64,000 nucleotides of DNA, taken from Agrococcus beijingensis. GTDB taxonomy: Bacteria > Actinomycetota > Actinomycetes > Actinomycetales > Microbacteriaceae. The notes under the pieces were generated by a model that saw only the letters and a program-made list of their open reading frames with translations, had not been told where the DNA came from and did no database searches. The stretch spans positions 1,407,778 to 1,471,777 of the forward strand of contig NZ_CP132360.1 of NCBI RefSeq assembly GCF_030758955.1, written 5' to 3'. Shown one piece after another: positions 1 to 64,000 of this stretch (the stretch's first letter is position 1; every line of letters begins with the position of its first letter). The position numbers and the translations under genes were made by a program.

Positions 1-154
1 GCATCACACCACGGGCCACTGACACGCCCGAGAGCCTGTGGAGAACGCCGATCGACGCCTGCGGCCGTTCCGCATCGCGACGACGATCGGGCCGTTCGAG
101 GGCCGGCGCAGCGTCGCCGCGGATCCGCCGCCCATCGTGACCGGCGTCAGCCGC

Positions 155-589
155 TCAGCCCCGCTGCGCCGCGATCCTGCCGAGCACCCCGTTGATGAAT
201 GCGCCGGAGCGGTCGGTCGAGAGCTCGTTGGCGAGGTGCACGGCCTCCGAGACGACGACGCTCACCGGCGCGGTCTCGTGCTCGAGCTCCCACACCCCGA
301 CCCGCAGGATCGCAAGATCGGTGCGCGGCATGCGCTCGATGGTCCAGTGCTCGCTCGAGGAGGCGATCAGCTCGTCGATGCCGTCGAGCTCGTCTGCGAC
401 GCCGGCGACGATCTCGCGCGCGAACGCGAACCAGGGGTGCTGCGCCCAGCCGAGGCTCGCGGCCGTGTCGCGCAGCACCGTCTCGGGAGCCTCGTCGCGC
501 GCCTGCGCCGAGTAGAGCACCTCGACGGCGTGCTTGCGAGCCTTGCGCCGGGAGGGGTAGGTCTCGGCCGTCTTGTCAGAGGTCGGCAC
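155..589 (-). CDS. nusB: Transcription antitermination factor NusB
   Basis: 144 residues, the usual NusB length. NusB is an all-helical RNA-binding protein that pairs with NusE (S10) on boxA and keeps RNA polymerase processive on rRNA operons. The N-terminal RRKARKHAVEVLYSAQ and the C-terminal INGVLGRIA stretches are typical of the family. The start is GTG at 589, one base after the efp stop codon (591-593), so translation is probably coupled to efp. The order efp-nusB is standard in Actinobacteria. It is the last gene of the minus-strand run; the 154 bases to the window edge show no gene. Confidence 0.95.
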   Translation of the reverse strand: MPTSDKTAETYPSRRKARKHAVEVLYSAQARDEAPETVLRDTAASLGWAQHPWFAFAREIVAGVADELDGIDELIASSSEHWTIERMPRTDLAILRVGVWELEHETAPVSVVVSEAVHLANELSTDRSGAFINGVLGRIAAQRG

Positions 590-590
590 G

Positions 591-1154
591 TCAGTCGGTG
601 ACGCGGCCGAGGTAGCTGCCGTCGCGGGTGTCGACCTTGACGCGGGTGCCCTGCTCGACGAACAGCGGCACCTGGATCTCGGCGCCCGTCTCGACGGTCG
701 CGGCCTTGGTGCCAGCGCTCGAGCGGTCGCCCTGCAGGCCCGGCTCGGTGTAGGTGATCTCGAGGATGACCGACGCGGGCAGCTCGACCTGCAGCGCCTC
801 GCCCTCGTGCATCGAGATGGTCGCGGTGCCGTTCTCGAGCAGGTACTTGGCGCCGTCGCCGACGATGCCGGCGGGGATGGGCAGCTGCTCGTAGGTCTCG
901 TTGTCCATGAAGACGAAGTCGGTGCCGTCGTTGTATAGGAACTGGTAGTCGCGGCGGTCGACGGTCGCGAACTCCACCTTGGTGCCGGCGTTGAAGGTCT
1001 TGTCGACGAGCTTCTGCGTGCGGGCGTTGCGCAGCTTGGTGCGCACGAACGCGCCGCCCTTGCCGGGCTTCACGTGCTGGAACTCCACCACGCTCCAGAG
1101 CTGTCCGTCGAGGTTGAGCACCGCGCCGTTCTTGATGTCGTTCGTGGTTGCCAT
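591..1154 (-). CDS. efp: Translation elongation factor P
   Basis: 187 residues, matching EF-P (about 188). EF-P binds between the P and E sites and relieves ribosome stalling at polyproline stretches. The N-terminal loop [17 protein letters not shown] carries the lysine at the tip that is modified in some bacteria; no modifying enzyme is seen here. The reading frame stays open further upstream, but the ATG at 1154 is the correct start: it gives [10 protein letters not shown] and is preceded by GAAGAGGA. It is followed at once by nusB. Confidence 0.96.
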
Positions 1155-1376
1155 GCCAGGGTCCTCTTCCGTGGATGCCGTTTGCCGTCGAGCCGCCGCG
1201 GGCCGACAGGACAGCCTAACGGGCGCGACACCGTCCCGCTTCACCATGAGTCGGGCGCGGCGAAAGCTCGTCATCTGTTGAACGAGGAGTGAAGGTCAGG
1301 TGCACAGTGCGTGGAACTAAGCCATGCGCACCTCGCATGCCTGAACCTGGCAGCACCCTCACGCTGAGGAGACCTC

Positions 1377-1709
1377 GTGGATACTCGCAAACTTCGAATC
1401 GTCAGCCTCATCGCCATTGCGCTGTTCGTCGCCACCGGAACGACCGGCGCCGCTGCAATGCCGCATGCTGAGCGAACGCCAGCCGTGTTCGCTGAGGACC
1501 CTGATCCCCGCGATGTGACGAGTCCGACGCCAGGCGTCGACGGGACCGTCTTCTACCCATCTGGCCAACCCGTGCAGGTCAATGTCGTAGGACCAACGGT
1601 GACGCGAGGGGCTCAAGGTCAGCGAGAGTCTGAGATTCAGCCGTCCGCGGCCATCTACAACGTGGCTGACCGCCGTCTCCGTTCACGTCAATGGTGCGCT
1701 CTGGCTTGA
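1377..1709 (+). pseudogene. Putative secreted protein, probably frameshifted
   Basis: 110 residues from a GTG start with a strong GAGGAG six bases upstream. The N-terminus is a clear Sec signal peptide (positive MDTRKLR, hydrophobic core, AAA cleavage region near residue 27). The mature part up to about residue 75 reads like a real protein, but the last 30 residues are basic and low quality. From about 1612 the +1 frame reads well (TAVSVHVNGALWLDPAAS at about 1670-1730), which suggests a one-base shift. That frame then runs antisense into the tail of the aroQ reading frame, so the true 3' end may also be lost. Codon use is less GC-rich at third positions than in the neighbours, which hints at acquired DNA. 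No family recognised. Confidence 0.45.
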
Positions 1710-1789
1710 TCCGGCCGCGTCTTCTACTGACACCAGCCCGGTGACGTGGCAACTGCGTGCCTCCTCGTCACAGACGAGGTCTGCGCGCG

Positions 1790-2542
1790 TTACAGAAGCT
1801 GCTCGCCTCCATGGGGGTCGTTCGGATCCTGGCCGACGAGCCATAGCGCCTCGACCCCTTCGAACCTTGGAGTCACCAAGGCAATGGAGTAACGCCCCGA
1901 TCGCGCAGCAGCCCAAGCCCGCACGTCGTCAAACGATTCGCTCGCGAACTCCCACACTGATACGCCGCCCGCCGGCTCAGTCACCCAGACGCGGAACTTC
2001 GCAAAGTGGTGCTCGATCACGACGTCTCTGGGATCGACGAGCATTGGCGTGACTCGTGCCGGCTCATCCGATTGCCTCCCGGCCGCCTGGTTGGTTCTTT
2101 GGCCTCGCATACGGGCGACGACAGCGAGTCCGGCCAGGCGGTAGCCGTCGAGGCCGAAGCCGGCGATGACGCCGGTCGCCACGCCCGAGACGACGGATGT
2201 GTGACGGAAGGCCTCACGCGCGTGGGGGTTGGAGATGTGGACCTCGACCAGCGGCGCGACGCCCTGCAGCTGCGCGCAGGCGTCGCGCAGCGCGTAGGAG
2301 TAGTGCGTGAAGGCGGCGGGGTTGAGGATCACCGGGGTGCGCGCGTCGACCGCCTCGTGGATCCAGCCGACCAGCTCGGCCTCGTCGTCGGTCTGGCGCA
2401 CGTCGGCCTCGATCGGCGCGTCGGCGGCGCCGGCCGCCTCGACGAGCGGCTGGATGTCGGCGATCGTCGCGGTGCCGTAGACGTCGGGCTCGCGGGAGCC
2501 GAGCCTGCCCAGGTTGGGGCCGTTGAGGACGAGGATGCGCAT
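1790..2542 (-). CDS. aroQ: 3-Dehydroquinate dehydratase, type II, with an unusual C-terminal extension
   Basis: AroQ dehydrates 3-dehydroquinate to 3-dehydroshikimate in the shikimate pathway. Residues 1-143 are a complete type II enzyme: N-terminal [10 protein letters not shown], the active-site loop Arg region ([12 protein letters not shown]), [15 protein letters not shown] and [11 protein letters not shown] with the catalytic His and Asn. The usual length is about 147 residues; here the frame stays open to 250. The extra part (about 144-250) includes a compact stretch near 178-245 with several Trp residues that looks like a separate small protein. Either this is a fusion or the aroQ stop codon was lost and two genes joined. 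ATG start at 2542, 52 bases after the VOC gene. Confidence 0.85.
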
Positions 2543-2594
2543 GCCGCCAGTCTGGCAGTCGCCCGCCGGCGCAGGCGCATCCTCCCCCTCCCGA

Positions 2595-2951
2595 CTACAT
2601 CTCGCCCTCGAACAGGCCGACGCTGTTGCCCTCGGGGTCGGTGAACACCGCCCACCAGCTCGTGGGCGTGATCGACTCCTTGGGCACCGTGACCGTGCCG
2701 CCGAGCTCCTCGACCTGGCGCAGCGACTCGTCGATGGAGTCGACCTCGACGATCGAGCGCGGCTGCGTGAAGCCCTCGCCGCGCTTCGACAGGGCGCCAC
2801 CGGAGACGCCGTTGGGCGCCTGCCAGGTCGGGTAGTCGTCGAAGCCCTCGGTGTCGTTGATCTGCCAGCCGAACACGGTCGAGTAGAAGGCCTTCGCCCG
2901 GTCGAAGTCGTCGACCGGGATCTCCAGGTGGGTGATGTCTCCGTGCGCCAC
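2595..2951 (-). CDS. VOC-family (glyoxalase/bleomycin-resistance-like) protein
   Basis: 118 residues with one vicinal-oxygen-chelate unit: [20 protein letters not shown] at the N-terminus, FGWQ, and a C-terminal [14 protein letters not shown] with the usual metal-site glutamate region. Such proteins act on small molecules and bind metals as dimers; the substrate cannot be read from sequence. GTG at 2951 is chosen over the upstream in-frame start because AGAGGGG lies at good spacing and the VOC fold begins immediately. It sits between aroB and aroQ in the same direction. Confidence 0.85.
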
Positions 2952-3049
2952 GTCGCGCCCCTCTCGCTGCCGCCCGCCGTGCGCGGGCGTTCGGCACGAT
3001 GGTGGCAAGCACCGCCCAAACGCGCAATGGGCGGCGCGATGCGCGAGGG

Positions 3050-4111
3050 TCAGTCGGCGAGCGACTGGTAGGCCATGAACAGCAGGCTGTCGTCGGGGCC
3101 TTCGAGGATCCGCGGCTTCGCCACGTCGTCGAGCACCACGAAGCGCAGCATCGAGCCGCGCGTCTTCTTGTCCTTGCGCATCGTGCCCAGCAGCGTCTTC
3201 CAGCGCCCCACCGGGTAGGTGGTCGGCAGCTCGAGCGACTCGAGGATCGCGCGGTGGCGGTCGACGACCGACTCCGGCAGGCGCCCGGCGAGGCGCGACA
3301 GCTCGGCGGCGAACGTCATGCCGATCGCGACGGCCGCGCCGTGGCGCCAGCGGTAGCGCTCGGTGTGCTCGATCGCGTGGCCGAGCGTGTGCCCGTAGTT
3401 CAGGAACTCGCGCTCGCCGTGCTCGCGGAAGTCGTTCGCGACCACGCGCGCCTTGACCTCGATCGAGCGGGCGATCACCTCGGCGAACTCCGGGGTCGTC
3501 GGATCGGTGGTGGCGTCGAGCGAGCCCTCGAGCAGCTCGAGGATGCGCGGGTCGGCGATGAAGCCGGCCTTCACGATCTCGGCGAAGCCGGTGAGCAGCT
3601 CGTTGCGCGGCAGCGAGTCGACGAGCTCCAGGTCGGCGACCACGAGCGCCGGGTGGTGGAAAGCACCGACCAGGTTCTTGCCCTGCTCGGTGTTGATGCC
3701 CGTCTTGCCGCCCACCGCCGCATCGACGATGCCGAGCACGCTCGTGGGCGCCTGGATGACGCGCACGCCGCGCAGCCAGGTGGCCGCGACGAACCCGGCC
3801 AGGTCGGTGACGGCCCCGCCGCCCAGGCCCAGCACCGCATCCGTACGAGTGAACTCCGCCTGTCCCATGATCTGCCAGAGGAACTGCGCGACCTCGATGC
3901 GCTTGGCGTCCTCGGCGTCGGGCACCTCGGCGAGCAGCACCTCGATGCCGAGCTGCGACTTCAGGTGGTCGGCGATGCGGCTCATGGCCGGCTGGTGCAC
4001 GACCAGCAGCCGCTGGGCGTCGCCGAGCGACTCGCGGATGCGGTCGATGAGGATGCCCCGCCCGACGTGCACGTCGTACGGCGCCTCGGTCTCGACGCGG
4101 ATGGTGGTCAT
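3050..4111 (-). CDS. aroB: 3-Dehydroquinate synthase
   Basis: 353 residues. AroB converts DAHP to 3-dehydroquinate using NAD+ and a divalent metal, the second step of the shikimate pathway. Seen: GLGGGAVTDLAGFVAATWLRG (nucleotide-binding glycine-rich stretch), PTSVLGIVDAAVGGKTGIN, GFAEIVKAGF with a metal-ligand glutamate and NYGHTLGHAIEH with metal-ligand histidines. Length and motifs are complete. It lies 16 bases after aroK and continues the aro run. Confidence 0.97.
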   Translation of the reverse strand: MTTIRVETEAPYDVHVGRGILIDRIRESLGDAQRLLVVHQPAMSRIADHLKSQLGIEVLLAEVPDAEDAKRIEVAQFLWQIMGQAEFTRTDAVLGLGGGAVTDLAGFVAATWLRGVRVIQAPTSVLGIVDAAVGGKTGINTEQGKNLVGAFHHPALVVADLELVDSLPRNELLTGFAEIVKAGFIADPRILELLEGSLDATTDPTTPEFAEVIARSIEVKARVVANDFREHGEREFLNYGHTLGHAIEHTERYRWRHGAAVAIGMTFAAELSRLAGRLPESVVDRHRAILESLELPTTYPVGRWKTLLGTMRKDKKTRGSMLRFVVLDDVAKPRILEGPDDSLLFMAYQSLAD

Positions 4112-4127
4112 GCGCTCTCCTTCGCGT

Positions 4128-4667
4128 TCACAGCCCGCGCTCGGCGAGCCAGGCCTCGAGCTGGTCGACCAGCCGGGCCATGGGGGTGCTGGACGAGTCG
4201 ACGACGGTGTCGGCGAGCTCGCGGTAGATGGGCTCGCGCTCGGCGGCGATGCGGCGCCAGGCCTCGATGCCGTCGGCGACGAGCGGGCGGTCTCCCCCGC
4301 CGATGCGGCGCTGCGCGGCGCGCTCGTCGACCGTGACGAGCACGACGGTCGCGTGCGCGAGCAGCGCCCGCGTGCCCTCGTCGAGCACCGCGCCGCCGCC
4401 GAGCGCCACCACCGCGCCGGGCGTCAGCGCGCGCTGCACGGCCTCGGCCTCCCAGCGCCGGAACGCGCCCTCGCCGTGCTCGGCGAAGATCTCGGGGATC
4501 GGGCCGTGCTCGAGCGCGACGAGCCGGTCGGTGTCGGCGAAGGTGCGGCCGATGCGGCTGGCCAGCTTGCGGCCGAGCGACGACTTGCCGGCCGCCATCG
4601 GGCCGATGAAGGCGATCGCCGGCAGCGCGCTCGCCTCGTCGCCGGGCCGCGGGCCGTCGGCTGTCAC
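4128..4667 (-). CDS. aroK: Shikimate kinase
   Basis: 179 residues. Phosphorylates shikimate with ATP. Seen: P-loop GPMAAGKSS (one glycine of the usual GxxGxGKS/T is Ala), the substrate/Mg DTD motif at about residues 45-47, FRRWEAEA, and GGGAV (substrate binding). The GTG start at 4667 overlaps the aroC stop (GTGA), which fixes the start and suggests translational coupling. No fusion to aroB is present, unlike in some actinobacteria. Confidence 0.94.
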
Positions 4668-5851
4668 GAGACGGTGCGCAGGTGCTCGGGGATGGCGGCG
4701 GTGTAGGCCTCGAGGTTGCGCCGCGTCTCGGCGACCGAGTCGCCGCCGAACTTCTCGACCATCGCGTCGGCGAGCACCAGCGCCACCATCGCCTCGGCGA
4801 CGACGCCGGCGGCCGGCACGGCGCAGACGTCGCTGCGCTGGTGGTGCGCCTGCGCGGCCTCCCCGGTCGCGACGTCGATGGTGCGCAGCGCCCTCGGCAC
4901 CGTGGCGATCGGCTTCATGCCCGCGCGCACCCGCAGGGGGTCGCCGGTCGACATGCCGCCCTCGATGCCGCCGGCGCGGCCGGTCGCGCGGTGCGTGCCG
5001 TCGTCGCCGACGAGCAGCTCGTCGTGCGCGACGCTGCCGCGGCGGCGGGTGGTCTCGAAGCCGTCGCCGACCTCGACGCCCTTGATCGCCTGGATGCTCA
5101 TGAGCGCCTGGGCGAGGCGGCCGTCGAGCCTGCGGTCCCAGTGCACGTACGAGCCGAGCCCCGAGGGCAGCCCGTAGGCGAGCACCTCGACGATGCCGCC
5201 GAGCGTGTCGCCGGCGCGGCGGGCGTCCTCGACCTCGGCGAGCATGGCGGCGCTGGTGGCCGGGTCGTTGCAGCGCAGCTCGTCGGCGTCGAGGCGGTCG
5301 ACGTCGTCGGGCACGGGCAGCGCGGCGTCCTCGGGCACCCGCACAGGGCCGATCGAGAGCGTGTGGCTGACGAGCCGCACGCCGAGCTCGCCGAGGAAGG
5401 CGCGAGCGACGGCGCCGAGGGCGACGCGGGCGGCGGTCTCGCGGGCGCTCGCGCGCTCGAGCACGGGGCGCGCCTCGTCGAAGCCGTGCTTCTGCATGCC
5501 GACCAGGTCGGCGTGCCCGGGCCGGGGGCGCGTGAGCTTCGCGGCGCGAGCACCGGTGAGCTCCGCCTCGAGCGGCGCGGCGCCCATGACGTCCATCCAC
5601 TTCGGCCACTCGGTGTTGCCGATGCGCAGCGCGATCGGGCCGCCCTGCGTGAGCCCGTGGCGCACGCCGCCCGAGATCGAGAGGGCGTCCTGCTCGAACT
5701 TCATGCGGGCGCCGCGGCCGGCTCCCAGCTTGCGCCGCTGCAGGTCGGCCTGGATCTGCTCGGCCGTGATGGGCACGCCGGCGGGCAGCCCTTCGAGGAG
5801 GGCGAGCAGTTCGGGGCCGTGGGATTCCCCGGCGGTGAGCCAGCGCAGCAT
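4664..5851 (-). CDS. aroC: Chorismate synthase
   Basis: 395 residues. Converts EPSP to chorismate with reduced FMN. Seen: N-terminal [48 protein letters not shown] and [14 protein letters not shown], all diagnostic. ATG at 5851 gives the near-universal MLRW start; an ATG two codons upstream (5857) overlaps the aroE stop (ATGA) and is an alternative. It completes the clustered shikimate genes (aroB, K, C, E, Q). Confidence 0.97.
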
Positions 5852-5853
5852 GC

Positions 5854-6702
5854 TCATGATTCTTCCAGACTTCCTGATGCGGCCAGCGCCCCGCGCATCG
5901 CGGCGACGACCTCGGCCTCCTGCGGCAGGGTCGCGGCGGGGTCGCCGAGCACGAAGATGCGCACCTGCAGCACGGCCTGGCCGAGCAGCATCTCGCGCCC
6001 GTCGACGAGCCGGTCGCGGGGCACCGTGGCCGCGTAGCGCGACCCGGCGGGCCCCGCGTAGTCGGCGTCGAGCAGCCGGGTGGGCGGATGCGTGAAGGCC
6101 GGCACGACGGTGGCGGCGGCAGGGAGGGTGGAGACCGCCGCGTCCACGGCGGGCAGCGCCTCGTCGAGCCCCTGCAGCGTCACCGACAGCCCCAGCTGCT
6201 CCCCCAAGGCCACGAGACGCTCGCCGCGGGAGCGGTCGCGGAGCGCGACCGCGACGTGCTCCGCGCCCAGCTGCGCGAAGGCGACGAGCGACGACAGCGC
6301 GGTGGCGCCGGCGCCCACGATCGCGACGTCCGTGACCGACGTGAGCCCCGCATCCGCGAACGCCCGGATGATGCCGCCCACGTCGGTGTTCCAGCCGCGC
6401 ACGCGCTCCCCCAGCAGCAGCGTGTTGGCTGCCCCGGTCAGCTCGGCGTGCCGGTCGACCTCGTCGGCGCGAGCGGCCGCCGCCTCCTTGAGCGGCGCCG
6501 TGACCGACAGCCCCAGCCAAGAGGCGTCGAGGCCGTCGACGAAGTCCGCGAGCCCGTCGCGCTCGATCCTGCGGCGCCCGTAGTCCCAGTCGAGCCCGAG
6601 GGTGCGCGCCGCCGCGCCGTGGAGCGCCGGCGAGAGCGAGTGCTCGATCGGCGAGCCGAGCACGGCGAGGCGCCTGGTGCCGGTCGGCGAGGCGCCCGCC
6701 AT
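5854..6702 (-). CDS. aroE: Shikimate dehydrogenase
   Basis: 282 residues. Reduces 3-dehydroshikimate to shikimate with NADPH. Seen: N-terminal [14 protein letters not shown] (substrate site), [10 protein letters not shown] with the catalytic lysine, ANTLLL, WNTDVGG with the catalytic aspartate, and the nucleotide loop [10 protein letters not shown]. It lies one base after mltG and directly before aroC. Confidence 0.95.
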
Positions 6703-6703
6703 C

Positions 6704-7780
6704 TCAGCCGCCCCAGCCCGGGTTGTCGCGCAGGAACTGCTGGAACCGCTGCACCGCCGCGTTGTGCTCGGCGAGCGTGTTCGAGAAGACCGTCTCGCCG
6801 GTGTTCGGGTCGACCGTCACGAAGTAGAGCCAGTCGCCCTCGGTGGGGGCGAGCGCCGCCTGGATCGCGACGTCGCCCGGCGCGCCGATCGGTCCGACGG
6901 GCAGCCCCGTGTGCACGTAGGTGTTGTACGGATTCTCGGCGTCCTCGCGCTCCTCGCGCGTCGTCGTGACCACGTGGAAGTTGCCGGTGCCGTAGGCGAC
7001 CGTCGCGTCGGACTGCAGGCGCATGCCGATGTCGAGGCGGTTCTGGAACACCCGTGCGACGCGGCCGAAGTCGTCGGGCAGCCGCGCCTCGCGCTGCACG
7101 AGCGACGCGAAGGTCAGCACGCGCTGCCGGTCGGCCTCCGCCACGCCCGCCTGGTCGAGCGCCTGCCGCTGCCGGTCGATCATCGCCTGCAGCACGGTCG
7201 GCGCATCGATGCCGTCGTCGAACGTGTAGGTGGCGGGGAACAGCCAGCCCTCGATGGTGAGCGCGTCGGCCGGCAGGTCGAACTGCGTCAGGTCGCCCGC
7301 CGCCTGCAGGAAGTCGGCCTGCGGGATGCCGAGGTCGCGCTCGAGCCGCTCGTACACCTGCGGCAGCGTGTAGCCCTCGGGCACGGTGACGCGCAGCTCG
7401 ACCTTGTTGGCGGGATCCTGCATCGCGTCCAGCGCGCCCTGCGCCGACATCTGCTGCTGCACGCGGTACGCGCCCGGGTGGAACTGGATCGTCGGGTCCT
7501 CGACCAGGATGTCGACGAACGCCTCGGTGCTGGCGATGACATCCTGCTCCCGCAGCGTCGCGGCCACGTCGGAGCCGTTCTGGCCCGACTGCACCTGCAC
7601 GACCACCTCGCCGGTGCCGGGACCTGCGTAGTCCTCCGGGCCGCTGAAGCGGTCGAGCACCCGCGGCAGCGCCCAGGCGACCGCGATGCCGATGGCGATC
7701 ACCACCGCCAGGGCGATGCTCCAGCCGATCAGCCGACGGCGGCCCCGGGCCTTGCGCTCTCGCGCGCGTCGTCCAGCCAT
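6704..7780 (-). CDS. mltG: Endolytic peptidoglycan transglycosylase MltG
   Basis: 358 residues. MltG cuts nascent glycan strands at the membrane and is thought to end their growth. Basic cytoplasmic tail 1-16, one transmembrane helix at about 17-38, then a LysM-like region and the YceG catalytic domain. Seen: IEGWLFPATYTF, ASLVQREA with catalytic Glu about 231, LQSDATVAYG, and NTYVHTGLPVGPIGAPG. One base separates it from ruvX upstream and one from aroE downstream. Confidence 0.95.
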   Translation of the reverse strand: MAGRRARERKARGRRRLIGWSIALAVVIAIGIAVAWALPRVLDRFSGPEDYAGPGTGEVVVQVQSGQNGSDVAATLREQDVIASTEAFVDILVEDPTIQFHPGAYRVQQQMSAQGALDAMQDPANKVELRVTVPEGYTLPQVYERLERDLGIPQADFLQAAGDLTQFDLPADALTIEGWLFPATYTFDDGIDAPTVLQAMIDRQRQALDQAGVAEADRQRVLTFASLVQREARLPDDFGRVARVFQNRLDIGMRLQSDATVAYGTGNFHVVTTTREEREDAENPYNTYVHTGLPVGPIGAPGDVAIQAALAPTEGDWLYFVTVDPNTGETVFSNTLAEHNAAVQRFQQFLRDNPGWGG

Positions 7781-7781
7781 G

Positions 7782-8255
7782 TCAGTCCTCCTCGGTGGCG
7801 GTCGCGCCGCCGTCGACGAGCAGCTCGCCGGGAGCCCGGCCCGCCGCTCGCTCGCTGTCCAGCGCGTGCTGCAGGATCACCACGGCCGCGGCCTGGTCGA
7901 TGCTCTGCCGCTGCTGCTTGCTGTTCTTGCCCGCCGCGCGCATGCCGGCGGAGGCGCTCACGGTCGACAGGCGCTCGTCGACGAGGCGCACGGGCATCGC
8001 CAGCGCGAGCTGCGCCGCCATGTCGCGCGCGTCCTGCGTGCTCGGGGTGTCGCCGCCCGAGAGCGAGATCGGCAGCCCGACGACCGCCTCGACGGCCCCC
8101 AGCTCTGCCGCGATCTCGCGCAGCCTCGCAACCGGGTCGACGCTCGCGCGCTGGATCGTCTCCACCGGCGTCGCCAGCAGCCCGTCACGGTCGCTGCGGG
8201 CCACGCCCACGCGGGCGCGGCCGACGTCGACGCCGATCCTGACTCCCGGGCGCAT
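7782..8255 (-). CDS. ruvX: Putative pre-16S rRNA nuclease YqgF (RuvX)
   Basis: 157 residues, RNase H-like fold. The family matures the 5' end of 16S rRNA. Seen: GVDVGRARVGVARSD at the N-terminus with a catalytic Asp, VVGLPISLSG, VRLVDERLST with an acidic residue, and SIDQAAAVVILQHALDSE with the C-terminal Asp. The ATG at 8255 lies 14 bases after the alaS stop. The pair ruvX-mltG after alaS is common in Firmicutes and Actinobacteria. Confidence 0.94.
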   Translation of the reverse strand: MRPGVRIGVDVGRARVGVARSDRDGLLATPVETIQRASVDPVARLREIAAELGAVEAVVGLPISLSGGDTPSTQDARDMAAQLALAMPVRLVDERLSTVSASAGMRAAGKNSKQQRQSIDQAAAVVILQHALDSERAAGRAPGELLVDGGATATEED

Positions 8256-8269
8256 CCCGGTCGACCCGC

Positions 8270-10927
8270 TCAGCGGCCGATCCCCGCGCGCACGGCGGCG
8301 ATCGCCGCGGGCATGGCGCTCGCGTCCTGACCGCCGCCCTGCGCCATGTCGGGCTTGCCGCCGCCGCCGCCGCCCAGCACGCCGGCCGCAGCCTTCGCGA
8401 GCGGCCCGGCGGCGATGCCGGCCTTGCGGGCCGCGTCGTTGGTGGCGACGACGATCGCGGGCTTGCCGTCGACGCTGCCGCCGATGGCCACCACGGCGGC
8501 GTCGACGCCGAGGCGCTCGCGCACCTGGGCGGCGAGCGACCGCAGGTCGTCCTGCGATCCGACCGCGCCGAGGTCGACGGCCGCGAGCCGCGTGCCGCCC
8601 ACGCGCTCCGCGGCATCGGCGATCGGCTGCACGCGACCGGCGAGCTGCTTCGACTCGAACTCGGCGATGCGCTTCTCGGCGGCCTTCAGCGACGAGACGA
8701 GCTCCTCGATGCGGCCGGGCAGCGCCTCGCGCGGCGTCTTCAGCATGCCTGTGAGCTCGCTCACCAGCGTGCGCTCCGCGACCAGCTGCTGGAACGCATC
8801 CGCCCCCACCGCCGCCTCGACGCGTCGGGCGGTCGAGCCGACGCTCGACTCGCTGGTGATCGAGATGAGGCCGATCTGGCTCGAGGCGCCGACGTGCGTG
8901 CCGCCGCAGAGCTCGCGCGACCAGGGGCCGCCGATGTCGACCATGCGCACCGTCGAGCCGTACTTCTCGCCGAACAGCGACATCGCGCCGAGCGCCTTCG
9001 CCTCGTCGATCGGCATGACGCGCGTCTCGACCGGCAGGTCGTCGCGGATCGCGCTGTTCGCGATGCCCTCGAGCTCCTGGCGCATGTCGGGCGAGAGCGG
9101 GCTCGACCACGAGAAGTCGAGGCGCATGTAGCCGGCCTTGTTGTAGGAGCCCGCCTGCACGGCGTCGGGGCCGAGCAGCTGGCGCAGCGCCGCGTGCACG
9201 AGGTGCGTCGCGGTGTGGGCCTTGTTGGCGCCGCGGCGGTAGAGCGGGTCGACGACCGCGTGCGCGACGTCGCCGACGGCGATCGAGCCGGCGGTCACCC
9301 GCACGGTGTGGCTGATGAGCCCCTGCACGGGGCGCTGCACGTCGAGCACGTCGGCCTCGAAGCCCTGGCCGACGAGGCGGCCCTGGTCGCTGTCCTGGCC
9401 GCCCGACTCCGCGTAGAGCGGCGTGGCGGTGAGGATGACCTCGACCTCCTGGTCGACGCCGGCCGAGGCGACCTGCGCGCCGTCGGCGATGATGCCGATC
9501 ACCTCGCCGTCGGCCTCGAGCTCGTCGTAGCCGAGGAACGCCGTCTCGCCCTTGCCGCGCAGCTCGGAGTAGACCGAGAGGTCGGCGAGCTGCCGGCGGC
9601 GCGACTTCGCGTCGGCCTTCGCCCGCGTGCGCTGCTCGCTCATGAGCGTCTCGAACGTCGAGCGGTCGACCTCGAGGCCCGCCTCCTCGGCGATCTCCAT
9701 CGTCAGGTCGATCGGGAACCCGTACGTGTCGTGCAGCAGGAACGCCGTCTTGCCGGGCACGACGTGGCCGGAGTCACGGCGCACGCCGTCCATCGCGAGG
9801 TCGAGCACGGTCGAGCCCGACTCGAGCGTCTTGAGGAAGGTCTCCTCCTCGGCGATCGCCATGCGCTCGATGCGGCCGAACGACTCCTGCAGCTCGGGGT
9901 AGGCGGTCGACATGGCGTCGAAGCTCGCCCGGAACAGCGTCGGGAAGGTCGCCTCGTGCACGCCCAGCAGGCGCATCGCCCGCACCGAGCGGCGCATCAG
10001 GCGACGCAGGATGTAGCCGCGGCCCTCGTTGCCGGGGGTGACGCCATCGCCCATCAGCATGAGCGACGAGCGCACGTGGTCCGAGACCACGCGCATCCGC
10101 ACGTCGTCCTCGTGGTCGGCGCCGTAGCGCCGGCCGGAGAGCTCGCTCGCCAGGTCGAGCACGGGGCGCACCTGGTCGATCTCGTACATGTTCTCGACGC
10201 CCTGCTTGAGGAACGCGATGCGCTCGAGGCCCATGCCGGTGTCGATGTTCTTGCTCGGCAGCTCGCGCACGATCGTGAACTCGGTCTTCGAGCGCACGTC
10301 GGCGATCTCGTCCTGCATGAAGACGAGGTTCCAGATCTCGACGTACCGGTCGCTGCCCGTGGCGGGGCCGCCCTCGGGGCCGTACTCGGGCCCGAGGTCG
10401 TAGAAGATCTCGGAGTCGGGGCCGGCGGGGCCGGGCTGCCCGGTCATCCAGTAGTTGTCCTCGAGGCCGAGCCGCTGGATCTGCTTCGGGTCGATGTCGG
10501 TGGTCTCGAGCCAGAGGCGCTCGGCCTCGTCGTCGGTGAGGTAGACCGTCGCCCACAGGCGCTTCGGGTCGAAGCCGTAGTTGCCGTCGTCGACCGAGCC
10601 GGTCAGCAGCTCCCACGCGTAGCCGATGGCCTCGCGCTTGAAGTAGTCGCCGAACGACCAGTTGCCCGCCATCTGGAAGAAGGTGCCGTGGCGCGGGGTG
10701 CGGCCCACCTCTTCGATGTCATTGGTGCGGATGCACTTCTGCACGTCTGCGGCGCGGGGCCACGGAGCGGGCACCCGGCCGGAGAGGTACGGGATGAACG
10801 GCACCATGCCGGCGATCGTGAACATGATCGCGGGGTCGTCGCTCACCAGCGACGCCGAGGGCACGATCTCGTGATCGCGCCGCTCGAAGTACTTCAGGAA
10901 GCGGGCGTGGATCTCTGCGGTCTGCAT
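8270..10927 (-). CDS. alaS: Alanyl-tRNA synthetase
   Basis: 885 residues (E. coli 876). Charges tRNA-Ala. Order: class II catalytic core (RFLKYFERRDHE, PFIPYLSG, FFQMAGNWSFGDYF), tRNA-binding middle, editing domain with the HTATH and CGGTH zinc/editing motifs, and a C-terminal DHHA1 domain ending in a glycine-rich GGGGGGKPDMAQGGG. Complete. Transcribed with the rpsD group on the minus strand. Confidence 0.98.
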   Translation of the reverse strand: MQTAEIHARFLKYFERRDHEIVPSASLVSDDPAIMFTIAGMVPFIPYLSGRVPAPWPRAADVQKCIRTNDIEEVGRTPRHGTFFQMAGNWSFGDYFKREAIGYAWELLTGSVDDGNYGFDPKRLWATVYLTDDEAERLWLETTDIDPKQIQRLGLEDNYWMTGQPGPAGPDSEIFYDLGPEYGPEGGPATGSDRYVEIWNLVFMQDEIADVRSKTEFTIVRELPSKNIDTGMGLERIAFLKQGVENMYEIDQVRPVLDLASELSGRRYGADHEDDVRMRVVSDHVRSSLMLMGDGVTPGNEGRGYILRRLMRRSVRAMRLLGVHEATFPTLFRASFDAMSTAYPELQESFGRIERMAIAEEETFLKTLESGSTVLDLAMDGVRRDSGHVVPGKTAFLLHDTYGFPIDLTMEIAEEAGLEVDRSTFETLMSEQRTRAKADAKSRRRQLADLSVYSELRGKGETAFLGYDELEADGEVIGIIADGAQVASAGVDQEVEVILTATPLYAESGGQDSDQGRLVGQGFEADVLDVQRPVQGLISHTVRVTAGSIAVGDVAHAVVDPLYRRGANKAHTATHLVHAALRQLLGPDAVQAGSYNKAGYMRLDFSWSSPLSPDMRQELEGIANSAIRDDLPVETRVMPIDEAKALGAMSLFGEKYGSTVRMVDIGGPWSRELCGGTHVGASSQIGLISITSESSVGSTARRVEAAVGADAFQQLVAERTLVSELTGMLKTPREALPGRIEELVSSLKAAEKRIAEFESKQLAGRVQPIADAAERVGGTRLAAVDLGAVGSQDDLRSLAAQVRERLGVDAAVVAIGGSVDGKPAIVVATNDAARKAGIAAGPLAKAAAGVLGGGGGGKPDMAQGGGQDASAMPAAIAAVRAGIGR

Positions 10928-11002
10928 GAAGTCAGGTCTTTCCAGCCCCGTCGGGGCCTGACGAGCCCGGGCGCATCGCGCCCGGGCTCGGATCGGGTGT
11001 CG

Positions 11003-11182
11003 TCACTCGCCTCGCAGCTCGCGGTCGCGTGCCTGGTAGCCGTCCTTGACGGCATCCGTGAACTCGCGACCACGTGCGTCGACGTTGTCGAAGAACGCCT
11101 TGCCCTTCTCGGTCTCCTCGAGCCTGCGGGCGGCGAAGATGCCGATCGCGACACCGACGGCCAGGAACAGGAGCTTCTTCAC
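11003..11182 (-). CDS. Small single-pass membrane protein
   Basis: 59 residues from GTG at 11182 with GAAGGGG upstream at good spacing. The N-terminus (KKLLFLAVGVAIGIFAARRLEE) is one membrane helix followed by a charged amphipathic helix. Small proteins of this shape are often found between rpsD and alaS in actinobacteria. Function unknown. Confidence 0.75.
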   Translation of the reverse strand: MKKLLFLAVGVAIGIFAARRLEETEKGKAFFDNVDARGREFTDAVKDGYQARDRELRGE

Positions 11183-11251
11183 AGCGGATCCCCTTCGTTG
11201 CTCGCTTCGCCCCGCACCGGATCGGCGCGGGGGCTCGGACAGTCTAACGAC

Positions 11252-11281
11252 GAGAGGGGCCGCCTTCCGGCGACCCCTCTC
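11252..11281 (-). terminator. Hairpin downstream of rpsD
   Basis: GAGAGGGG pairs with CCCCTCTC, and an inner CGCC-TTCC-GGCG stem continues the helix. It lies 16 bases after the rpsD stop and has no clear U-run on the minus strand, so it may attenuate transcription or protect the rpsD 3' end. Confidence 0.55.
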
Positions 11282-11296
11282 AGCGACTCGCTCGGA

Positions 11297-11926
11297 TCAG
11301 CGGGCTGCGTAGTACTCGACGACGAGCTGGACCTCGGCGGTGACGGGCACCTCGGCGCGCTTCGGGCGGCGCACGAGGCGAGCCTGGAGGCGGTCGAGCT
11401 GCACGTCGAGGTACGGCGGGACGGGGGGCAGGACGCCGGCGTGGCCGCCTGCGGCCGCGACCTGGAACGGCTCCATGCCCTCGCTGCGCTCGTGCACGTG
11501 GATGAGCTGGCCCGGCTTCACGCGGAAGGACGGGCGGTCGACGCGCTGGCCGTCGACCATGATGTGGCGGTGCACGACCATCTGGCGGGCCTGCGAGGTG
11601 GTGCGGGCGAAGCCGGCGCGCAGCACGAGCGCGTCGAGACGCATCTCGAGCAGCTCGACCAGGTTCTCACCGGTCAGGCCGGCCTGGCGGCGGGCCTCGT
11701 TGAACGTCGTGCGCATCTGCGCCTCGCGGATGCCGTACTGGGCCCGCAGACGCTGCTTCTCGCGGAGGCGGACGGCGTAGTCGCTGTCAGCCTTGCGCTT
11801 GGTGCGGCCGTGCTGGCCGGGGCCGTAGGGGCGCTTCTCGAGGTAGCGAGCGGCCTTCGGGGTGAGGGCGATGCCGAGGGCGCGCGAGAGGCGCGTCTTC
11901 GATCGGGTACGGGACTTCGTGGACAT
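11297..11926 (-). CDS. rpsD: 30S ribosomal protein S4
   Basis: 209 residues. Primary 16S rRNA-binding protein of the 5' domain. Seen: N-terminal SRALGIALTPKAARYLEKRPYGPGQHG, and the S4 RNA-binding domain from about residue 95 (RLDALVLRAGFARTTSQARQMVVHRHI). It contains no cysteine, so it is the zinc-free form. It stands alone rather than in the alpha operon, as is common in this group. Confidence 0.98.
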   Translation of the reverse strand: MSTKSRTRSKTRLSRALGIALTPKAARYLEKRPYGPGQHGRTKRKADSDYAVRLREKQRLRAQYGIREAQMRTTFNEARRQAGLTGENLVELLEMRLDALVLRAGFARTTSQARQMVVHRHIMVDGQRVDRPSFRVKPGQLIHVHERSEGMEPFQVAAAGGHAGVLPPVPPYLDVQLDRLQARLVRRPKRAEVPVTAEVQLVVEYYAAR

Positions 11927-12066
11927 GACTTCCTTCGCTGAGTCGCTGCCGCGTGAGCGGCTGTCCCGGCCGAATGCCGGGACCTAAGGAGGGGTGCGGG
12001 TCCGAGATGTGCAGACGAGCTGCGAGTGGACCAGGGATCAGGCTACCAGATGCCGTGCTCCAGGGC

Positions 12067-13428
12067 TCAGCCCTCTCCGGCCAGGATGCGGCGGATGCGC
12101 TCGAGCCGGGCGGCGACGTCGCGCTCGTAGCCGTGCTGCCCGGGCTCGTAGTAGCGGCGCCCGACGAGCGGGTCGGGCAGGTACTGCTGCGTGGCGACGC
12201 CGTGGGGCGCGTCGTGGGCGTAGCGGTAGCCCTTGCCGTGGCCGAGGCGCTTGGCGCCCGGGTAGTGGCCGTCGCGCAGGTGCATCGGCACGCGGCCGAA
12301 GTCGCCGCGGCGCACGTCGGCGATCGCGCTGTCGATGCCCGAGTAGGAGCGGTTCGACTTGGGGGCGGTCGCCAGGTAGACCACCGCTTCGGCGAGCGGG
12401 ATGCGCCCCTCGGGCATGCCGATCATCTGCACCGCCGTCGCGGCGGCGGTCGCGATGACGAGCCCCTGCGGGTCGGCCATGCCGATGTCCTCTGCCGCGA
12501 GCACGATGATGCGGCGGGCGATGAAGCGCGGGTCCTCCCCCGCCTCGATCATGCGCGCCAGGTAGTGCAGCGCGGCGTCGGGGTCGGAGCCCCGCACCGA
12601 CTTGATGAAGGCCGAGATGACGTCGTAGTGCTCGTCGCCCTGGCGGTCGTAGCGCAGCAGTGCCCGGTCGACCGCGCTCGCCAGGGCCTCCGCGGTCACG
12701 CGCGCCGGCGCATCCGCCCCGTCCGCTTCGTCGTCGGCGTCGGACTCGGCCGCCGCGTCGACGGCGCGCGCCTCGAGCGCGTGGGCGCCGGCCGCCTCGA
12801 GCGCGGTCAGGGCACGACGGGCGTCGCCGGAGGAGAGCCGGATCAGCTGCGCCCGTGCGTCGTCGTCGAGCACGATGCGGCCGTCGAAGCCGCGCGGGTC
12901 GGCGATCGCGCGCTCGACCAGCTCGGCGATGTCGTCGTCGTCGAGCGGCTCGAGCGTCAGCAGCAGCGAGCGCGAGAGCAGCGGGCTGATGACGCTGAAC
13001 GAGGGGTTCTCGGTGGTGGCGGCGATGAGCGTCACCCAGCCCTGCTCGACGCCCGGCAGCAGCGCGTCCTGCTGCGCCTTGCTGAAGCGGTGGATCTCGT
13101 CGAGGAAGAGCACGGTCGAGCGCTGGTAGAGGTCTCGGTCGCTGAGCGCCGACTCCATCACCTGCCGCACGTCCTTCACGCCCGCGGTGACCGCGCTCAG
13201 CTCGACGAAGCGGCGGTCGGAGGAGTGCGCGATCGACTGCGCGAGGGTCGTCTTGCCGGTGCCGGGCGGGCCCCAGAGGATGACGCTCTGGCCGGAGGCC
13301 GACTCGCTCGAGCCCGCCAGGCGCCGCAGCGGCGAGCCGGGGCCCAGCAGGTGGCGCTGCCCGACGACCTCGTCGAGGCTGGTGGGCCGCATGCGCACGG
13401 CGAGCGGCGCTGTCGTCCCGATGGCCAT
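12067..13428 (-). CDS. rarA: Replication-associated recombination protein A (MgsA/RarA AAA+ ATPase)
   Basis: 453 residues. AAA+ ATPase acting at stalled replication forks with SSB. Walker [10 protein letters not shown] at 53-61, Walker [10 protein letters not shown], sensor 1 AATTENPSF, then the C-terminal tetramerisation region ([22 protein letters not shown]). An acidic Ala/Asp-rich insert at about 225-245 separates the ATPase and C-terminal parts. 140 bases separate it from rpsD, so it may share its transcript. Confidence 0.95.
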
Positions 13429-13553
13429 GCCTCCATGCTAGGCGGCACCGCCGACACGGCCCCGCCCGACGGTGCGGGCGAACGGGGGCGGATGCGTTGT
13501 GCCGGTAGCCTGAACGCCGGTCGCGCGGGTGCGCGGCAGGCAGAGGAGAGCCC

Positions 13554-14312
13554 GTGGTCAGCAAGCAGGAGCAGGAGCGTCGCGTCCGCGACTACCGCGC
13601 ACGGCAGACGGTGCACGCGCGACGGCGGCAGCGGCAGCGCCGCGACTCGCTGCTCGGCGGTGCGCTCGCACTCGTGGTGCTGCTCGGCGGTGCCGCGCTG
13701 ATCGCGACCGTGCAGCCGCCCGCCGACCCGGCCTCGACCGCCGCGCCCACGGCGCCCGTCGAGACCCCGGCCGCGGAGTCGCTCGTGCCCGACCCCTCGC
13801 TCGCCGAGGGACGCACCTGGACGGGCGCGCTGACGGTCAACGGCGTCGAGCTCGGCGTCGAGCTCGACGGCGCGGCAGCACCGCAGGCGGTGTCGGCGGT
13901 GCTGGCCGACACCCAGAGCGACTACTACGACGGCAAGACCTGCCACCGCCTCACCACCAGCCCCGGCTTCAGCGTGCTGCAGTGCGGCTCGGTCGACGGC
14001 CAGGGCAGCGGCGACCCGAGCTACGCCTACGGGCCGATCGAGAACGCCCCGGCCGACGACCTCTACGTCGAGGGCACCATCGCCATGGCGCGCCAGAGCA
14101 ACAACGCCGAGTCGAACGGCCACCAGTTCTTCATCGTCTACGGCGACACCACCATCCCCTCCGACAACGCTGGCGGCTACTCGGTGATCGGCCGCGTCAC
14201 CTCGGGCCTCGACCAGTTGCAGACCGACGTCATCGCGCTCGGCACCCAGGGCGGCGCGCCCGACGGCCCGCCCGCAGCGCCGGTCGCGATCGACGACTTC
14301 GTGCTGCAGTAG
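13554..14312 (+). CDS. Membrane-anchored cyclophilin-type peptidyl-prolyl isomerase
   Basis: 252 residues. N-terminal basic segment, one membrane helix at about 33-52, a Pro/Ala/Thr linker, then a cyclophilin domain (KTCHRLTTSPGFSVLQCGS, GTIAMARQSNNAESNGHQFFI, YSVIGRVTSGL). It is expected to act outside the cytoplasm on secreted proteins. GTG start with AGAGGAGA upstream. The position next to relA matches the ppiB gene (Rv2582) in M. tuberculosis. Confidence 0.92.
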   Translation: MVSKQEQERRVRDYRARQTVHARRRQRQRRDSLLGGALALVVLLGGAALIATVQPPADPASTAAPTAPVETPAAESLVPDPSLAEGRTWTGALTVNGVELGVELDGAAAPQAVSAVLADTQSDYYDGKTCHRLTTSPGFSVLQCGSVDGQGSGDPSYAYGPIENAPADDLYVEGTIAMARQSNNAESNGHQFFIVYGDTTIPSDNAGGYSVIGRVTSGLDQLQTDVIALGTQGGAPDGPPAAPVAIDDFVLQ

Positions 14313-14376
14313 CCGCGCTGCCCGACTCCAAGGGTTAGGCTCGACCTGCCCGTTCCCTCGTACGAGAGACTTCGTC

Positions 14377-16053
14377 ATGCCCGATTCCATCCAGCCCACC
14401 GACCCCGCTGCTGCGGGCGAGACCGCCGCCACGGAGGAGCGCGCCGCCGAGGCCGCCGCCACGCAGCCCGACACGCCGGCGCAGCCCGCTGAGCAGGGGG
14501 CCGACGCCGATGTCGCGACCACCGAGGTCGCGGCCGAGGAGCCGGCGCTCGACGAAGATGCTCCGGCGGCCGAGGCCTCTGCAGCCGAGATGACGGCAGC
14601 CGCCGACGCGGCAGCCGGGATCCCGGCCGAGCAGGCCGTGGCCGAGCTTCCCGCCGACGAGGTGCCGCTCGAGGCGCCCGCCGAGGAGGTCGCTCCCGCC
14701 GAGGTCGCTCCCGACGAGGAGGCTCCCGCCGAGGCTGCACTGAGCGCAGCGGCGCCCGCGGATGCCGCAGAGGCGCCCGCCGAGGAGGCCGAGGCTCCCG
14801 CGGAGCCCAGCGGCCCCGAGCAGGGCGAGCCCGAGATCGAGCGCGGCCTGGGTCGCGTCGACGCCGCCGGCATCGTCGCCGTGAAGGAGGGCGACGCCTG
14901 GCGCGTCGTCGGCCAGTTCCCCGACGTGAGCGCCGAGGAGGCCCTCGCCTACTTCGAGCGCAAGTACGCCGACCTCGAGGGCCAGGTGCGCCTGCTCGAG
15001 CAGCGCGTGCGCGGCGGCGCGAACGCCCGCGACGTGGCGAAGGCCGCATCGCACCTGCACCAGTCGGTCGAGTCGGCCAGCGCCGTCGGCGACATCCCCT
15101 CGCTGCTGACCCGTCTCGACGCGCTCCGCGGGGAGCTCGGCCAGCTCGAGGCGCAGCAGCAGGCCGCCACCAAGGCCGAGACCGAGGCCGCGGTCGCCGA
15201 GCGCACCGCCGTCGTCGAGTCGATCGAGAAGCTCGCCGCCACCGACCTCGAGAACGTGCAGTGGAAGCAGATGATGCAGCAGGTCGATCTGCTGTTCGCC
15301 GACTGGCAGCGACTGCAGAAGGACGGCCCGCGCATCTCGAAGCACCAGGCCGACACGCTCTGGAAGCGCTTCCGCGACGCGCGCGCGACGCTCGAGACCG
15401 CTCGCCGCCGCTTCTTCGCCGACCTCGACGCCTCGCACAAGGATGTCCGCGCCCGCAAGCAGGCCCTCGTCGAGCAGGCGCAGGCGCTGGCGCCGAAGGG
15501 CTCCGACGGCATCCCCGCCTACCGCAGCCTGCTCGACCAGTGGAAGGCCGCGGGCCGCGCAGGGCGCAAGATCGACGACGCGCTCTGGGCCCAGTTCAAG
15601 GAGGCCGGCGACGTGCTCTTCGCCGCGAAGGCCGAGCAGGTCTCGGTCGACAACGAGGAGTACACGGCCAATCTCGCCGCCAAGCGCGAGCTGCTCGAGG
15701 AGGCCGCGCCGATCCTCGAGATCACCGACCGCGCCAAGGCTCGCGAGACGCTCCTCGGCATCCAGCGCCGCTGGGATGAGATCGGCCGCGTGCCCCGCGA
15801 GGCGCTGCGCGAGGTCGAGGACCGCATGCGCAAGATCGAGACGCACGTGCGCGAGCTCGACGAGCAGCACTGGAAGGCATCCAACCCCGAGCGCAAGGCG
15901 CGCTCCGAGGGCCTCGCCGGCCAGCTCGAGGACGCCATCGAGAAGCTCGAGGGCGAGATCGCCGAGACCGGCGACGCGAAGCGCAAGGCCGAGCTCGAGG
16001 CAGAGCTGCAGACCAAGCGCACCTGGCTCGAGGTCGTCGCCGCCGCAGGCTGA
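14377..16053 (+). CDS. DUF349 domain-containing protein
   Basis: 558 residues. Residues 1-155 are low-complexity Ala/Glu/Pro, probably disordered. From about 160 on it is almost all helical, with several DUF349 repeats (pattern W..L..DGPRISK, F..ARA..E.ARRRFF, LDQWKAAGRAGRKIDDALW). DUF349 proteins are usual in actinobacteria next to relA; their role is not settled. Convergent with relA. Confidence 0.88.
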   Translation: MPDSIQPTDPAAAGETAATEERAAEAAATQPDTPAQPAEQGADADVATTEVAAEEPALDEDAPAAEASAAEMTAAADAAAGIPAEQAVAELPADEVPLEAPAEEVAPAEVAPDEEAPAEAALSAAAPADAAEAPAEEAEAPAEPSGPEQGEPEIERGLGRVDAAGIVAVKEGDAWRVVGQFPDVSAEEALAYFERKYADLEGQVRLLEQRVRGGANARDVAKAASHLHQSVESASAVGDIPSLLTRLDALRGELGQLEAQQQAATKAETEAAVAERTAVVESIEKLAATDLENVQWKQMMQQVDLLFADWQRLQKDGPRISKHQADTLWKRFRDARATLETARRRFFADLDASHKDVRARKQALVEQAQALAPKGSDGIPAYRSLLDQWKAAGRAGRKIDDALWAQFKEAGDVLFAAKAEQVSVDNEEYTANLAAKRELLEEAAPILEITDRAKARETLLGIQRRWDEIGRVPREALREVEDRMRKIETHVRELDEQHWKASNPERKARSEGLAGQLEDAIEKLEGEIAETGDAKRKAELEAELQTKRTWLEVVAAAG

Positions 16054-16108
16054 GCGCAGCAGCACCGATCACGCGGTCGTCGCCCTCGGGCGGCGGCCGC
16101 GCGGTCGT

Positions 16109-18343
16109 TCAACCGGTGGTGATCCGGTAGACGTCGTACACGCCGTCGATGCGACGCGCGGCGTTCAGCACGTTGTCGAGGTGCGTGACGTCGCCCATCT
16201 CGAAGGCGAACCGGCTGATCGCGAGGCGGTCGTTGCCGGTGTGCACGCTCGCCGAGAGGATGTTCACGTGGTGCTCGGTGAGCACCCGCGTGATGTCGCT
16301 GAGCAGCCCGGAGCGGTCGAGCGCCTCGACCTGGATGTTCACCAGGAACAGCCCCTTCGACGTCGCCGCCCATTCGACCTCGATCATGCGCTCGGGCTCG
16401 GCGAGCAGCCCCGAGACGTTCGGGCAGCTGCGCTGGTGCACGCTGACGCCCTGACCGCGAGTGACGAAGCCGACGATGTCGTCGTCGGGCACGGGGGTGC
16501 AGCACTTCGACAGCTTCACCAGGATGTCGTCGGCGCCGCGCACGAGCACGCCGGACGCGCTGGAGGCCGGTCGCGGGGCGCGCGACGAGGGCAGCACCGG
16601 TACCGGCTGGTCGTCCTCGTCGGTCGACTCCTCCGCCCGGATCGCCGCGACGACCTTCTCGAGCACCGACTGGGTCGAGACGTGGCCCTCCCCCACGGCC
16701 GCGTACAGCGCCGTGACGTCGTCGTACTTGAGCTGCGCGGCCACCTGCGAGAACGCATCCCGCCCCATCAGCTTCTGCAGCGGCAGGTCGTGCCGGCGCA
16801 TCGCCTTCGCGATCGCCTCCTTGCCCACCTCGACGGCCTCGTCGCGGCGCTCGCGCTGGAACCACTGGCGGATCTTGCTGCGCGCGCGCGGCGAGGTGAC
16901 GAAGCCCTGCCAATCCTGGCTGGGCCCCGCGTCGGGGTTCTTCGACGTGAGCACCTCGACGATGTCGCCGGTCTGCAGCTTCGTGTCGAGCGGCACGAGC
17001 CGGCCGTTCACCTTGGCGCCCATCGTGCGATGGCCGACCTCGGTGTGCACCGCGTACGCGAAGTCGACCGGGGTGCCGCCGGCGGGCAGGCCGATGACCT
17101 TGCCCTTCGGCGTGAAGACGTAGAGCTCCTTCGCGCCGATCTCGAAGCGCAGCGAGTCGAGGAACTCACCGGGGTCGGTGGTCTCCTCCTGCCAGTCGTT
17201 GATGTGCTGCAGCCACGCCATGTCGGTGGTCGACATCGACCCGCCGCCCTGCTTGTACTTCCAGTGCGCCGCGACGCCGTACTCGGCCCGCCGGTGCATC
17301 TCCTCGGTGCGGATCTGGATCTCGACGTGGTGGCCGCGCGGGCCGATGACCGTCGTGTGCAGCGACTGGTAGAGGTTGAACTTCGGCGTCGCGATGTAGT
17401 CCTTCAGGCGGCCCGGCATCGGCTGCCAGCGCGCGTGGATGGCACCCAGCACCGCGTAGCAGTCGCGCACCGACGGCACGATCACCCGCACGCCGACGAG
17501 GTCGTAGATGTCGGCGAAGTCGTGGCCGCGCACCCGCATCTTGTTGTAGATCGAGTAGTACTGCTTCGGCCGGCCGGCGATGCGACCGCGGATGCGCTGG
17601 GCCTTCATGTCTTCGCTGAGGCCCGCGACGACGTCTTCGAGGTAGCGCTCGCGCTCGGGCGCCCGCGCCTCGACGAGGTTCTTGATCTCGAGGTAGACCT
17701 TGGGCTGCAGCACCGCGAACGAGAGGTCCTCGAGCTCGACCTTGATGGTCTGGATGCCGAGGCGGTGTGCGAGGGGCGCGTAGATCTCGATGGTCTCCCG
17801 TGCCTTGCGCTGCGCCGACTCGTCGGAGACGAAGCCCCAGGTGCGCGCGTTGTGGAGCCGGTCGGCGAGCTTGATCACCAGCACGCGGATGTCCTTCGAC
17901 ATCGCCACGACCATCTTGCGCACCGTCTCGGCCTGCGCCGACTCGCCGTACTTCAGCTTGTCGAGCTTGGTGACGCCGTCGACGAGCATCGCGATCTCGT
18001 CGCCGAAGTCGGCACGGCACTGCTCGAGCGTGTACGAGGTGTCCTCGACGGTGTCGTGCAGCAGCGCGGCGGCGACCGTGATGGCGCCGATGCCGAGATC
18101 GGCGAGGATCTGGGCGACGGCCACGGGGTGCGTGATGTAGGGCTCGCCCGACTTGCGGTACTGTCCGCGGTGCGCCTCCTCGGCGACGATGTAGGCGCGC
18201 TGGATCAGCCCGCTGTCGCCCTTGGGATGCTGCGACTTGACCGTGCGGATCAGCTCGTCGACCGCGCCGGCGCGATGCGAGCGCGAGAACAGGAAGGGCA
18301 GGAGCGTGCGGAAGCCGCCAGGCGACTGCTGGATGTCGCTCAT
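16109..18343 (-). CDS. relA: Bifunctional (p)ppGpp synthetase/hydrolase
   Basis: 744 residues, the long RelA/SpoT (Rel) type. Makes and degrades ppGpp in the stringent response. Order: HD hydrolase domain (ITHPVAVAQILADL, AALLHDTVEDT), synthetase domain (RVRGHDFADIYDLVGVRVIV, HARWQPMPGRLKDYIATPK, VEIQIRTEEMHRRAEYGVAAHW), TGS domain (VFTPKGKVIGLPAGGTPVDFAYAVH), a zinc-finger region (CCTPVPDDDIVGFVTRG) and a C-terminal ACT domain. Both active sites look intact, so it is probably the only long Rel enzyme. It follows secF after 16 bases. Confidence 0.97.
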   Translation of the reverse strand: MSDIQQSPGGFRTLLPFLFSRSHRAGAVDELIRTVKSQHPKGDSGLIQRAYIVAEEAHRGQYRKSGEPYITHPVAVAQILADLGIGAITVAAALLHDTVEDTSYTLEQCRADFGDEIAMLVDGVTKLDKLKYGESAQAETVRKMVVAMSKDIRVLVIKLADRLHNARTWGFVSDESAQRKARETIEIYAPLAHRLGIQTIKVELEDLSFAVLQPKVYLEIKNLVEARAPERERYLEDVVAGLSEDMKAQRIRGRIAGRPKQYYSIYNKMRVRGHDFADIYDLVGVRVIVPSVRDCYAVLGAIHARWQPMPGRLKDYIATPKFNLYQSLHTTVIGPRGHHVEIQIRTEEMHRRAEYGVAAHWKYKQGGGSMSTTDMAWLQHINDWQEETTDPGEFLDSLRFEIGAKELYVFTPKGKVIGLPAGGTPVDFAYAVHTEVGHRTMGAKVNGRLVPLDTKLQTGDIVEVLTSKNPDAGPSQDWQGFVTSPRARSKIRQWFQRERRDEAVEVGKEAIAKAMRRHDLPLQKLMGRDAFSQVAAQLKYDDVTALYAAVGEGHVSTQSVLEKVVAAIRAEESTDEDDQPVPVLPSSRAPRPASSASGVLVRGADDILVKLSKCCTPVPDDDIVGFVTRGQGVSVHQRSCPNVSGLLAEPERMIEVEWAATSKGLFLVNIQVEALDRSGLLSDITRVLTEHHVNILSASVHTGNDRLAISRFAFEMGDVTHLDNVLNAARRIDGVYDVYRITTG

Positions 18344-18359
18344 GCCGCTCCCTCCTGCC

Positions 18360-19334
18360 TCAGACGACCGCGCCGCGCTCGCTCGACGTCGGGCGGACCT
18401 TCTCCTCGGCGATGGAGTCGTTCTGCCGGAGCTGGGCGTACACGGGTGCCGCGACGAAGATCGACGACCAGGTGCCCACGATCGTGCCGATGAACAGCGC
18501 GAGCGAGATGTCGCGCAGCGTGCCGGCGCCGAGCAGGAAGGCGCCGATGAACAGCACCGCCGCGATCGGCAGGGTCGCCACGATCGACGTGTTGATCGAG
18601 CGCACCAGGGTCTGGTTGACCGCGAGGTTGATGTTGTCGAGCAGGCCGCCGCTCGAGCCGGGCGCCGTGTTCTCGCGCACCTTGTCGAAGACGACCACGG
18701 TGTCGTAGAGCGAGTAGCCGAGGATCGTCAGGAAGCCGATCACGGCGGCGGGGGTCACCTCGAAGCCGATGATGCCGTAGACGCCCGCGGTCACCAGCAG
18801 GTCGAACGCGAGCGACGACAGCGCGGCGACCGCCATCTTCCAGGTGCGGAAGTACACGGCCAGCACGATCGAGACGAGCACGAGGAACACGACCAGCGCC
18901 TGGAGCGCCTGCCGCGAGATGTCGGCTCCCCAGGACGGGCCGATGAACGAGAACGCGACGTCGCCGCCCTCGACGCCATAGGTATCGGCGAGGTTCGCGC
19001 GGATCTCGGCGACCTGCTCCTCGGTGACCTCGTCGGTCTGCACGCGCACGGTGTCGGCGCCGAGCGTGACGACGCGCGCCTCGGCCTCGGGCACGACGTC
19101 GAGCACGGCCTCCTCGGCCCCATCGATCGTCGCCGCGCTGAGCCCGGTGACCCGGAACTCGCTGCCGCCGGTGAACTCGATGCCGAACACGAAGCCGCCG
19201 CGGGCGACGGTGCCGAGCGCCAGCACGATGAGGATGCCGACCGCGACCAGCATCCAGAGCTTGCGCTTGGCGACGACGGGGAGCGAGCGCTCGCCGGTGT
19301 AGAGCTCGTTGCCGATGGTGGTGAGCGAAGCCAT
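18360..19334 (-). CDS. secF: Protein translocase subunit SecF
   Basis: 324 residues, six predicted membrane helices (first at about 28-46). With SecD it uses the proton gradient to help release proteins on the outer side of the SecYEG channel. Seen: EFTGGSEFRV and the C-terminal SecD/SecF export domain (GYSLYDTVVVFDKVREN). The start ATG shares one base with the secD stop (TGATG). Confidence 0.96.
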   Translation of the reverse strand: MASLTTIGNELYTGERSLPVVAKRKLWMLVAVGILIVLALGTVARGGFVFGIEFTGGSEFRVTGLSAATIDGAEEAVLDVVPEAEARVVTLGADTVRVQTDEVTEEQVAEIRANLADTYGVEGGDVAFSFIGPSWGADISRQALQALVVFLVLVSIVLAVYFRTWKMAVAALSSLAFDLLVTAGVYGIIGFEVTPAAVIGFLTILGYSLYDTVVVFDKVRENTAPGSSGGLLDNINLAVNQTLVRSINTSIVATLPIAAVLFIGAFLLGAGTLRDISLALFIGTIVGTWSSIFVAAPVYAQLRQNDSIAEEKVRPTSSERGAVV

Positions 19335-20995
19335 CAGTCCTCCTTGCCGGTCGATGCGCCGACGGATGCCTTGCGCTCAGCGATGGTCTGGCGTCGCTGC
19401 GCCTCGCGCGACGACGTCGCGCCCTTGCCTGCGGCCACCGGCTCGCGGAACTTCGCCCGGCCGCGGTAGACGGCACCCAGCTCCTGGGGGTTCAGCCCGG
19501 AGAGCGGGTGGCCCTGCGAGAAGAACCGCGTGCGCGACAGCACCCGCAGCAGCGGGTGGGTGAACAGCGCCACCACGACGATGTCGATGAAGGTCGTGAT
19601 GCCGAGCGTGTACGCGAAGCCGCGCACGTTGCCCACCGAGAGCAGGAACAGGATCACGGCGGCGAGGAAGCTCACCGCATCCGACACCAGGATGGTGCGG
19701 AACGCGCGCTTCCAGCCCGTCTCGAGAGCGTTCGTGAGGTGCTTGCCCTCGCGCAGCTCGTCTCGGATGCGCTCGAAGTAGACGATGAACGAGTCGGCGG
19801 TGATGCCGATCGCGATCACCAGGCCCGCGATGCCGGCGAGCGAGAGACGGTAGCCCTCGGTGCTCGAGAGGAAGGTGACCACGAGATAGGTCAGCACGGC
19901 GGCGACGCCGAGCGAGAGCACCACCACGAGGCCGAGCGCCCGGTACTGGAACACCGAGTAGGCCACCACGAGGATCAGTCCGATGAGACCAGCGAGCAGG
20001 CCCGCGCGCAGCTGGCTGTCGCCGAGCGTCGCCGAGATCGTCTCGTTCGACTGCACCTGGAAGCCGATCGGCAGCGCGCCGAAGCGCAGCTGGTCGGCGA
20101 GCCCCTGTGCCGCCTCCTGGGTGAAGCCGCCGGTGATCTGCGCGTTGCCGTCGGTGATGATGGCGTTCGACGTGATGGGCATCAGCACCGTCGAGTCGAG
20201 CACGACCGCGAACTGGTTCGTCGGCTCGGGCAGCCCGGTGATGCCGCGGGTCGTCGCCTCGAAGTCCTCGGGGCCCTGGCCGTCGAGCTCGAGGCTGACG
20301 GCCCAGCCGCCGGTGGCCTGGCCCTGGCTGTTCGTCGCGGCCGACACCTGCGCGTCGGCGATGTCGGCGCCCTCGACGACGACCGGGCCGAGCAGGAAGC
20401 GGGCCGACTGGTCGGTCGAGCAGGTGATGAACGGCTCGTCGACGGGCGCGACGGTCGTGGTGTCGATCGAGGAGCACTGGAACGCGTCGAACTCGGCCTG
20501 CAAGGCCGGCGTGATCCACGCCTGGTCCCAGGCGTTCGCGGGGGTCGTGGCGGGCTCGCTCTCGAGCGCCGGATCGACCGGCAGCGCCTCGGCACCGGGC
20601 ACGTTCGCCGCGGCCGACTGCAGCACCGGGCGGAACTCCATCTTGGCGCTGGCCTGGATGCGCTGCATGGTCGCCGCGTCGGGCTCGCCCGGGATCGCGA
20701 CGACGACGTTTCGGCCGCCCTGCGTGGTGATCTCGGCCTCGGAGACACCGGAGGCGTCGACGCGCTGGCGGATGATCGCCACCGCCTGATCGAGCTGCTC
20801 CTGCGAGACCGAGGCGCCCTCAGCGACCACCGGCTCGAGCACGATCTGCGTGCCGCCCTCGAGGTCGAGCGCGAGCTGCGGCAGCCACGAGCCGCCGCCC
20901 CACTGCACGGCCGAGAAGTTCACGCCGATGAGCCCGGCGATGAGCACTCCCAGCCAGACGAGGGCGCGAGCCCCCTTCGAACGACCCTTCGCCAC
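19334..20995 (-). CDS. secD: Protein translocase subunit SecD
   Basis: 553 residues, partner of SecF. N-terminal helix at about 12-30, then LDLEGGTQIVLEP, a large extracytoplasmic region (about 45-340) and five helices with GLVIAIGITADSFIVYFERIRDEL, the conserved charged export motif. GTG start, three bases after yajC. The soluble domain includes an Ala/Pro-rich insert typical of actinobacterial SecD. Confidence 0.96.
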   Translation of the reverse strand: MAKGRSKGARALVWLGVLIAGLIGVNFSAVQWGGGSWLPQLALDLEGGTQIVLEPVVAEGASVSQEQLDQAVAIIRQRVDASGVSEAEITTQGGRNVVVAIPGEPDAATMQRIQASAKMEFRPVLQSAAANVPGAEALPVDPALESEPATTPANAWDQAWITPALQAEFDAFQCSSIDTTTVAPVDEPFITCSTDQSARFLLGPVVVEGADIADAQVSAATNSQGQATGGWAVSLELDGQGPEDFEATTRGITGLPEPTNQFAVVLDSTVLMPITSNAIITDGNAQITGGFTQEAAQGLADQLRFGALPIGFQVQSNETISATLGDSQLRAGLLAGLIGLILVVAYSVFQYRALGLVVVLSLGVAAVLTYLVVTFLSSTEGYRLSLAGIAGLVIAIGITADSFIVYFERIRDELREGKHLTNALETGWKRAFRTILVSDAVSFLAAVILFLLSVGNVRGFAYTLGITTFIDIVVVALFTHPLLRVLSRTRFFSQGHPLSGLNPQELGAVYRGRAKFREPVAAGKGATSSREAQRRQTIAERKASVGASTGKED

Positions 20996-20998
20996 GGG

Positions 20999-21379
20999 TC
21001 AGGCGCGGTCGCGCGGCTCGTCGCCCGCGTCGTCGATCGTGCCGTCGTCGACGGCATCCGCGTCGGCGGCGGCGTGGTCGTCGACGACGCGCGCGAGGGT
21101 CTGGCGGTGCACGCGCACGATCGTGCCGGGGGCGATCTCGATCAGCGCCTCGTTGCGCTCCTCGTCGATCGCCGTCAGCTCGCCGAAGAGGCCGAAGTTC
21201 GTCATCACCTCGGCGCCGGGCACCATCTGCGTCTGGAGCTCCGCAGCCTGCGCCTTGCGCTTCTTGTTGCTGCGGAACATGAAGAAGATCATCGCCGCGA
21301 GGACGAGCAGCATGATGATCGTCAGCGGGTCGAGTGCGAACCCTTGCTGGGCGGTGGCGGTCGTCTGCAGGAACAGCAT
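20999..21379 (-). CDS. yajC: Sec translocon accessory protein YajC
   Basis: 126 residues. One membrane helix (PLTIIMLLVLAAMIFFMF, about 17-34), then the YajC soluble part (MVPGAEVMTNFGLFGELTAID) and an acidic tail. It associates with SecDF. ATG at 21379 is chosen because it gives a short N-terminus before the helix; the in-frame start 16 codons upstream adds a basic stretch not found in the family. yajC-secD-secF is the usual order. Confidence 0.93.
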   Translation of the reverse strand: MLFLQTTATAQQGFALDPLTIIMLLVLAAMIFFMFRSNKKRKAQAAELQTQMVPGAEVMTNFGLFGELTAIDEERNEALIEIAPGTIVRVHRQTLARVVDDHAAADADAVDDGTIDDAGDEPRDRA

Positions 21380-21442
21380 CGTCTGAAGGGGCCTCTCAGG
21401 GGTGGTTCGTCCGGCGCATCTGCGCACTGGACCAAGAACCGA

Positions 21443-22456
21443 TCATACCCCGTCGAGCGTGGCGTCCTCCGTGGCCGCACCCGCGTGGCGCATGCCGGTG
21501 GGCGTGGCGATCCTGCCGCGCGGCGTGCGGCCGATCAGCCCCTCGCGCACCAGGAAGGGCTCGACGACCGACTCGATCGTGTCGGCCTCCTCACCGACGG
21601 CCGCGGCGAGCGTCGACAGGCCGACGGGCCCGCCGCGGAACCGGTGCGCGATGGCGTGCAGCACGGCGCGGTCGATGCGGTCGAGCCCGGCCTCGTCGAC
21701 GTCGTACAGCTCGAGCGCCGCGCGCACGCCCTCGAGGTCGCTCGACCCCTCGTGGACGAGCAGCCAGTCGCGCACCCGCCGCAGCAGCCGGTTCGCGATG
21801 CGCGGGGTGCCGCGGGAGCGGGTCGAGAGCTCCGCCAGCGCCGCCGCTGCGATGTCGAGGCCCATGAGGCGCGACGACCGCAGCAGCACCCGCTCGAGGT
21901 CGGCGGGGTCGTAGAACTCGAGGTGCGCGGTGAAGCCGAAGCGGTCGCGCAGCGGCGCCGGCAGCATGCCAGAGCGCGTCGTGGCGCCCACCAGCGTGAA
22001 GGGGGCGAGCTCGAGCGGGATCGACGCGGCACCGGCGCCCTTGCCGACCATGATGTCGATGCGGAAGTCCTCCATCGCGAGGTACAGCATCTCCTCGGCG
22101 GAGCGCGCCATCCGGTGGATCTCGTCGACGAAGAGCACCTCCCCCGGCACCAGCGCCGACAGCACCGCCGCGAGGTCGCCCGCGTGCTGGATCGCCGGAC
22201 CCGACGAGTAGCGGATGGGGCGGCCGGTCTCGGCGCCGATGATCGTCGCGAGCGTGGTCTTCCCGAGCCCGGGCGGGCCGGCGAGCAGGATGTGGTCGGG
22301 CGCGCGGTCCTGCAGCTTCGCCGCCTGCAGCAGCACCTCGAGCTGCCCGCGCACCTTCGGCTGGCCGACGAACTCGGCGAGGCTCGTGGGGCGCAGGGCG
22401 CCCTCGAAGGCGATCTCGTCCGGCGTCGCGGCCGGGTCGGTCAGCGGATCGTTCAC
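21443..22456 (-). CDS. ruvB: Holliday junction branch migration helicase RuvB
   Basis: 337 residues. Hexameric AAA+ motor of RuvAB. Walker [10 protein letters not shown] at 60-68, Walker [28 protein letters not shown] (sensor 1 / arginine-finger region), and a C-terminal winged helix ([13 protein letters not shown]). The GTG start at 22456 overlaps the ruvA stop (GTGA), which fixes it. Confidence 0.97.
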
Positions 22457-23055
22457 GGCCGTGCCGCCGGTCCGAGGATCGCCAGCGCCGCGCGCAGCAG
22501 GGTGCCGGTCGCGCCCGCGGCGTCGGGTGCGGCGACGGCCGCCCGCTCGATCGCGTCGGCCGCGGTGCGCTCCGGCCACCCGAGCCCCGTGAGGGCCGTG
22601 AGCACGTCGGCACGCGCATCCGCCCCCGGTCGTGCCGCCGCGGCGGCGCGCGGCGCGGCGAGCTTGCCGGTGAGCTGCAGGATGATGAGCTTCGCGGTCT
22701 TCGGCCCGATGCCGCTGACGGTCTTGAACGGCTTCTCGTCCTCGTCGGCCACGGCGCGCGCCAGGTCGTCGGGCGTGAGGTGCGCGAGCACGCCGAGCGC
22801 CGACTTCGGGCCGACCCCCGAGACGCCGAGGAGCAGCTCGAACGCGTCGAGCTCGGCCTCGGACTCGAAGCCGAAGAGCGCCAGCTCGTCCTCGCGGACG
22901 ATGAGGTGGGTGTGCAGCGACACCTCGGAACCCTCGCGGGCGGCGAGCGAGCACTGCGGCGTCACCGCGACGGCCAGGCCGACGCCGCCGACGCCCACGA
23001 CCAGCCGCTGGCCACGGGCAGCGAGGACGGTACCGACGAGCCGTGAGATCACCAC
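22453..23055 (-). CDS. ruvA: Holliday junction branch migration protein RuvA
   Basis: 200 residues. Tetrameric Holliday-junction binder. N-terminal OB fold, then helix-hairpin-helix motifs ([17 protein letters not shown] and [16 protein letters not shown]), and a C-terminal RuvB-binding domain after an Ala-rich linker. Two adjacent GTG codons (23055, 23052) are both possible starts. Confidence 0.95.
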
Positions 23056-23122
23056 GTCAGCCTAGGCGGCACCCGCACGATACGGTGGTCACCGACACCC
23101 CTGCGCTGCGAAACGGAGCCCC

Positions 23123-23317
23123 ATGAACGTCACCACCGTGCTGACCTTCCTCTTCTCGATGGTCCTTCTCGTCGGTGGCCTGCTGCTCATGGCCTACTCG
23201 TTCGAGGTGCCGGGCTGGGAGGGCCTGATCTTCACGGCCGGCGCCACCGCCGAATTCCTCGCCGTCGCTGTCCCCGCGCTGCTCTGGGGCCGCGAGAACC
23301 GCCGCTCGCAGCAGTAG
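23123..23317 (+). CDS. Small two-helix membrane protein
   Basis: 64 residues, ATG preceded by GGAG. Two hydrophobic segments (about 5-25 and 33-54) joined by a short loop, ending in a basic tail. Divergent from ruvA and placed between ruvA and ruvC on the opposite strand, so it is not in the ruv operon. No family recognised. Confidence 0.65.
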   Translation: MNVTTVLTFLFSMVLLVGGLLLMAYSFEVPGWEGLIFTAGATAEFLAVAVPALLWGRENRRSQQ

Positions 23318-23334
23318 CCGCTCCGGTCGCGCTG

Positions 23335-23907
23335 CTAGCGCCGCGCTCGCCCTGACCGCGCCGCCGACTCGGCTGCCGCCCACGCGCGCTGAGCCGGGGT
23401 CGTGACCGACCCGCCGGCACTGGGCGCCATGCGGGTGCGCCATCCCTCGGCGATCGCGATGGCGAGCGCGTCCGCGGCGTCCGCCGGCTTCGGCGCCGCA
23501 TCGAGCCGCAGAAGCCGCCGCACCATCTCGCCGACCTGTCGCTTGTCGGCGGCGCCGTAGCCGGTGACCGCCGCCTTCACCTCGGTGGGCGTCAGCAGCG
23601 AGACGGGGATCTCGCGCTCGGCCGCGGCGCGCAGCACGATGCCCGAGATCTGCGCGACCCCCATGACGCTGCGCAGGTTGGCCTGCGCGAACACCCGCTC
23701 GAGGGCGATCGCGTCGGGCCGGTGCAGGTCGATGGCCGCCTCGACGCCGCGCGCGATGCGCAGCAGACGCAGCTCGATCGGGTCCTCCGCCGCAGACCGC
23801 ACGACCTCGACGTGCACGAGCGTCGGCGTGCGCCGCTCGACGTCGACGACGCCGACGCCGCAGCGCGTCAGCCCCGGGTCGACGCCGAGCACGCGCACCG
23901 ACGCCAC
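23335..23907 (-). CDS. ruvC: Crossover junction endodeoxyribonuclease RuvC
   Basis: 190 residues. Resolves Holliday junctions. RNase H-like core: VLGVDPGLTRCG with the first catalytic Asp, ALERVF with Glu, and KPADAADALAIAIA with the last acidic pair. A basic, Ala-rich tail extends beyond the core. It follows yebC after 5 bases. Confidence 0.95.
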   Translation of the reverse strand: MASVRVLGVDPGLTRCGVGVVDVERRTPTLVHVEVVRSAAEDPIELRLLRIARGVEAAIDLHRPDAIALERVFAQANLRSVMGVAQISGIVLRAAAEREIPVSLLTPTEVKAAVTGYGAADKRQVGEMVRRLLRLDAAPKPADAADALAIAIAEGWRTRMAPSAGGSVTTPAQRAWAAAESAARSGRARR

Positions 23908-23912
23908 GGGCG

Positions 23913-24674
23913 CTACTCGTCCTCGTCGAGCTGCGCCTGCACGTCGTCGGGGATGTCGTAGTTGGCGTAGATGTTCTGCACGTCGTCGAGGTCGTCGAGC
24001 GCGTCGATGAGGCTCAGCACCTTGCGCGCGGTCGGCAGGTCGACCTCGACCTTGAGGTTCGGCACGAACTCCGCCTCGGCCGAGTCGTAGTCGATGCCGG
24101 CCTCCTGCAGCGCCGTGCGCACGGCGACGAGGTCGCCGGCCTCCGAGATGACCTCGAAGCCGCCGCCCTGGTCGATGACCTCTTCAGCGCCCGCGTCGAG
24201 CACGGCCTCGAGGATCGCGTCCTCGTCGACGCCGTGCTCCTTCGTGATCGAGACGACGCCCTTGCGGTTGAAGTTGTAGGCGACCGAGCCGGGGTCGGCC
24301 ATCGTGCCGCCGTTGCGGGTCATGGCAACGCGCACCTCAGCAGCCGCGCGGTTCTTGTTGTCGGTGAGGCACTCGACCATCAGTGCGACGCCGCCGCCCG
24401 CGTAGCCCTCGTACATGATCGTGATGTACTCGATCGACTCGCCGGTGAGGCCGGCGCCGCGCTTGATGGCGCGATCGATGTTGTCGTTGGGGACGCTCGT
24501 CTTCTTCGCCTTCTGCACGGCGTCGACGAGGGTCGGGTTGCCCGAGAGGTCAGCGCCGCCGATCTTGGCGGCGACCTCGATGTTCTTGATGAGCTTCGCG
24601 AACGACTTCGCACGACGGGCGTCGATGACGGCCTTCTTGTGCTTGGTCGTCGCCCACTTGGAATGTCCGGACAT
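23913..24674 (-). CDS. YebC/PmpR-family regulatory protein
   Basis: 253 residues. N-terminal [31 protein letters not shown] is the family signature; [13 protein letters not shown] and a C-terminal [20 protein letters not shown] follow. Family members act as transcription regulators or help translation of difficult sequences. Placement before ruvC is widely conserved. Confidence 0.95.
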
Positions 24675-24784
24675 GATGCTTCCTGGTCGCTGGGCGGGGG
24701 ACGCCTCATCTTACGCTCGCCGTCGCGCCGTTCCTGGCAGGCGGATGCGTCATGATCGCAAGGCGCGCGGCTTCCGTCCGCGTC

Positions 24785-25393
24785 TCATGCGTCGTGCGCG
24801 CGCACCCCCGCGCTGCGCAGCTCCAGCGCGGCGAGGGCGCGCAGCGATGCCTCGTCGCCGGCGCGGAGCGCCGCCACCGGGTCGGGCACCGTCGTCAGCA
24901 GCGTCGGCATCGGCTGGCCCACGAGCGCCCGCAGGGCGAGCAGGTCGCGCCCCTCGCGCGTCTGCGAGAGCGCCCGGCTGCGTCGGGCGCGAGTGATGAA
25001 GCGCAGCCGCGGCAGCAGCCACACGAGCAGCACGAGCAGAGTGGGGAGCACCCAGAGCGCGGTGCCCACCGTGGCGGCGAGGGTGTCGACGGCGCCGGTC
25101 AGCGCGACGCCCGCGGCCGAGAGCTGGTCGGCCGAGCCCGCCGCGCCGCGGAACGGCTCGGCGATGCCGGCGCCGACGAGCGGCACCTCCGCCAGCGACT
25201 CGCCCGCGTCGGTCAGCGTCGTCGAGAAGCCGCTGCCGGCATCCGAGATCTGGCGCCCGAAGCCGCCGAGCGAGGCGATCGCGTCGCGCACGAGCTGCGC
25301 GATCCAGACGGCGACGGCGATGGTGCCGACCGCGGCGAGATCGCTGACGACCTGCCAGGCGGCGACGACGGGACGGCTGGAGTAGAGCTGCAC
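24785..25393 (-). CDS. Hypothetical membrane protein
   Basis: 202 residues from GTG. A hydrophobic segment at about 17-36, a Gly/Ala-rich extracytoplasmic part, a second membrane segment at about 108-130 (TALWVLPTLLVLLVWLLPRL), then a cytoplasmic Arg-rich tail. No known family recognised. It is ten bases from the DMT transporter gene in the same direction. Confidence 0.75.
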   Translation of the reverse strand: MQLYSSRPVVAAWQVVSDLAAVGTIAVAVWIAQLVRDAIASLGGFGRQISDAGSGFSTTLTDAGESLAEVPLVGAGIAEPFRGAAGSADQLSAAGVALTGAVDTLAATVGTALWVLPTLLVLLVWLLPRLRFITRARRSRALSQTREGRDLLALRALVGQPMPTLLTTVPDPVAALRAGDEASLRALAALELRSAGVRAHDA

Positions 25394-25402
25394 GGTGCTG
25401 AT

Positions 25403-26341
25403 TCAAGCAGGCTGCTGCGCCGCGACCCTCGCCCTCGGCTTCTGCCCGACCAGGATGCCGGCGCCGATGACGATCGCTGCGCCGACGATCTCCCAGACGC
25501 CGAGCCGCTCCCCCAGCACGAGCACGCCCAGCAGCACCGCGACCACCGGGATCAGGTAGGTGACCGTCGCCGCGACCGTCGGCCCGACGGCGCGCACGAC
25601 CTCGAACTGCAGGATGTAGGCGACACCGGTGCCGACGACGCCGAGGCCCGCGACCGCGAGCAGCGCGAGCGGCAGCTGCGACGCGTCGTGGCTGCCGACC
25701 GGCGACCAGCCCTCGACGGCGCTCCACACCAGCAGCGCGACGACGACCATCGGCATGCCGGTGATCATCAGCGCCGTCGGATGCGCGAGGCCCGGCACTT
25801 CGCGCTGCGCGAGGAGCCGCCGGTTCAGGGTCCAGCCGATGCCGTACGACACGCCGCCGGCGACGGCGAGGAGGAAGCCGACCAGGTCGGGCCCCGCCCC
25901 GGCGGCCCACGGCTGCGCGATCACCACGACGCCGACGAGACCGAGCAGCACCGCCGCCAGCTTGCGCGGCGTGAGCCGATCGCTCGGCAGCAGGAGCAGC
26001 GCGAACAGCACCGTGGCCACGGGCGTGATCGCGTTGCCGAGACCGGCGAGGCTCGACGAGATGCGGGTCTCGGCGAGCACGAAGGCGGTGAACGGCAGCG
26101 CCGTCAGGAAGAAGGAGCAGACGGAAAGCAGCCCCCAGGTGCCGGCGTCGCCCGGCAGCCGGGTGCGCGTGGCCATCGAGAGCAGCAGCAGCGTGACAGC
26201 CGCCACGACGATGCGCAGGGTCGCGATCTGCATCGGGTGCAGCGCCTCGAGCCCGAGCTTCATGAGCAGGAACGACGAGCCCCAGATCAGCGCGAGGCCG
26301 ATCCAGAGCACCTGCCAGGGCGCACGGCTGAGTACGGTCAC
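25403..26341 (-). CDS. EamA/DMT-superfamily transporter
   Basis: 312 residues with ten predicted membrane helices in two EamA repeats. The N-terminal IWGSSFLLMKLGLEALHP and the second-half YLIPVVAVLLGVLVLGERLGVWEIVGAAIVIGAGI are typical. Likely exports a metabolite; the substrate cannot be told. GTG start at 26341. It sits between pdxT and the membrane protein, same direction. Confidence 0.9.
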   Translation of the reverse strand: MTVLSRAPWQVLWIGLALIWGSSFLLMKLGLEALHPMQIATLRIVVAAVTLLLLSMATRTRLPGDAGTWGLLSVCSFFLTALPFTAFVLAETRISSSLAGLGNAITPVATVLFALLLLPSDRLTPRKLAAVLLGLVGVVVIAQPWAAGAGPDLVGFLLAVAGGVSYGIGWTLNRRLLAQREVPGLAHPTALMITGMPMVVVALLVWSAVEGWSPVGSHDASQLPLALLAVAGLGVVGTGVAYILQFEVVRAVGPTVAATVTYLIPVVAVLLGVLVLGERLGVWEIVGAAIVIGAGILVGQKPRARVAAQQPA

Positions 26342-26353
26342 CGGAGCATCAGA

Positions 26354-26956
26354 TCACGAGCCGGTGACACGCGCGACGCGGTCGAGGAACCGCTGGTGGA
26401 AGCGCAGCTCGCCCTCGACCTCGGGGTGGAAGGCGGTCGCCAGCAGCGGGCCCTGCTCGACGGCCACGATGCGTCCCTTGACCGAGGCGAGCACGTCGAC
26501 CCCGGCGCCGGCCCGCTCGACCACGGGCGCGCGGATGAACGTCGCGTGCACCGGCCGCTCCCCCAGCGCCGGCACGTCGAGCTCGGCCTCGAAGGAGTCG
26601 ACCTGGCTGCCGAAGGCGTTGCGCCGCACGTCGACGTCGAGCCCGCCGAACGGCAGCTGGGTGGGCAGGCCGTCGAGGATGCGGTCGGCCAGCAGGATCA
26701 TGCCGGCGCACGTGCCGTAGACGGGCATGCCGGCCGCGATCCGCTCGATGATCGGCTCCCGCACCGCGAACAGGCGCGACAGCTTGTCGATCACGCTCGA
26801 CTCCCCGCCGGGCAGCACGAGCCCGTCGACCTCGGCCAGCTGCGCGGGGGTGCGCACCAGCGCGACGCGCGCGCCGAGCGACTCGAGCACGGCGGCGTGC
26901 TCGCGCACGTCACCCTGGAGCGCGAGCACGCCGACGCGGGCCGCGCCCGCGCTCAC
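26354..26956 (-). CDS. pdxT: Pyridoxal 5'-phosphate synthase glutaminase subunit PdxT
   Basis: 200 residues. Supplies ammonia from glutamine to PdxS. Class I glutamine amidotransferase: LPGGESSVI (oxyanion region), [11 protein letters not shown] with nucleophile Cys83, and ATAFHPE with His177 and Glu179. GTG start overlaps the pdxS stop (GTGA). Confidence 0.96.
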
Positions 26957-27855
26957 CAGCCGCGCTCGGCGAGCCGGTGCGGTGCCGCCAGGTCGGCCAC
27001 GTTGATGCCGACCATCGCCTCGCCCAGGCCCCGCGACGCATCCGCGATCGCCTTGGCGTCGTCGAACGCGGCGGTCGCCTTCACGATCGCGGCGGCGCGC
27101 TTCTCGGGCTCGCCCGACTTGAAGATGCCCGAGCCGACGAAGACGCCGTCGGCGCCCAGCTGCATCATCAGGGCCGCGTCCGCGGGCGTCGCGACGCCGC
27201 CGGCGGTGAAGAGCACGACGGGCAGGGCGCCCAGCTCGGCGACCTCGGCGACCAGCTCGTACGGTGCCTGCAGCTCCTTCGCGGCGACGTACAGCTCGTC
27301 CTTCGAGAGCGTCTGCAGGCGGCGGATCTCGCCCTTGATCGTGCGGATGTGCTTGGTCGCCTCCGAGACGTCACCGGTGCCGGCCTCGCCCTTCGAGCGG
27401 ATCATCGCGGCACCCTCGGTGATGCGGCGGAGCGCCTCGCCCAGGTTCGTGGCGCCGCAGACGAACGGCACCGTGAACGGCCACTTGTCGATGTGGTTGA
27501 CGTAGTCGGCGGGGCTGAGCACCTCGGACTCGTCGATGTAGTCGACCTCGAGCGCCTCGAGCACCTGCGCCTCGACGAAGTGGCCGATGCGGGCCTTCGC
27601 CATCACGGGGATGGAGACCTCCGCCTTGATGGCGTCGATCAGGTCGGGGTCCGACATCCGGGCCACGCCGCCCTGGGCGCGGATGTCGGCCGGCACGCGC
27701 TCGAGCGCCATGACGGCGACGGCGCCGGCGTCCTCGGCGATGCGGGCCTGGTCGGGGGTGACGACGTCCATGATGACGCCGCCCTTCAGCATCTCGGCGA
27801 GGCCGCGCTTCACGCGTGCGGAGCCGGTGCTGGACGTGGTGTTCGTGTCGGTCAC
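26953..27855 (-). CDS. pdxS: Pyridoxal 5'-phosphate synthase lyase subunit PdxS
   Basis: 300 residues, TIM barrel. Makes PLP from ribose-5-phosphate, glyceraldehyde-3-phosphate and ammonia. Seen: [32 protein letters not shown] with substrate-binding Lys86, GEAGTGD phosphate loop near Lys154, and [22 protein letters not shown] start. Highly conserved throughout. Confidence 0.97.
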
Positions 27856-27905
27856 AACCGATCATGCTACGCGCGTGCGGAGCCCCCGGCGCGCACGGGC
27901 GGCGG

Positions 27906-28565
27906 TCACGCCGGCCAGGCCGCCTGGATGTCGCGGCGCATGTCCTCGAGCAGGATCGGCAGCGCCTTCGTCTTCGCGATGATCGGGAAGAAGTTCGAGT
28001 CGAGCGACCAGCGCGGCACGATGTGCTGGTGCAGGTGGTCGGCGATGCCGGCGCCGGCGATGCGGCCCTGGTTCATGCCGATGTTGAAGCCCTGGCAGCG
28101 CGTCACCTGCGACAGCACGCGCATGGCGGTCTGCGTGAGCACCGCCATCTCGGCGACCTCGTCGGTGGTCGCCTGGTCGTACATGCCGACGTGGCGGTAC
28201 GGGCAGACCATCAGGTGGCCGGTGTTGTAGGGGTAGAGGTTCAGCAGCACGAAGCAGGTCTCGCCGCGGTGCACGATGAGGCCCTGGTCGTCCTGCAGCT
28301 CGGGCGCGCGGCAGAACGGGCAGGCGTTCTCCTCGGGCATCTGGCCCTGCTGGATGTAGACCATCCGGTACGGCGTCCAGAGCCGTTGGAACGCATCCGG
28401 CACCCCCGGCATCTCGCTCGACATCTGCGTCGGCGCACCCCACGCGTGCTCGCCGACGAGCGGCGGCTCCTGCGGCTCGGCCGGGTCGAAGACCGGCAGC
28501 GAGTCGCGGCTGACCGCTGCCCGCTCCGCCGGCTCGTCGAGGTTGCGGGGGTGCTCGTCGGTCAC
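27906..28565 (-). CDS. HIT-domain protein (Ap4A phosphorylase-like)
   Basis: 219 residues. CPFC (Cys82/Cys85) probably binds zinc; [19 protein letters not shown] and the histidine triad HLHQHIV at 177-183 define the HIT fold. It resembles Rv2613c of M. tuberculosis, reported as an Ap4A phosphorylase, which also follows thrS. The GTG start overlaps the thrS stop (GTGA). In M. tuberculosis phosphatidylinositol-phosphate synthase genes come next; here pdxS does. Confidence 0.92.
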
Positions 28566-30517
28566 ACGTGCGCCTTGGTCTCGATCGCCTCGACGATGCG
28601 GCGGATCGCCTCGTCGACGGGCACCCCATTGTCTTGCGTGCCGTCGCGGAAGCGGAACGAGACGCTGCCCGCATCGCGGTCCTGGCCGCCGGCGATGAGC
28701 TGGAACGGCACCTTCATGAGCGTGTGCGTGCGGATCTTCTTCTGCATGCGCTCGTCGCTGCGGTCGACCTCGACGCGCACGCCCTTCGCGCGCAGCTTGT
28801 CGGCGATCTCGTCGAGGTAGCCGGCGAAGTCCTCGGCCACCGGCACACCGACGACCTGCACCGGCGCGAGCCACACGGGGAACGCGCCCGCGTAGTGCTC
28901 GAGCAGGATGGCGAAGAAGCGCTCGATCGAGCCGAACAGCGCGCGGTGGATCATGATCGGGCGCTGCTTCGAGCCGTCCGGCGCGGTGAACTCCAGCTCG
29001 AAGCGCTCCGGCAGGTTGAAGTCGAGCTGCACGGTCGACAGCTGCCACGAGCGGCCGATCGCGTCGGTCACCTTCAGGTCGATCTTCGGGCCGTAGAAGG
29101 CGGCCTCGCCCGGCTGCTCCACGACTTCCAGCCCAGATGCCTTCGCGACGCGACGCAGCGCATCCGTCGCCGTCTCCCAGACGGCCTCGTCGCCGATCCA
29201 CTTCGACTTCTCGTCGTCGCGCATCGACAGCTCGAGGCGGAAGTCGGTGAGGCCGAAGTCGCTCAGCAGCGACAGCACGAACTCGAGGACCTTGGTGGTC
29301 TCCTCCTCGAGCTGCTCGGGAGTGACGAACAGGTGCGCGTCGTCCTGCGTGAAGCCGCGCACGCGCGTGAGGCCGTGCAGCGCGCCCGAGAGCTCGTTGC
29401 GGTAGACCGTGCCGTTCTCGGCCAGCCGCAGCGGCAGGTCGCGGTAGGAGCGCGAGCGATCCTTGTAGACGAGGATGTGCATCGGGCAGTTCATCGGCTT
29501 CAGGTAGTAGTCGACGCCCTGCTTGGTGACGTTGCCCTCGTCGTCGCGCTCCTCGTCCATGTGGATGGGCGGCCACATGCCCTCGCCGTAGGTGACGAGG
29601 TGGTTCGAGGTGACGAAGAGATCCTTCTTCGTGATGTGCGGCGTGTAGACGTAGCTGTAGCCCTGCGCGATGTGGCGCTTGCGGGCGTGCTGCTCCATCT
29701 CGCCGCGGGCGATCGCGCCGCGCGGGTGCCACACCGACAGGCCCGAGCCGATCTCCTCGGGGAACGAGAAGAGGTCGAGCTCGCGGCCGAGCTTGCGGTG
29801 GTCGCGCTTCGCGGCCTCCTCGAGGCGCTGCTGGTAGGCGCGCAGCTCGTCCTTCGACGGCCAGGCGGTGCCGTAGATGCGCTGCAGCTGCGGCTGGTCG
29901 GTCTTGCCGCGCCAGTAGGCGCCGGCGACGCGGGTGAGGGCGAAGCCGTTGCCGATGAGGCGGGTCGAGGGCAGGTGCGGGCCGCGGCAGAGGTCCTTCC
30001 AGGCCACCTCGCCGGTCTTCGGGTCGACGTTGTCGTAGATCGTCAGCTCGCCGGCGCCGACCTCGACGGATGCGCCCTCGCCGGCCTTCGATGCCGAGCC
30101 CTTGAGCCCGATGAGCTCGAGCTTGTAGGGCTCGTCGGCGAGCTCCGCGCGTGCCTCGTCGTCGGTGACGACCCGGCGCACGAAGCGCTGGCCGGCCTTG
30201 ACGATGCGCTCCATCTCCTTCTGCAGCGACTTCAGGTCGTCGCTCGAGAAGCCCGCGCCCAGGTCGAAGTCGTAGTAGAAGCCGTCCTGGATGGGCGGGC
30301 CGATGCCGAGCCTCGCCTCCGGGTTGCTGCGCTGCACGGCCTGCGCCATCACGTGCGCCGCCGAGTGGCGCAGGATGTCGAGGCCGTCGGGGCTGTCGAT
30401 CGTGACCGGCTCGACCGTCTGCGTCGCTGTCACCTCGCGGGCGAGATCCTGCAGCTCGCCGTCGACGCGCATGGCGACGATGGCACGGTCGGAGAAGAGG
30501 TCGAATCCAGTGGTCAC
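28562..30517 (-). CDS. thrS: Threonyl-tRNA synthetase
   Basis: 651 residues. Charges tRNA-Thr. Only the second half of the N-terminal TGS domain is present (about 50 residues before [12 protein letters not shown]). Then come the editing domain, the class II core with zinc ligands in [15 protein letters not shown] and MIHRALFGS, and the anticodon-binding C-terminus ([20 protein letters not shown]). The GTG at 30517 gives [16 protein letters not shown]; in-frame upstream codons overlap the divergent lipoprotein gene and read as nonsense. Confidence 0.95.
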
Positions 30518-30579
30518 GAGTCCATCGTAGATCGCGGGATGCCCTGGCTCGCGCGGTGCGCGCTCGGTACGCTCGCGAC

Positions 30580-31146
30580 ATGGCCCGGTCGTCGTCGATC
30601 GCCGGCATCGCGCTCGCGATGCTGCTGCTCTCGGCGTGCGCCTCGGGCTCGGGCGGCGTGCTCCCGACGGGCACGGCGCCGGAGCCGGTCGTCTCGACCG
30701 CCAGCCCGTCCGTTCCTGCGACGCCTGCGGCGAGCGAGCCCGATCCGTCGTCGGCGCCCGCGCCCGAGTCCGAGCCCGAGCCGCAGGCCGCCGGCACGGC
30801 GATCTCCACCGCGACCAGCGAGTTCGGCGAGATCCTGTGGGGCCCGGGCGAGCAGGTGGTCTACATCTGGGAGCGCGACGTCTCGCCCGAGTCGCAGTGC
30901 TATGACGACTGCGCGGCGGCATGGCCTCCCGTGCTCACCGATGGGGAGCCGACCGCCACCGGCGGCGTCGATCCGGCGCTGCTCGGCACGACCGTGCGCG
31001 CCGACGGGGCGCTGCAGGTCACGTACGGCGGGCATCCGCTGTACTTCTACGCGAACGAGGGCCCTGGCGAGGTGCGGTGCCACGATGTGGCGACGCACGG
31101 CGGGCTGTGGTGGGTCGTCACGCCGGGCGGGGAGCGTGCGCCGTGA
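30580..31146 (+). CDS. Lipoprotein with secreted-repeat (COG4315-like) domain
   Basis: 188 residues. Signal peptide with lipobox LLSAC (Cys20), then a Pro/Ser/Glu linker to about residue 85, then two weak copies of the secreted repeat: a [14 protein letters not shown] copy and a [21 protein letters not shown] copy. The family is extracytoplasmic; its role is not known. ATG at 30580 is preferred over an upstream GTG because the signal peptide begins there. Divergent from thrS. Confidence 0.85.
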
Positions 31147-31592
31147 TCCGCCGTGCCGCGACAGCAGCCGGCATCGCACTGGCTGTGCTGCTGCTCTCGG
31201 CGTGCGCATCGCCCGGCACGGCCGATCCGGCCGGCACGGTGCTCCCCATCGGCACGCCGCCCGCGGAGCCGATCGTCGCGGCACGCGCGCTCGGCGACGC
31301 GCCGGACGGTGTGCATGCCGAGGCCACCTGCGGCCAGCTGGAGCTCGACCAGGGCGAGGAGCTGCCCGCGGCCGCGATCGCGTGCGTCGACGCGGCCCTG
31401 GCCGCGGGCGAGGCGGCCGCACTGGCCTGGTCGTCGCCGACCGTCGAAGGCGATCCGATCGTGCGCTTCGCCGTCGTCGAGGCGGGCGCGTCGACGATCG
31501 CCGTGCACGCGACGACCGGATTCGATCGCTACGGCACTCCCGGCTGGACGCGCGACCACTGCGTCGCGATCGGCACGCAGGGCTGCGCCTAG
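31143..31592 (+). CDS. Small lipoprotein, unknown function
   Basis: 149 residues. GTG start overlapping the previous stop (GTGA). Signal peptide with lipobox LLSAC (Cys21), very similar to that of the upstream lipoprotein, so the two may come from duplication or simply share a secretion signal. The mature part has two further Cys pairs and no recognised domain. It ends 33 bases before the left attachment site of the integrated element. Confidence 0.75.
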   Translation: MIRRAATAAGIALAVLLLSACASPGTADPAGTVLPIGTPPAEPIVAARALGDAPDGVHAEATCGQLELDQGEELPAAAIACVDAALAAGEAAALAWSSPTVEGDPIVRFAVVEAGASTIAVHATTGFDRYGTPGWTRDHCVAIGTQGCA

Positions 31593-31600
31593 AGACGAAG

Positions 31601-31621
31601 AAACCCCCGGAGGTCCGGGGG
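31601..31621. terminator. Bidirectional terminator next to attL
   Basis: ACCCCCGGA-GG-TCCGGGGGT hairpin, with an A-run on its left. It ends the lipoprotein transcript and, before integration, presumably ended the tRNA-Val(GAC) transcript from the other side. Confidence 0.7.
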
Positions 31622-31625
31622 TCCT

Positions 31626-31649
31626 GTGGTGGGCGATACTGGGATCGAA
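31626..31649. repeat. attL core of the integrated element
   Basis: 24 bases identical to 41216-41239, where they form the 3' end of tRNA-Val(GAC) (CCA tail, 3' acceptor strand and T arm). The bases to the right (from 31650) do not continue the tRNA, so this is a partial copy, not a tRNA gene. Offset between copies is 9,590 bp, the element length. Confidence 0.93.
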
Positions 31650-31780
31650 TCGGTATTTGCGCTACTGGGCAGACTGGTCGCGGAGCGCGTGAAGCACCCG
31701 GTTTTGCCGCGTTCTACTGCGGTTCCTGCCGTCGTGCGGTAGTGTCACTGTTGTACCCAAGTGGACAGCAGTAGACACGA

Positions 31781-31801
31781 GATATTGCACGGTATTGCAC
31801 G
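31781..31801. repeat. Tandem arm-type sites, left end
   Basis: Two adjacent copies, gatattgcacg and ggtattgcacg, 10 bases apart, between attL and the integrase gene. The same tandem pair occurs inside the right end (41150-41171) in the same orientation. Paired short direct repeats near both cores are typical of integrase arm-binding sites. Confidence 0.6.
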
Positions 31802-31813
31802 AACGGAGACACG

Positions 31814-32011
31814 GTGAGCACGCAGCAGCTCGAGCGCAGCACCTACCTGGCAGGCCTGCTCGACGCCCTCCGGCAGCGGATCGCCAACGGCAATCGCAGC
31901 GCCGTCGTGCTCGGCGCGCGCGTCACGATCCTGACCGTGGCCCGCTCCGGCGTCCGCGTCCGGTTCCCTGACGGCCACATCGAGCGCGCCCACCCCGAGG
32001 ACGTGCGTTGA
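31814..32011 (+). CDS. Small protein upstream of the integrase
   Basis: 65 residues, GTG start. Helical N-terminus (QLERSTYLAGLLDALRQRI) followed by a short beta-rich part ending in FPDGHIERAHPEDVR. The stop overlaps the integrase start (TTGA), so the two are co-translated. No known family; it may be an integrase partner or a directionality protein, which is inference from position only. Confidence 0.7.
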   Translation: MSTQQLERSTYLAGLLDALRQRIANGNRSAVVLGARVTILTVARSGVRVRFPDGHIERAHPEDVR

Positions 32012-33168
32012 GCGTCCGCAAGCGCAAGCAGCGCGAGTCGTGGGGAGCCGTCCGCAAGCTCCCCAGCGGCCGCTACCAGGCGTCCTACACCGGCCCTGAC
32101 GGCAACCGCTACGCGGCCCCCTCGACGTTCGACGGCATGACCGACGCGCGCGGCTGGCTCGCCCGCAAGCAGATCGAAGTGCTCGACGGCGAATGGCAGG
32201 CGCACACCGCCGCCGAGCCGTCGCGCTCCCGGCCCTCGACGACGACGCTCGGCGCATACGGCCGCGAGTGGGTCGAGACACGCACCAACCGCAACGGCGA
32301 ACCGCTGCGCGACCGCACCCGCGTCGAGTACCTGCGCCTGCTCGCCACCGCCCTCGAGCCTCTGGCCGACCTCCGCATGAGCGCGCTGACGCCCGACATG
32401 ATCCGGGCCTGGTACTCCGGCATGGTGAAGTCGGGCCGCAAGACGCTGGCAGCCCGCGCTTACGGGCTCCTCAAGTCAATCCTCTCCACCGCCGTAACGG
32501 ACGGGCGCATCAAGTCCAACCCCTGCATGATCCGAGGCGCGCAGAACGCGACGACGGGCCGCAAGGTGGAACCGCCGACCGCGACCGAGTTGGCGAAGAT
32601 CACCGCTGCGATGCCCGAGCGGCTGCAGGCCGCGGTGCTACTCGCCGCGTGGGTCGGCGCACGGTACGGGGAGCTGACCGAGCTGCGCCGCAAGGACGTG
32701 ACCATGATCGACGACGCGGCCGGCGCTGTCGTGCTCGTGAGCATCGCGCGCGCGGTCACCCATGTCACCGGCGAGGGATACATAGTGGGTATGCCCAAGT
32801 CCGCCGCTGGCGTGCGCGTCGTGCCCGTACCGCCCAACATCGCCCCGGCGCTCACGCGGCATCTTGAGCAGCACGTCGCACACTCTCCCGACGCTCTGTT
32901 GTTCCCCGCCGCTGACGGCGTGAGCCATCTGCCGCAGTCGTCGCTTGTGAAGCACTACTACCCCGCACGCCAGGCCGCTGGACGCCCTGATATGCCGTGG
33001 CACGCACTCCGGCACTTCGGAGCAACGCGGGCCGCTCAAGCGGGCGCGACGCTCAAGGAGTTGCAGGCGCGTCTCGGGCACTCCACCGTCTCAGCGGCGA
33101 TGCGCTATCAGCACACCGCGGGACGAGACTTCGACCTCGCCAGACGTATGGCGTTGCTCGACACCTGA
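32008..33168 (+). CDS. Tyrosine-type site-specific integrase
   Basis: 386 residues. N-terminal AP2-like arm-binding region (WGAVRKLPSGRYQASYTGPDG), SAM-like core-binding domain (about 78-180), and the catalytic domain with Arg219 (GARYGEL), His332/Arg335 (WHALRH), His358 (LGHS) and Tyr367. All catalytic residues are present. TTG start overlapping the previous gene. It presumably recombines the 24-bp att sequence in tRNA-Val. Confidence 0.96.
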   Translation: MSVRKRKQRESWGAVRKLPSGRYQASYTGPDGNRYAAPSTFDGMTDARGWLARKQIEVLDGEWQAHTAAEPSRSRPSTTTLGAYGREWVETRTNRNGEPLRDRTRVEYLRLLATALEPLADLRMSALTPDMIRAWYSGMVKSGRKTLAARAYGLLKSILSTAVTDGRIKSNPCMIRGAQNATTGRKVEPPTATELAKITAAMPERLQAAVLLAAWVGARYGELTELRRKDVTMIDDAAGAVVLVSIARAVTHVTGEGYIVGMPKSAAGVRVVPVPPNIAPALTRHLEQHVAHSPDALLFPAADGVSHLPQSSLVKHYYPARQAAGRPDMPWHALRHFGATRAAQAGATLKELQARLGHSTVSAAMRYQHTAGRDFDLARRMALLDT

Positions 33169-33247
33169 GCCCTCAACCGAGGACGCCCCCGCGAGTGCAA
33201 CGAAACACTCACGAGGGCTAGGCCGGACTAACGAAAGGATCACGGCC

Positions 33248-33592
33248 ATGAACAATCGTAACGAGCAGGTCGCAATGGAGTGCCAGCGCATCGCAGCGGG
33301 AGTCCGCTCTTGCTTGGGCGGCTGGTACTTCACCAACGCCGGCGCTCTCCGCGACATCCTCGAGGTGTCTCCGGGTCGCGCGCGCGCTCTCTACATGGGC
33401 CGCGCCGACTACAACCTGCGAGAGCTGGCCCTAGTGTCGGCGTTCTTCGGAGTGAAGCCGGTGGAGTGGATCGCTCCCCCGAGCGGTCGCGACTATCCGC
33501 GCGCCGAGTCGTGCCACTCTGCCAACCGCGCCGAGGTGCACGCGCGCGCATGGGATCGCGTGATGACAGCGAGAGAGACGACAGCCGCCTAG
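33248..33592 (+). CDS. Small putative DNA-binding regulator of the element
   Basis: 114 residues, ATG with AAAGGA upstream. The middle (about 28-75: NAGALRDILEVSPGRARALYMGRADYN, then LALVSAFFGVKP) looks like a Cro/C1-type helix-turn-helix. Its position between the integrase and the operator-like repeats fits the element's repressor, but binding is not shown. Confidence 0.6.
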   Translation: MNNRNEQVAMECQRIAAGVRSCLGGWYFTNAGALRDILEVSPGRARALYMGRADYNLRELALVSAFFGVKPVEWIAPPSGRDYPRAESCHSANRAEVHARAWDRVMTARETTAA

Positions 33593-33642
33593 CGACTGTG
33601 CGACCGGCCGCGCGAGTCACCGCAGCGGATTCGCGCGGCCTG

Positions 33643-33672
33643 GTTGACAGATGCTCACTTCGGCGAGACGAT
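33643..33672 (+). promoter_or_regulatory. Promoter/operator repeat R1 (type A)
   Basis: GTTGACAGATGCTCAC, with -35 TTGACA at 33644-33649, 17 bases, then a -10-like GACGAT at 33667-33672. Confidence 0.55.
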
Positions 33673-33720
33673 GGGGCGCCTCCCACTCTTGTGCCCTCAG
33701 CCTGAGCTGACTGGCCAGAA

Positions 33721-33751
33721 GTTGACAGATGCTCACGTCTCGTGCGACCAT
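33721..33751 (+). promoter_or_regulatory. Promoter/operator repeat R2 (type A)
   Basis: GTTGACAGATGCTCAC again, -35 at 33722-33727, 18 bases, then GACCAT at 33746-33751. About 34 of 40 positions match R3. Confidence 0.55.
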
Positions 33752-33934
33752 GGACTCGTGGCGTTGAGCTGCGCCCCGACCGCGTCGGACATCGCGTTCA
33801 CCGCGGAGGGCAGAACCGCCAACTGGCGGTTTGGAGCGCAACCGAGGAAGTCATCGACGCGCATGAGGGGCACGAGACGGCCAGACGCGAATCGACGTCA
33901 CCCGCGCCAACCTGCGAGACAGTCGCTCCCATGA

Positions 33935-33965
33935 GTTGACAGATTCTCACCTCTTGTGCGATCAT
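33935..33965 (+). promoter_or_regulatory. Promoter/operator repeat R3 (type A)
   Basis: GTTGACAGATTCTCAC, -35 at 33936-33941, 18 bases, then GATCAT at 33960-33965. Confidence 0.55.
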
Positions 33966-34023
33966 GGAACCATGCTCACGAGCCGCGCCCTGGCTCGGAC
34001 GCTCGGGACATTCGCCCCCACGA

Positions 34024-34054
34024 GTTGACAAGCGCCGATCAGTTGAGTTATTCT
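34024..34054 (+). promoter_or_regulatory. Promoter/operator repeat R4 (type B)
   Basis: GTTGACAAGCGCCG, -35 at 34025-34030, 18 bases, then a good -10 TATTCT at 34049-34054. A transcript would start near 34061, just before a strong hairpin. Confidence 0.6.
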
Positions 34055-34073
34055 CGCTTTACGCGCTAGAACT

Positions 34074-34103
34074 ATGCCCCGCCCCTGCTGCAGGACGGGG
34101 CAT
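34074..34103 (+). other. RNA hairpin after R4
   Basis: ATGCCCCG pairs with CGGGGCAT and an inner CCTG-CTG-CAGG continues the helix. No U-run, so it is a structured 5' region or weak terminator. Confidence 0.5.
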
Positions 34104-34134
34104 CGCTGATTCTGCGGGCCACCCGCGGACAGCA

Positions 34135-34165
34135 GTTGACAAGCGCCGCCACGGCGTGCAAAGAT
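34135..34165 (+). promoter_or_regulatory. Promoter/operator repeat R5 (type B)
   Basis: GTTGACAAGCGCCG, -35 at 34136-34141, 18 bases, then AAAGAT at 34160-34165. A transcript would begin near 34172. Confidence 0.6.
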
Positions 34166-34171
34166 GAGATG

Positions 34172-34230
34172 CGCTCAATAACCATGCCCTGAGCCAGACA
34201 GTACCCCCGAGCTAGACGCCGGGGGTTTTT
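34172..34230 (+). ncRNA. Candidate small RNA between R5 and its terminator
   Basis: About 59 nt from the predicted start of R5 to the U-run of the first terminator. It holds no ORF with a ribosome site. Predicted only from promoter and terminator spacing; read-through to the second terminator would give about 160 nt. Confidence 0.35.
34204..34230 (+). terminator. Rho-independent terminator 1
   Basis: CCCCCG...CGGGGG stem followed by TTTTT (34226-34230). Confidence 0.8.
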
Positions 34231-34301
34231 CTACGCCCTGAGCCGGCCATGCGCCGCGCCATGACGCGCCCCTAGACCACTCGCCCCCGCGGCGAGTCAA
34301 G

Positions 34302-34333
34302 GCCCGAACGCTTCCCGCGTCCGGGCTTTTTTT
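34302..34333 (+). terminator. Rho-independent terminator 2
   Basis: GCCCGAACGC pairs with GCGTCCGGGC (one mismatch), then seven T (34327-34333). The strongest terminator in the element; it isolates the control region from the downstream genes. Confidence 0.85.
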
Positions 34334-34539
34334 GTGCCCGCTTCCGGGCAGGCACGACCCGCGCTAAGCGGCCAACCGCACGACGACGCACGCCCCGAAG
34401 TGGAACCGGGACACGTCGCCGCGCACCAACAGCCACCAGTGAGGTGGCGCTCTTGTACGCCCGTCCAACGGGCTCCATCACGGACACAAGTTTGCGCCCC
34501 TCACGGCGGAGCTGTGTCCGTTTCCGAAAGGGGAACGCG

Positions 34540-34737
34540 ATGAACACCACTGCCGAAACCTGGCCGACGATCCGAAGCGCAGCCGTGCAGTACGGGATGA
34601 GCGAAAAGACGATCCGGCGACGCATCACAGACGGGACGCTCGACGCTCGACGATTCGGGCCGCGCCTCATCCGCATCAACCCGGCAAGCCTCGAGCGCTG
34701 GGGCAGCGCGCTGCAGTACGTCGGCGGTGAGGCATGA
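34540..34737 (+). CDS. Excisionase-like helix-turn-helix protein
   Basis: 65 residues, ATG preceded by AAAGGGG. PTIRSAAVQYGMSEKTIRRRITDGTLDARRFGPRLIRI is the MerR-like winged helix of excisionases (helix_turn_helix_17 type). Its start opens the chain of genes with 4-bp overlaps that runs to 37764. Expected to direct excision or to regulate the chain. Confidence 0.8.
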   Translation: MNTTAETWPTIRSAAVQYGMSEKTIRRRITDGTLDARRFGPRLIRINPASLERWGSALQYVGGEA

Positions 34738-35177
34738 CTCATCACGAAATGGGGAACGGCCCCAAGCCGTCAAACTCTGGGGCCGCTCACAAGATCACGC
34801 CCGACCAGTCTACCGCCCGTCGAAACGAGCACGCGACTCGCCTACGGGAAGTCGACGACACCCTCGAGGCCGTTTGGTCGGGGCTCGTGACGGGCACTCT
34901 CCGCCTAGATCAGCTCCGCCACATGTCGCCCCACGCGGCAGCGATCTACCTGGCCGGCTTTGACGCCGGTATCGCGGCACAGGCGGAGCGCGTCAAGCAA
35001 GCCGAACACGACAGCGATCGTTTTTTCATCCGGGCGATGCACCCCGCAGAGCGGGCCGCGGAGATTGAGCGACGACTCGACTCCGCGCTGGATCAGATGC
35101 CAGACGCCATCGCACCCCACTCCCCCGACTACTTCGAGCGGGCGCTCTCCGGCGTCCTGAACGGCGGCACAGCATGA
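34734..35177 (+). CDS. Unknown element protein before the ATPase
   Basis: 147 residues, ATGA overlap with the excisionase-like gene and with the ATPase gene. Polar N-terminus (1-30), then mostly helix with charged repeats (EVDDTLEAVWSGLVTGTLRLDQL, ERAAEIERRLDSALDQM). No family recognised. Coupling to the ATPase suggests a role in replication. Confidence 0.75.
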   Translation: MTHHEMGNGPKPSNSGAAHKITPDQSTARRNEHATRLREVDDTLEAVWSGLVTGTLRLDQLRHMSPHAAAIYLAGFDAGIAAQAERVKQAEHDSDRFFIRAMHPAERAAEIERRLDSALDQMPDAIAPHSPDYFERALSGVLNGGTA

Positions 35178-36475
35178 CCACGACCGTCTACGATCCGACC
35201 GCCCTCTACGGCGACGAAACAGCCGGCAACTATGAGGTCGAAGTAGCGCAAGAGCTGTACCGCATGAACGTGCGCGCAGACGCCCGCAAACGGCACCAGG
35301 AAGCCAACCGCGAGGCCGTCGCACTCCCACAGCCCCGCACACTCACCGCATTCCTCAGCGAGCCAGACAGCGACCCGGAATGGATCATCGACGGGCTACT
35401 CGCCACGGGCGGAAACGTCGTGCTCGCGGCCCCCTATAAGGCCGGCAAGTCGACGATGCGAGACAACCTCGTCGCGGCGCTCGCGGACGGCAGCATGTTC
35501 CTCGGCCAGCACCAAGCGCGGCAGCGGCGCGTGACGATCATCGACAACGAGCTCGACGAGCGCACCATGCGGCGATGGATGCGACAGCACAGCATCACCA
35601 ACGCGGACTCGGTGACCGTCGTGCCGCTCCGCGGTGCAGTGTCGAGCTTCGACCTGCTCGACCCGACAACACGCACGCAGTGGGCCGATGCGCTGCGCGG
35701 ATGCGACGTGCTCATCTTCGACTGCCTGCGCCCCGTGCTCGACGCGCTCGGCCTCGACGAGCACAAGGACGCTGGCCGATTCCTCGTCGCATTCGACGCG
35801 CTCAAGCTCGAGGCGGGCATCTCCGAGGGCGTCGTCATTCATCACATGGGGCACAACGGCGAGCGCGCTCGAGGCGACTCCCGCATCCTCGACTGGCCGG
35901 ATGCAACGTGGAAGATCGTGCGCGAGAACAGCGACGACCCTGCATCGCCGCGCTACTTCTCCGCGTTCGGCCGCGACGTGGACGTGCCCGAGACGCGCCT
36001 CAACTGGGACGAGGCCGCTCGGCAGCTGACGCTCGGGCTCGGCAACCGGCAGGAAGCGAAGTCGTCGGCGCTCGTGCCCGACGTGCTCGCATTCCTTGCC
36101 GATCAGTCTGCGCCGGTATCCAAGCGGACGATTGAGGATGCGCTGACCGAGCAAGGCCACTACCGCGACCCGATCCGGGCCGCAATCAAGTCGGCTGTGC
36201 AGTCGGGGCAGGTGTCGACAGTGGAAGGCCCACGGCGCGCGATTCTCCACAGCCTGAGCGAGACAACCGACCGAGTGCGCGGGAGTGCGCGGGAGTTCGC
36301 GGCGCGCACTGAGATTGAGTGCGCGAGTGCGCCTATAGGGCGCGCGCGCACTCACTCGCCCTCGGGGGAAGGAATCAGTGCGCGGCCCGCGCACTCACTC
36401 ACCGACCCCGGCTACTGCCCGAACTGCGGCATGACCGGCAAGCACACCCGCTCGTGCAAGGCGGTGACGGCATGA
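35174..36475 (+). CDS. RepA-like AAA ATPase (hexameric-helicase family) with C-terminal zinc knuckle
   Basis: 433 residues. RecA-fold core of the AAA_25/RepA type: Walker A APYKAGKST at about 86-94, Walker B CDVLIFDCLRP at 177-187, and HHMGH at 223-227. It is followed by a winged-helix-like region (VPDVLAFLADQSAPVSKRTIEDALTEQG, about 295-325), a low-complexity linker (about 365-410) and a Cys3 knuckle (CPNCGMTGKHTRSC). Proteins of this kind act as replication helicases or initiators of phages and plasmids. The linker region of the gene carries the GAGTGCGCG repeat cluster. ATGA overlaps at both ends. Confidence 0.88.
   Translation: MTTTVYDPTALYGDETAGNYEVEVAQELYRMNVRADARKRHQEANREAVALPQPRTLTAFLSEPDSDPEWIIDGLLATGGNVVLAAPYKAGKSTMRDNLVAALADGSMFLGQHQARQRRVTIIDNELDERTMRRWMRQHSITNADSVTVVPLRGAVSSFDLLDPTTRTQWADALRGCDVLIFDCLRPVLDALGLDEHKDAGRFLVAFDALKLEAGISEGVVIHHMGHNGERARGDSRILDWPDATWKIVRENSDDPASPRYFSAFGRDVDVPETRLNWDEAARQLTLGLGNRQEAKSSALVPDVLAFLADQSAPVSKRTIEDALTEQGHYRDPIRAAIKSAVQSGQVSTVEGPRRAILHSLSETTDRVRGSAREFAARTEIECASAPIGRARTHSPSGEGISARPAHSLTDPGYCPNCGMTGKHTRSCKAVTA
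36273..36396. repeat. Iteron-like cluster, candidate replication origin
   Basis: Nine copies of the 9-mer GAGTGCGCG within 124 bp. Direct: 36273, 36283, 36293 (1 mismatch), 36317, 36325 (1 mismatch), 36376 (1 mismatch). Inverted: 36303 (1 mismatch), 36345, 36388. The first four are spaced exactly 10 bp. A GCCTATAGGGC dyad lies near the centre. The copies fall in different frames, so they are not the product of a repeated peptide. Confidence 0.65.
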
Positions 36476-36663
36476 ACGGCGCATCGTTCGGGCTCAGCCC
36501 TCGCCCCCGCTTCGACGACTACACCGAGTCCCGCATCCCAGGCGGCTGTGACGACTGCCACGCCTACCAGCGGCTCATCCGAGTCGACGACGGGCTCTAC
36601 ACGCTCCGCATCTACCACGACGACACCTGCCCGACACTCGCCATGAAACGGGGCCGAGCATGA
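36472..36663 (+). CDS. Small Cys/His protein 1
   Basis: 63 residues, ATGA overlap with the ATPase gene. GGCDDCHAYQR plus a later DDTC suggest a zinc-binding site. No family recognised. Confidence 0.7.
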   Translation: MNGASFGLSPRPRFDDYTESRIPGGCDDCHAYQRLIRVDDGLYTLRIYHDDTCPTLAMKRGRA

Positions 36664-36929
36664 CCGAGTGGGACGCCTGCCGATGCAGAAAGGGCCACGC
36701 GACCGCTCGAGGGTTCGCGCGCTGCAAGGTGCGCGGGCTCGCGTGGATCACGGGCCGCGGCGACTGGGCGCTCGTCGCGTGGTGCGGCAACCCGACGATC
36801 ACGCTCTGGCCTACCGAGACCGAGGCAGCAGACCGCGGCTCAGTGCTCGCCGCCGCCCGTTGCGGACGCGCCTGCCGTGGCGCTCACCAGATCATCCATA
36901 TCAACCTCAACCGAGAGGCATACGCGTGA
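36660..36929 (+). CDS. Small Cys-rich protein 2
   Basis: 89 residues, ATGA overlap. Three Cys groups: ACRCRKGH, RCKVRG and RCGRACRGAH. Small and basic, possibly nucleic-acid binding. Function unknown. Confidence 0.7.
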   Translation: MTEWDACRCRKGHATARGFARCKVRGLAWITGRGDWALVAWCGNPTITLWPTETEAADRGSVLAAARCGRACRGAHQIIHINLNREAYA

Positions 36930-37300
36930 AGCTCATCACGACGCACCGATGCACCGACCCGCACGACTCGGCAGCGGACATGCTCGCCTGCATCTACCCG
37001 CGCGCCCGACACATCGACGGGGCCGGCGACTACGCCGTGCTCAACCACTGCGGACGCGGGCAAGCGATCACCCTGCACGCCACCGAGGACGCGGCAGAAG
37101 ACGCGCTAGACCGGCTCGACCGCAACGGATGCGGCAACGCCTGCGAAAGCAACCACGCGAGCGCGTCAGTGCTCTGGCAAGGCGGCGGCCCCGACTGGCA
37201 AGGCATCGCCCGCGAATGGGAACGCGAAGCGCACGACCACCAGACCGAGGCAATCGCGCTGCGAGCGCAGGTTGCCCTACTCACCAAGGAGAAAGCATGA
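36926..37300 (+). CDS. Small Cys-rich protein 3
   Basis: 124 residues, GTG start in a GTGA overlap. Cys/His residues at HRCTDPHD, LACIY, NHCGRG and GCGNACESNH, and a C-terminal helix (EREAHDHQTEAIALRAQVALLTKEK) that could be a short coiled coil. Unknown function. Confidence 0.7.
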   Translation: MKLITTHRCTDPHDSAADMLACIYPRARHIDGAGDYAVLNHCGRGQAITLHATEDAAEDALDRLDRNGCGNACESNHASASVLWQGGGPDWQGIAREWEREAHDHQTEAIALRAQVALLTKEKA

Positions 37301-37764
37301 TCGCCCCCGACGTTCGCGCCCGAGAGCAGGCGCTCCGATCGTTCGACAACCTCACCGCATCCGGCGCAGTCAACGTGAACCGCCCCAACCCTCCCCGCTG
37401 GTTCGACCAGTGGCTCGACGACGTGGCCGACTGGCGCAACGGCACCCCGTCCGAACGGCGCGCATTGGCGCTCATCGCGCTCGAGCGGGAGTGGATCGCG
37501 AAAGCATCCGCGCCAGCACAGCAGCCCGCCGAGCAGGCCGAGGAAACCGAGCCTGACGAGCAGCCCGCCGTCGACCCGACAGCCGCCCCGGACACGCTCG
37601 ACGACCTCTGCACCCGCGTCCGACCCGGCACCAGCTACGTCGCCTGCGCAGGCGGATGCGGACTCCACACGCGCGGCTCCCGCCCCTCAGCCCGACGCTG
37701 CAAGCCCTGCAGCCGGCCGAAGCGAGCACCCGCGCGCACCGACGACACCCTCAACCCCCTCTAA
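37297..37764 (+). CDS. Element protein with C-terminal zinc ribbon
   Basis: 155 residues, ATGA overlap. Helical N-terminus (about 1-70), acidic Pro/Glu/Ala linker, then VACAGGCGLHTRG...RRCKPCSRPKRA, a CxxxC...CxxC ribbon with basic tail. It ends the chain of 4-bp overlaps. Function unknown. Confidence 0.7.
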   Translation: MIAPDVRAREQALRSFDNLTASGAVNVNRPNPPRWFDQWLDDVADWRNGTPSERRALALIALEREWIAKASAPAQQPAEQAEETEPDEQPAVDPTAAPDTLDDLCTRVRPGTSYVACAGGCGLHTRGSRPSARRCKPCSRPKRAPARTDDTLNPL

Positions 37765-37779
37765 CCGAGAGCAGCAGCC

Positions 37780-37968
37780 ATGAGCATCCGAGACGAGTTC
37801 CAAGCCTGGATCGACGGGGACATTCCCGAAACGTCCGACCAGGCCGAGCAGCCGCAGGTTCTGCCCTTTGCCCCCCGCGCCGATTTCTCGCAAGGCGCGC
37901 GCGGCGGCGGCTTCCCATCCTCACCCGCCGAGCAGTTCGCTGACCTGCTCCGCGGCACCCGATTCTGA
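37780..37968 (+). CDS. Small acidic element protein
   Basis: 62 residues, ATG, weak GAGAG site upstream. Begins MSIRDEFQAWIDGDIP and ends in a helix (SPAEQFADLLRGTRF). No family recognised. Confidence 0.6.
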   Translation: MSIRDEFQAWIDGDIPETSDQAEQPQVLPFAPRADFSQGARGGGFPSSPAEQFADLLRGTRF

Positions 37969-37985
37969 ACCCAAGGAGAAACACC

Positions 37986-38819
37986 ATGCAGACCCAGACC
38001 AGCACCAACCACTTCCAGGCACCCGTCGTCATCCAGGCGACCCAGCACGACTACATCGCACGCGCCTACCGGCTCGCAGGACTCCCCGCACCCGACTCGC
38101 GCCTCGAGGTCGACACCCTCATCCACGCCGAGCCCGGAGTCGACACGACCGTCCGCGATCTCGTCGCAGCCGCACCCGACGCGAAGAACCCCGCCCAGTT
38201 CCTCAAGGGCGCACTCGACAAGCTGCAGCGCGCTCAGGCCGCCGACGCGCTCCGAGGCGCATGGGACGGCGCGAAGCATCGGCACGCGATCGAGACGATG
38301 CCGCAGTCCGTCGACACCGCAGCAGCCGACCTCGCCCCCGCATTCGACAGTCTCGTGCAGCAGCTCAAGGATGCGGCAGCCAAGCTCGACCACGACCGAC
38401 CCTTCGACGCGGAGACGGCACTCGCCAACGACGCCGGCGCAGCACTCACCACCGCCCGCACCGGCCTCGCCAACCTCGGCACCTACCTCGGCATCCACGA
38501 GATGATGCCGCCCGCACCCGACGCGCCCGCCGCGCTCTCCCGAGTGCTCGGCATCGTCGCCCTCCCCGACTTCGAGACAGAGCGGGTACAGCGCAGCCTC
38601 TCGGCGTCAGACGTGACGATCCTCAACCCCCGCGAGAGCGAAGGCGCACGTACTGCACGCACCCTCGCCACCGCCCTCGAGCGCGACCAGGACTACGCGC
38701 TGCTCGCCATCGCACGCGGCGACTACCCCGGCGTCACCCTCAAGCTCGCAGGCGCAACCGAACTCCGAGCACGCCGCCACCTCGCCACCCGAGCACAGCA
38801 GCGCGTGACCGCCGACTGA
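37986..38819 (+). CDS. Unknown 277-residue element protein
   Basis: 277 residues, ATG with a strong AAGGAG. Almost entirely helical and Ala-rich, without membrane segments or Cys. No known domain. It has its own good ribosome site and is followed by a strong hairpin, so it may be made in quantity. Position before the TerS-like gene would suit a packaging or capsid-size protein, but nothing in the sequence shows that. Confidence 0.75.
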   Translation: MQTQTSTNHFQAPVVIQATQHDYIARAYRLAGLPAPDSRLEVDTLIHAEPGVDTTVRDLVAAAPDAKNPAQFLKGALDKLQRAQAADALRGAWDGAKHRHAIETMPQSVDTAAADLAPAFDSLVQQLKDAAAKLDHDRPFDAETALANDAGAALTTARTGLANLGTYLGIHEMMPPAPDAPAALSRVLGIVALPDFETERVQRSLSASDVTILNPRESEGARTARTLATALERDQDYALLAIARGDYPGVTLKLAGATELRARRHLATRAQQRVTAD

Positions 38820-38830
38820 ACCACCCCACC

Positions 38831-38870
38831 GATGCCGCCCGCTCAGCCCTCACCGGCAGCGGGCGGCATC
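38831..38870 (+). terminator. Hairpin after the 277-residue gene
   Basis: GATGCCGCCCGCT pairs perfectly with AGCGGGCGGCATC (13 bp). No U-run follows. Likely terminator or processing signal. Confidence 0.6.
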
Positions 38871-38991
38871 GCCACGTCAAGGGGGTGGGAGCAAGCCCCT
38901 AGAGCAACCCGGCGGGCAGCCTCCTGGGCGGTGATCCGCCCCTCCCCGGGCTCCGAAACGTTTGCCCCTTGATCTGATTGGAGGCCTCGAC

Positions 38992-39336
38992 ATGACTGAG
39001 GCGAAACGGAAGCGCCCGACTGGGCTTAATGCGGCGGGCCGCGCCCTCTGGGATGGCAATATCGACGAGTTCGACTGGGCCGTGCACGAGGTGGCGCTGC
39101 TCGAAGAGGCGTGCCGGGTGCGGGATCGGATCGTCGAGCTCGACGCGGCGGTGAAGGGTGACGGGCTGATGATTCCGTCCTCTCAGGGCAGCCGTGTGCA
39201 TCCGGCTGTGGCTGAGGCTCGGCAGCAGCGGCTGGCCCTCGCGCGTCTGCTCGTGTCGCTCGGCATCCCCGCCGACGACGACGGACTGCCGACTGTGCGG
39301 GGCGTGCGGGGCGTGTACCGAGTCGGGGGTCGCTGA
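38992..39336 (+). CDS. Terminase small subunit-like protein
   Basis: 114 residues, ATG with GGAGG at seven bases. GLNAAGRALWDGNIDEFDWA, then helices with VALLEEACRVRDRIVELDAAV, then SSQGSRVHPAVAEARQQRLALARLLVSLGIP. This pattern of helices followed by the G..hPhh.E.R....L..LL..L..P block is that of P27/Terminase_4-type small terminase subunits of actinophages. No large subunit follows, as in SaPI/PICI satellites that redirect a helper phage's terminase. Confidence 0.7.
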   Translation: MTEAKRKRPTGLNAAGRALWDGNIDEFDWAVHEVALLEEACRVRDRIVELDAAVKGDGLMIPSSQGSRVHPAVAEARQQRLALARLLVSLGIPADDDGLPTVRGVRGVYRVGGR

Positions 39337-39662
39337 TGGTGCGGCGGAGGCGTCCGAGCGTCGACAGCGAGGATCAGCGGCTGCTGCGCTTCGATCCTGT
39401 CGAGTGGCCTGGCTCGGCGGCCGATGCGCTCGAGCTGTGGCTGTCGTCGTCCCGCGATCACTGGCAGTCCCGCCCGTACCCGTTCCGGTTCGTGATGGGC
39501 CGACGTGACGGGCGGACTGCTTGGCGTCCGATGGTCGTGCAGGAGATGTTGGCGCGCGTGCGTGCAGCGCGCAGCACTGTGGCCGGAGAGTCGTTCGACG
39601 AGGCCGCGTACCTGCTGCGGCTCGCGAAGCACGCAGGCTACGACGAGGTGCGTCCCCGCTAG
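39336..39662 (+). CDS. Unknown protein coupled to the TerS-like gene
   Basis: 108 residues; the start shares one base with the TerS stop (TGATG). Arg-rich ends, a middle with EWPGSAADALELWLSSSRDHWQSRPYPF. No family recognised. Its 3' end overlaps the convergent gene at 39659 by 4 bases. Confidence 0.65.
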   Translation: MVRRRRPSVDSEDQRLLRFDPVEWPGSAADALELWLSSSRDHWQSRPYPFRFVMGRRDGRTAWRPMVVQEMLARVRAARSTVAGESFDEAAYLLRLAKHAGYDEVRPR

Positions 39663-40183
39663 GCGGAAGCGGCGGCCGAGACGTCGCGAGGCGATCGAGC
39701 GCGATCGTCAACAAACGGCGCGATGTGATCCGCCAGTGCTCGTGCCGCGCCTGTACTGACATTCAGGGGAAGGTCGATGCTCAGGCCCTCATAGTGCAGC
39801 GTGACGGCAGCCGTTTGGCTTGTCAGTCCGCTGTAGTTGTCCAGACGAGTGCGCCGCAACTCCAAGCCCTTGACTTCGCCTCGCGGGTAGACAGTGCCAG
39901 TCGGCCATGACCCGTCGAGTTCGCCGGTGACGTACGCGATCCGATCGTCGGTGAAGGCGACCATGCTGAACGTCGAGTCCGGCGCAGATGCCTGACCCGG
40001 CTCCACGGACGTCCGCGCCTCTGCGTAGATCGGTTCCTCGTCGCCGAGCAAGACCGCCACCAACTCAAGCGCCTTCTCTCTGCTGTGCTGCGCCTCGCGA
40101 GTCCCCCAATCTGCGTCCCAGTTCGAGTCGAGCCGGTTGAGCACGCGCGCGACGTTGGTTCGCGACGAGTTGATTTGAGTCAT
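39659..40183 (-). CDS. Unknown protein of the element's minus-strand module
   Basis: 174 residues from ATG at 40183. Helical N-terminus, then a beta-rich part (about 75-150: FSMVAFTDDRIAYVTGELDG, YPRGEVKGLELRRT, AAVTLHYEGLSIDLPL) that looks like a bacterial PH-like fold. Opposite in direction to the replication and packaging genes and less extreme in GC. Possible cargo gene; function unknown. Confidence 0.7.
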   Translation of the reverse strand: MTQINSSRTNVARVLNRLDSNWDADWGTREAQHSREKALELVAVLLGDEEPIYAEARTSVEPGQASAPDSTFSMVAFTDDRIAYVTGELDGSWPTGTVYPRGEVKGLELRRTRLDNYSGLTSQTAAVTLHYEGLSIDLPLNVSTGAARALADHIAPFVDDRARSPRDVSAAASA

Positions 40184-40226
40184 GCTCGACACCGTACGCG
40201 TCGACGACAGCGCGCGCTACGGGCAC

Positions 40227-40574
40227 TCACGCGCGCGCCGCGTGCTTTCTTGGGCGTGCTGGCCGTCCTGGCTCCGGGCATCCAGGCGGCGGCTTCTGCG
40301 GCACGAGCGGCCTTGATGGCGGCATGTCTCCGCCCGCGAGCGACCGCCCGCTCAGGTGCTCATGGAGCGCGAGCACGCCGTCGTGGGCGTCCTCAAGGCT
40401 TCCCCAGTACCCGATGAGCCGACGTTGGGTGCGGTCGGTGTCTGGCGAGACTGCTCGGTAGTAGGGCTCTCGGTTCGGCCCGAGCGTCAGTAGTCGCACG
40501 ATGGCGAGCGGGCTCCCGTCGAGGGGGTGCAATATGTCCCACTCGCACGGCCTGATCGTCACGCATTCGAACAT
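40227..40574 (-). CDS. Small protein common in actinobacterial mobile DNA
   Basis: 115 residues. About 1-85 reads as a compact domain (IRPCEWDILHPLDGSPLAIVRLLTLG, then RRLIGYWGSLEDAHDGVLALHEHL); the tail is Pro/Arg-rich. Similar short proteins are seen in actinophages from memory. No clear ribosome site before the ATG. Function unknown. Confidence 0.55.
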   Translation of the reverse strand: MFECVTIRPCEWDILHPLDGSPLAIVRLLTLGPNREPYYRAVSPDTDRTQRRLIGYWGSLEDAHDGVLALHEHLSGRSLAGGDMPPSRPLVPQKPPPGCPEPGRPARPRKHAARA

Positions 40575-40771
40575 ACATTCGAGCGTCAGCGACGCGCCAG
40601 CGACGCGCCACTAGTCGTCGCGGCTCCGCCTAATCTGGTGAGAACTACTCAGGTATGCCTCTAGGACGCTCTCAGCGGCCCCCTGCCGCGTTTTCTGGCC
40701 GTCGGTGTGTTCCTGCCCGGGCAGCGCCGTTCGCGCCGCTCTGAGCGCGCTAAGCGGAATGGTGGCGAGTG

Positions 40772-40909
40772 TCATTGAGGGTTGCGTTGCGCGTTCAGTT
40801 GCTCAGCGATAGTGCGCAGCTCGCGTGCAGCGCTGTGAGCGTCGGCCCCGGCGTCTAGCTCGTCTGCGATCGCTGTCAGGCGTTCGATCGGATCGGGTGA
40901 GGCTTCCAT
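40772..40909 (-). CDS. 45-residue helical protein
   Basis: 45 residues from ATG: MEASPDPIERLTAIADELDA, then ARELRTIAEQLNAQRN. One or two amphipathic helices. It lies 14 bases after the zinc-ribbon gene on the same strand, so the two may form an operon. Short, so confidence is limited. Confidence 0.5.
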   Translation of the reverse strand: MEASPDPIERLTAIADELDAGADAHSAARELRTIAEQLNAQRNPQ

Positions 40910-40923
40910 GCGTGGGAGCCTAG

Positions 40924-41079
40924 CTACCAGCCTCGGATGCCGGGTAGGGCCTCAGTGTCGGGCTTGTCAACATGCGGCGGCCCGTCGTGGACGTAGCCGC
41001 AGGCTCGGCAGCGCTCATCCCAGACGAGTGCGCCGCACCGCTCGCAGCGGTCGTCGAGGTCTTCGAGCGCGTCGGCCAT
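40924..41079 (-). CDS. Small zinc-ribbon protein
   Basis: 51 residues from ATG. CERCGALVWDERCRACGYVH has two CxxC knuckles of a zinc ribbon. Common as a small protein in actinobacterial mobile DNA. It is the first gene of the minus-strand module, next to the right attachment site. Confidence 0.65.
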   Translation of the reverse strand: MADALEDLDDRCERCGALVWDERCRACGYVHDGPPHVDKPDTEALPGIRGW

Positions 41080-41149
41080 GCGTGGAACCGTAGCGCGACA
41101 CGCCCGGACGATGCACCCGCGCTCGACACAAGTTCAGCGTGCGCTCCCC

Positions 41150-41171
41150 GGTATTGCACGGGTATTGCACG
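41150..41171. repeat. Tandem arm-type sites, right end
   Basis: Two adjacent exact copies of GGTATTGCACG (41150-41160, 41161-41171), matching the pair at 31781-31801. They lie 45 bases from the attR core. Confidence 0.6.
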
Positions 41172-41191
41172 CAGTCCCCCGGACATGCGAA

Positions 41192-41215
41192 AACCCCCGG
41201 ATTTCCGGGGGTTTC
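41192..41215 (-). terminator. Element-borne terminator for the tRNA-Cys/Val transcript
   Basis: ACCCCCGGA-TT-TCCGGGGGT hairpin followed on the minus strand by TTTT. It lies inside the element, left of the core, at the same distance as the chromosomal hairpin beside attL, so integration keeps a terminator behind the tRNA. Confidence 0.8.
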
Positions 41216-41239
41216 GTGGTGGGCGATACTGGGATCGAA
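41216..41239. repeat. attR core inside tRNA-Val(GAC)
   Basis: 24 bases identical to 31626-31649. They cover the encoded CCA, the 3' acceptor strand and the T arm, so the tRNA gene stays intact after integration. Confidence 0.93.
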
Positions 41240-41291
41240 CCAGTGACCTCTTCCGTGTCAGGGAAGCGCGCTACCGCTGCGCCAATCGCCC
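41217..41291 (-). tRNA. tRNA-Val (GAC)
   Basis: Cloverleaf with acceptor GGGCGAT/ATCGCCC, D stem GCGC/GCGC, anticodon loop CTGACAC (anticodon GAC), T arm ACTGG-TTCGATC-CCAGT, and encoded CCA. Host gene of the integrated element. Confidence 0.96.
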
Positions 41292-41306
41292 TTGCGGGGT
41301 TGCTCG

Positions 41307-41377
41307 AGGTGGAGACGGGATTCGAACCCGCGTAGACGGCTTTGCAGGCCGCTGCCTCACCACTCGGCCACCCCACC
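41307..41377 (-). tRNA. tRNA-Cys (GCA)
   Basis: Acceptor GGTGGGG/CTCCACC (one G-U pair), anticodon loop CTGCAAA (GCA), T arm GCGGG-TTCGAAT-CCCGT, discriminator U as expected for Cys. CCA is not encoded. Confidence 0.94.
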
Positions 41378-41401
41378 AGGTGGTGTGAGATTCACACTGA
41401 C

Positions 41402-41430
41402 GACATTGCTGTCGTCTGACATTGCTGTCG
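41402..41430. repeat. 13-bp direct repeat between tRNA genes
   Basis: gacattgctgtcg at 41402-41414 and 41418-41430, 16 bases apart, in the spacer between tRNA-Gly and tRNA-Cys. Meaning unknown. Confidence 0.6.
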
Positions 41431-41502
41431 AGCGGATGACGAGATTCGAACTCGCGACCCTCACCTTGGCAAGGTGATGCGCTACCACTGCGCCACATCC
41501 GC
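41431..41502 (-). tRNA. tRNA-Gly (GCC)
   Basis: Acceptor GCGGATG/CATCCGC, anticodon loop TTGCCAA (GCC), T arm GCGAG-TTCGAAT-CTCGT, discriminator U. First gene of the minus-strand Gly-Cys-Val cluster. Confidence 0.95.
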
Positions 41503-41529
41503 GTTGGCTCATCGCTGAGCACTCGAATG

Positions 41530-41558
41530 ACTATACCCACCCGATCGGCGCAAGCCAA
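41530..41558 (-). promoter_or_regulatory. Promoter of the tRNA Gly-Cys-Val cluster
   Basis: On the minus strand TTGGCT (41558-41553), a 17-base spacer, then TATAGT (41535-41530), about 28 bases before tRNA-Gly. Good sigma-70-like match. Confidence 0.7.
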
Positions 41559-41660
41559 ATCGAGCCGGCCTGTGTCGCGAACCCGGCGCCCTGGTCACGA
41601 TCAGCCCACGGCATGTGGCAGACTTGACCGGTCGCAGTCCGATCCTCGGATCCTCTGCAC

Positions 41661-41736
41661 GGGCGATTGGCGCAGTTGGTAGCGCGCTTCCTTCACACGG
41701 AAGAGGTCATCAGTTCGAGTCTGGTATCGCCCACCA
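41661..41736 (+). tRNA. tRNA-Val (CAC)
   Basis: Acceptor GGGCGAT/ATCGCCC, anticodon loop TTCACAC (CAC), T arm ATCAG-TTCGAGT-CTGGT, encoded CCA at 41734-41736. Much like the GAC isoacceptor 370 bases away on the other strand. Confidence 0.95.
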
Positions 41737-41740
41737 TCGA

Positions 41741-41765
41741 GGCCCCGGCAGCTGCCGGGGCCTTC
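41741..41765 (+). terminator. Terminator after tRNA-Val(CAC)
   Basis: GGCCCCGGCAGCTGCCGGGGCC, a perfect hairpin, followed by TTC. Confidence 0.75.
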
Positions 41766-41781
41766 GTCGTCCCTGGCCCCA

Positions 41782-42150
41782 TCAGGCCGCCTCGCAGGCC
41801 TCGGCGCATCGCTCGCAGGCCTCCGCGCACGCCCGGCAGTGCTCGGCGTCGTGCTTCCTGCACTCGGCCGCGCAGGCGCGGCAGACGGCCGCGCAGGCCG
41901 CGAGCAGCGCGTCGATCGCCTCCTTCGGCAGCGGCACCTCGCGGGCGAGGATGCGGCCGACCGTCTCGCAGACGTCGGCGCACGCCTCGCACACGACCGC
42001 GCAGTCCTCCATGCCCTCCTGGCGATCCGCGCGAGCGCAGTCGCGGCACGCCGCCGCGCACGCCTCGATCGCGGCAGCGTGCGAGGCGTAGCTGCCGACC
42101 TCTGCACCGCCCTGTGCGTGCTGATCCCCATGCTCCTGGCCGTCGTGCAT
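41782..42150 (-). CDS. Cysteine-rich four-helix-bundle copper storage protein (Csp-like)
   Basis: 122 residues with 16 Cys placed every three to four residues along helices: ACAAACRDC, DCAVVCEACADVC, ACAAVCRACAAEC and HCRACAEACERCAEAC. This is the Csp/DUF326 pattern, where Cys lining a four-helix bundle bind many Cu(I) ions. There is no signal peptide, only a His/Asp/Gln-rich start, so it is the cytosolic (Csp3-like) kind. No copper regulator or pump gene lies next to it. Confidence 0.88.
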   Translation of the reverse strand: MHDGQEHGDQHAQGGAEVGSYASHAAAIEACAAACRDCARADRQEGMEDCAVVCEACADVCETVGRILAREVPLPKEAIDALLAACAAVCRACAAECRKHDAEHCRACAEACERCAEACEAA

Positions 42151-42283
42151 GATCGTCCCTCCCGGCGGGCCCGATGCCCGCGCATCGAATGTCAGCGACG
42201 CTACGCCCCGCGCCGCGCGTGCGGGTGAGCGGCACCTGGGAGTCGAGCCCCGGTGGGATCGTCGGCTCGGCTAGCGTCGGAGC

Positions 42284-42961
42284 ATGGATCTCCAGTTCTC
42301 AGACCGCACCGTCCTCGTCGTCGGCGGCACCGGCTTCATCGGCTCCGCCATCGTCGACGCCCTCCGCGCGGAGGGCGCGAACGTCCTCGCCGCCTCGCGG
42401 GGCGACGGCGCCGATGTCGTCCTCGACGCCTCCGACGACGCATCCATCGCCTCGGCCCTCGAGCGCGTCCGCACCGAGCACGGGCGATTGGATGCGGTGG
42501 TCGTCACCGCCGCCCCGGCCGCGCAGACGCTCGACGCCTCGCGGCTGAGCGATCCGGCGCAGGTCGCCGAGGCGGTCGAGGGCAAGGCGATGTCGTTCCT
42601 GCGGGTCGCGAATGCGGTGATCCCGGACATGCGCGAGGCGGGCTTCGGTCGCATCGTCGCGATCAGCGGCCAGAACGCGCTGCTCACCGGCAACATCACC
42701 GGTGCCGTCCGCAACGCGGCGCTCATCATCGCGGCGAAGAGCCTCGCCGACGAGCTGGCCGGATCCGGCGTCGCCGTGAACGTCGTGAATCCCGGCCCCG
42801 TGAGCGAGCAGCCGAGCAGCGAGGTCGCCGCCGGCAAGCCGGGCGAGTCGTCGCCGCAGCAGATCGCGGCGCTCGTCGCCTTCCTCGCCTCCCCCGTCGC
42901 CGCCGTCAGCGGCGAGTCGATCGCGATCGGCCACAAGGTGCGCGGCAGCGTCTTCCTCTGA
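42284..42961 (+). CDS. SDR-family protein lacking the usual catalytic Tyr and Lys
   Basis: 225 residues, Rossmann fold with VLVVGGTGFIGSAIVDAL (dinucleotide binding) and VVTAAPAA in the NAG position. Where YxxxK is expected the sequence reads GAVRNAALIIAAKSL, so the catalytic Tyr and its paired Lys are missing; the Ser of SGQN is near its expected place. It may bind a cofactor without the standard reaction. C-terminal NVVNPGPV and GESIAIGH are typical. ATG start. Confidence 0.8.
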   Translation: MDLQFSDRTVLVVGGTGFIGSAIVDALRAEGANVLAASRGDGADVVLDASDDASIASALERVRTEHGRLDAVVVTAAPAAQTLDASRLSDPAQVAEAVEGKAMSFLRVANAVIPDMREAGFGRIVAISGQNALLTGNITGAVRNAALIIAAKSLADELAGSGVAVNVVNPGPVSEQPSSEVAAGKPGESSPQQIAALVAFLASPVAAVSGESIAIGHKVRGSVFL

Positions 42962-42974
42962 TCGCACCCACGAC

Positions 42975-43003
42975 GAAGGCCCCGAGCGCTGCTCGGGGCC
43001 TTC
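42975..43003. terminator. Bidirectional terminator between the SDR gene and amtB
   Basis: GAAGGCCCCGAGC pairs perfectly with GCTCGGGGCCTTC around a 3-base loop; the ends supply short A/T runs for both convergent genes. Confidence 0.8.
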
Positions 43004-43017
43004 GTGCGTGAGGTGCG

Positions 43018-44250
43018 TCAGATCCGGTTCGACTCCAGCTCGGCGCCGTACGCCTCCTCGCCGTGCACGGAGAGGTCGACGCCCGCCAGCTCGTCCTCGT
43101 TCTTGACGCGGAAGCCCATGGTCTTCTCGATCACGAAGCCGATCGCGAAGGCGATCACGAAGGCGTAGACCATGACGCCGAGCGCCGCGATCACCTGCAC
43201 GGCCAGCTGGCCGGGGCCGCCGCCGAGGAGGAGGCCCGTCTCGGTGGCGAAGAACCCGAGGTAGATCGTGCCGATGAGGCCGCCGACCAGGTGGATGCCG
43301 ACCACGTCGAGCGAGTCGTCGAAGCCGAGCTTCCACTTGAGCTCGACCGCGAGGGCGCAGACGGCGCCGGCGATGACGCCGAGCAGCAGCGCCCAGCCGG
43401 GCGTCAGGTTGGCGCAGGCGGGGGTGATGGCGACGAGGCCGGCGACGGCGCCCGAGGCGGCGCCGACGGAGGTCGGCTTGCCGTCCTTGAGCTTCTCGAC
43501 GATCAACCAGGCGCAGATCGAGGCCGCGGTCGCGCCGATCGTGTTGAGCGTGATGAGGCCGGCGTTGCCGAGGCCGTTCAGCCACTCAGCGCCGACGTTG
43601 AAGCCGAACCAGCCGAACCACAGGATGCTCGCGCCGAGGATCACGAAGGGCACGTTGTGCGGCTTGTGGGCGCCCTTGGTGAAGCCGATGCGCTTGCCGA
43701 GCACGAAGGTGAGCGCGAGGGCCGCGGCGCCCGCGTTGATGTGCACCGCGGTGCCGCCGGCGTAGTCGATCACGGCGGGCAGGCCGAGCAGGTCGCCGAG
43801 CGAGAAGACCCAGCCGCCGCCCCAGACCCAGGCCGCGACGGGGAAGTAGCCGAGCGTGGCGAAGACGCCGGCGAAGAGCATCCAGGCGCCGAACTTGGCG
43901 CGGTCGGCGATGGCGCCCGAGATCAGGGCGACGGTGATGATCGCGAAGGTCGAGCCGTAGGCGACGCCGATCAGGTCGGTGTTCGCGCTCTCGCCGGCTG
44001 CCGTCGCGGCGAGGCCGAAGTCGCTGAAGGGGTTGCCGGAGAACGCGAAGGGGCTGTCGACGGCCGCCATGTTGAACCCGTACAGGATCCACAGCGTGCC
44101 GACCAGTCCGATGGCTCCGAACGACATCATCATCATGCTGATGACGCTCTTGGCGCGCACGAGGCCGCCGTAGAAGAACGCGAGGCCGGGCGTCATGAAC
44201 AGCACGAGTGCTGTCGCCACGACGCCGAAGGCCATGCTGCCTGCATCCAT
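43018..44250 (-). CDS. amtB: Ammonium transporter AmtB
   Basis: 410 residues, eleven predicted membrane helices. Seen: GLAFFYGGLVRAKSVISMMMMSFGAIGLV at the N-terminus, VIDYAGGTAVHINAGAAALAL (with the first pore His) and GIHLVGGLIGTIYLGFFA (second pore His). Takes up ammonium at low nitrogen. No glnK/glnD follows, so the PII partner must be elsewhere. Divergent from nhaA. Confidence 0.96.
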   Translation of the reverse strand: MDAGSMAFGVVATALVLFMTPGLAFFYGGLVRAKSVISMMMMSFGAIGLVGTLWILYGFNMAAVDSPFAFSGNPFSDFGLAATAAGESANTDLIGVAYGSTFAIITVALISGAIADRAKFGAWMLFAGVFATLGYFPVAAWVWGGGWVFSLGDLLGLPAVIDYAGGTAVHINAGAAALALTFVLGKRIGFTKGAHKPHNVPFVILGASILWFGWFGFNVGAEWLNGLGNAGLITLNTIGATAASICAWLIVEKLKDGKPTSVGAASGAVAGLVAITPACANLTPGWALLLGVIAGAVCALAVELKWKLGFDDSLDVVGIHLVGGLIGTIYLGFFATETGLLLGGGPGQLAVQVIAALGVMVYAFVIAFAIGFVIEKTMGFRVKNEDELAGVDLSVHGEEAYGAELESNRI

Positions 44251-44422
44251 GAGGTGCTCCTTGGGGGTATCCGCCGTGGTGTCTCCGGTGGCGACTTGGC
44301 ACCAATGTCCTCCCGCGCCGTTTCAGCAGTGCGCCCGCGCGCGTTTCGAGTTCGTGAACGGATGCGACTCCTGTTTCGGATGCGTTACGTCGCGTCGGCC
44401 GCGCATCGGCCCGGATGCCAGG

Positions 44423-45640
44423 ATGGAGACCATGAACCTCTCCTGGATCCGGAACCCGCAAGTCTCGGCGATGCTGCTGCTGGGGGCCGCGATCCTGGGA
44501 CTGGTGATCGCGAACACGGCGCTCGGCCCGGGTCTGCAGGACCTCAAGGGCGCCCACCTGCCGTTCACGATCTTCGGCCTCGACCTCTCGGCCGCGCACT
44601 GGGTGACCGACGGCCTGCTGGTGGTCTTCTTCTTCGTGGTGGCGGTCGAGCTGCGCTACGAGTTCACGCAGGGCGACCTGAACTCGTTCGCCAAGGCTGG
44701 CGCGCCCACGATCGCGGCGCTCGGCGGCGTCGCGGTGCCGGCGCTCATCTACTTCAACGTCGCCGGCGCCGACGGCGCGCAGGGCTGGCCGATCCCCACC
44801 GCCACCGACATCGCCTTCGCCCTCGGCGTGCTGGCGCTGTTCGGCCGCCGCCTGCCGACGAGCGTGCGCGCGCTGCTGCTCGCGCTCGCCGTCATCGACG
44901 ACCTCATCGGCATCTTCTTCATCGCGGTGTTCTTCACCGAGACGGTCTCGCTGCCGCACCTCGGTCTCGCGGCCGTCGCCCTCGCCGTGTTCTGGTGGCT
45001 GGGCCGCGTCTACCGCGGCAAGCGCGGCAGCTGGCCGCTGCGCATCGCCCTCGTGGCCGTCGCGCTCATCACCTGGTGGCTGGTCGCGTCGAGCGGCATC
45101 CACGCGACGATCGCCGGTGTGCTGCTGGGCCTCGTGCTCTCCCCCGCCCCCGCGGAATCCGCGCGCGAGAAGCTCGAACCGTTCTCGAACGGCATCGTGC
45201 TGCCCCTGTTCGCGTTCGTCTCCGCCTCGGTGGCGATCCCGCAGGTGCCGATCGCCGAGCTGAGCCCCGTCTTCTGGGCGATCGTCATCGCGCTGCCGGT
45301 CGGCAAGCTCGTCGGCATCACCGCCGCCGGGTACCTGGGGCAGGTCGTGCTGCGGGTGCCGAAGGCCGACCGGGTGCGGCTGCGCGAGCTGATCGGCATC
45401 AGCCTGCTGGGCGGCATCGGCTTCACCGTCTCGCTGCTCATGAACGAGCTCGCGCACCGCACCGCGCCCGAGCTGATCGTCGAGGGCACGCTCGGCGTGC
45501 TCGCGGGCTCGCTCATCTCGGCGGTGCTGGGCGCCGTCTACATCTCGCTGCTGAGCCGCTCGTACCCGCCGGTCGACACGGCGGCGATCAGCAGCCGCGA
45601 CGCCGCGGAGTACGAGCGCCGCATCGACGCGGAGGGCTGA
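44423..45640 (+). CDS. nhaA: Na+/H+ antiporter NhaA
   Basis: 405 residues, about twelve membrane helices. Expels Na+ or Li+ against protons. Seen: WPIPTATDIAFALGVLALFG and ALAVIDDLIGIFF with Asp159/Asp160, the ion-binding pair equal to E. coli Asp163/Asp164, and SSGIHATIAGVLLGL. ATG at 44423 is chosen; 44432 is an alternative three codons later. It ends one base before the convergent zapE stop. Confidence 0.94.
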   Translation: METMNLSWIRNPQVSAMLLLGAAILGLVIANTALGPGLQDLKGAHLPFTIFGLDLSAAHWVTDGLLVVFFFVVAVELRYEFTQGDLNSFAKAGAPTIAALGGVAVPALIYFNVAGADGAQGWPIPTATDIAFALGVLALFGRRLPTSVRALLLALAVIDDLIGIFFIAVFFTETVSLPHLGLAAVALAVFWWLGRVYRGKRGSWPLRIALVAVALITWWLVASSGIHATIAGVLLGLVLSPAPAESAREKLEPFSNGIVLPLFAFVSASVAIPQVPIAELSPVFWAIVIALPVGKLVGITAAGYLGQVVLRVPKADRVRLRELIGISLLGGIGFTVSLLMNELAHRTAPELIVEGTLGVLAGSLISAVLGAVYISLLSRSYPPVDTAAISSRDAAEYERRIDAEG

Positions 45641-45641
45641 G

Positions 45642-46643
45642 TCAGCCTTCCGCGGCGAGCGCGTGCAGGCGCGAGATCGCCCGCAGGTACTTCTTGCGGT
45701 AGCCGCCGCCCAGCATCTCCTCGCCGAACACCCGGTCGAGGCTGACGCCGCTGGCGCGCAGCGCCACCTGCGCGTCGTAGAGGCGGTCGACGAGCGCGAC
45801 GAGCCGGAGCGCGTCGTTCTGGTCGGTCAGCACCCGCACGTCGCGCAGCCCGAGGCCGCTGAGCCCGTCGATGAGACCGATGTAGCGCGACGGGTGCACG
45901 CGCGAGAGGTGGGCGACGAGCGCGTCGAAGTCGTCGAGCGCGACCTGCCCGTCGATCGCGCCGAGCGCCGGCTCGAGCTGCTCGTTCGGTGTGACCGGCG
46001 CGTGGCCGGAGACGTCGCGGTGGCGGTAGTCGTCGCCGTCGATGCGCATGATCTGGAAGCGGTCGGCGATCGCCTGGATCTCGCGCAGGAAGTCGGAGGC
46101 CGCGAAGCGGCCCTCGCCGAGCGCGTTCGGCGGCGTGTTGCTGGTGGCGGCGAGCTTCGTGCCGGTGGCGACGAGCTCGCCGAGCAGACGGGTCATCACC
46201 ATCGTGTCGCCCGGGTCGTCGAGCTCGAACTCGTCGATGCAGACGATCGTCGAGCCCTGCAGCGCCCGCACGGTCTCGGCGTAGCCGAGCGCGCCGACGA
46301 GCGCGGTGTACTCGATGAACGTGCCGAACACCTTCGGCCCCGGCATCGCCTTCCAGAGCGAGGCGAGCAGGTGGGTCTTCCCGACGCCGAAGCCGCCGTC
46401 GAGGTAGATGCCCGGCTTGACCTCCGGCGCCTTCTTCCTGAAGAGGCCGCGCTTCGGCGACGTCCACGCCGTGACGAGCTCCTGCATCCGCCCCAGTGCC
46501 TCGGACTGCGACGGATGCGCAGGGTCGGGCCGGTAGGAGTCGAACGTGGCGCCGTCGAACTGCGGCGGCGGCACGAGGCTCGCGACGATCTGCTCGGCGT
46601 TCGCCTCGGGGCGCCGCTCGACGAGCGAGATCGGTGCGGACAT
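45642..46643 (-). CDS. zapE: Cell division protein ZapE (AFG1-like ATPase)
   Basis: 333 residues. P-loop ATPase: [18 protein letters not shown] (Walker A about 83-91), [11 protein letters not shown] (Walker B), [15 protein letters not shown]. In E. coli ZapE acts at the division ring; in eukaryotes AFG1 is mitochondrial. ATG at 46643 gives a plain N-terminus; the longer frame is not supported by similarity. Divergent from the sulfurtransferase gene. Confidence 0.92.
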
Positions 46644-46792
46644 GCGTGCTCCTTCATGGGCGCCGCGCGCCCGGGACGGTCGATGGGGAAGACGGGGTGG
46701 GAGGATGGCGTTCTCCCCTGCAGAGCCTACCGAGGCCCAGAGCCCCAGAGGCCGCGGGGAGCACCAGCAGCCGGCACAGAAGGAGACCGAAC

Positions 46793-47683
46793 ATGACCGA
46801 GGCAGAGGCACGATTCGCCGACTACGCGGCGCCCGAGCGACTGGTCTCGACCGACTGGGTCGCCGCGCACCTCGACGACCCCGACGTCGTCATCGTGGAG
46901 TCCGACGAGGACGTGCTGCTCTATGAGGTCGGCCACATCCCGGGCGCCGTGAAGATCGACTGGCACACCGACCTCAACGACCCGGTGGTGCGCGACTACG
47001 TCGCCCCCGAGGCGTTCGCGAAGCTGCTCGGCGAGAAGGGCATCGGCCGCGACACCACCGTCGTGCTCTACGGCGACAAGTCGAACTGGTGGGCCACCTA
47101 TGCGCTGTGGGTCTTCGCGCTCTACGGCCACGACGCCACGAAGATCATGGACGGCGGCCGCGACAAGTGGATCGCCGAGGGCCGCGAGCTCACCCGCGAG
47201 CCGGCCGGCCGCGCCGCGGTCGACTACCCGGTCGTGCCGCGCGACGACTCGACGCTGCGCGCCTTCCGCGACGACGTGCTCGCCCACCTCGGCAAGCCGC
47301 TGCTCGACGTGCGCAGCCCGGAGGAGTTCTCGGGCGAGCGCACCACGGCGCCCGCCTACCCCGAGGAGGGAGCGCTGCGCGCCGGCCACATCCCCAGTGC
47401 GTCGAACGTGCCGTGGGCCAAGGCGGTCAACGACGACGGCACGTTCCGCTCGCGCGCCGAGCTCGAGGCGCTCTACCTCGACGGCGCGGGGCTGCGCGAC
47501 GCCGACGACGTGATCGCCTACTGCCGCATCGGGGAGCGCTCGAGCCACAGCTGGTTCGTGCTCACGCACCTGCTCGGGCTGCCGAAGGTGCGCAACTACG
47601 ACGGCTCCTGGATGGAGTGGGGCTCGCTCGTCGGCGTGCCGATCGTCACCGGCTCCGAGAGCGGTGGGGTGCCCGCACGATGA
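46793..47683 (+). CDS. Thiosulfate / 3-mercaptopyruvate sulfurtransferase
   Basis: 296 residues, two rhodanese domains (about 16-135 and 160-285). The active-site loop of the second is [10 protein letters not shown] with Cys244; CRIGERS is the actinobacterial thiosulfate sulfurtransferase type (CysA/SseA-like). ATG with AGGAG at 46781-46785. The stop overlaps sufE (ATGA), so the pair probably hands sulfur from one to the other. Confidence 0.93.
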
Positions 47684-48102
47684 GCCTCACGACAGGGCTG
47701 CAGGAGACGGTGGATGCGTTCCAGGCGATGGCAGAGCAGGACCGCCTGGAGCTGCTGCTGGAGTTCGCGGACGAGCTGCCCGAGCTGCCCGCGCGCTACG
47801 CCGAGCACCCGGATCTGCTCGAGCGCGTCGCCGAGTGCCAGTCGCCCGTCTTCCTCTTCGTCGAGGTCGACGACGCCGTGCACGTGCACGCGACCGCTCC
47901 GGCCGAGTCGCCCACCACGCGCGGCTTCGCCTCGATCCTGGCGCAGGGCCTCGAGGGGGCGACGGTCGAGCAGGCGCTGGCCGTGCCCGACGACATGCCG
48001 CGGCTGCTCGGCCTCGACCGGGTCGTCTCGCCGCTGCGGCTGCGTGGGATGGCGGGCATGCTCGGCCGCATCCAGCGGCAGGTCAGGGAGCGATCGGCCT
48101 GA
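47680..48102 (+). CDS. sufE: SufE-like sulfur acceptor
   Basis: 140 residues. [16 protein letters not shown] with Cys53 at the sulfur-accepting position. SufE takes persulfide from a desulfurase; here it is coupled to a sulfurtransferase rather than sufS, a pairing also seen in other actinobacteria. ATG start within ATGA. Confidence 0.92.
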
Positions 48103-48117
48103 GCGCGATCGGCCCGG

Positions 48118-49332
48118 TCAGGCGAACGCGGTGATCCCCCGCGCGTCGAGCCAGTCGCCGATCTCGCGCTCGTAGCGGGCCCGGTCGAGGTTCCACAGCT
48201 TCGTGTGCCGGGCGGTGCGCCACTCGCGGTACTCGACGATGTCGGGCCTGGCCGCCGCCAGCGCGCGCGACGCGTCGGGGGGCACGAAGCCGTCCTCCGC
48301 GGAGTGGAGCAGCAGGATCGGCTGCGACAGCGCGTCGGCGTGCAGCACGTTGTCGAGCTCGTCGAAGTCGAGGCTGCGGCTGCCGCTCAGCAGCGCCGCG
48401 GGCGAGTCGAGCAGCCGCACCGCCGTGTCGGCGAGCCAGGCGGGCATGTGCGCGAGCGCCACCTGCAGCAGCAGTGTGGGGCGCCAGCCGACCACGGGCG
48501 AGTCGAGCACGACGCCGACGATGCGCCGGCGGTGTCGCGACCGGCGGGCGACCTGCAGCGCGATCTGGCCGCCCATCGACCAGCCCTGCAGCACGACGCG
48601 GCGCGCCCCGCGAGCGAGCGCGAAGCCGATCGCGTCGTCGACGTCGCGCCACTCGTCGAGCCCGAGGCGGAACTTGCCGTCTCGGCTGGGCGGTGCCTCC
48701 GTGTCGTTGCGGTAGGAGACGGCCATCACCGGGATGCCGCGGGCGAGGTAGATCGGCGCTGCCCTGATGGTCTCGCGACGGGTCACGCCGCGGCCGTGCA
48801 CCTGGATGCACCAGGTCTCGGCCGACTGGTCGCCCATGATCCACGCCGGTGCGGGCCCGACCTCGGTCGGCACGTCGACGCGCTCGACCGCATCCGCCAC
48901 CTCCTGCGGTCGGTGCACGGCGTAGCCCGACCAGCGCGCGGAGGCGACGCCCGCGAGCACCTCGCGCGCCCCGCCGTCGACGGCGCGGGTGACGCTGTGG
49001 CCGTCCTGCGCGACGACGCCGCCGAGCACCACGAGCTCGTCGCCGACCCACAGCGCGTACTGGCCGGGCAGCCCGGTGTCGGGCGTGCGCGCGAGGCGCA
49101 CGCCTCGCGCGTCGATGCCGAGGATCCGGATGTCGTCGACCTGCTCGCGCGGCGGTGTCACCAGCATCGAGGCCACCACCGCCGAGGCGCCGGTGACGGC
49201 GAGCGCGACGCCCGCAGCCGCGACGCCGCCCGCGGCCAGCGCCAGCTTGCCGGCCCGCCGCTCCGCCCGTGCCCTCGTGCCAGGGCTGTCGCTCCGCTGT
49301 GCGGCGGCGGCGCGCCTGGTTGGGGTCGTCAC
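48118..49332 (-). CDS. Membrane-anchored alpha/beta hydrolase
   Basis: 404 residues. Short basic N-terminus, one membrane helix at about 30-56, then a beta-rich region and an alpha/beta-hydrolase domain: HGRG oxyanion turn, GWSMGG with nucleophile Ser252, HSAEDGFVP with the acid, and RHTKLWN with the His. Substrate unknown. GTG at 49332 is chosen since the upstream frame is antisense to DUF3000. Divergent from DUF3000, 22 bases between starts. Confidence 0.87.
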   Translation of the reverse strand: MTTPTRRAAAAQRSDSPGTRARAERRAGKLALAAGGVAAAGVALAVTGASAVVASMLVTPPREQVDDIRILGIDARGVRLARTPDTGLPGQYALWVGDELVVLGGVVAQDGHSVTRAVDGGAREVLAGVASARWSGYAVHRPQEVADAVERVDVPTEVGPAPAWIMGDQSAETWCIQVHGRGVTRRETIRAAPIYLARGIPVMAVSYRNDTEAPPSRDGKFRLGLDEWRDVDDAIGFALARGARRVVLQGWSMGGQIALQVARRSRHRRRIVGVVLDSPVVGWRPTLLLQVALAHMPAWLADTAVRLLDSPAALLSGSRSLDFDELDNVLHADALSQPILLLHSAEDGFVPPDASRALAAARPDIVEYREWRTARHTKLWNLDRARYEREIGDWLDARGITAFA

Positions 49333-49354
49333 GCTCGAATCGTAGTCTTGCGAG

Positions 49355-49951
49355 GTGGACACCAGCAGTGCAGCGCCAGCGCCAGCGCCTGCGGCCTTCG
49401 AAGCCGCCATCGACCAGCTGCGCCGCGCAGAGCTGCGACCCGAGCTGACCGTGCGCGAGATCCCGGCCCCCGGCCGCATCGCGCCCTTCTCGTTCGCGAT
49501 CGCCGCCGACGTCGGCACGCCGAGCCACGGTCGCGACTCCGACCTCGGCACCGGCCGCTTCATCCTCATGCACGACCCCGAGGAGCCCGAGGCGTGGGGC
49601 GGCGACTTCCGCATCGTGAGCTTCACGCAGGCCTCGCAGGATCCGGAGATCGGCGTCGACCCGTTCCTCGCCGAGGTGACCTGGACCTACCTGCTCGAGG
49701 CGCTCGAGCAGCGAGGCGCCGAGCACCACTCCGAGTCGGGCACCGCCACGAAGATCCTCTCCAGCGGCTTCGGCGAGCTCGCCGCGCAGGGCGACGGCGC
49801 GCAGATCGAGCTGCGGGCGTCGTGGACGCCCACCGGGCACGACTTCGGCGCCCACCTGACGGCCTGGACCGATCTGCTGTGCGCGATCGCGGGGCTGCCG
49901 GTGCAGCCGGGGGCTGCCGGACTCGACGCGCATCGGCGTAGCCGTGGTTGA
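49355..49951 (+). CDS. DUF3000 family protein
   Basis: 198 residues, GTG start. Actinobacteria-specific family of unknown role, usually directly before the RNase D-like gene as here (Rv2680-Rv2681 in M. tuberculosis). Seen: LTVREIPAPGRIAPFSFAIAAD, GRFILMHDPEEPEAWGGDFRIVSF, VTWTYLLEAL. Overlaps rnd by 8 bases. Confidence 0.9.
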   Translation: MDTSSAAPAPAPAAFEAAIDQLRRAELRPELTVREIPAPGRIAPFSFAIAADVGTPSHGRDSDLGTGRFILMHDPEEPEAWGGDFRIVSFTQASQDPEIGVDPFLAEVTWTYLLEALEQRGAEHHSESGTATKILSSGFGELAAQGDGAQIELRASWTPTGHDFGAHLTAWTDLLCAIAGLPVQPGAAGLDAHRRSRG

Positions 49952-51194
49952 GCCCGACGCACCGGAGGCCGAGGCGCCGCAGCTGCCGGAGGCTGTCGCG
50001 CAGGGACCGCTCGACGTGATCGTCGACGCCGACGCGCTGCGACGGGCAGCCGATCGCCTCCATGCAGGCGAGGGCCCCGTCGCGGTCGACGCCGAGCGCG
50101 CCAACGGCTTCCGCTACAGCGCCCGCGCCTACCTCGTGCAGCTCCACCGGCGCGGCAGCGGCACGGTCATGGTCGACCCCACCGCCCTCGACGACCTCTC
50201 CCCCATCCAGGAGGCGATCGGCGGCGAGGAGTGGATCATCCACGCCGCCAGCCAGGATCTCCCGAGCCTGCGCGAGATCGGTCTCGAGCCGGCGGTGCTG
50301 TTCGACACCGAGCTGGGCGCGCGACTGGCCGGCTTCGAGCGCGTCGGGCTCGCCGCCGTCACCGAGCGCCTGGTCGGGCTGCGGCTGCGCAAGGAGCACG
50401 GCGCCAGCGACTGGTCGGCCCGGCCGATCCCCCGCTCGTGGCTCGAGTACGCAGCCCTCGACGTCGAGGTGCTCCCCGATGCCCGGGACGCGCTCGCCGA
50501 CGAGCTGCGCGCGCAGGGCAAGCAGGAGCTCGCCGAGCAGGAGTTCGCGTACGCGCTCGAGCGGCGCCCGAAGCCCGCTGCCGCAGAGCCGTGGCGTCGG
50601 CTCTCCGGGATCCACGCCATCCGCGACCGGCGGCAGCTCGCGGTCGCCCGCGAGCTCTGGCTCGCTCGCGACGCGCTGGCGCGCGACACCGACACCGCCC
50701 CGGGCCGCCTGGTGCCCGACCGCTCGCTGCTCGCGGCCGCGATGGCCGACGTCGACGCCAAGGGCAGGCTCGCCGCGCGCAAGGACTTCAGCGGCCGCGC
50801 GAGCCGCAGCGAGCTCGACCGCTGGTGGGCGGCGATCGAGGCCGGCCGCACGACCGACGACCTGCCCGCGCTCCGCGTCAAGAGCGACGAGCCGCCGCCC
50901 CCGCGCTTCTGGAAGGGGCGCCGTCCCGAGGCCGACGCGCGCCTCAAGCATGCGCGCGCCGCGGTGCAGGCGGTCGCCGAGGAGCTGTCGCTGCCCTCCG
51001 AGAACCTGCTCATGCCCGACACGCTCCGGCGCGTGGCGTGGGAGTCGGTCGAGCCGACGACGGATGCGGTGGCCGAGTTCCTGCGCGAGCGCGATGCCCG
51101 CGCGTGGCAGGTTGCCGCGACCGCACAGAAGATCGCCGCCGCATTTGTAGAGGCTGACCAAGCGGCTCCCGAGCCGTCCGAGTCCGCCTCGTAG
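49944..51194 (+). CDS. rnd: Ribonuclease D-like 3'-5' exonuclease with HRDC domain
   Basis: 416 residues. DEDD exonuclease domain: VAVDAERANGFRYS (Asp/Glu), WIIHAASQDLPSL (Asp), ARPIPRSWLEYAALDVEVLPD (Tyr/Asp). HRDC domain from about 215 (LARDALARDTDTAPGRLVPDRSLLAAA) and a second helical region after it. Trims tRNA and other RNA 3' ends in other bacteria. GTG start. Confidence 0.93.
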   Translation: MVEPDAPEAEAPQLPEAVAQGPLDVIVDADALRRAADRLHAGEGPVAVDAERANGFRYSARAYLVQLHRRGSGTVMVDPTALDDLSPIQEAIGGEEWIIHAASQDLPSLREIGLEPAVLFDTELGARLAGFERVGLAAVTERLVGLRLRKEHGASDWSARPIPRSWLEYAALDVEVLPDARDALADELRAQGKQELAEQEFAYALERRPKPAAAEPWRRLSGIHAIRDRRQLAVARELWLARDALARDTDTAPGRLVPDRSLLAAAMADVDAKGRLAARKDFSGRASRSELDRWWAAIEAGRTTDDLPALRVKSDEPPPPRFWKGRRPEADARLKHARAAVQAVAEELSLPSENLLMPDTLRRVAWESVEPTTDAVAEFLRERDARAWQVAATAQKIAAAFVEADQAAPEPSESAS

Positions 51195-51268
51195 GAAGCG
51201 GCAACCGCCCAGTCCGGGCCTGCGGCGGCTTCCTACACTGGTGCCGCAATCACCAATCAGGAGGCATC

Positions 51269-52471
51269 GTGGCCAACGACGACGTCGTGTTCGTGGACGG
51301 CGTCCGCACCCCATTCGGGCGCGCGGGCGAGAAGGGCATGTACTGGCAGACCCGAGCGGATGACCTGGCGGTCAAGGCGCTGACGGGTCTCCTCGAGCGG
51401 AACCCGGGCCTGCCGCTCGACCGCATCGACGAGGTCGCCATCGCAGCCACCACCCAGCAGGGCGACCAGGGGCTCACGCTCGGCCGCACGGTCGGCATGC
51501 TCGCCGGCCTGCCCGTGTCGGTGCCGGGCTACGCCATCGACCGCATGTGCGCCGGCGCCATGACCGCCGTCGCCGCCGTCGCGGGCGGCATCGCCTTCGG
51601 CGCCTACGACATCGCCGTCGCCGGCGGGGTCGAGCACATGGGCCGCCACCCGATGGGCCTCGACGCCGACCCGAACCCGCGCTTCGTCGCCGAGAAGCTC
51701 GTCTCGATGGACGCGCTGAACATGGGCAAGACGGCCGAGCGCATCCATGACCGCTTCCCGCACCTCACCAAGGAGCGAGCCGACCGCTACGCGCTCGGCT
51801 CGCAGCAGAAGTACGCCGCAGCCGTCGCCGCGGGCAGCATCCAGCCCGACCTCGTGCCGGTCGCCACGCAGTCCGCCGCAGGCTGGGGCCTGGCGACGGC
51901 CGACGAGGCGCCGCGCCCCGAGACGTCGATGGAGGGCCTGGCGGGTCTGAAGACCCCGTTCCGCGACCACGGGCGCGTGACCGCGGGCAACGCATCCGGC
52001 CTCAACGACGGCGCCACGATGTCGATCATCGCGTCGGCCGCAGCCGCGAAGGAGCACGGCCTGACCACCAAGATGCGCATGGTCTCGTTCGCCTTCGCCG
52101 GCGTCGACCCCGACATCATGGGCATCGGTCCCGTGCCGTCGACCGAGAAGGCGCTGCGCAAGGCGGGCCTCGGCATCGACGACATCGGCCTGTTCGAGCT
52201 GAACGAGGCGTTCGCGGTGCAGGTGCTGTCGTTCACCGACCACTTCGGCATCGCCGACGACGACGCGCGCGTCAACCCGTGGGGCGGCGCGATCGCGATC
52301 GGCCACCCGCTCGCCTCGTCGGGCGTGCGCCTCATGCTGCAGCTGGCCCGCCAGTTCGAGCAGCGCCCCGACGTGCGCTACGGCGTCACCGCCATGTGCG
52401 TCGGCCTCGGCCAGGGCGGCACGGTCATCTGGGAGAACCCCCACCACAAGCGCTACGGGAAGGGCAACTGA
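51269..52471 (+). CDS. fadA: Acetyl-CoA acyltransferase (3-ketoacyl-CoA thiolase)
   Basis: 400 residues. Last step of beta-oxidation. Thiolase motifs: IDRMCAGAM with Cys94, NEAFAVQ, AIGHPLASSGVR with His, and TAMCVGLGQGG with the second Cys. GTG start, CAGGAGG before it. The stop shares a base with the fadB start (TGATG), so the two subunits of the trifunctional complex are co-translated. Confidence 0.95.
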   Translation: MANDDVVFVDGVRTPFGRAGEKGMYWQTRADDLAVKALTGLLERNPGLPLDRIDEVAIAATTQQGDQGLTLGRTVGMLAGLPVSVPGYAIDRMCAGAMTAVAAVAGGIAFGAYDIAVAGGVEHMGRHPMGLDADPNPRFVAEKLVSMDALNMGKTAERIHDRFPHLTKERADRYALGSQQKYAAAVAAGSIQPDLVPVATQSAAGWGLATADEAPRPETSMEGLAGLKTPFRDHGRVTAGNASGLNDGATMSIIASAAAAKEHGLTTKMRMVSFAFAGVDPDIMGIGPVPSTEKALRKAGLGIDDIGLFELNEAFAVQVLSFTDHFGIADDDARVNPWGGAIAIGHPLASSGVRLMLQLARQFEQRPDVRYGVTAMCVGLGQGGTVIWENPHHKRYGKGN

Positions 52472-54609
52472 TGGCCATCCGCGACGAGTTCCCGAAGCTC
52501 GCTGCCGCCTCGTTCGACGAGGTGGTCACGCACAGCCTGGTGCGCGACATCGCGCTCGCCTCGGGCCGCACGCTCGCCCTCATCACGCTCGACAACGGGC
52601 GAGACCACACGCGCCCGTCGACCCTCGGCCCCGTCACGCTCTTCGAGCTCGGCGACGCGCTCGAGGCGCAGCGCGAGCGCGCGGCGAACGGCGAGGTCGA
52701 CGCGATCGCGGTCACCGGCAAGCCGTACTTCCTGGCCGCCGGCGCCGACCTGTCGAACGTGAGCTCGATGCCCGACCGCGCGACCGCCGCGGAGCTGCCG
52801 CGCCTCGGCCACCGCGTGCTCGGCCTGCTGCACCAGGCACCCGTGCCGACGTTCGTGTTCATCAACGGCCTCGCGCTCGGCGGCGGCCTCGAGATCGGCC
52901 TGAACGCCGACTACCGCACCATCAGCGCCGCGGCGCCCGCGGTCGCGCTGCCCGAGACGTTCCTGGGCCTCGTGCCCGGCTGGGGCGGCGCGACGATCCT
53001 GCCGAACCTGATCGGCATCGAGCGGGCCCTCAAGGTGATCATCGAGAACCCGCTCAAGCAGCGCGTGCTGAAGCCGGCGGAGGCGCTCGAGCTGGGCATC
53101 GCCGACGCGATGTTCGGCCCGGCGAGCTTCCTCGAGTCGTCGCTCGCCTGGGCCGACGCGGTGCTGGGCGGCAAGAAGGTCGAGCGGCCGCACGTGCCCG
53201 GCACGCTCGAGCGCACCGTGAAGTGGCCGATCGCGCTGAAGATCGCGCGCGAGACGCTCGAGAAGAAGATCGGCACGGTGGCGCTGGCGCCCTACCGCGC
53301 GCTCGAGGTGATCGAGCTGGCGAAGAAGAACGACCGCGCCGCGGGCTTCGCCGCGGAGGACGCGGCGCTCGCCGAGCTGATCCCCGGCGACCAGTTCGTC
53401 GCGTCGATCTACGCCTTCGACCTCGTGCAGAAGCGCGCCAAGCGCCCTGCCGGCGCACCCGACAAGGAGCTCGCGAAGAAGGTGACGAAGGTCGGCATCA
53501 TCGGCGCCGGCCTCATGGCCAGCCAGTTCGCACTGCTGTTCGTGCGTCGCCTGCAGGTGCCGGTCGTCATCACCGACCTCGACCAGTCGCGGGTCGACAA
53601 GGCCGTCGCGGGCATCCGCGGCGAGATCGACGCGCTGGCCGGCAAGGGCCGCATCTCGACCGACGAGCAGCAGCGCCTCTCGGCGCTGATCTCGGGCACG
53701 GTCGACAAGGCCGACTTCGCCGACTGCGACTGGGTGATCGAGGCGGTGTTCGAGGAGCTCTCGGTCAAGCAGCAGGTCTTCCGCGAGGTCGAGCCGCACC
53801 TCAGCCCGGAGGCCGTGCTGGCGACGAACACGTCGGGGCTGTCGATCGAGGCGATGGCGTCGGCGCTCGAGCACCCGGAGCGCCTGGTCGGCTTCCACTT
53901 CTTCAACCCGGTGGCCGTGATGCCGCTCGTCGAGGTCGTCAGGACCCCGTCGACCGACGACGCCACCCTCGCGACCGCGATGCGCGTCGCGAAGGACCTC
54001 AAGAAGACCGCCGTCATCACGCGCGACACCCCCGGGTTCGTCGTCAACCGCGTGCTCGCGAAGCTGCTCGGCGAGGCCATGCACGCGGTCGAGCAGGGCA
54101 CGCCCTTCGAGTCGGTCGTCGAGGCGCAGCGCGGCTTCGGCTTCCCGATGGACCCGTTCGTGCTGCTCGATCTGGTCGGCCTCAAGGTGGGCGCGCACGT
54201 GCTCGACACGCACCACGGCGCGTTCCCCGACCGCTTCTTCGAGTCGAAGGCGCTGCACGAGCTGGCCGAGGCGGGCGTGCTGCTCGACAAGGACGGCAAG
54301 GGCGAGGCGAAGGGCATCGACAAGCGCGCGAAGAAGATCGTCGCGAAGCACACGCCCGCCGGCGCCGAGCCGCTCTCGGTCGATGCGCTGCGCCTGCGCA
54401 TCGAGGACGGCCTGGCCGACGAGATCAAGCGGATGCTCGACGACGGAGTCGTGGAGGCCGCCGAGGACATCGACCTCTGCATGATCCTCGGCGCCGGCTG
54501 GCCGTTCCAGATGGGCGGCATCACGCCGTACCTCGACCGGGTCGGCGCCTCCGAGCGGGTCTTCGGCGGCGCGTTCCACGAGCCGCGGATCGCGGGCCCC
54601 GCCGCCTGA
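52471..54609 (+). CDS. fadB: 3-Hydroxyacyl-CoA dehydrogenase / enoyl-CoA hydratase
   Basis: 712 residues. N-terminal enoyl-CoA hydratase (ITGLA-type GADLSNVSS region and LGGGLEIGLNADYR), then an NAD-binding hydroxyacyl-CoA dehydrogenase domain (VGIIGAGLMASQ at about 341-352, DTPGFVVNRVL, the C-terminal dimer domain). Pairs with the fadA thiolase. The canonical GxGxMG is GAGLMA, a small departure. Confidence 0.95.
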   Translation: MAIRDEFPKLAAASFDEVVTHSLVRDIALASGRTLALITLDNGRDHTRPSTLGPVTLFELGDALEAQRERAANGEVDAIAVTGKPYFLAAGADLSNVSSMPDRATAAELPRLGHRVLGLLHQAPVPTFVFINGLALGGGLEIGLNADYRTISAAAPAVALPETFLGLVPGWGGATILPNLIGIERALKVIIENPLKQRVLKPAEALELGIADAMFGPASFLESSLAWADAVLGGKKVERPHVPGTLERTVKWPIALKIARETLEKKIGTVALAPYRALEVIELAKKNDRAAGFAAEDAALAELIPGDQFVASIYAFDLVQKRAKRPAGAPDKELAKKVTKVGIIGAGLMASQFALLFVRRLQVPVVITDLDQSRVDKAVAGIRGEIDALAGKGRISTDEQQRLSALISGTVDKADFADCDWVIEAVFEELSVKQQVFREVEPHLSPEAVLATNTSGLSIEAMASALEHPERLVGFHFFNPVAVMPLVEVVRTPSTDDATLATAMRVAKDLKKTAVITRDTPGFVVNRVLAKLLGEAMHAVEQGTPFESVVEAQRGFGFPMDPFVLLDLVGLKVGAHVLDTHHGAFPDRFFESKALHELAEAGVLLDKDGKGEAKGIDKRAKKIVAKHTPAGAEPLSVDALRLRIEDGLADEIKRMLDDGVVEAAEDIDLCMILGAGWPFQMGGITPYLDRVGASERVFGGAFHEPRIAGPAA

Positions 54610-54629
54610 TCCTCCGGCAGACTGGAGCG

Positions 54630-56129
54630 ATGCAGCCGCGCTCCGACATCGACGCCCTCGCCCGTGACCTCGGAGCCTCGCGCTTCACGGGCGAGGGCGT
54701 CGTCGCGCTGCTCGGCGCCGACGCCCAGGCCGCGATCGACCGCATGGTCGCGGCCCCGGCACGCCGCGCGGCCCTGCGCTCCCCCGGCGCGCTCGCGACG
54801 CTGGTGCGCGTGCTGCTGCTCGGCGACGCGGTGCCCGAGGCAGAGGTGGCGGATGCGCTGCCGACGCTGGGCGTCGACGGTGCGGTCGCGCTCGGCCTCG
54901 TCCGCGTCGCGGACGGCACGGCGACGCCGCTGCTGACGATCCGCCCCTACCGGTTCCGCGACGCCGTCGGGGCTGGCGAGTGGTGGATCGCCAGCGACCT
55001 CGACGAGCTCTCCGGCGTCTGGCCGCTGCGCCCCGACCACGTGCTCGGCGTCGGCGGCGCCGCCCGCACCCTCGCCCAGCTGCTGCCGCCGGTCGAGGCC
55101 GAACGGGCGCTCGACCTGGGCACGGGCTGCGGGGTCATCGCCCTGCACCTGCGTCGTCTCGCCCGGTCGGTCGTGGCGACCGACATCTCCGAGCGAGCGC
55201 TGCGGTTCGCCGCCCTCAACGCCGCGCTGAACGGCGTCGACGGCATCGAGACCCGGCTCGGCTCGCTGTACGAGCCCGTCGACGGAGAGCGCTTCGACCT
55301 GATCGCCTCGAACCCGCCGTTCGTCATCACGCCGCGCGCGGAGGGCGTGCCCGAGTACGAGTACCGCGACGGCGGCCGCACGGGCGACGCGCTGATGGCG
55401 GAGGTCGTGCGGGGGCTCGCGGCGCACCTGGAGCCGGGCGGCGACGCTCGCCTGCTGGGCAACTGGGAGACGGTCGACGGCGAGCCGGGGCTCGAGCGCG
55501 TCGCGGCGTGGAGCGACGGCCTCGCCGCGTGGGCCATCGAGCGCGACGCCCTCGACCCCGTGCGCTACGCGGAGCTCTGGCTGCGCGACGGCGGCACGCT
55601 CCCCCGCGACGCCGAGCATGACGCACTGATGACGGCCTGGCTCGACGACTTCTCCGCCCGCGGCGTCGATGCGATCGGGATGGGCTGGCTCGCGGCGCGC
55701 AGGGCCGAGCCCGCGACGCCGCGCCGCTTCGAAGCGGTCGCGCAGCCCGTCGCGCTCGAGCACGCCGGCGCGCACCTCGCCGCCGCGTTCGACGACGCCG
55801 CCTGGCTGCACGGCGTCGACGACGCCGCGCTCGCCGCGCAGCACCTGACCGTGGCGGCCGACGTCACCGAGGCCCGTCACCAGCGGCCCGGCGCCTCCGG
55901 GCCCAACGTGATCGAGCTGCGCCAGGGCGGCGCGCTCGGGCGCACGCTGTCGGTCGACACCGCGCTCGCGGCGCTGGTGGGCGCGTGCGACGGCGAGCTG
56001 CCCGTCGGCGCGCTCATCGGCGCGATCGCGGGCCTGCTCGAGGTCGACGAGGCGGTGCTGTCCGCCGACCTGCTCCCGCGCGTGCGCGAACTCGTCGTCA
56101 CCGGCTTCCTGCGGCCCGTCAGCGACTGA
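54630..56129 (+). CDS. Class I methyltransferase with extra N- and C-terminal domains
   Basis: 499 residues. N-terminal helical domain (1-150), SAM-binding core with ALDLGTGCGVIAL at about 161-173 and SNPPFVI at about 227, the HemK/RlmG-type motif for N-methylation of amino or nucleobase groups, then a winged C-terminal part (about 380-499). Large proteins of this layout are common in actinobacteria; the target is not known. Its 3' end overlaps the convergent nnrD by 11 bases. Confidence 0.85.
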   Translation: MQPRSDIDALARDLGASRFTGEGVVALLGADAQAAIDRMVAAPARRAALRSPGALATLVRVLLLGDAVPEAEVADALPTLGVDGAVALGLVRVADGTATPLLTIRPYRFRDAVGAGEWWIASDLDELSGVWPLRPDHVLGVGGAARTLAQLLPPVEAERALDLGTGCGVIALHLRRLARSVVATDISERALRFAALNAALNGVDGIETRLGSLYEPVDGERFDLIASNPPFVITPRAEGVPEYEYRDGGRTGDALMAEVVRGLAAHLEPGGDARLLGNWETVDGEPGLERVAAWSDGLAAWAIERDALDPVRYAELWLRDGGTLPRDAEHDALMTAWLDDFSARGVDAIGMGWLAARRAEPATPRRFEAVAQPVALEHAGAHLAAAFDDAAWLHGVDDAALAAQHLTVAADVTEARHQRPGASGPNVIELRQGGALGRTLSVDTALAALVGACDGELPVGALIGAIAGLLEVDEAVLSADLLPRVRELVVTGFLRPVSD

Positions 56130-56934
56130 GCGCGGCGGCGACCGCCTCGGGCAGCCGCTCGGCGACGTCGAGCGCCACGATCGGGCGATCGCCCTCGGCG
56201 GCGAGCGCCGCGGCCGCCCCGTGCAGCGCGACCGCCTGGGCTGCCATCGCGGCGAGGTCGGAAGCGTCGCTCGCCGCAGCGGCGTTCGCCGCCACGATCG
56301 CGCCGAGGATGCCGGCCAGCACATCGCCGGTGCCCGCGGTGGCGAGCCGATGGGTGGCCGCGGCGACGGTGGCGGTGCGGCCGCCCGGAGCGAAGACCCG
56401 CGTCGCGGCGCCCTTGGCGACCACGACGGCATCGAGCGCGGCGGCGGCGCACGTGCCACGCATCCGCTCGTCTTCGTCGTCGGTCGCGATGCCGAGCTGC
56501 GCGAGCAGGCGCGCGAGCTCGCCGGCGTGCGGGGTGATGACCGCAGGGCCCGCGTGACCGCCGACCAGGTCGAGGGCTCCGGCATCGACCACGCAGGGCG
56601 CGCCCGAGGCGAGCGCCGCCAGCAGCGCGGAGCGCAGCGCCGAGCCGCGCTCGCGGGCGTCCTGCCCGGAGCCGAGCAGCCACGCGTCGACATCGGCCGC
56701 CGCATCGTCCGGCTGCTCGCTCAGGTCGTGGCAGACGGTCTCGGGCCTGCGGGCGAGCACGAGGTCCTGCACCCGGCGCGGCGCCCAGAGCCGCACCATG
56801 CCGGCACCGGTGCGCCAGGCCGCCTCCACGCCGAGCACCGCGGCCCCCGGGTAGCGGTCGGAGCCGGTCATCACGCCCAGCACGCCCATCGAGCGCTTGT
56901 CGTCGGCAGGGCCTGGCCTGCGGAGCCACGTCAT
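56119..56934 (-). CDS. nnrD: ADP/ATP-dependent NAD(P)H-hydrate dehydratase
   Basis: 271 residues, ribokinase-like fold. Repairs hydrated NAD(P)H. Seen: VMTGSDRYPGAAVLGVEAAWRTGAGMV, ITPHAGELARLL, and the catalytic HRLATAGTGDVLAGILGA. No epimerase (NnrE) domain is fused here. Confidence 0.92.
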   Translation of the reverse strand: MTWLRRPGPADDKRSMGVLGVMTGSDRYPGAAVLGVEAAWRTGAGMVRLWAPRRVQDLVLARRPETVCHDLSEQPDDAAADVDAWLLGSGQDARERGSALRSALLAALASGAPCVVDAGALDLVGGHAGPAVITPHAGELARLLAQLGIATDDEDERMRGTCAAAALDAVVVAKGAATRVFAPGGRTATVAAATHRLATAGTGDVLAGILGAIVAANAAAASDASDLAAMAAQAVALHGAAAALAAEGDRPIVALDVAERLPEAVAAALSR

Positions 56935-56956
56935 GCCGCCACCCTACGGCGGCACC

Positions 56957-57427
56957 CTACGCCGCGTCGGGTCGCGGCCTTCGGGCACCGGTCTGGCCGT
57001 CGGCGTCGTCGTCGGCGTCGGGCTCGAGCAGGTCGACACCGCAGCCGTGCGCGAGCAGCACACCGCGCAGCGCCTCCGGGCGATCGGCCGCAGCGCGGTG
57101 GATCACGTCGTGCCACGCCCAGTCGTCGGGCGACGGCCACGGAGATCCCGGCCGCTCGAGCACGACCGCCAGCGACGTCCCCGCGTCGGCGAAGAAGCCG
57201 ATGATGCGCCGCAGCGCACCGACCGCCGGGGCGTCGGGCGTGATCGGCGGATCGTCGAGCTGCGTGAGCTGCGGCACGAGCAGACCGCGTTCATCGATCG
57301 CGAGCAGCCACAGCCGCCGCACGTAGCCCTGCTGGATCAGGGTCCTGGCGCGCTCCAGCAGCGCGGCCTCGTCGGCGAGGGGCAGATCGCCGAGCTCCAG
57401 CAGGCGGTCTGGGGTGATGTCGTCCAT
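56957..57427 (-). CDS. Conserved protein of unknown function
   Basis: 156 residues, ATG at 57427. A compact part at about 30-135 (VRRLWLLAIDERGLLVPQL, LRRIIGFFADAGTSLAVVLERPG, DDWAWHDVIHRAAAD) is of a type seen in many actinobacteria near this place. An acidic, low-complexity tail follows. No known domain. Confidence 0.75.
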   Translation of the reverse strand: MDDITPDRLLELGDLPLADEAALLERARTLIQQGYVRRLWLLAIDERGLLVPQLTQLDDPPITPDAPAVGALRRIIGFFADAGTSLAVVLERPGSPWPSPDDWAWHDVIHRAAADRPEALRGVLLAHGCGVDLLEPDADDDADGQTGARRPRPDAA

Positions 57428-57493
57428 GGCGGCATGGAAGCGCACACCGCCTGTCGTCGGCGGGTCGGATGCGACGGGCTGTGGAGAGCGGCC

Positions 57494-59461
57494 TCAGTCG
57501 GTCGCCTGCGGCGCGCTCGACGTCGCCGGGGCGTCGAGGTGCAGCTGCTGCTCCTCGGGGAGCCGCCGCGCGACCGGCACGCGCCCGGTGCCGAGCACCT
57601 GCTGCACGATGTTGCGCGCGATCGCCTGCGCGGAGAGGCCGACCTCCTCGAGGATCTCGCCCCGCTCCGCATGGTCGATGAACTCGCCAGGCAGGCCGAG
57701 CTCGTCGACCGGGGTGTCGACGCCCGCCGCGCGCAGCTCCTGGCGCACGCGCGTGCCGATACCGCCGACGCGGACGCCGTCCTCGAGCGTGATGACGATG
57801 CGGTGCTCGCGCGCGAGCTCGACGATCGAGCCGGCGACCGGCACGACCCAGCGCGGGTCGACGACGGTGACGCCGATGCCCTGCGCCTGCACGCGGTCGG
57901 CGACATCCATCGCCAGGTGCGCGAACGAGCCGATGGCGATGATCAGCACGTCGCGGTGCGCCGCCTCGCGCAGCACGTCGACGCCGTCGGCGGTGCGCCG
58001 CGCGGCCTCGAGCTCGTTCGGCACCGAGCCCTTCGGGTAGCGGATGACGGTGGGCGCGTCGTCGACCGCGACCGCCTCGCGGAGCGCCTCCTGCAGCCGC
58101 GCGGCGTCGCGCGGGGCGTTGAGACGGATGCCCGGCACGAACTGCAGCAGCGCCAGATCCCACATGCCGTGGTGGCTGGGGCCGTCGGGACCCGTGACGC
58201 CTGCCCGATCGAGCACGAACGTCACGCCCGCCCTGTGGAGGGCGACATCCATCAGCACCTGGTCGAACGCCCGATTGATGAAGGTGGCGTAGATCGCGAC
58301 GACCGGGTGCAGGCCGCCGTAGGCGAGGCCCGCCGCGGTCGTCACCGCGTGCTGCTCGGCGATGCCCACATCGAGCACTCGCGAGGCGTCGTGCGCGGCG
58401 AGGCGGTCGAGGCCGGTGGGGCGCAGCATCGCCGCGGTGATGCCGACGATGCGCTCGTCCTGCTTGGCGAGCGCCACAAGCTCGTCGGCGAAGACGCTCG
58501 TCCACGACGGCCGCCCGGCGCTCGAGAGCGACTCCCCCGTCTCGGGGTCGATCTGGCCGACGGCGTGGAACTGGTCGGCCTCGTCGTTGATGGCCGGGTC
58601 GAAGCCCTGGCCCTTCTGCGTGATCACGTGCACGATCACCGGGGCGCCGAAGTCGCGCGCCTGCGTCAGCGCCTCCTCGAGCGCGCCGAGGTCGTGACCG
58701 TGGATCGGGCCGAGGTACTTGATGTCGAGGTTCGAGTAGAGCACCTCGTTGTTGACGAAGCGCGTCAGGAAGCCGTGCGTCGCGCCGCGCACGCCGCGGT
58801 AGACCGCCCGGCCCGGGTGGCCGAGGTGGGAGAAGAGGCGCTCGGACTTGCCGCGCAGGCTCGTGTACGAGCGCTGGGTGCGCACGCCGTTCAGGAAGCG
58901 CGCCATGCCGCCGATCGTGGGCGCGTACGAGCGGCCGTTGTCGTTCACGACGATCACCAGCCGGCGCCGGTTGTCGTCGGAGATGTTGTTGAGCGCCTCC
59001 CACGTCATGCCGCCGGTGAGCGCGCCGTCGCCTACCACCGCGACGACGCTGCGGTCGTGCTGACCGGTGATGTCGAAGGCGCGGCTGATCCCGTCGGCCC
59101 AGGACAGCGACGAGGATGCGTGGCTCGACTCGACGATGTCGTGCTCGCTCTCGCTGCGCTGCGGGTAGCCGGCGAGGCCGCCCTTCTGGCGCAGCCGCGA
59201 GAAGTCCTGCCGGCCGGTGAGCAGCTTGTGCACGTACGACTGGTGACCGGTGTCGAAGACGAAGGCGTCCCGCGGCGAGTCGAACACGCGGTGCATCGCC
59301 ATGGTCAGCTCGACCACGCCCAAGTTCGGTCCGAGGTGGCCGCCGGTGCGGGCGACCTCGCGGATGAGGAACGCGCGGATCTCCGCCGCCAGCTCGGTGA
59401 GCTCGGCGGGCGAGAGGCGGTCGAGGTCGCGCGGACCGGTGATCTGCTCGAGGATCGTCAT
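57494..59461 (-). CDS. dxs: 1-Deoxy-D-xylulose-5-phosphate synthase
   Basis: 655 residues. First enzyme of the MEP isoprenoid pathway, thiamine-diphosphate dependent. Seen: TGGHLGPNLGVVELT, FDTGHQSYVHKLLTGR, VVGDGALTGGMTWEALNN (ThDP/Mg), DVGIAEQHAVTTAAG and VLDRAGVTGPDGPSHHG. ATG at 59461. Close to DUF3000/rnd as in other actinobacteria. Confidence 0.97.
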   Translation of the reverse strand: MTILEQITGPRDLDRLSPAELTELAAEIRAFLIREVARTGGHLGPNLGVVELTMAMHRVFDSPRDAFVFDTGHQSYVHKLLTGRQDFSRLRQKGGLAGYPQRSESEHDIVESSHASSSLSWADGISRAFDITGQHDRSVVAVVGDGALTGGMTWEALNNISDDNRRRLVIVVNDNGRSYAPTIGGMARFLNGVRTQRSYTSLRGKSERLFSHLGHPGRAVYRGVRGATHGFLTRFVNNEVLYSNLDIKYLGPIHGHDLGALEEALTQARDFGAPVIVHVITQKGQGFDPAINDEADQFHAVGQIDPETGESLSSAGRPSWTSVFADELVALAKQDERIVGITAAMLRPTGLDRLAAHDASRVLDVGIAEQHAVTTAAGLAYGGLHPVVAIYATFINRAFDQVLMDVALHRAGVTFVLDRAGVTGPDGPSHHGMWDLALLQFVPGIRLNAPRDAARLQEALREAVAVDDAPTVIRYPKGSVPNELEAARRTADGVDVLREAAHRDVLIIAIGSFAHLAMDVADRVQAQGIGVTVVDPRWVVPVAGSIVELAREHRIVITLEDGVRVGGIGTRVRQELRAAGVDTPVDELGLPGEFIDHAERGEILEEVGLSAQAIARNIVQQVLGTGRVPVARRLPEEQQLHLDAPATSSAPQATD

Positions 59462-59508
59462 GATCCGACCATGGTAGTCGCGCCCGCTGGGGCTGAGGGC
59501 GGACGGAG

Positions 59509-59542
59509 ACGGCCCCGCGCTCCTCACGGAGCACGGGGCCGT
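59509..59542 (-). terminator. Terminator after acnA
   Basis: ACGGCCCCG pairs with CGGGGCCGT and inner GCTCC with GGAGC. It lies just behind the acnA stop and before dxs on the same strand. Confidence 0.75.
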
Positions 59543-59556
59543 TCAGGCGCTGTCGA

Positions 59557-62373
<2,817 letters not shown>

Positions 62374-62416
62374 CGTGACTCCTCAGGGTCTCGCGGGATG
62401 CGCTGGCTGCGCCTCG

Positions 62417-62444
62417 AGTGTATGCCTCGGTCTGCTGATCACAA
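62417..62444 (-). promoter_or_regulatory. Putative acnA promoter
   Basis: On the minus strand TTGTGA (62444-62439), 16 bases, TACACT (62422-62417). A plausible sigma-70-like promoter, about 45 bases before the start codon. Confidence 0.45.
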
Positions 62445-62460
62445 CGGCCTCGAGGCGAGA

Positions 62461-62478
62461 TATCTTGACGTCAAGATA
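62461..62478. promoter_or_regulatory. 18-bp palindromic operator candidate upstream of acnA
   Basis: TATCTTGACGTCAAGATA is a perfect palindrome, 17 bases upstream of the putative -35 and 2 bases after the DUF3159 stop. It looks like a site for a dimeric MarR-family regulator. In Streptomyces coelicolor the MarR protein TamR is reported to control aconitase through such sites (from memory). Confidence 0.65.
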
Positions 62479-62480
62479 CC

Positions 62481-63221
62481 TTACTCCGACGTGGAGGTCT
62501 CGGCATCTGCAGGCGTGTCGAGCACCGCGCGGACCATCAGCCACGAGACCCACAGCGCGGCAAGGTACAGCGGCACGCCCATGACGAGCTTGGTGGCGGC
62601 CAGCGCCTCGACCGCGCCGCGCACGCCGGCGTCGGCGGCGAGGTACATCGGCACCTGGATCGCCAGGCGGGCGCCGATGACCACGAGCCACAGCACGGTC
62701 GCGCGCCAGGCGACCGCGCGCTTCGCCCGCTCGGTGCGCCAGGCGTAGGGCTTCGCGGTCAGCCCGCCGGCGATCAGGCCGACCAGCGGCCGGCGCGCGA
62801 GCATGCTCACGAGCAGCACGACCACGAGCACCGCGTTGACGGTGAAGCCCCAGAGGAAGTTGTCCTCCCCCTGGCCGGTGATGAGCGCCACCGCGGCGGA
62901 GATGCCGACGCCGATGAGCCCGGCGAAGGCGAGCACGGGCTGGCCCTTCTGCACGACCCGCCAGGTCACGAAGCCGACCGAGACGACTAGCGGCACGAGC
63001 ACCGAGATCAGCACGTCCTTGGTCGTCGCGTACAGGACCAGGAAGAGGATGCCGGGCAGCAGCGACTCGAAGAGGCCGCGCACCCCGCCCATCGCGCCCA
63101 GCAGCGCGTCGGCCGAGGGCTTCGCCGAGGGGTCGAGGTGGCCGAGCTTCGAGCTGCGGATCGCCGCGCCCACCTGGTCGGCGAACGTCGGCTCCGGCTC
63201 CTGCTGCCGGTCGTCGGTCAC
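62481..63221 (-). CDS. DUF3159 membrane protein
   Basis: 246 residues, GTG start. Short acidic N-terminus, then about six membrane helices (GILFLVLYATTKDVLISVLVPLVVSVGFVTW...). Actinobacteria-specific family, often near dut and DUF3710 as here (Rv2693c-Rv2697c in M. tuberculosis). Role unknown. Confidence 0.9.
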   Translation of the reverse strand: MTDDRQQEPEPTFADQVGAAIRSSKLGHLDPSAKPSADALLGAMGGVRGLFESLLPGILFLVLYATTKDVLISVLVPLVVSVGFVTWRVVQKGQPVLAFAGLIGVGISAAVALITGQGEDNFLWGFTVNAVLVVVLLVSMLARRPLVGLIAGGLTAKPYAWRTERAKRAVAWRATVLWLVVIGARLAIQVPMYLAADAGVRGAVEALAATKLVMGVPLYLAALWVSWLMVRAVLDTPADAETSTSE

Positions 63222-63222
63222 G

Positions 63223-63822
63223 TCAGACCGGCTTCGGTGCGCTCAGGGGGATGAGGTCGCGCGGGGGCATCGGCTGCACGCCGCGGCACACCACCGTCGA
63301 GCGGAACAGCTCGAAGGCCTTCTCCGCCTGCGCGTCGTCGACCGCCGCGTTGCCGCCGATGAGGCCCTGCAGCATCCAGCGCGGGCCGTCGACGCCGATG
63401 ATGCGCACCGCCCGCGGGGCGCCGTCGGGGCCGACCGTGAGGCGGGCGCGGAGCTCGGGGCCCAGCGGCCCGTCGGCCTCCTCGACCGACGCGCCCTGGC
63501 GCTCGAGCTGCGCGCGCAGCACCTCGCGCACCGGCTCCCAGATGCCCTCGCTGCGCGGGGCGGCGAACGGCTGGAGCTGCACGGTCGAGCCCTCGTGCTC
63601 GAGCGTGACGGCGACGATGCGCTTCGTCTTCTCCTCGACCTCGAGCCGCATCTGCATGCCGGGCCGGGGCACGATCCGCAGCCCGCCCAGATCGACGTAC
63701 GGGCGCACCGGCGCCTCGGACTCGTCGAGCGGCCCGGCGACCGCGCGGTCCTCCGGGGCGCTCTTGTCGACGAGCTGCTCCTCGTCGGGCAGCTCTTCGG
63801 TGCTGTCTGTGGTGTCCGTCAT
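63223..63822 (-). CDS. DUF3710 family protein
   Basis: 199 residues. Acidic N-terminal 40 residues, then VDLGGLRIVPRPGMQMRLEVEEKTKRIVAVTLEHEGSTVQLQPFAAPRSEG, RWMLQGLIGG and FRSTVVCRG, typical of DUF3710. One base before DUF3159. ATG overlaps the dut stop (ATGA). Confidence 0.92.
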   Translation of the reverse strand: MTDTTDSTEELPDEEQLVDKSAPEDRAVAGPLDESEAPVRPYVDLGGLRIVPRPGMQMRLEVEEKTKRIVAVTLEHEGSTVQLQPFAAPRSEGIWEPVREVLRAQLERQGASVEEADGPLGPELRARLTVGPDGAPRAVRIIGVDGPRWMLQGLIGGNAAVDDAQAEKAFELFRSTVVCRGVQPMPPRDLIPLSAPKPV

Positions 63823-64000
63823 CGTGCGGTCCCCTCCGGTGCGGCGCCGCGGCCGGTGGATCCGTGCCCGCGCTCACCCCGATCCGATCCCGGCAGCCGC
63901 TCGACCGCGATGAAGCGCGCGCGCTCGACGCGCTGCACGATCAGCTGGGCGATGCGGTCGCCCACCTCGATGCGGTGCGGCTCGCCGCCGGTGTTGAGCA
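63819..64000 (-). CDS. dut: dUTP diphosphatase, 3' part
   Basis: About 60 C-terminal residues; the 5' part lies beyond the window. LNTGGEPHRIEVGDRIAQLIVQRVERARF and the C-terminal motif 5 RGERGHGSTG (usually RGxxGFGSTG) identify dUTPase. Stop overlaps DUF3710 (ATGA). Confidence 0.92.
   Translation of the reverse strand, partial: LNTGGEPHRIEVGDRIAQLIVQRVERARFIAVERLPGSDRGERGHGSTGRGAAPEGTAR

Follow-up and report, generated by a model that had tools for sequence, protein, structure and literature searches.

The SaPIs and other Gram-positive PICIs with terS are described (PMC6092414) as combining an integrase, a small regulator, a replication gene and a late-operon TerS with a chromosomal attachment site and no structural genes, features that are shared by the element described here, its regulator being a putative one. 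Candidate PICIs of Mycobacterium are likewise actinobacterial and have tyrosine integrases at tRNA genes, and some of them carry a helicase and a terminase (PMC10654092). These candidates were recognized by integration machinery together with a major capsid gene, and SatelliteFinder was also run; since the main criterion requires a capsid gene, elements with TerS only would be missed by it.

We analyzed an element within a 64,000-nucleotide window of the Agrococcus beijingensis genome (contig NZ_CP132360.1; "the window" denotes this whole stretch). Based on its sequence, the element is very probably an integrated PICI-like phage satellite, with helper dependence and packaging predicted. This reading, put forward in the original prediction, gains support from two sister elements that occupy the same tRNA gene, from congeners without the integrase there, from a TerS clade in which no member is TerL-adjacent and from a site conserved close to terS.

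The element is bounded by an exact 24-bp direct repeat, GTGGTGGGCGATACTGGGATCGAA, at 31626-31649 and 41216-41239 (offset 9,590 bp), nested in a 54-nt repeat of 87% identity (31601-31654 / 41191-41244) that also holds a terminator-like hairpin by eye. The first copy is the attL core at the host-side junction, and the second is the attR core at the 3' end of an intact tRNA-Val(gac), the attachment gene (41217-41291, - strand; ARAGORN, RF00005); ARAGORN detected no tRNA at 31.6 kb. The repeat, its offset and the intact tRNA were correctly foreseen, whereas the copy said to lie inside the tRNA begins one base beyond it. The repeat is the longest exact direct repeat with 5–15 kb spacing in the window, followed by repeats of 20, 19 and 19 bp, and its length by itself is not striking; we consider it more than a chance occurrence because two sister elements have the same arrangement. 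A terminator-like hairpin just inside attR (41191-41215) is common to both sisters. These observations support an insertion at the tRNA-Val(GAC) 3' end in which the tRNA stays whole, the element bringing along a copy of the tRNA end and the terminator-like hairpin. The element has an integrase and defined chromosomal attachment sites, as in PICI-type islands.

The search of related genomes, by which the prediction was to be checked, bore it out in part: among 24 genomes of the genus, two others carry an element at the same tRNA (9,526 and 8,371 bp; one of them in Agrococcus baldri), and in 21 of the 24 no such integrase was found at the tRNA-Val site. The order common to the sisters is int-repressor-alpA-g5-g7-g8-g10-terS. 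The helicase has been exchanged between them, while int, alpA, the small core genes and TerS are kept. Host-side flanks differ among the sister elements, and the element-side flank is common.

All ORFs assigned to the element are open, with no broken genes among them. Pfam and PHROGs scans covered 16 of these 19 ORFs, that is, all except the 54-, 45- and 51-aa ORFs at 40611-41079. A 65-aa ORF (31814-32011, +) overlaps the start of a tyrosine integrase gene (32008-33168, +; PF00589, 5e-14; phrog_1, 2e-53) whose product is 79% and 72% identical to the integrases of the sisters. Residues R219, K264, H332, R335, H358 and Y367, which we take to be catalytic, are unchanged across the three sister integrases, in agreement with the predicted full set of catalytic residues. 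The next gene (33248-33592, +) encodes a 114-aa putative repressor in the Stl/CI position; no Pfam or PHROG family matched it. It had been described as a small DNA-binding protein; its homologue in the A. baldri element gave only weak HTH_26/BetR matches (0.014). Downstream, a noncoding block (33643-34165, +) contains GTTGACA five times, and a scan rated two of these repeats as promoter-like; the repeats were not found in the sister elements. The conserved leader 5' of alpA (34185-34539, +) shows two terminator-like hairpins by eye, both missed by the scan, and belongs to an 828-nt block with 86% identity to the G119 element. The 65-aa AlpA/excisionase-type HTH protein (34540-34737, +) matches HTH_17 at 1.6e-5, under the Pfam cut-off, and phrog_66 at 5.7e-5; the repressor and excisionase assignments are both weak. 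Core gene g5 (147 aa; 34734-35177, +) gave tblastn identities of 69% and 57% in the sisters. It is followed by the helicase gene exchanged in those elements (35174-36475, +), an AAA_25 match (7e-23) with a putative role in replication. The "RepA-like ATPase" of the original prediction is better labelled an AAA_25 (DnaB/RepA-type) helicase, and would represent the replication gene that a PICI-type island carries of its own.

The helicase also bears on a second reading, in which the element is an integrative plasmid, an IME or an actinomycete integrative element, moved by conjugation or immobile, and TerS is acquired cargo. AAA_25/RepA proteins serve plasmids too, and the helicase gene resembles one on a 15.9-kb Rhodococcus plasmid; however, that plasmid encodes TerL and an integrase and has a gene for a tape measure, and so itself looks phage- or satellite-derived. 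No relaxase, TraB/FtsK-type or mating gene gave a Pfam match at E<=0.1 among the 16 ORFs, as a conjugative or mobilizable element would require, and none of the three sisters lacks terS. We consider this origin very improbable.

The helicase gene is followed by core genes g7 (63 aa; 36472-36663, +) and g8 (89 aa, Cys/Trp-rich; 36660-36929, +), then by g9 (124 aa; 36926-37300, +), which in the sisters matches the same places as g8, g10 (155 aa; 37297-37764, +) and g11 (62 aa; 37780-37968, +). Directly before terS lies g12 (37986-38819, +), a 277-aa helical protein with a sub-threshold WXG100 match (2.4e-4) and no firm match in fold comparison; a role in morphogenesis is only conjectured. The predicted TerS-like gene is confirmed as a terminase small subunit gene (38992-39336, +; phrog_1496, 7e-18), and TerS was identified by PHROG in the element and both sisters. 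Together with a conserved adjacent site, it is predicted to act as the packaging redirector typical of PICI-type islands. The following gene, g14 (108 aa; 39336-39662, +), is of a type beginning MVRRRR that also lies directly 3' of terS in loci L111, L112 and L113 (25–29% identity). Accessory genes occupy the opposite strand: g15 (177 aa; 39659-40192, -) has a 45% homologue in the A. baldri element, g16 (115 aa; 40227-40574, -) a 61% homologue in the G119 element, and of the three small ORFs (54, 45 and 51 aa; 40611-41079, -) the Cys-rich 51-aa one has a 53% homologue in the G119 element.

Capsid, tail, portal, lysis and transfer genes had been reported absent, and our searches agree. In the 16 ORFs scanned, of 19 in all, Pfam and PHROGs gave no match to TerL, portal, capsid or tail; families of structural, lysis or transfer proteins did not reach significance, and the remaining matches were weak and carried unrelated names. 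Markers for TerL, portal, capsid and tape-measure genes were found neither in the element nor in the two sisters. The marker search and the 16-ORF scan thus reveal no TerL, portal, capsid, tail or lysis set, as expected of a PICI-type island, and an intact prophage, with TerL and structural genes between the att sites, is not what is seen. Some relatives (L124, L125 and L165) carry a major capsid gene, which would be in keeping with a capsid-forming satellite (cf-PICI) that builds its own heads and steals tails only; in these searches the element itself gave no match to the capsid, portal, protease and TerL genes that define such satellites, and we find this identity very improbable.

To place the TerS, we compared it with relatives in other genomes. 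It falls within a clade of 19 members, mostly Micrococcales, none of which is TerL-adjacent (support 93/86, the former slightly below the usual mark of 95). Across TerS loci from 26 species genomes, a few of them shortened by contig ends, a TerL marker adjoins TerS in 3 of 26. Third positions account for a moderate share of the codon differences (0.39–0.64), and the sequences have diverged too far for selection to be tested firmly. Delimited relatives measure 8.0–15.9 kb and occupy many tRNA/tmRNA sites. Some relatives carry a tape-measure or major capsid gene, with or in place of TerS; the delimited ones among them, 8–16 kb long, gave no TerL or portal match with the markers used and are therefore read as satellite variants and not as intact prophages from which the present element would have been left over. 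Capsid genes in intact relatives had been named as an observation that would count against a satellite, and this has been encountered in part, in elements of that size and gene content.

Another reading is a temperate phage at tRNA-Val that lost its structural and lysis genes, leaving early genes and terS; small prophage remnants are common, and relatives of the TerS and helicase occur in complete phages and prophages. Such decay fits less well with three elements of 8.4–9.6 kb in three species that share the same reduced set but have different helicases, with the lack of a TerL-adjacent member of the TerS clade in the tree, with the absence of broken genes among the assigned ORFs and with the size of the delimited relatives (8.0–15.9 kb) and their spread over many tRNA/tmRNA sites. 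A decayed prophage is in our view improbable, and the PICI-like satellite remains the preferred identity.

Most members of the 19-member clade have a DNA motif, CGAAACGATCGGCCCT, 5' of terS, located 24–73 bp before its start in most of them. Here the core, CGAAACGTTTGCCCCT, lies at 38954-38969 within a proposed cos/pac site (38908-38972, +). The motif scored 127.7, compared with 43–49 in 8 shuffled sets. In leave-one-out analysis of the 17 loci with a placed site, this site outranked every other position in 14 and failed to do so in 3; within the clade, L176 has no good site and that of L151 is doubtful. In A. baldri the motif, located by scanning, is inverted and lies 3' of terS. We propose that it is the cos/pac site of the satellites. 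Alternatively, within the satellite reading, the site could be a late promoter or operator for a helper activator, for which a position 24–73 bp 5' of terS would be suitable. However, the conserved stretch of ~55–65 bp has GC-rich blocks unlike sigma-70 hexamers, the A. baldri copy is inverted and 3' of the gene, and four phage records, including those of two ~11-kb M. aichiense isolates, begin 77–104 bp 5' of terS, the place expected for cos; we regard a promoter or operator as the less likely reading. The motif was not found in contrast phages, tested on the short stretch of 78–89 bp before terS in their records, and a search for the site outside satellites yielded no convincing helper.

In the proposed life cycle, the putative repressor (33248-33592) would keep the island silent until an infecting helper phage lifts repression. 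The AlpA-type protein and integrase would then cut out a circle, and the AAA helicase would initiate its replication. The island TerS may bind the conserved site beside terS and divert the TerL, portal and head of the helper to packaging of island DNA, while g12 and the small genes 5' of terS may adapt the helper head. A PHROG 9 search of the three host genomes gave no TerL, and their weak PHROG 2 matches (5e-5 to 6e-4) were taken for other ATPases; for the present element, the helper is thus more likely an infecting than a resident phage.

More broadly, we see about even chances that these elements form a Micrococcales-wide, perhaps wider actinobacterial, family with a common early core, the packaging site of the TerS clade and a swapped late module, consisting of TerS alone, TerS with its own tape-measure and sometimes a fibre-like gene, or its own major capsid; the tape-measure class would remodel the helper tail and not the head. 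If so, satellites with TerS and a tape-measure gene would dictate how long a tail, or which type of tail, the stolen particle has, and the tape-measure and capsid relatives would offer a way to ask what satellites gain from tail or head remodelling. TerS-only satellites would escape actinobacterial surveys keyed on integrase and capsid. Together with its two sisters, the element provides a tractable family with a testable predicted packaging site, and searches for helpers could start from the TerS lineage combined with this site.

Compared with SaPIs and Gram-positive PICIs, the element has no relative of Stl, Pri or Cpm named by family searches (Pfam and PHROG matches for the 16 ORFs named no homologue of Stl, Pri, Cpm or Ppi), its AlpA-type protein is as in Gram-negative PICIs, and its int, putative repressor and alpA are co-directional. 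The Streptomyces satellites MulchRoom and MiniFlayer (PMC10690885) are also actinobacterial and depend on a helper, which for our element is predicted only; their genes include those for TerS, TerL, portal, capsid and scaffold, whereas of these the element encodes TerS only. The ~11-kb Mycolicibacterium aichiense "phages" Alyssa1 and WillG (GenBank phage genomes) share the broad TerS family, an integrase and the lack of an annotated TerL or portal; in contrast to the element, they have a serine integrase and their own capsid, adaptor/stopper and tape-measure genes, the sequence 5' of their terS differs, and their TerS falls outside the 19-member clade. PICMI (PMC10803314) is, similarly to the element, a small satellite, reportedly without capsid-remodelling genes; unlike the element, it belongs to Vibrionaceae.

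The 24-bp direct repeat of the original prediction is real, with copies at 31626-31649 and 41216-41239 of the window; the right copy makes up the 3' terminus of an intact, minus-strand tRNA-Val(gac) gene. The GC-rich window, which is located in a single-contig 2.89-Mb genome, also contains exact repeats of 20 and 19 bp with similar spacing; repeat length alone is therefore no proof of an element. GC content is 67.9% in the element versus 72% in its flanks. Pfam and PHROG searches, covering 16 of its 19 assigned ORFs, matched an integrase, an AlpA/excisionase-type HTH protein, an AAA_25 helicase and a terminase small subunit (TerS), all of them anticipated, and gave no significant match to structural, lysis or transfer families, in agreement with the predicted absence of capsid, tail, portal, lysis and transfer genes.

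Related elements occupy the same tRNA-Val in genome G119 and in Agrococcus baldri NBRC 103055 (G200). The tRNA-Val-Cys-Gly query was found in all 24 genus genomes searched, with a second att-like copy 8–10 kb away in three: the window's genome, G119 and G200. In G208 a 32-nt match lies just 136 bp from the tRNA, close to the contig start. An integrase of the element's kind (E ≤ 1e-30) was detected in four of the 24, namely these three and G049, whose match is more distant, partial and at tRNA-Gly. The tRNA surroundings were compared for 12 of the 21 genomes without the element. The gene to the left of the element in the window (28.5–30.5 kb), read by eye as thrS, has a counterpart on the same piece in nine of the 12, at ~0.04–3.5 kb from the tRNA, and no match on the compared piece in the other three; thus the thrS-tRNA interval is variable among element-free genomes. 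The search of related genomes proposed with the original prediction yielded two sister elements and 21 genomes without the element, but the element-free congeners, in which this interval varies, include none of the window's own species. The element-side flank, tRNA included, is 97% identical between the window and A. baldri over 133 bp, and that of G119 is 94% identical to A. baldri over 125 bp, whereas the host-side flanks are unlike one another across the three elements, so the tRNA end, along with a terminator-like hairpin, is brought in by the element itself. In G049 and G199 the flanks of the vacant site are partly similar to this element-side flank, which may therefore derive from a host of the genus.

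The att-to-att length is 9,590 bp in the window, and 9,526 and 8,371 bp in the sisters. According to tblastn, all three encode int (79% and 72% identity of the window to the two sisters), a putative repressor (37%, 37%), AlpA (91%, 52%), TerS (58%, 55%) and five genes without assigned function, g5 (69%, 57%), g7, g8, g9 and g10. The window's helicase is only 23% identical to its G119 counterpart and has no tblastn match in the A. baldri element, where a different AAA protein takes its place; on this comparison the replication gene has been exchanged as a module. The product of the gene preceding terS (g12 in the window) keeps its position and is very divergent in sequence (277, 276 and 250 aa). 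A GNAT acetyltransferase lies close to the tRNA end of the G119 element. TerL, portal, capsid and tape-measure markers had no match in any of the three. Between g8 and g10, the A. baldri element encodes a repetitive protein resembling a tail fibre (L055:7545-8201), with tblastn matches in loci L111, L122 and L124 (27–45%) and L150 (38%). L122 (G199 C4:426001-446000), from the same genus, has a related core (repressor 67%, g8 77%, g10 36%, g12 26%), no TerS match, and one ORF resembling a serine recombinase by eye.

A 500-nt noncoding block of the window's element (33643-34165) contains five GTTGACA repeats, absent from the sisters; GTTGACANNNNCTC is common to three of them (0.08 expected), and two are promoter-like by score with 18-nt spacing. 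This block could be a promoter/operator array. The leader upstream of alpA (34185-34539) has terminator-like hairpins, read by eye, and lies within a block that is 86% identical to the G119 element, above the 75% of the int gene; it is possibly an origin, attenuator or operator.

Within the family, a g5-alignment search matched 13 of 398 genomes and a TerS-alignment search 16 of 299; outside the genus, four genomes (G253, G258, G161, G228) have both genes at most 4 kb apart. A TerS search across 84,980 species, each represented by a single genome and with contigs of at least 3 kb, gave 26 loci. They come from Arthrobacter, Herbiconiux, Frigoribacterium, Cryobacterium, Cellulomonas, Frondihabitans, Demequina, Microcella, mycobacteria and further groups, one record being labelled Sphaerisporangium; several of the 26, L150 and L165 among them, are truncated by contig ends. 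TerL markers adjoin TerS in three of the 26, one in Nocardia and two in Streptomyces. A genome-wide search with the TerL family PHROG 9 matched these three, and its other 11 matches lie away from TerS, so far as can be judged from contig numbers and distances. Direct repeats of 17–50 bp, of which one copy falls at a tRNA or tmRNA, delimit eight of 10 loci in one test set and 11 of 15 in a second, with two elements (L111/L148 and L113/L149) counted in both; the delimited elements span 8.0–15.9 kb. L123, L124 and L125 are delimited, yet lack TerS. Among loci tested, L110/L156, L112/L154, L151 and L163 gave no delimiting repeats; the integrases of the first three are of serine type, read by eye.

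In a maximum likelihood TerS tree of 44 rows, the window's TerS belongs to a clade of 19 rows, none of them TerL-adjacent (support 93/86, slightly below the usual mark), and the eight TerL-adjacent rows require 3 changes versus 7.6 in shuffles. Members of the clade share GC-rich words upstream of terS. Expectation-maximisation on the 160 bp before terS recovered the motif CGAAACGATCGGCCCT with a score of 127.7, versus 43–49 in eight shuffled sets; among the 19 members it is missing from this stretch in A. baldri and L176, and the best site of L151 is doubtful. In A. baldri the site is inverted, behind terS (L055:10091-10106). Fourteen other rows (six TerL-adjacent phages or prophages, two Mycolicibacterium aichiense isolates and six satellite-like loci outside the clade) do not exceed a score of 1.4 in this stretch, of which the phage records have only 77–104 bp, versus at least 9.3 in members having the motif. 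With a leave-one-out profile the site ranks first in the whole locus in 14 of 17 (second in L110 and L111, seventh in L112); leaving out A. baldri, whose site had been picked by scan, gives the fairer count of 13 of 16. We infer that the motif is a candidate cos/pac site, with a regulatory site as the rival reading of the same conservation.

PHROG scans of 20 chosen proteins of relatives revealed structural genes. Tape-measure proteins were found in L113, L115, L118 and L121 (phrog_1533, E at most 1.2e-89), in L158 and L110, and weakly in L155 (2e-5), with tblastn matches in L112, L116, L150, L154, L173, L174 and L175; major capsid proteins were found in L124, L125 and L165, in L165 together with TerS. 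The tape-measure genes of L113 (10755-13373), L115 (10409-13192) and L158 (7841-9829) and the capsid genes of L124 (12235-13077), L125 (5693-6862) and L165 (8837-9694) lie between the delimiting repeats, as does the weak match of L155 (17-bp repeat); L118, L121, L110, L112 and L116 are not delimited. The tape-measure elements L113, L115 and L158 have no TerL marker match. The original prediction had taken transfer or capsid genes in intact relatives as the mark of a decayed plasmid or prophage; capsid genes do occur in delimited relatives, but these 8–9 kb elements (L124, L125, L165) likewise have no TerL marker match. L124 (g5, helicase) and L125 (g5, helicase, g8) are tied to the window's element by early genes only, and L165 has TerS in common with it. 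Among 20 loci (L109–L128), TerL and portal markers match only L119 and L120, which by gene order are ordinary prophages, since TerS is followed by TerL, portal and capsid. It is possible that markers and scans missed further structural genes in relatives. Among the matches listed, the L113 tape measure is nearest to Arthrobacter phages (43–53% over 59–71% of its length).

In L110 (12700-15449) the tape-measure reading frame shows up as two ORFs of 162 and 744 aa. The circular 15.9-kb Rhodococcus plasmid pDJL3 (L178, NZ_CP025962.1) encodes a helicase (49% identical), an integrase, TerL and a tape-measure gene, with no annotated capsid; it is possibly an episomal satellite or a phage-plasmid. 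A prophage TerS matched 11 M. aichiense records, including L023 and L180 (OR387110.1, OR387121.1). The four of known size are 10.9–11.1 kb, the two with annotation examined have TerS, capsid and tape measure with no annotated TerL or portal, and these ~11-kb records look like isolated satellites.

Based on tRNA-Val integration, the sister elements, its own TerS and the lack of structural-family matches, the window's element is very likely a phage satellite of the PICI type, as predicted from sequence. Comparison supports that the element integrates at tRNA-Val, that its sisters use this site again, that the replication gene is modular and that the element has a TerS of its own. The element would be kept repressed, released upon a trigger from a helper and replicated, and TerS would direct its packaging by the TerL and head of the helper, with g12 perhaps taking part in head assembly. 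As the three genomes bearing tRNA-Val elements gave no PHROG 9 TerL match, the helper would more probably be an infecting phage than a resident one. The exchangeable late modules across the family are the part most worth following. For comparison we used published work on satellites (PMC10690885, PMC10023795, PMC11389934, PMC6092414, PMC10654092, PMC9862828). The literature searched, with most subscription papers and preprints outside its scope, gave no description of Microbacteriaceae elements of this kind or of tape-measure-carrying satellites; predicted PICIs of Actinomycetota are mentioned in PMC10690885.
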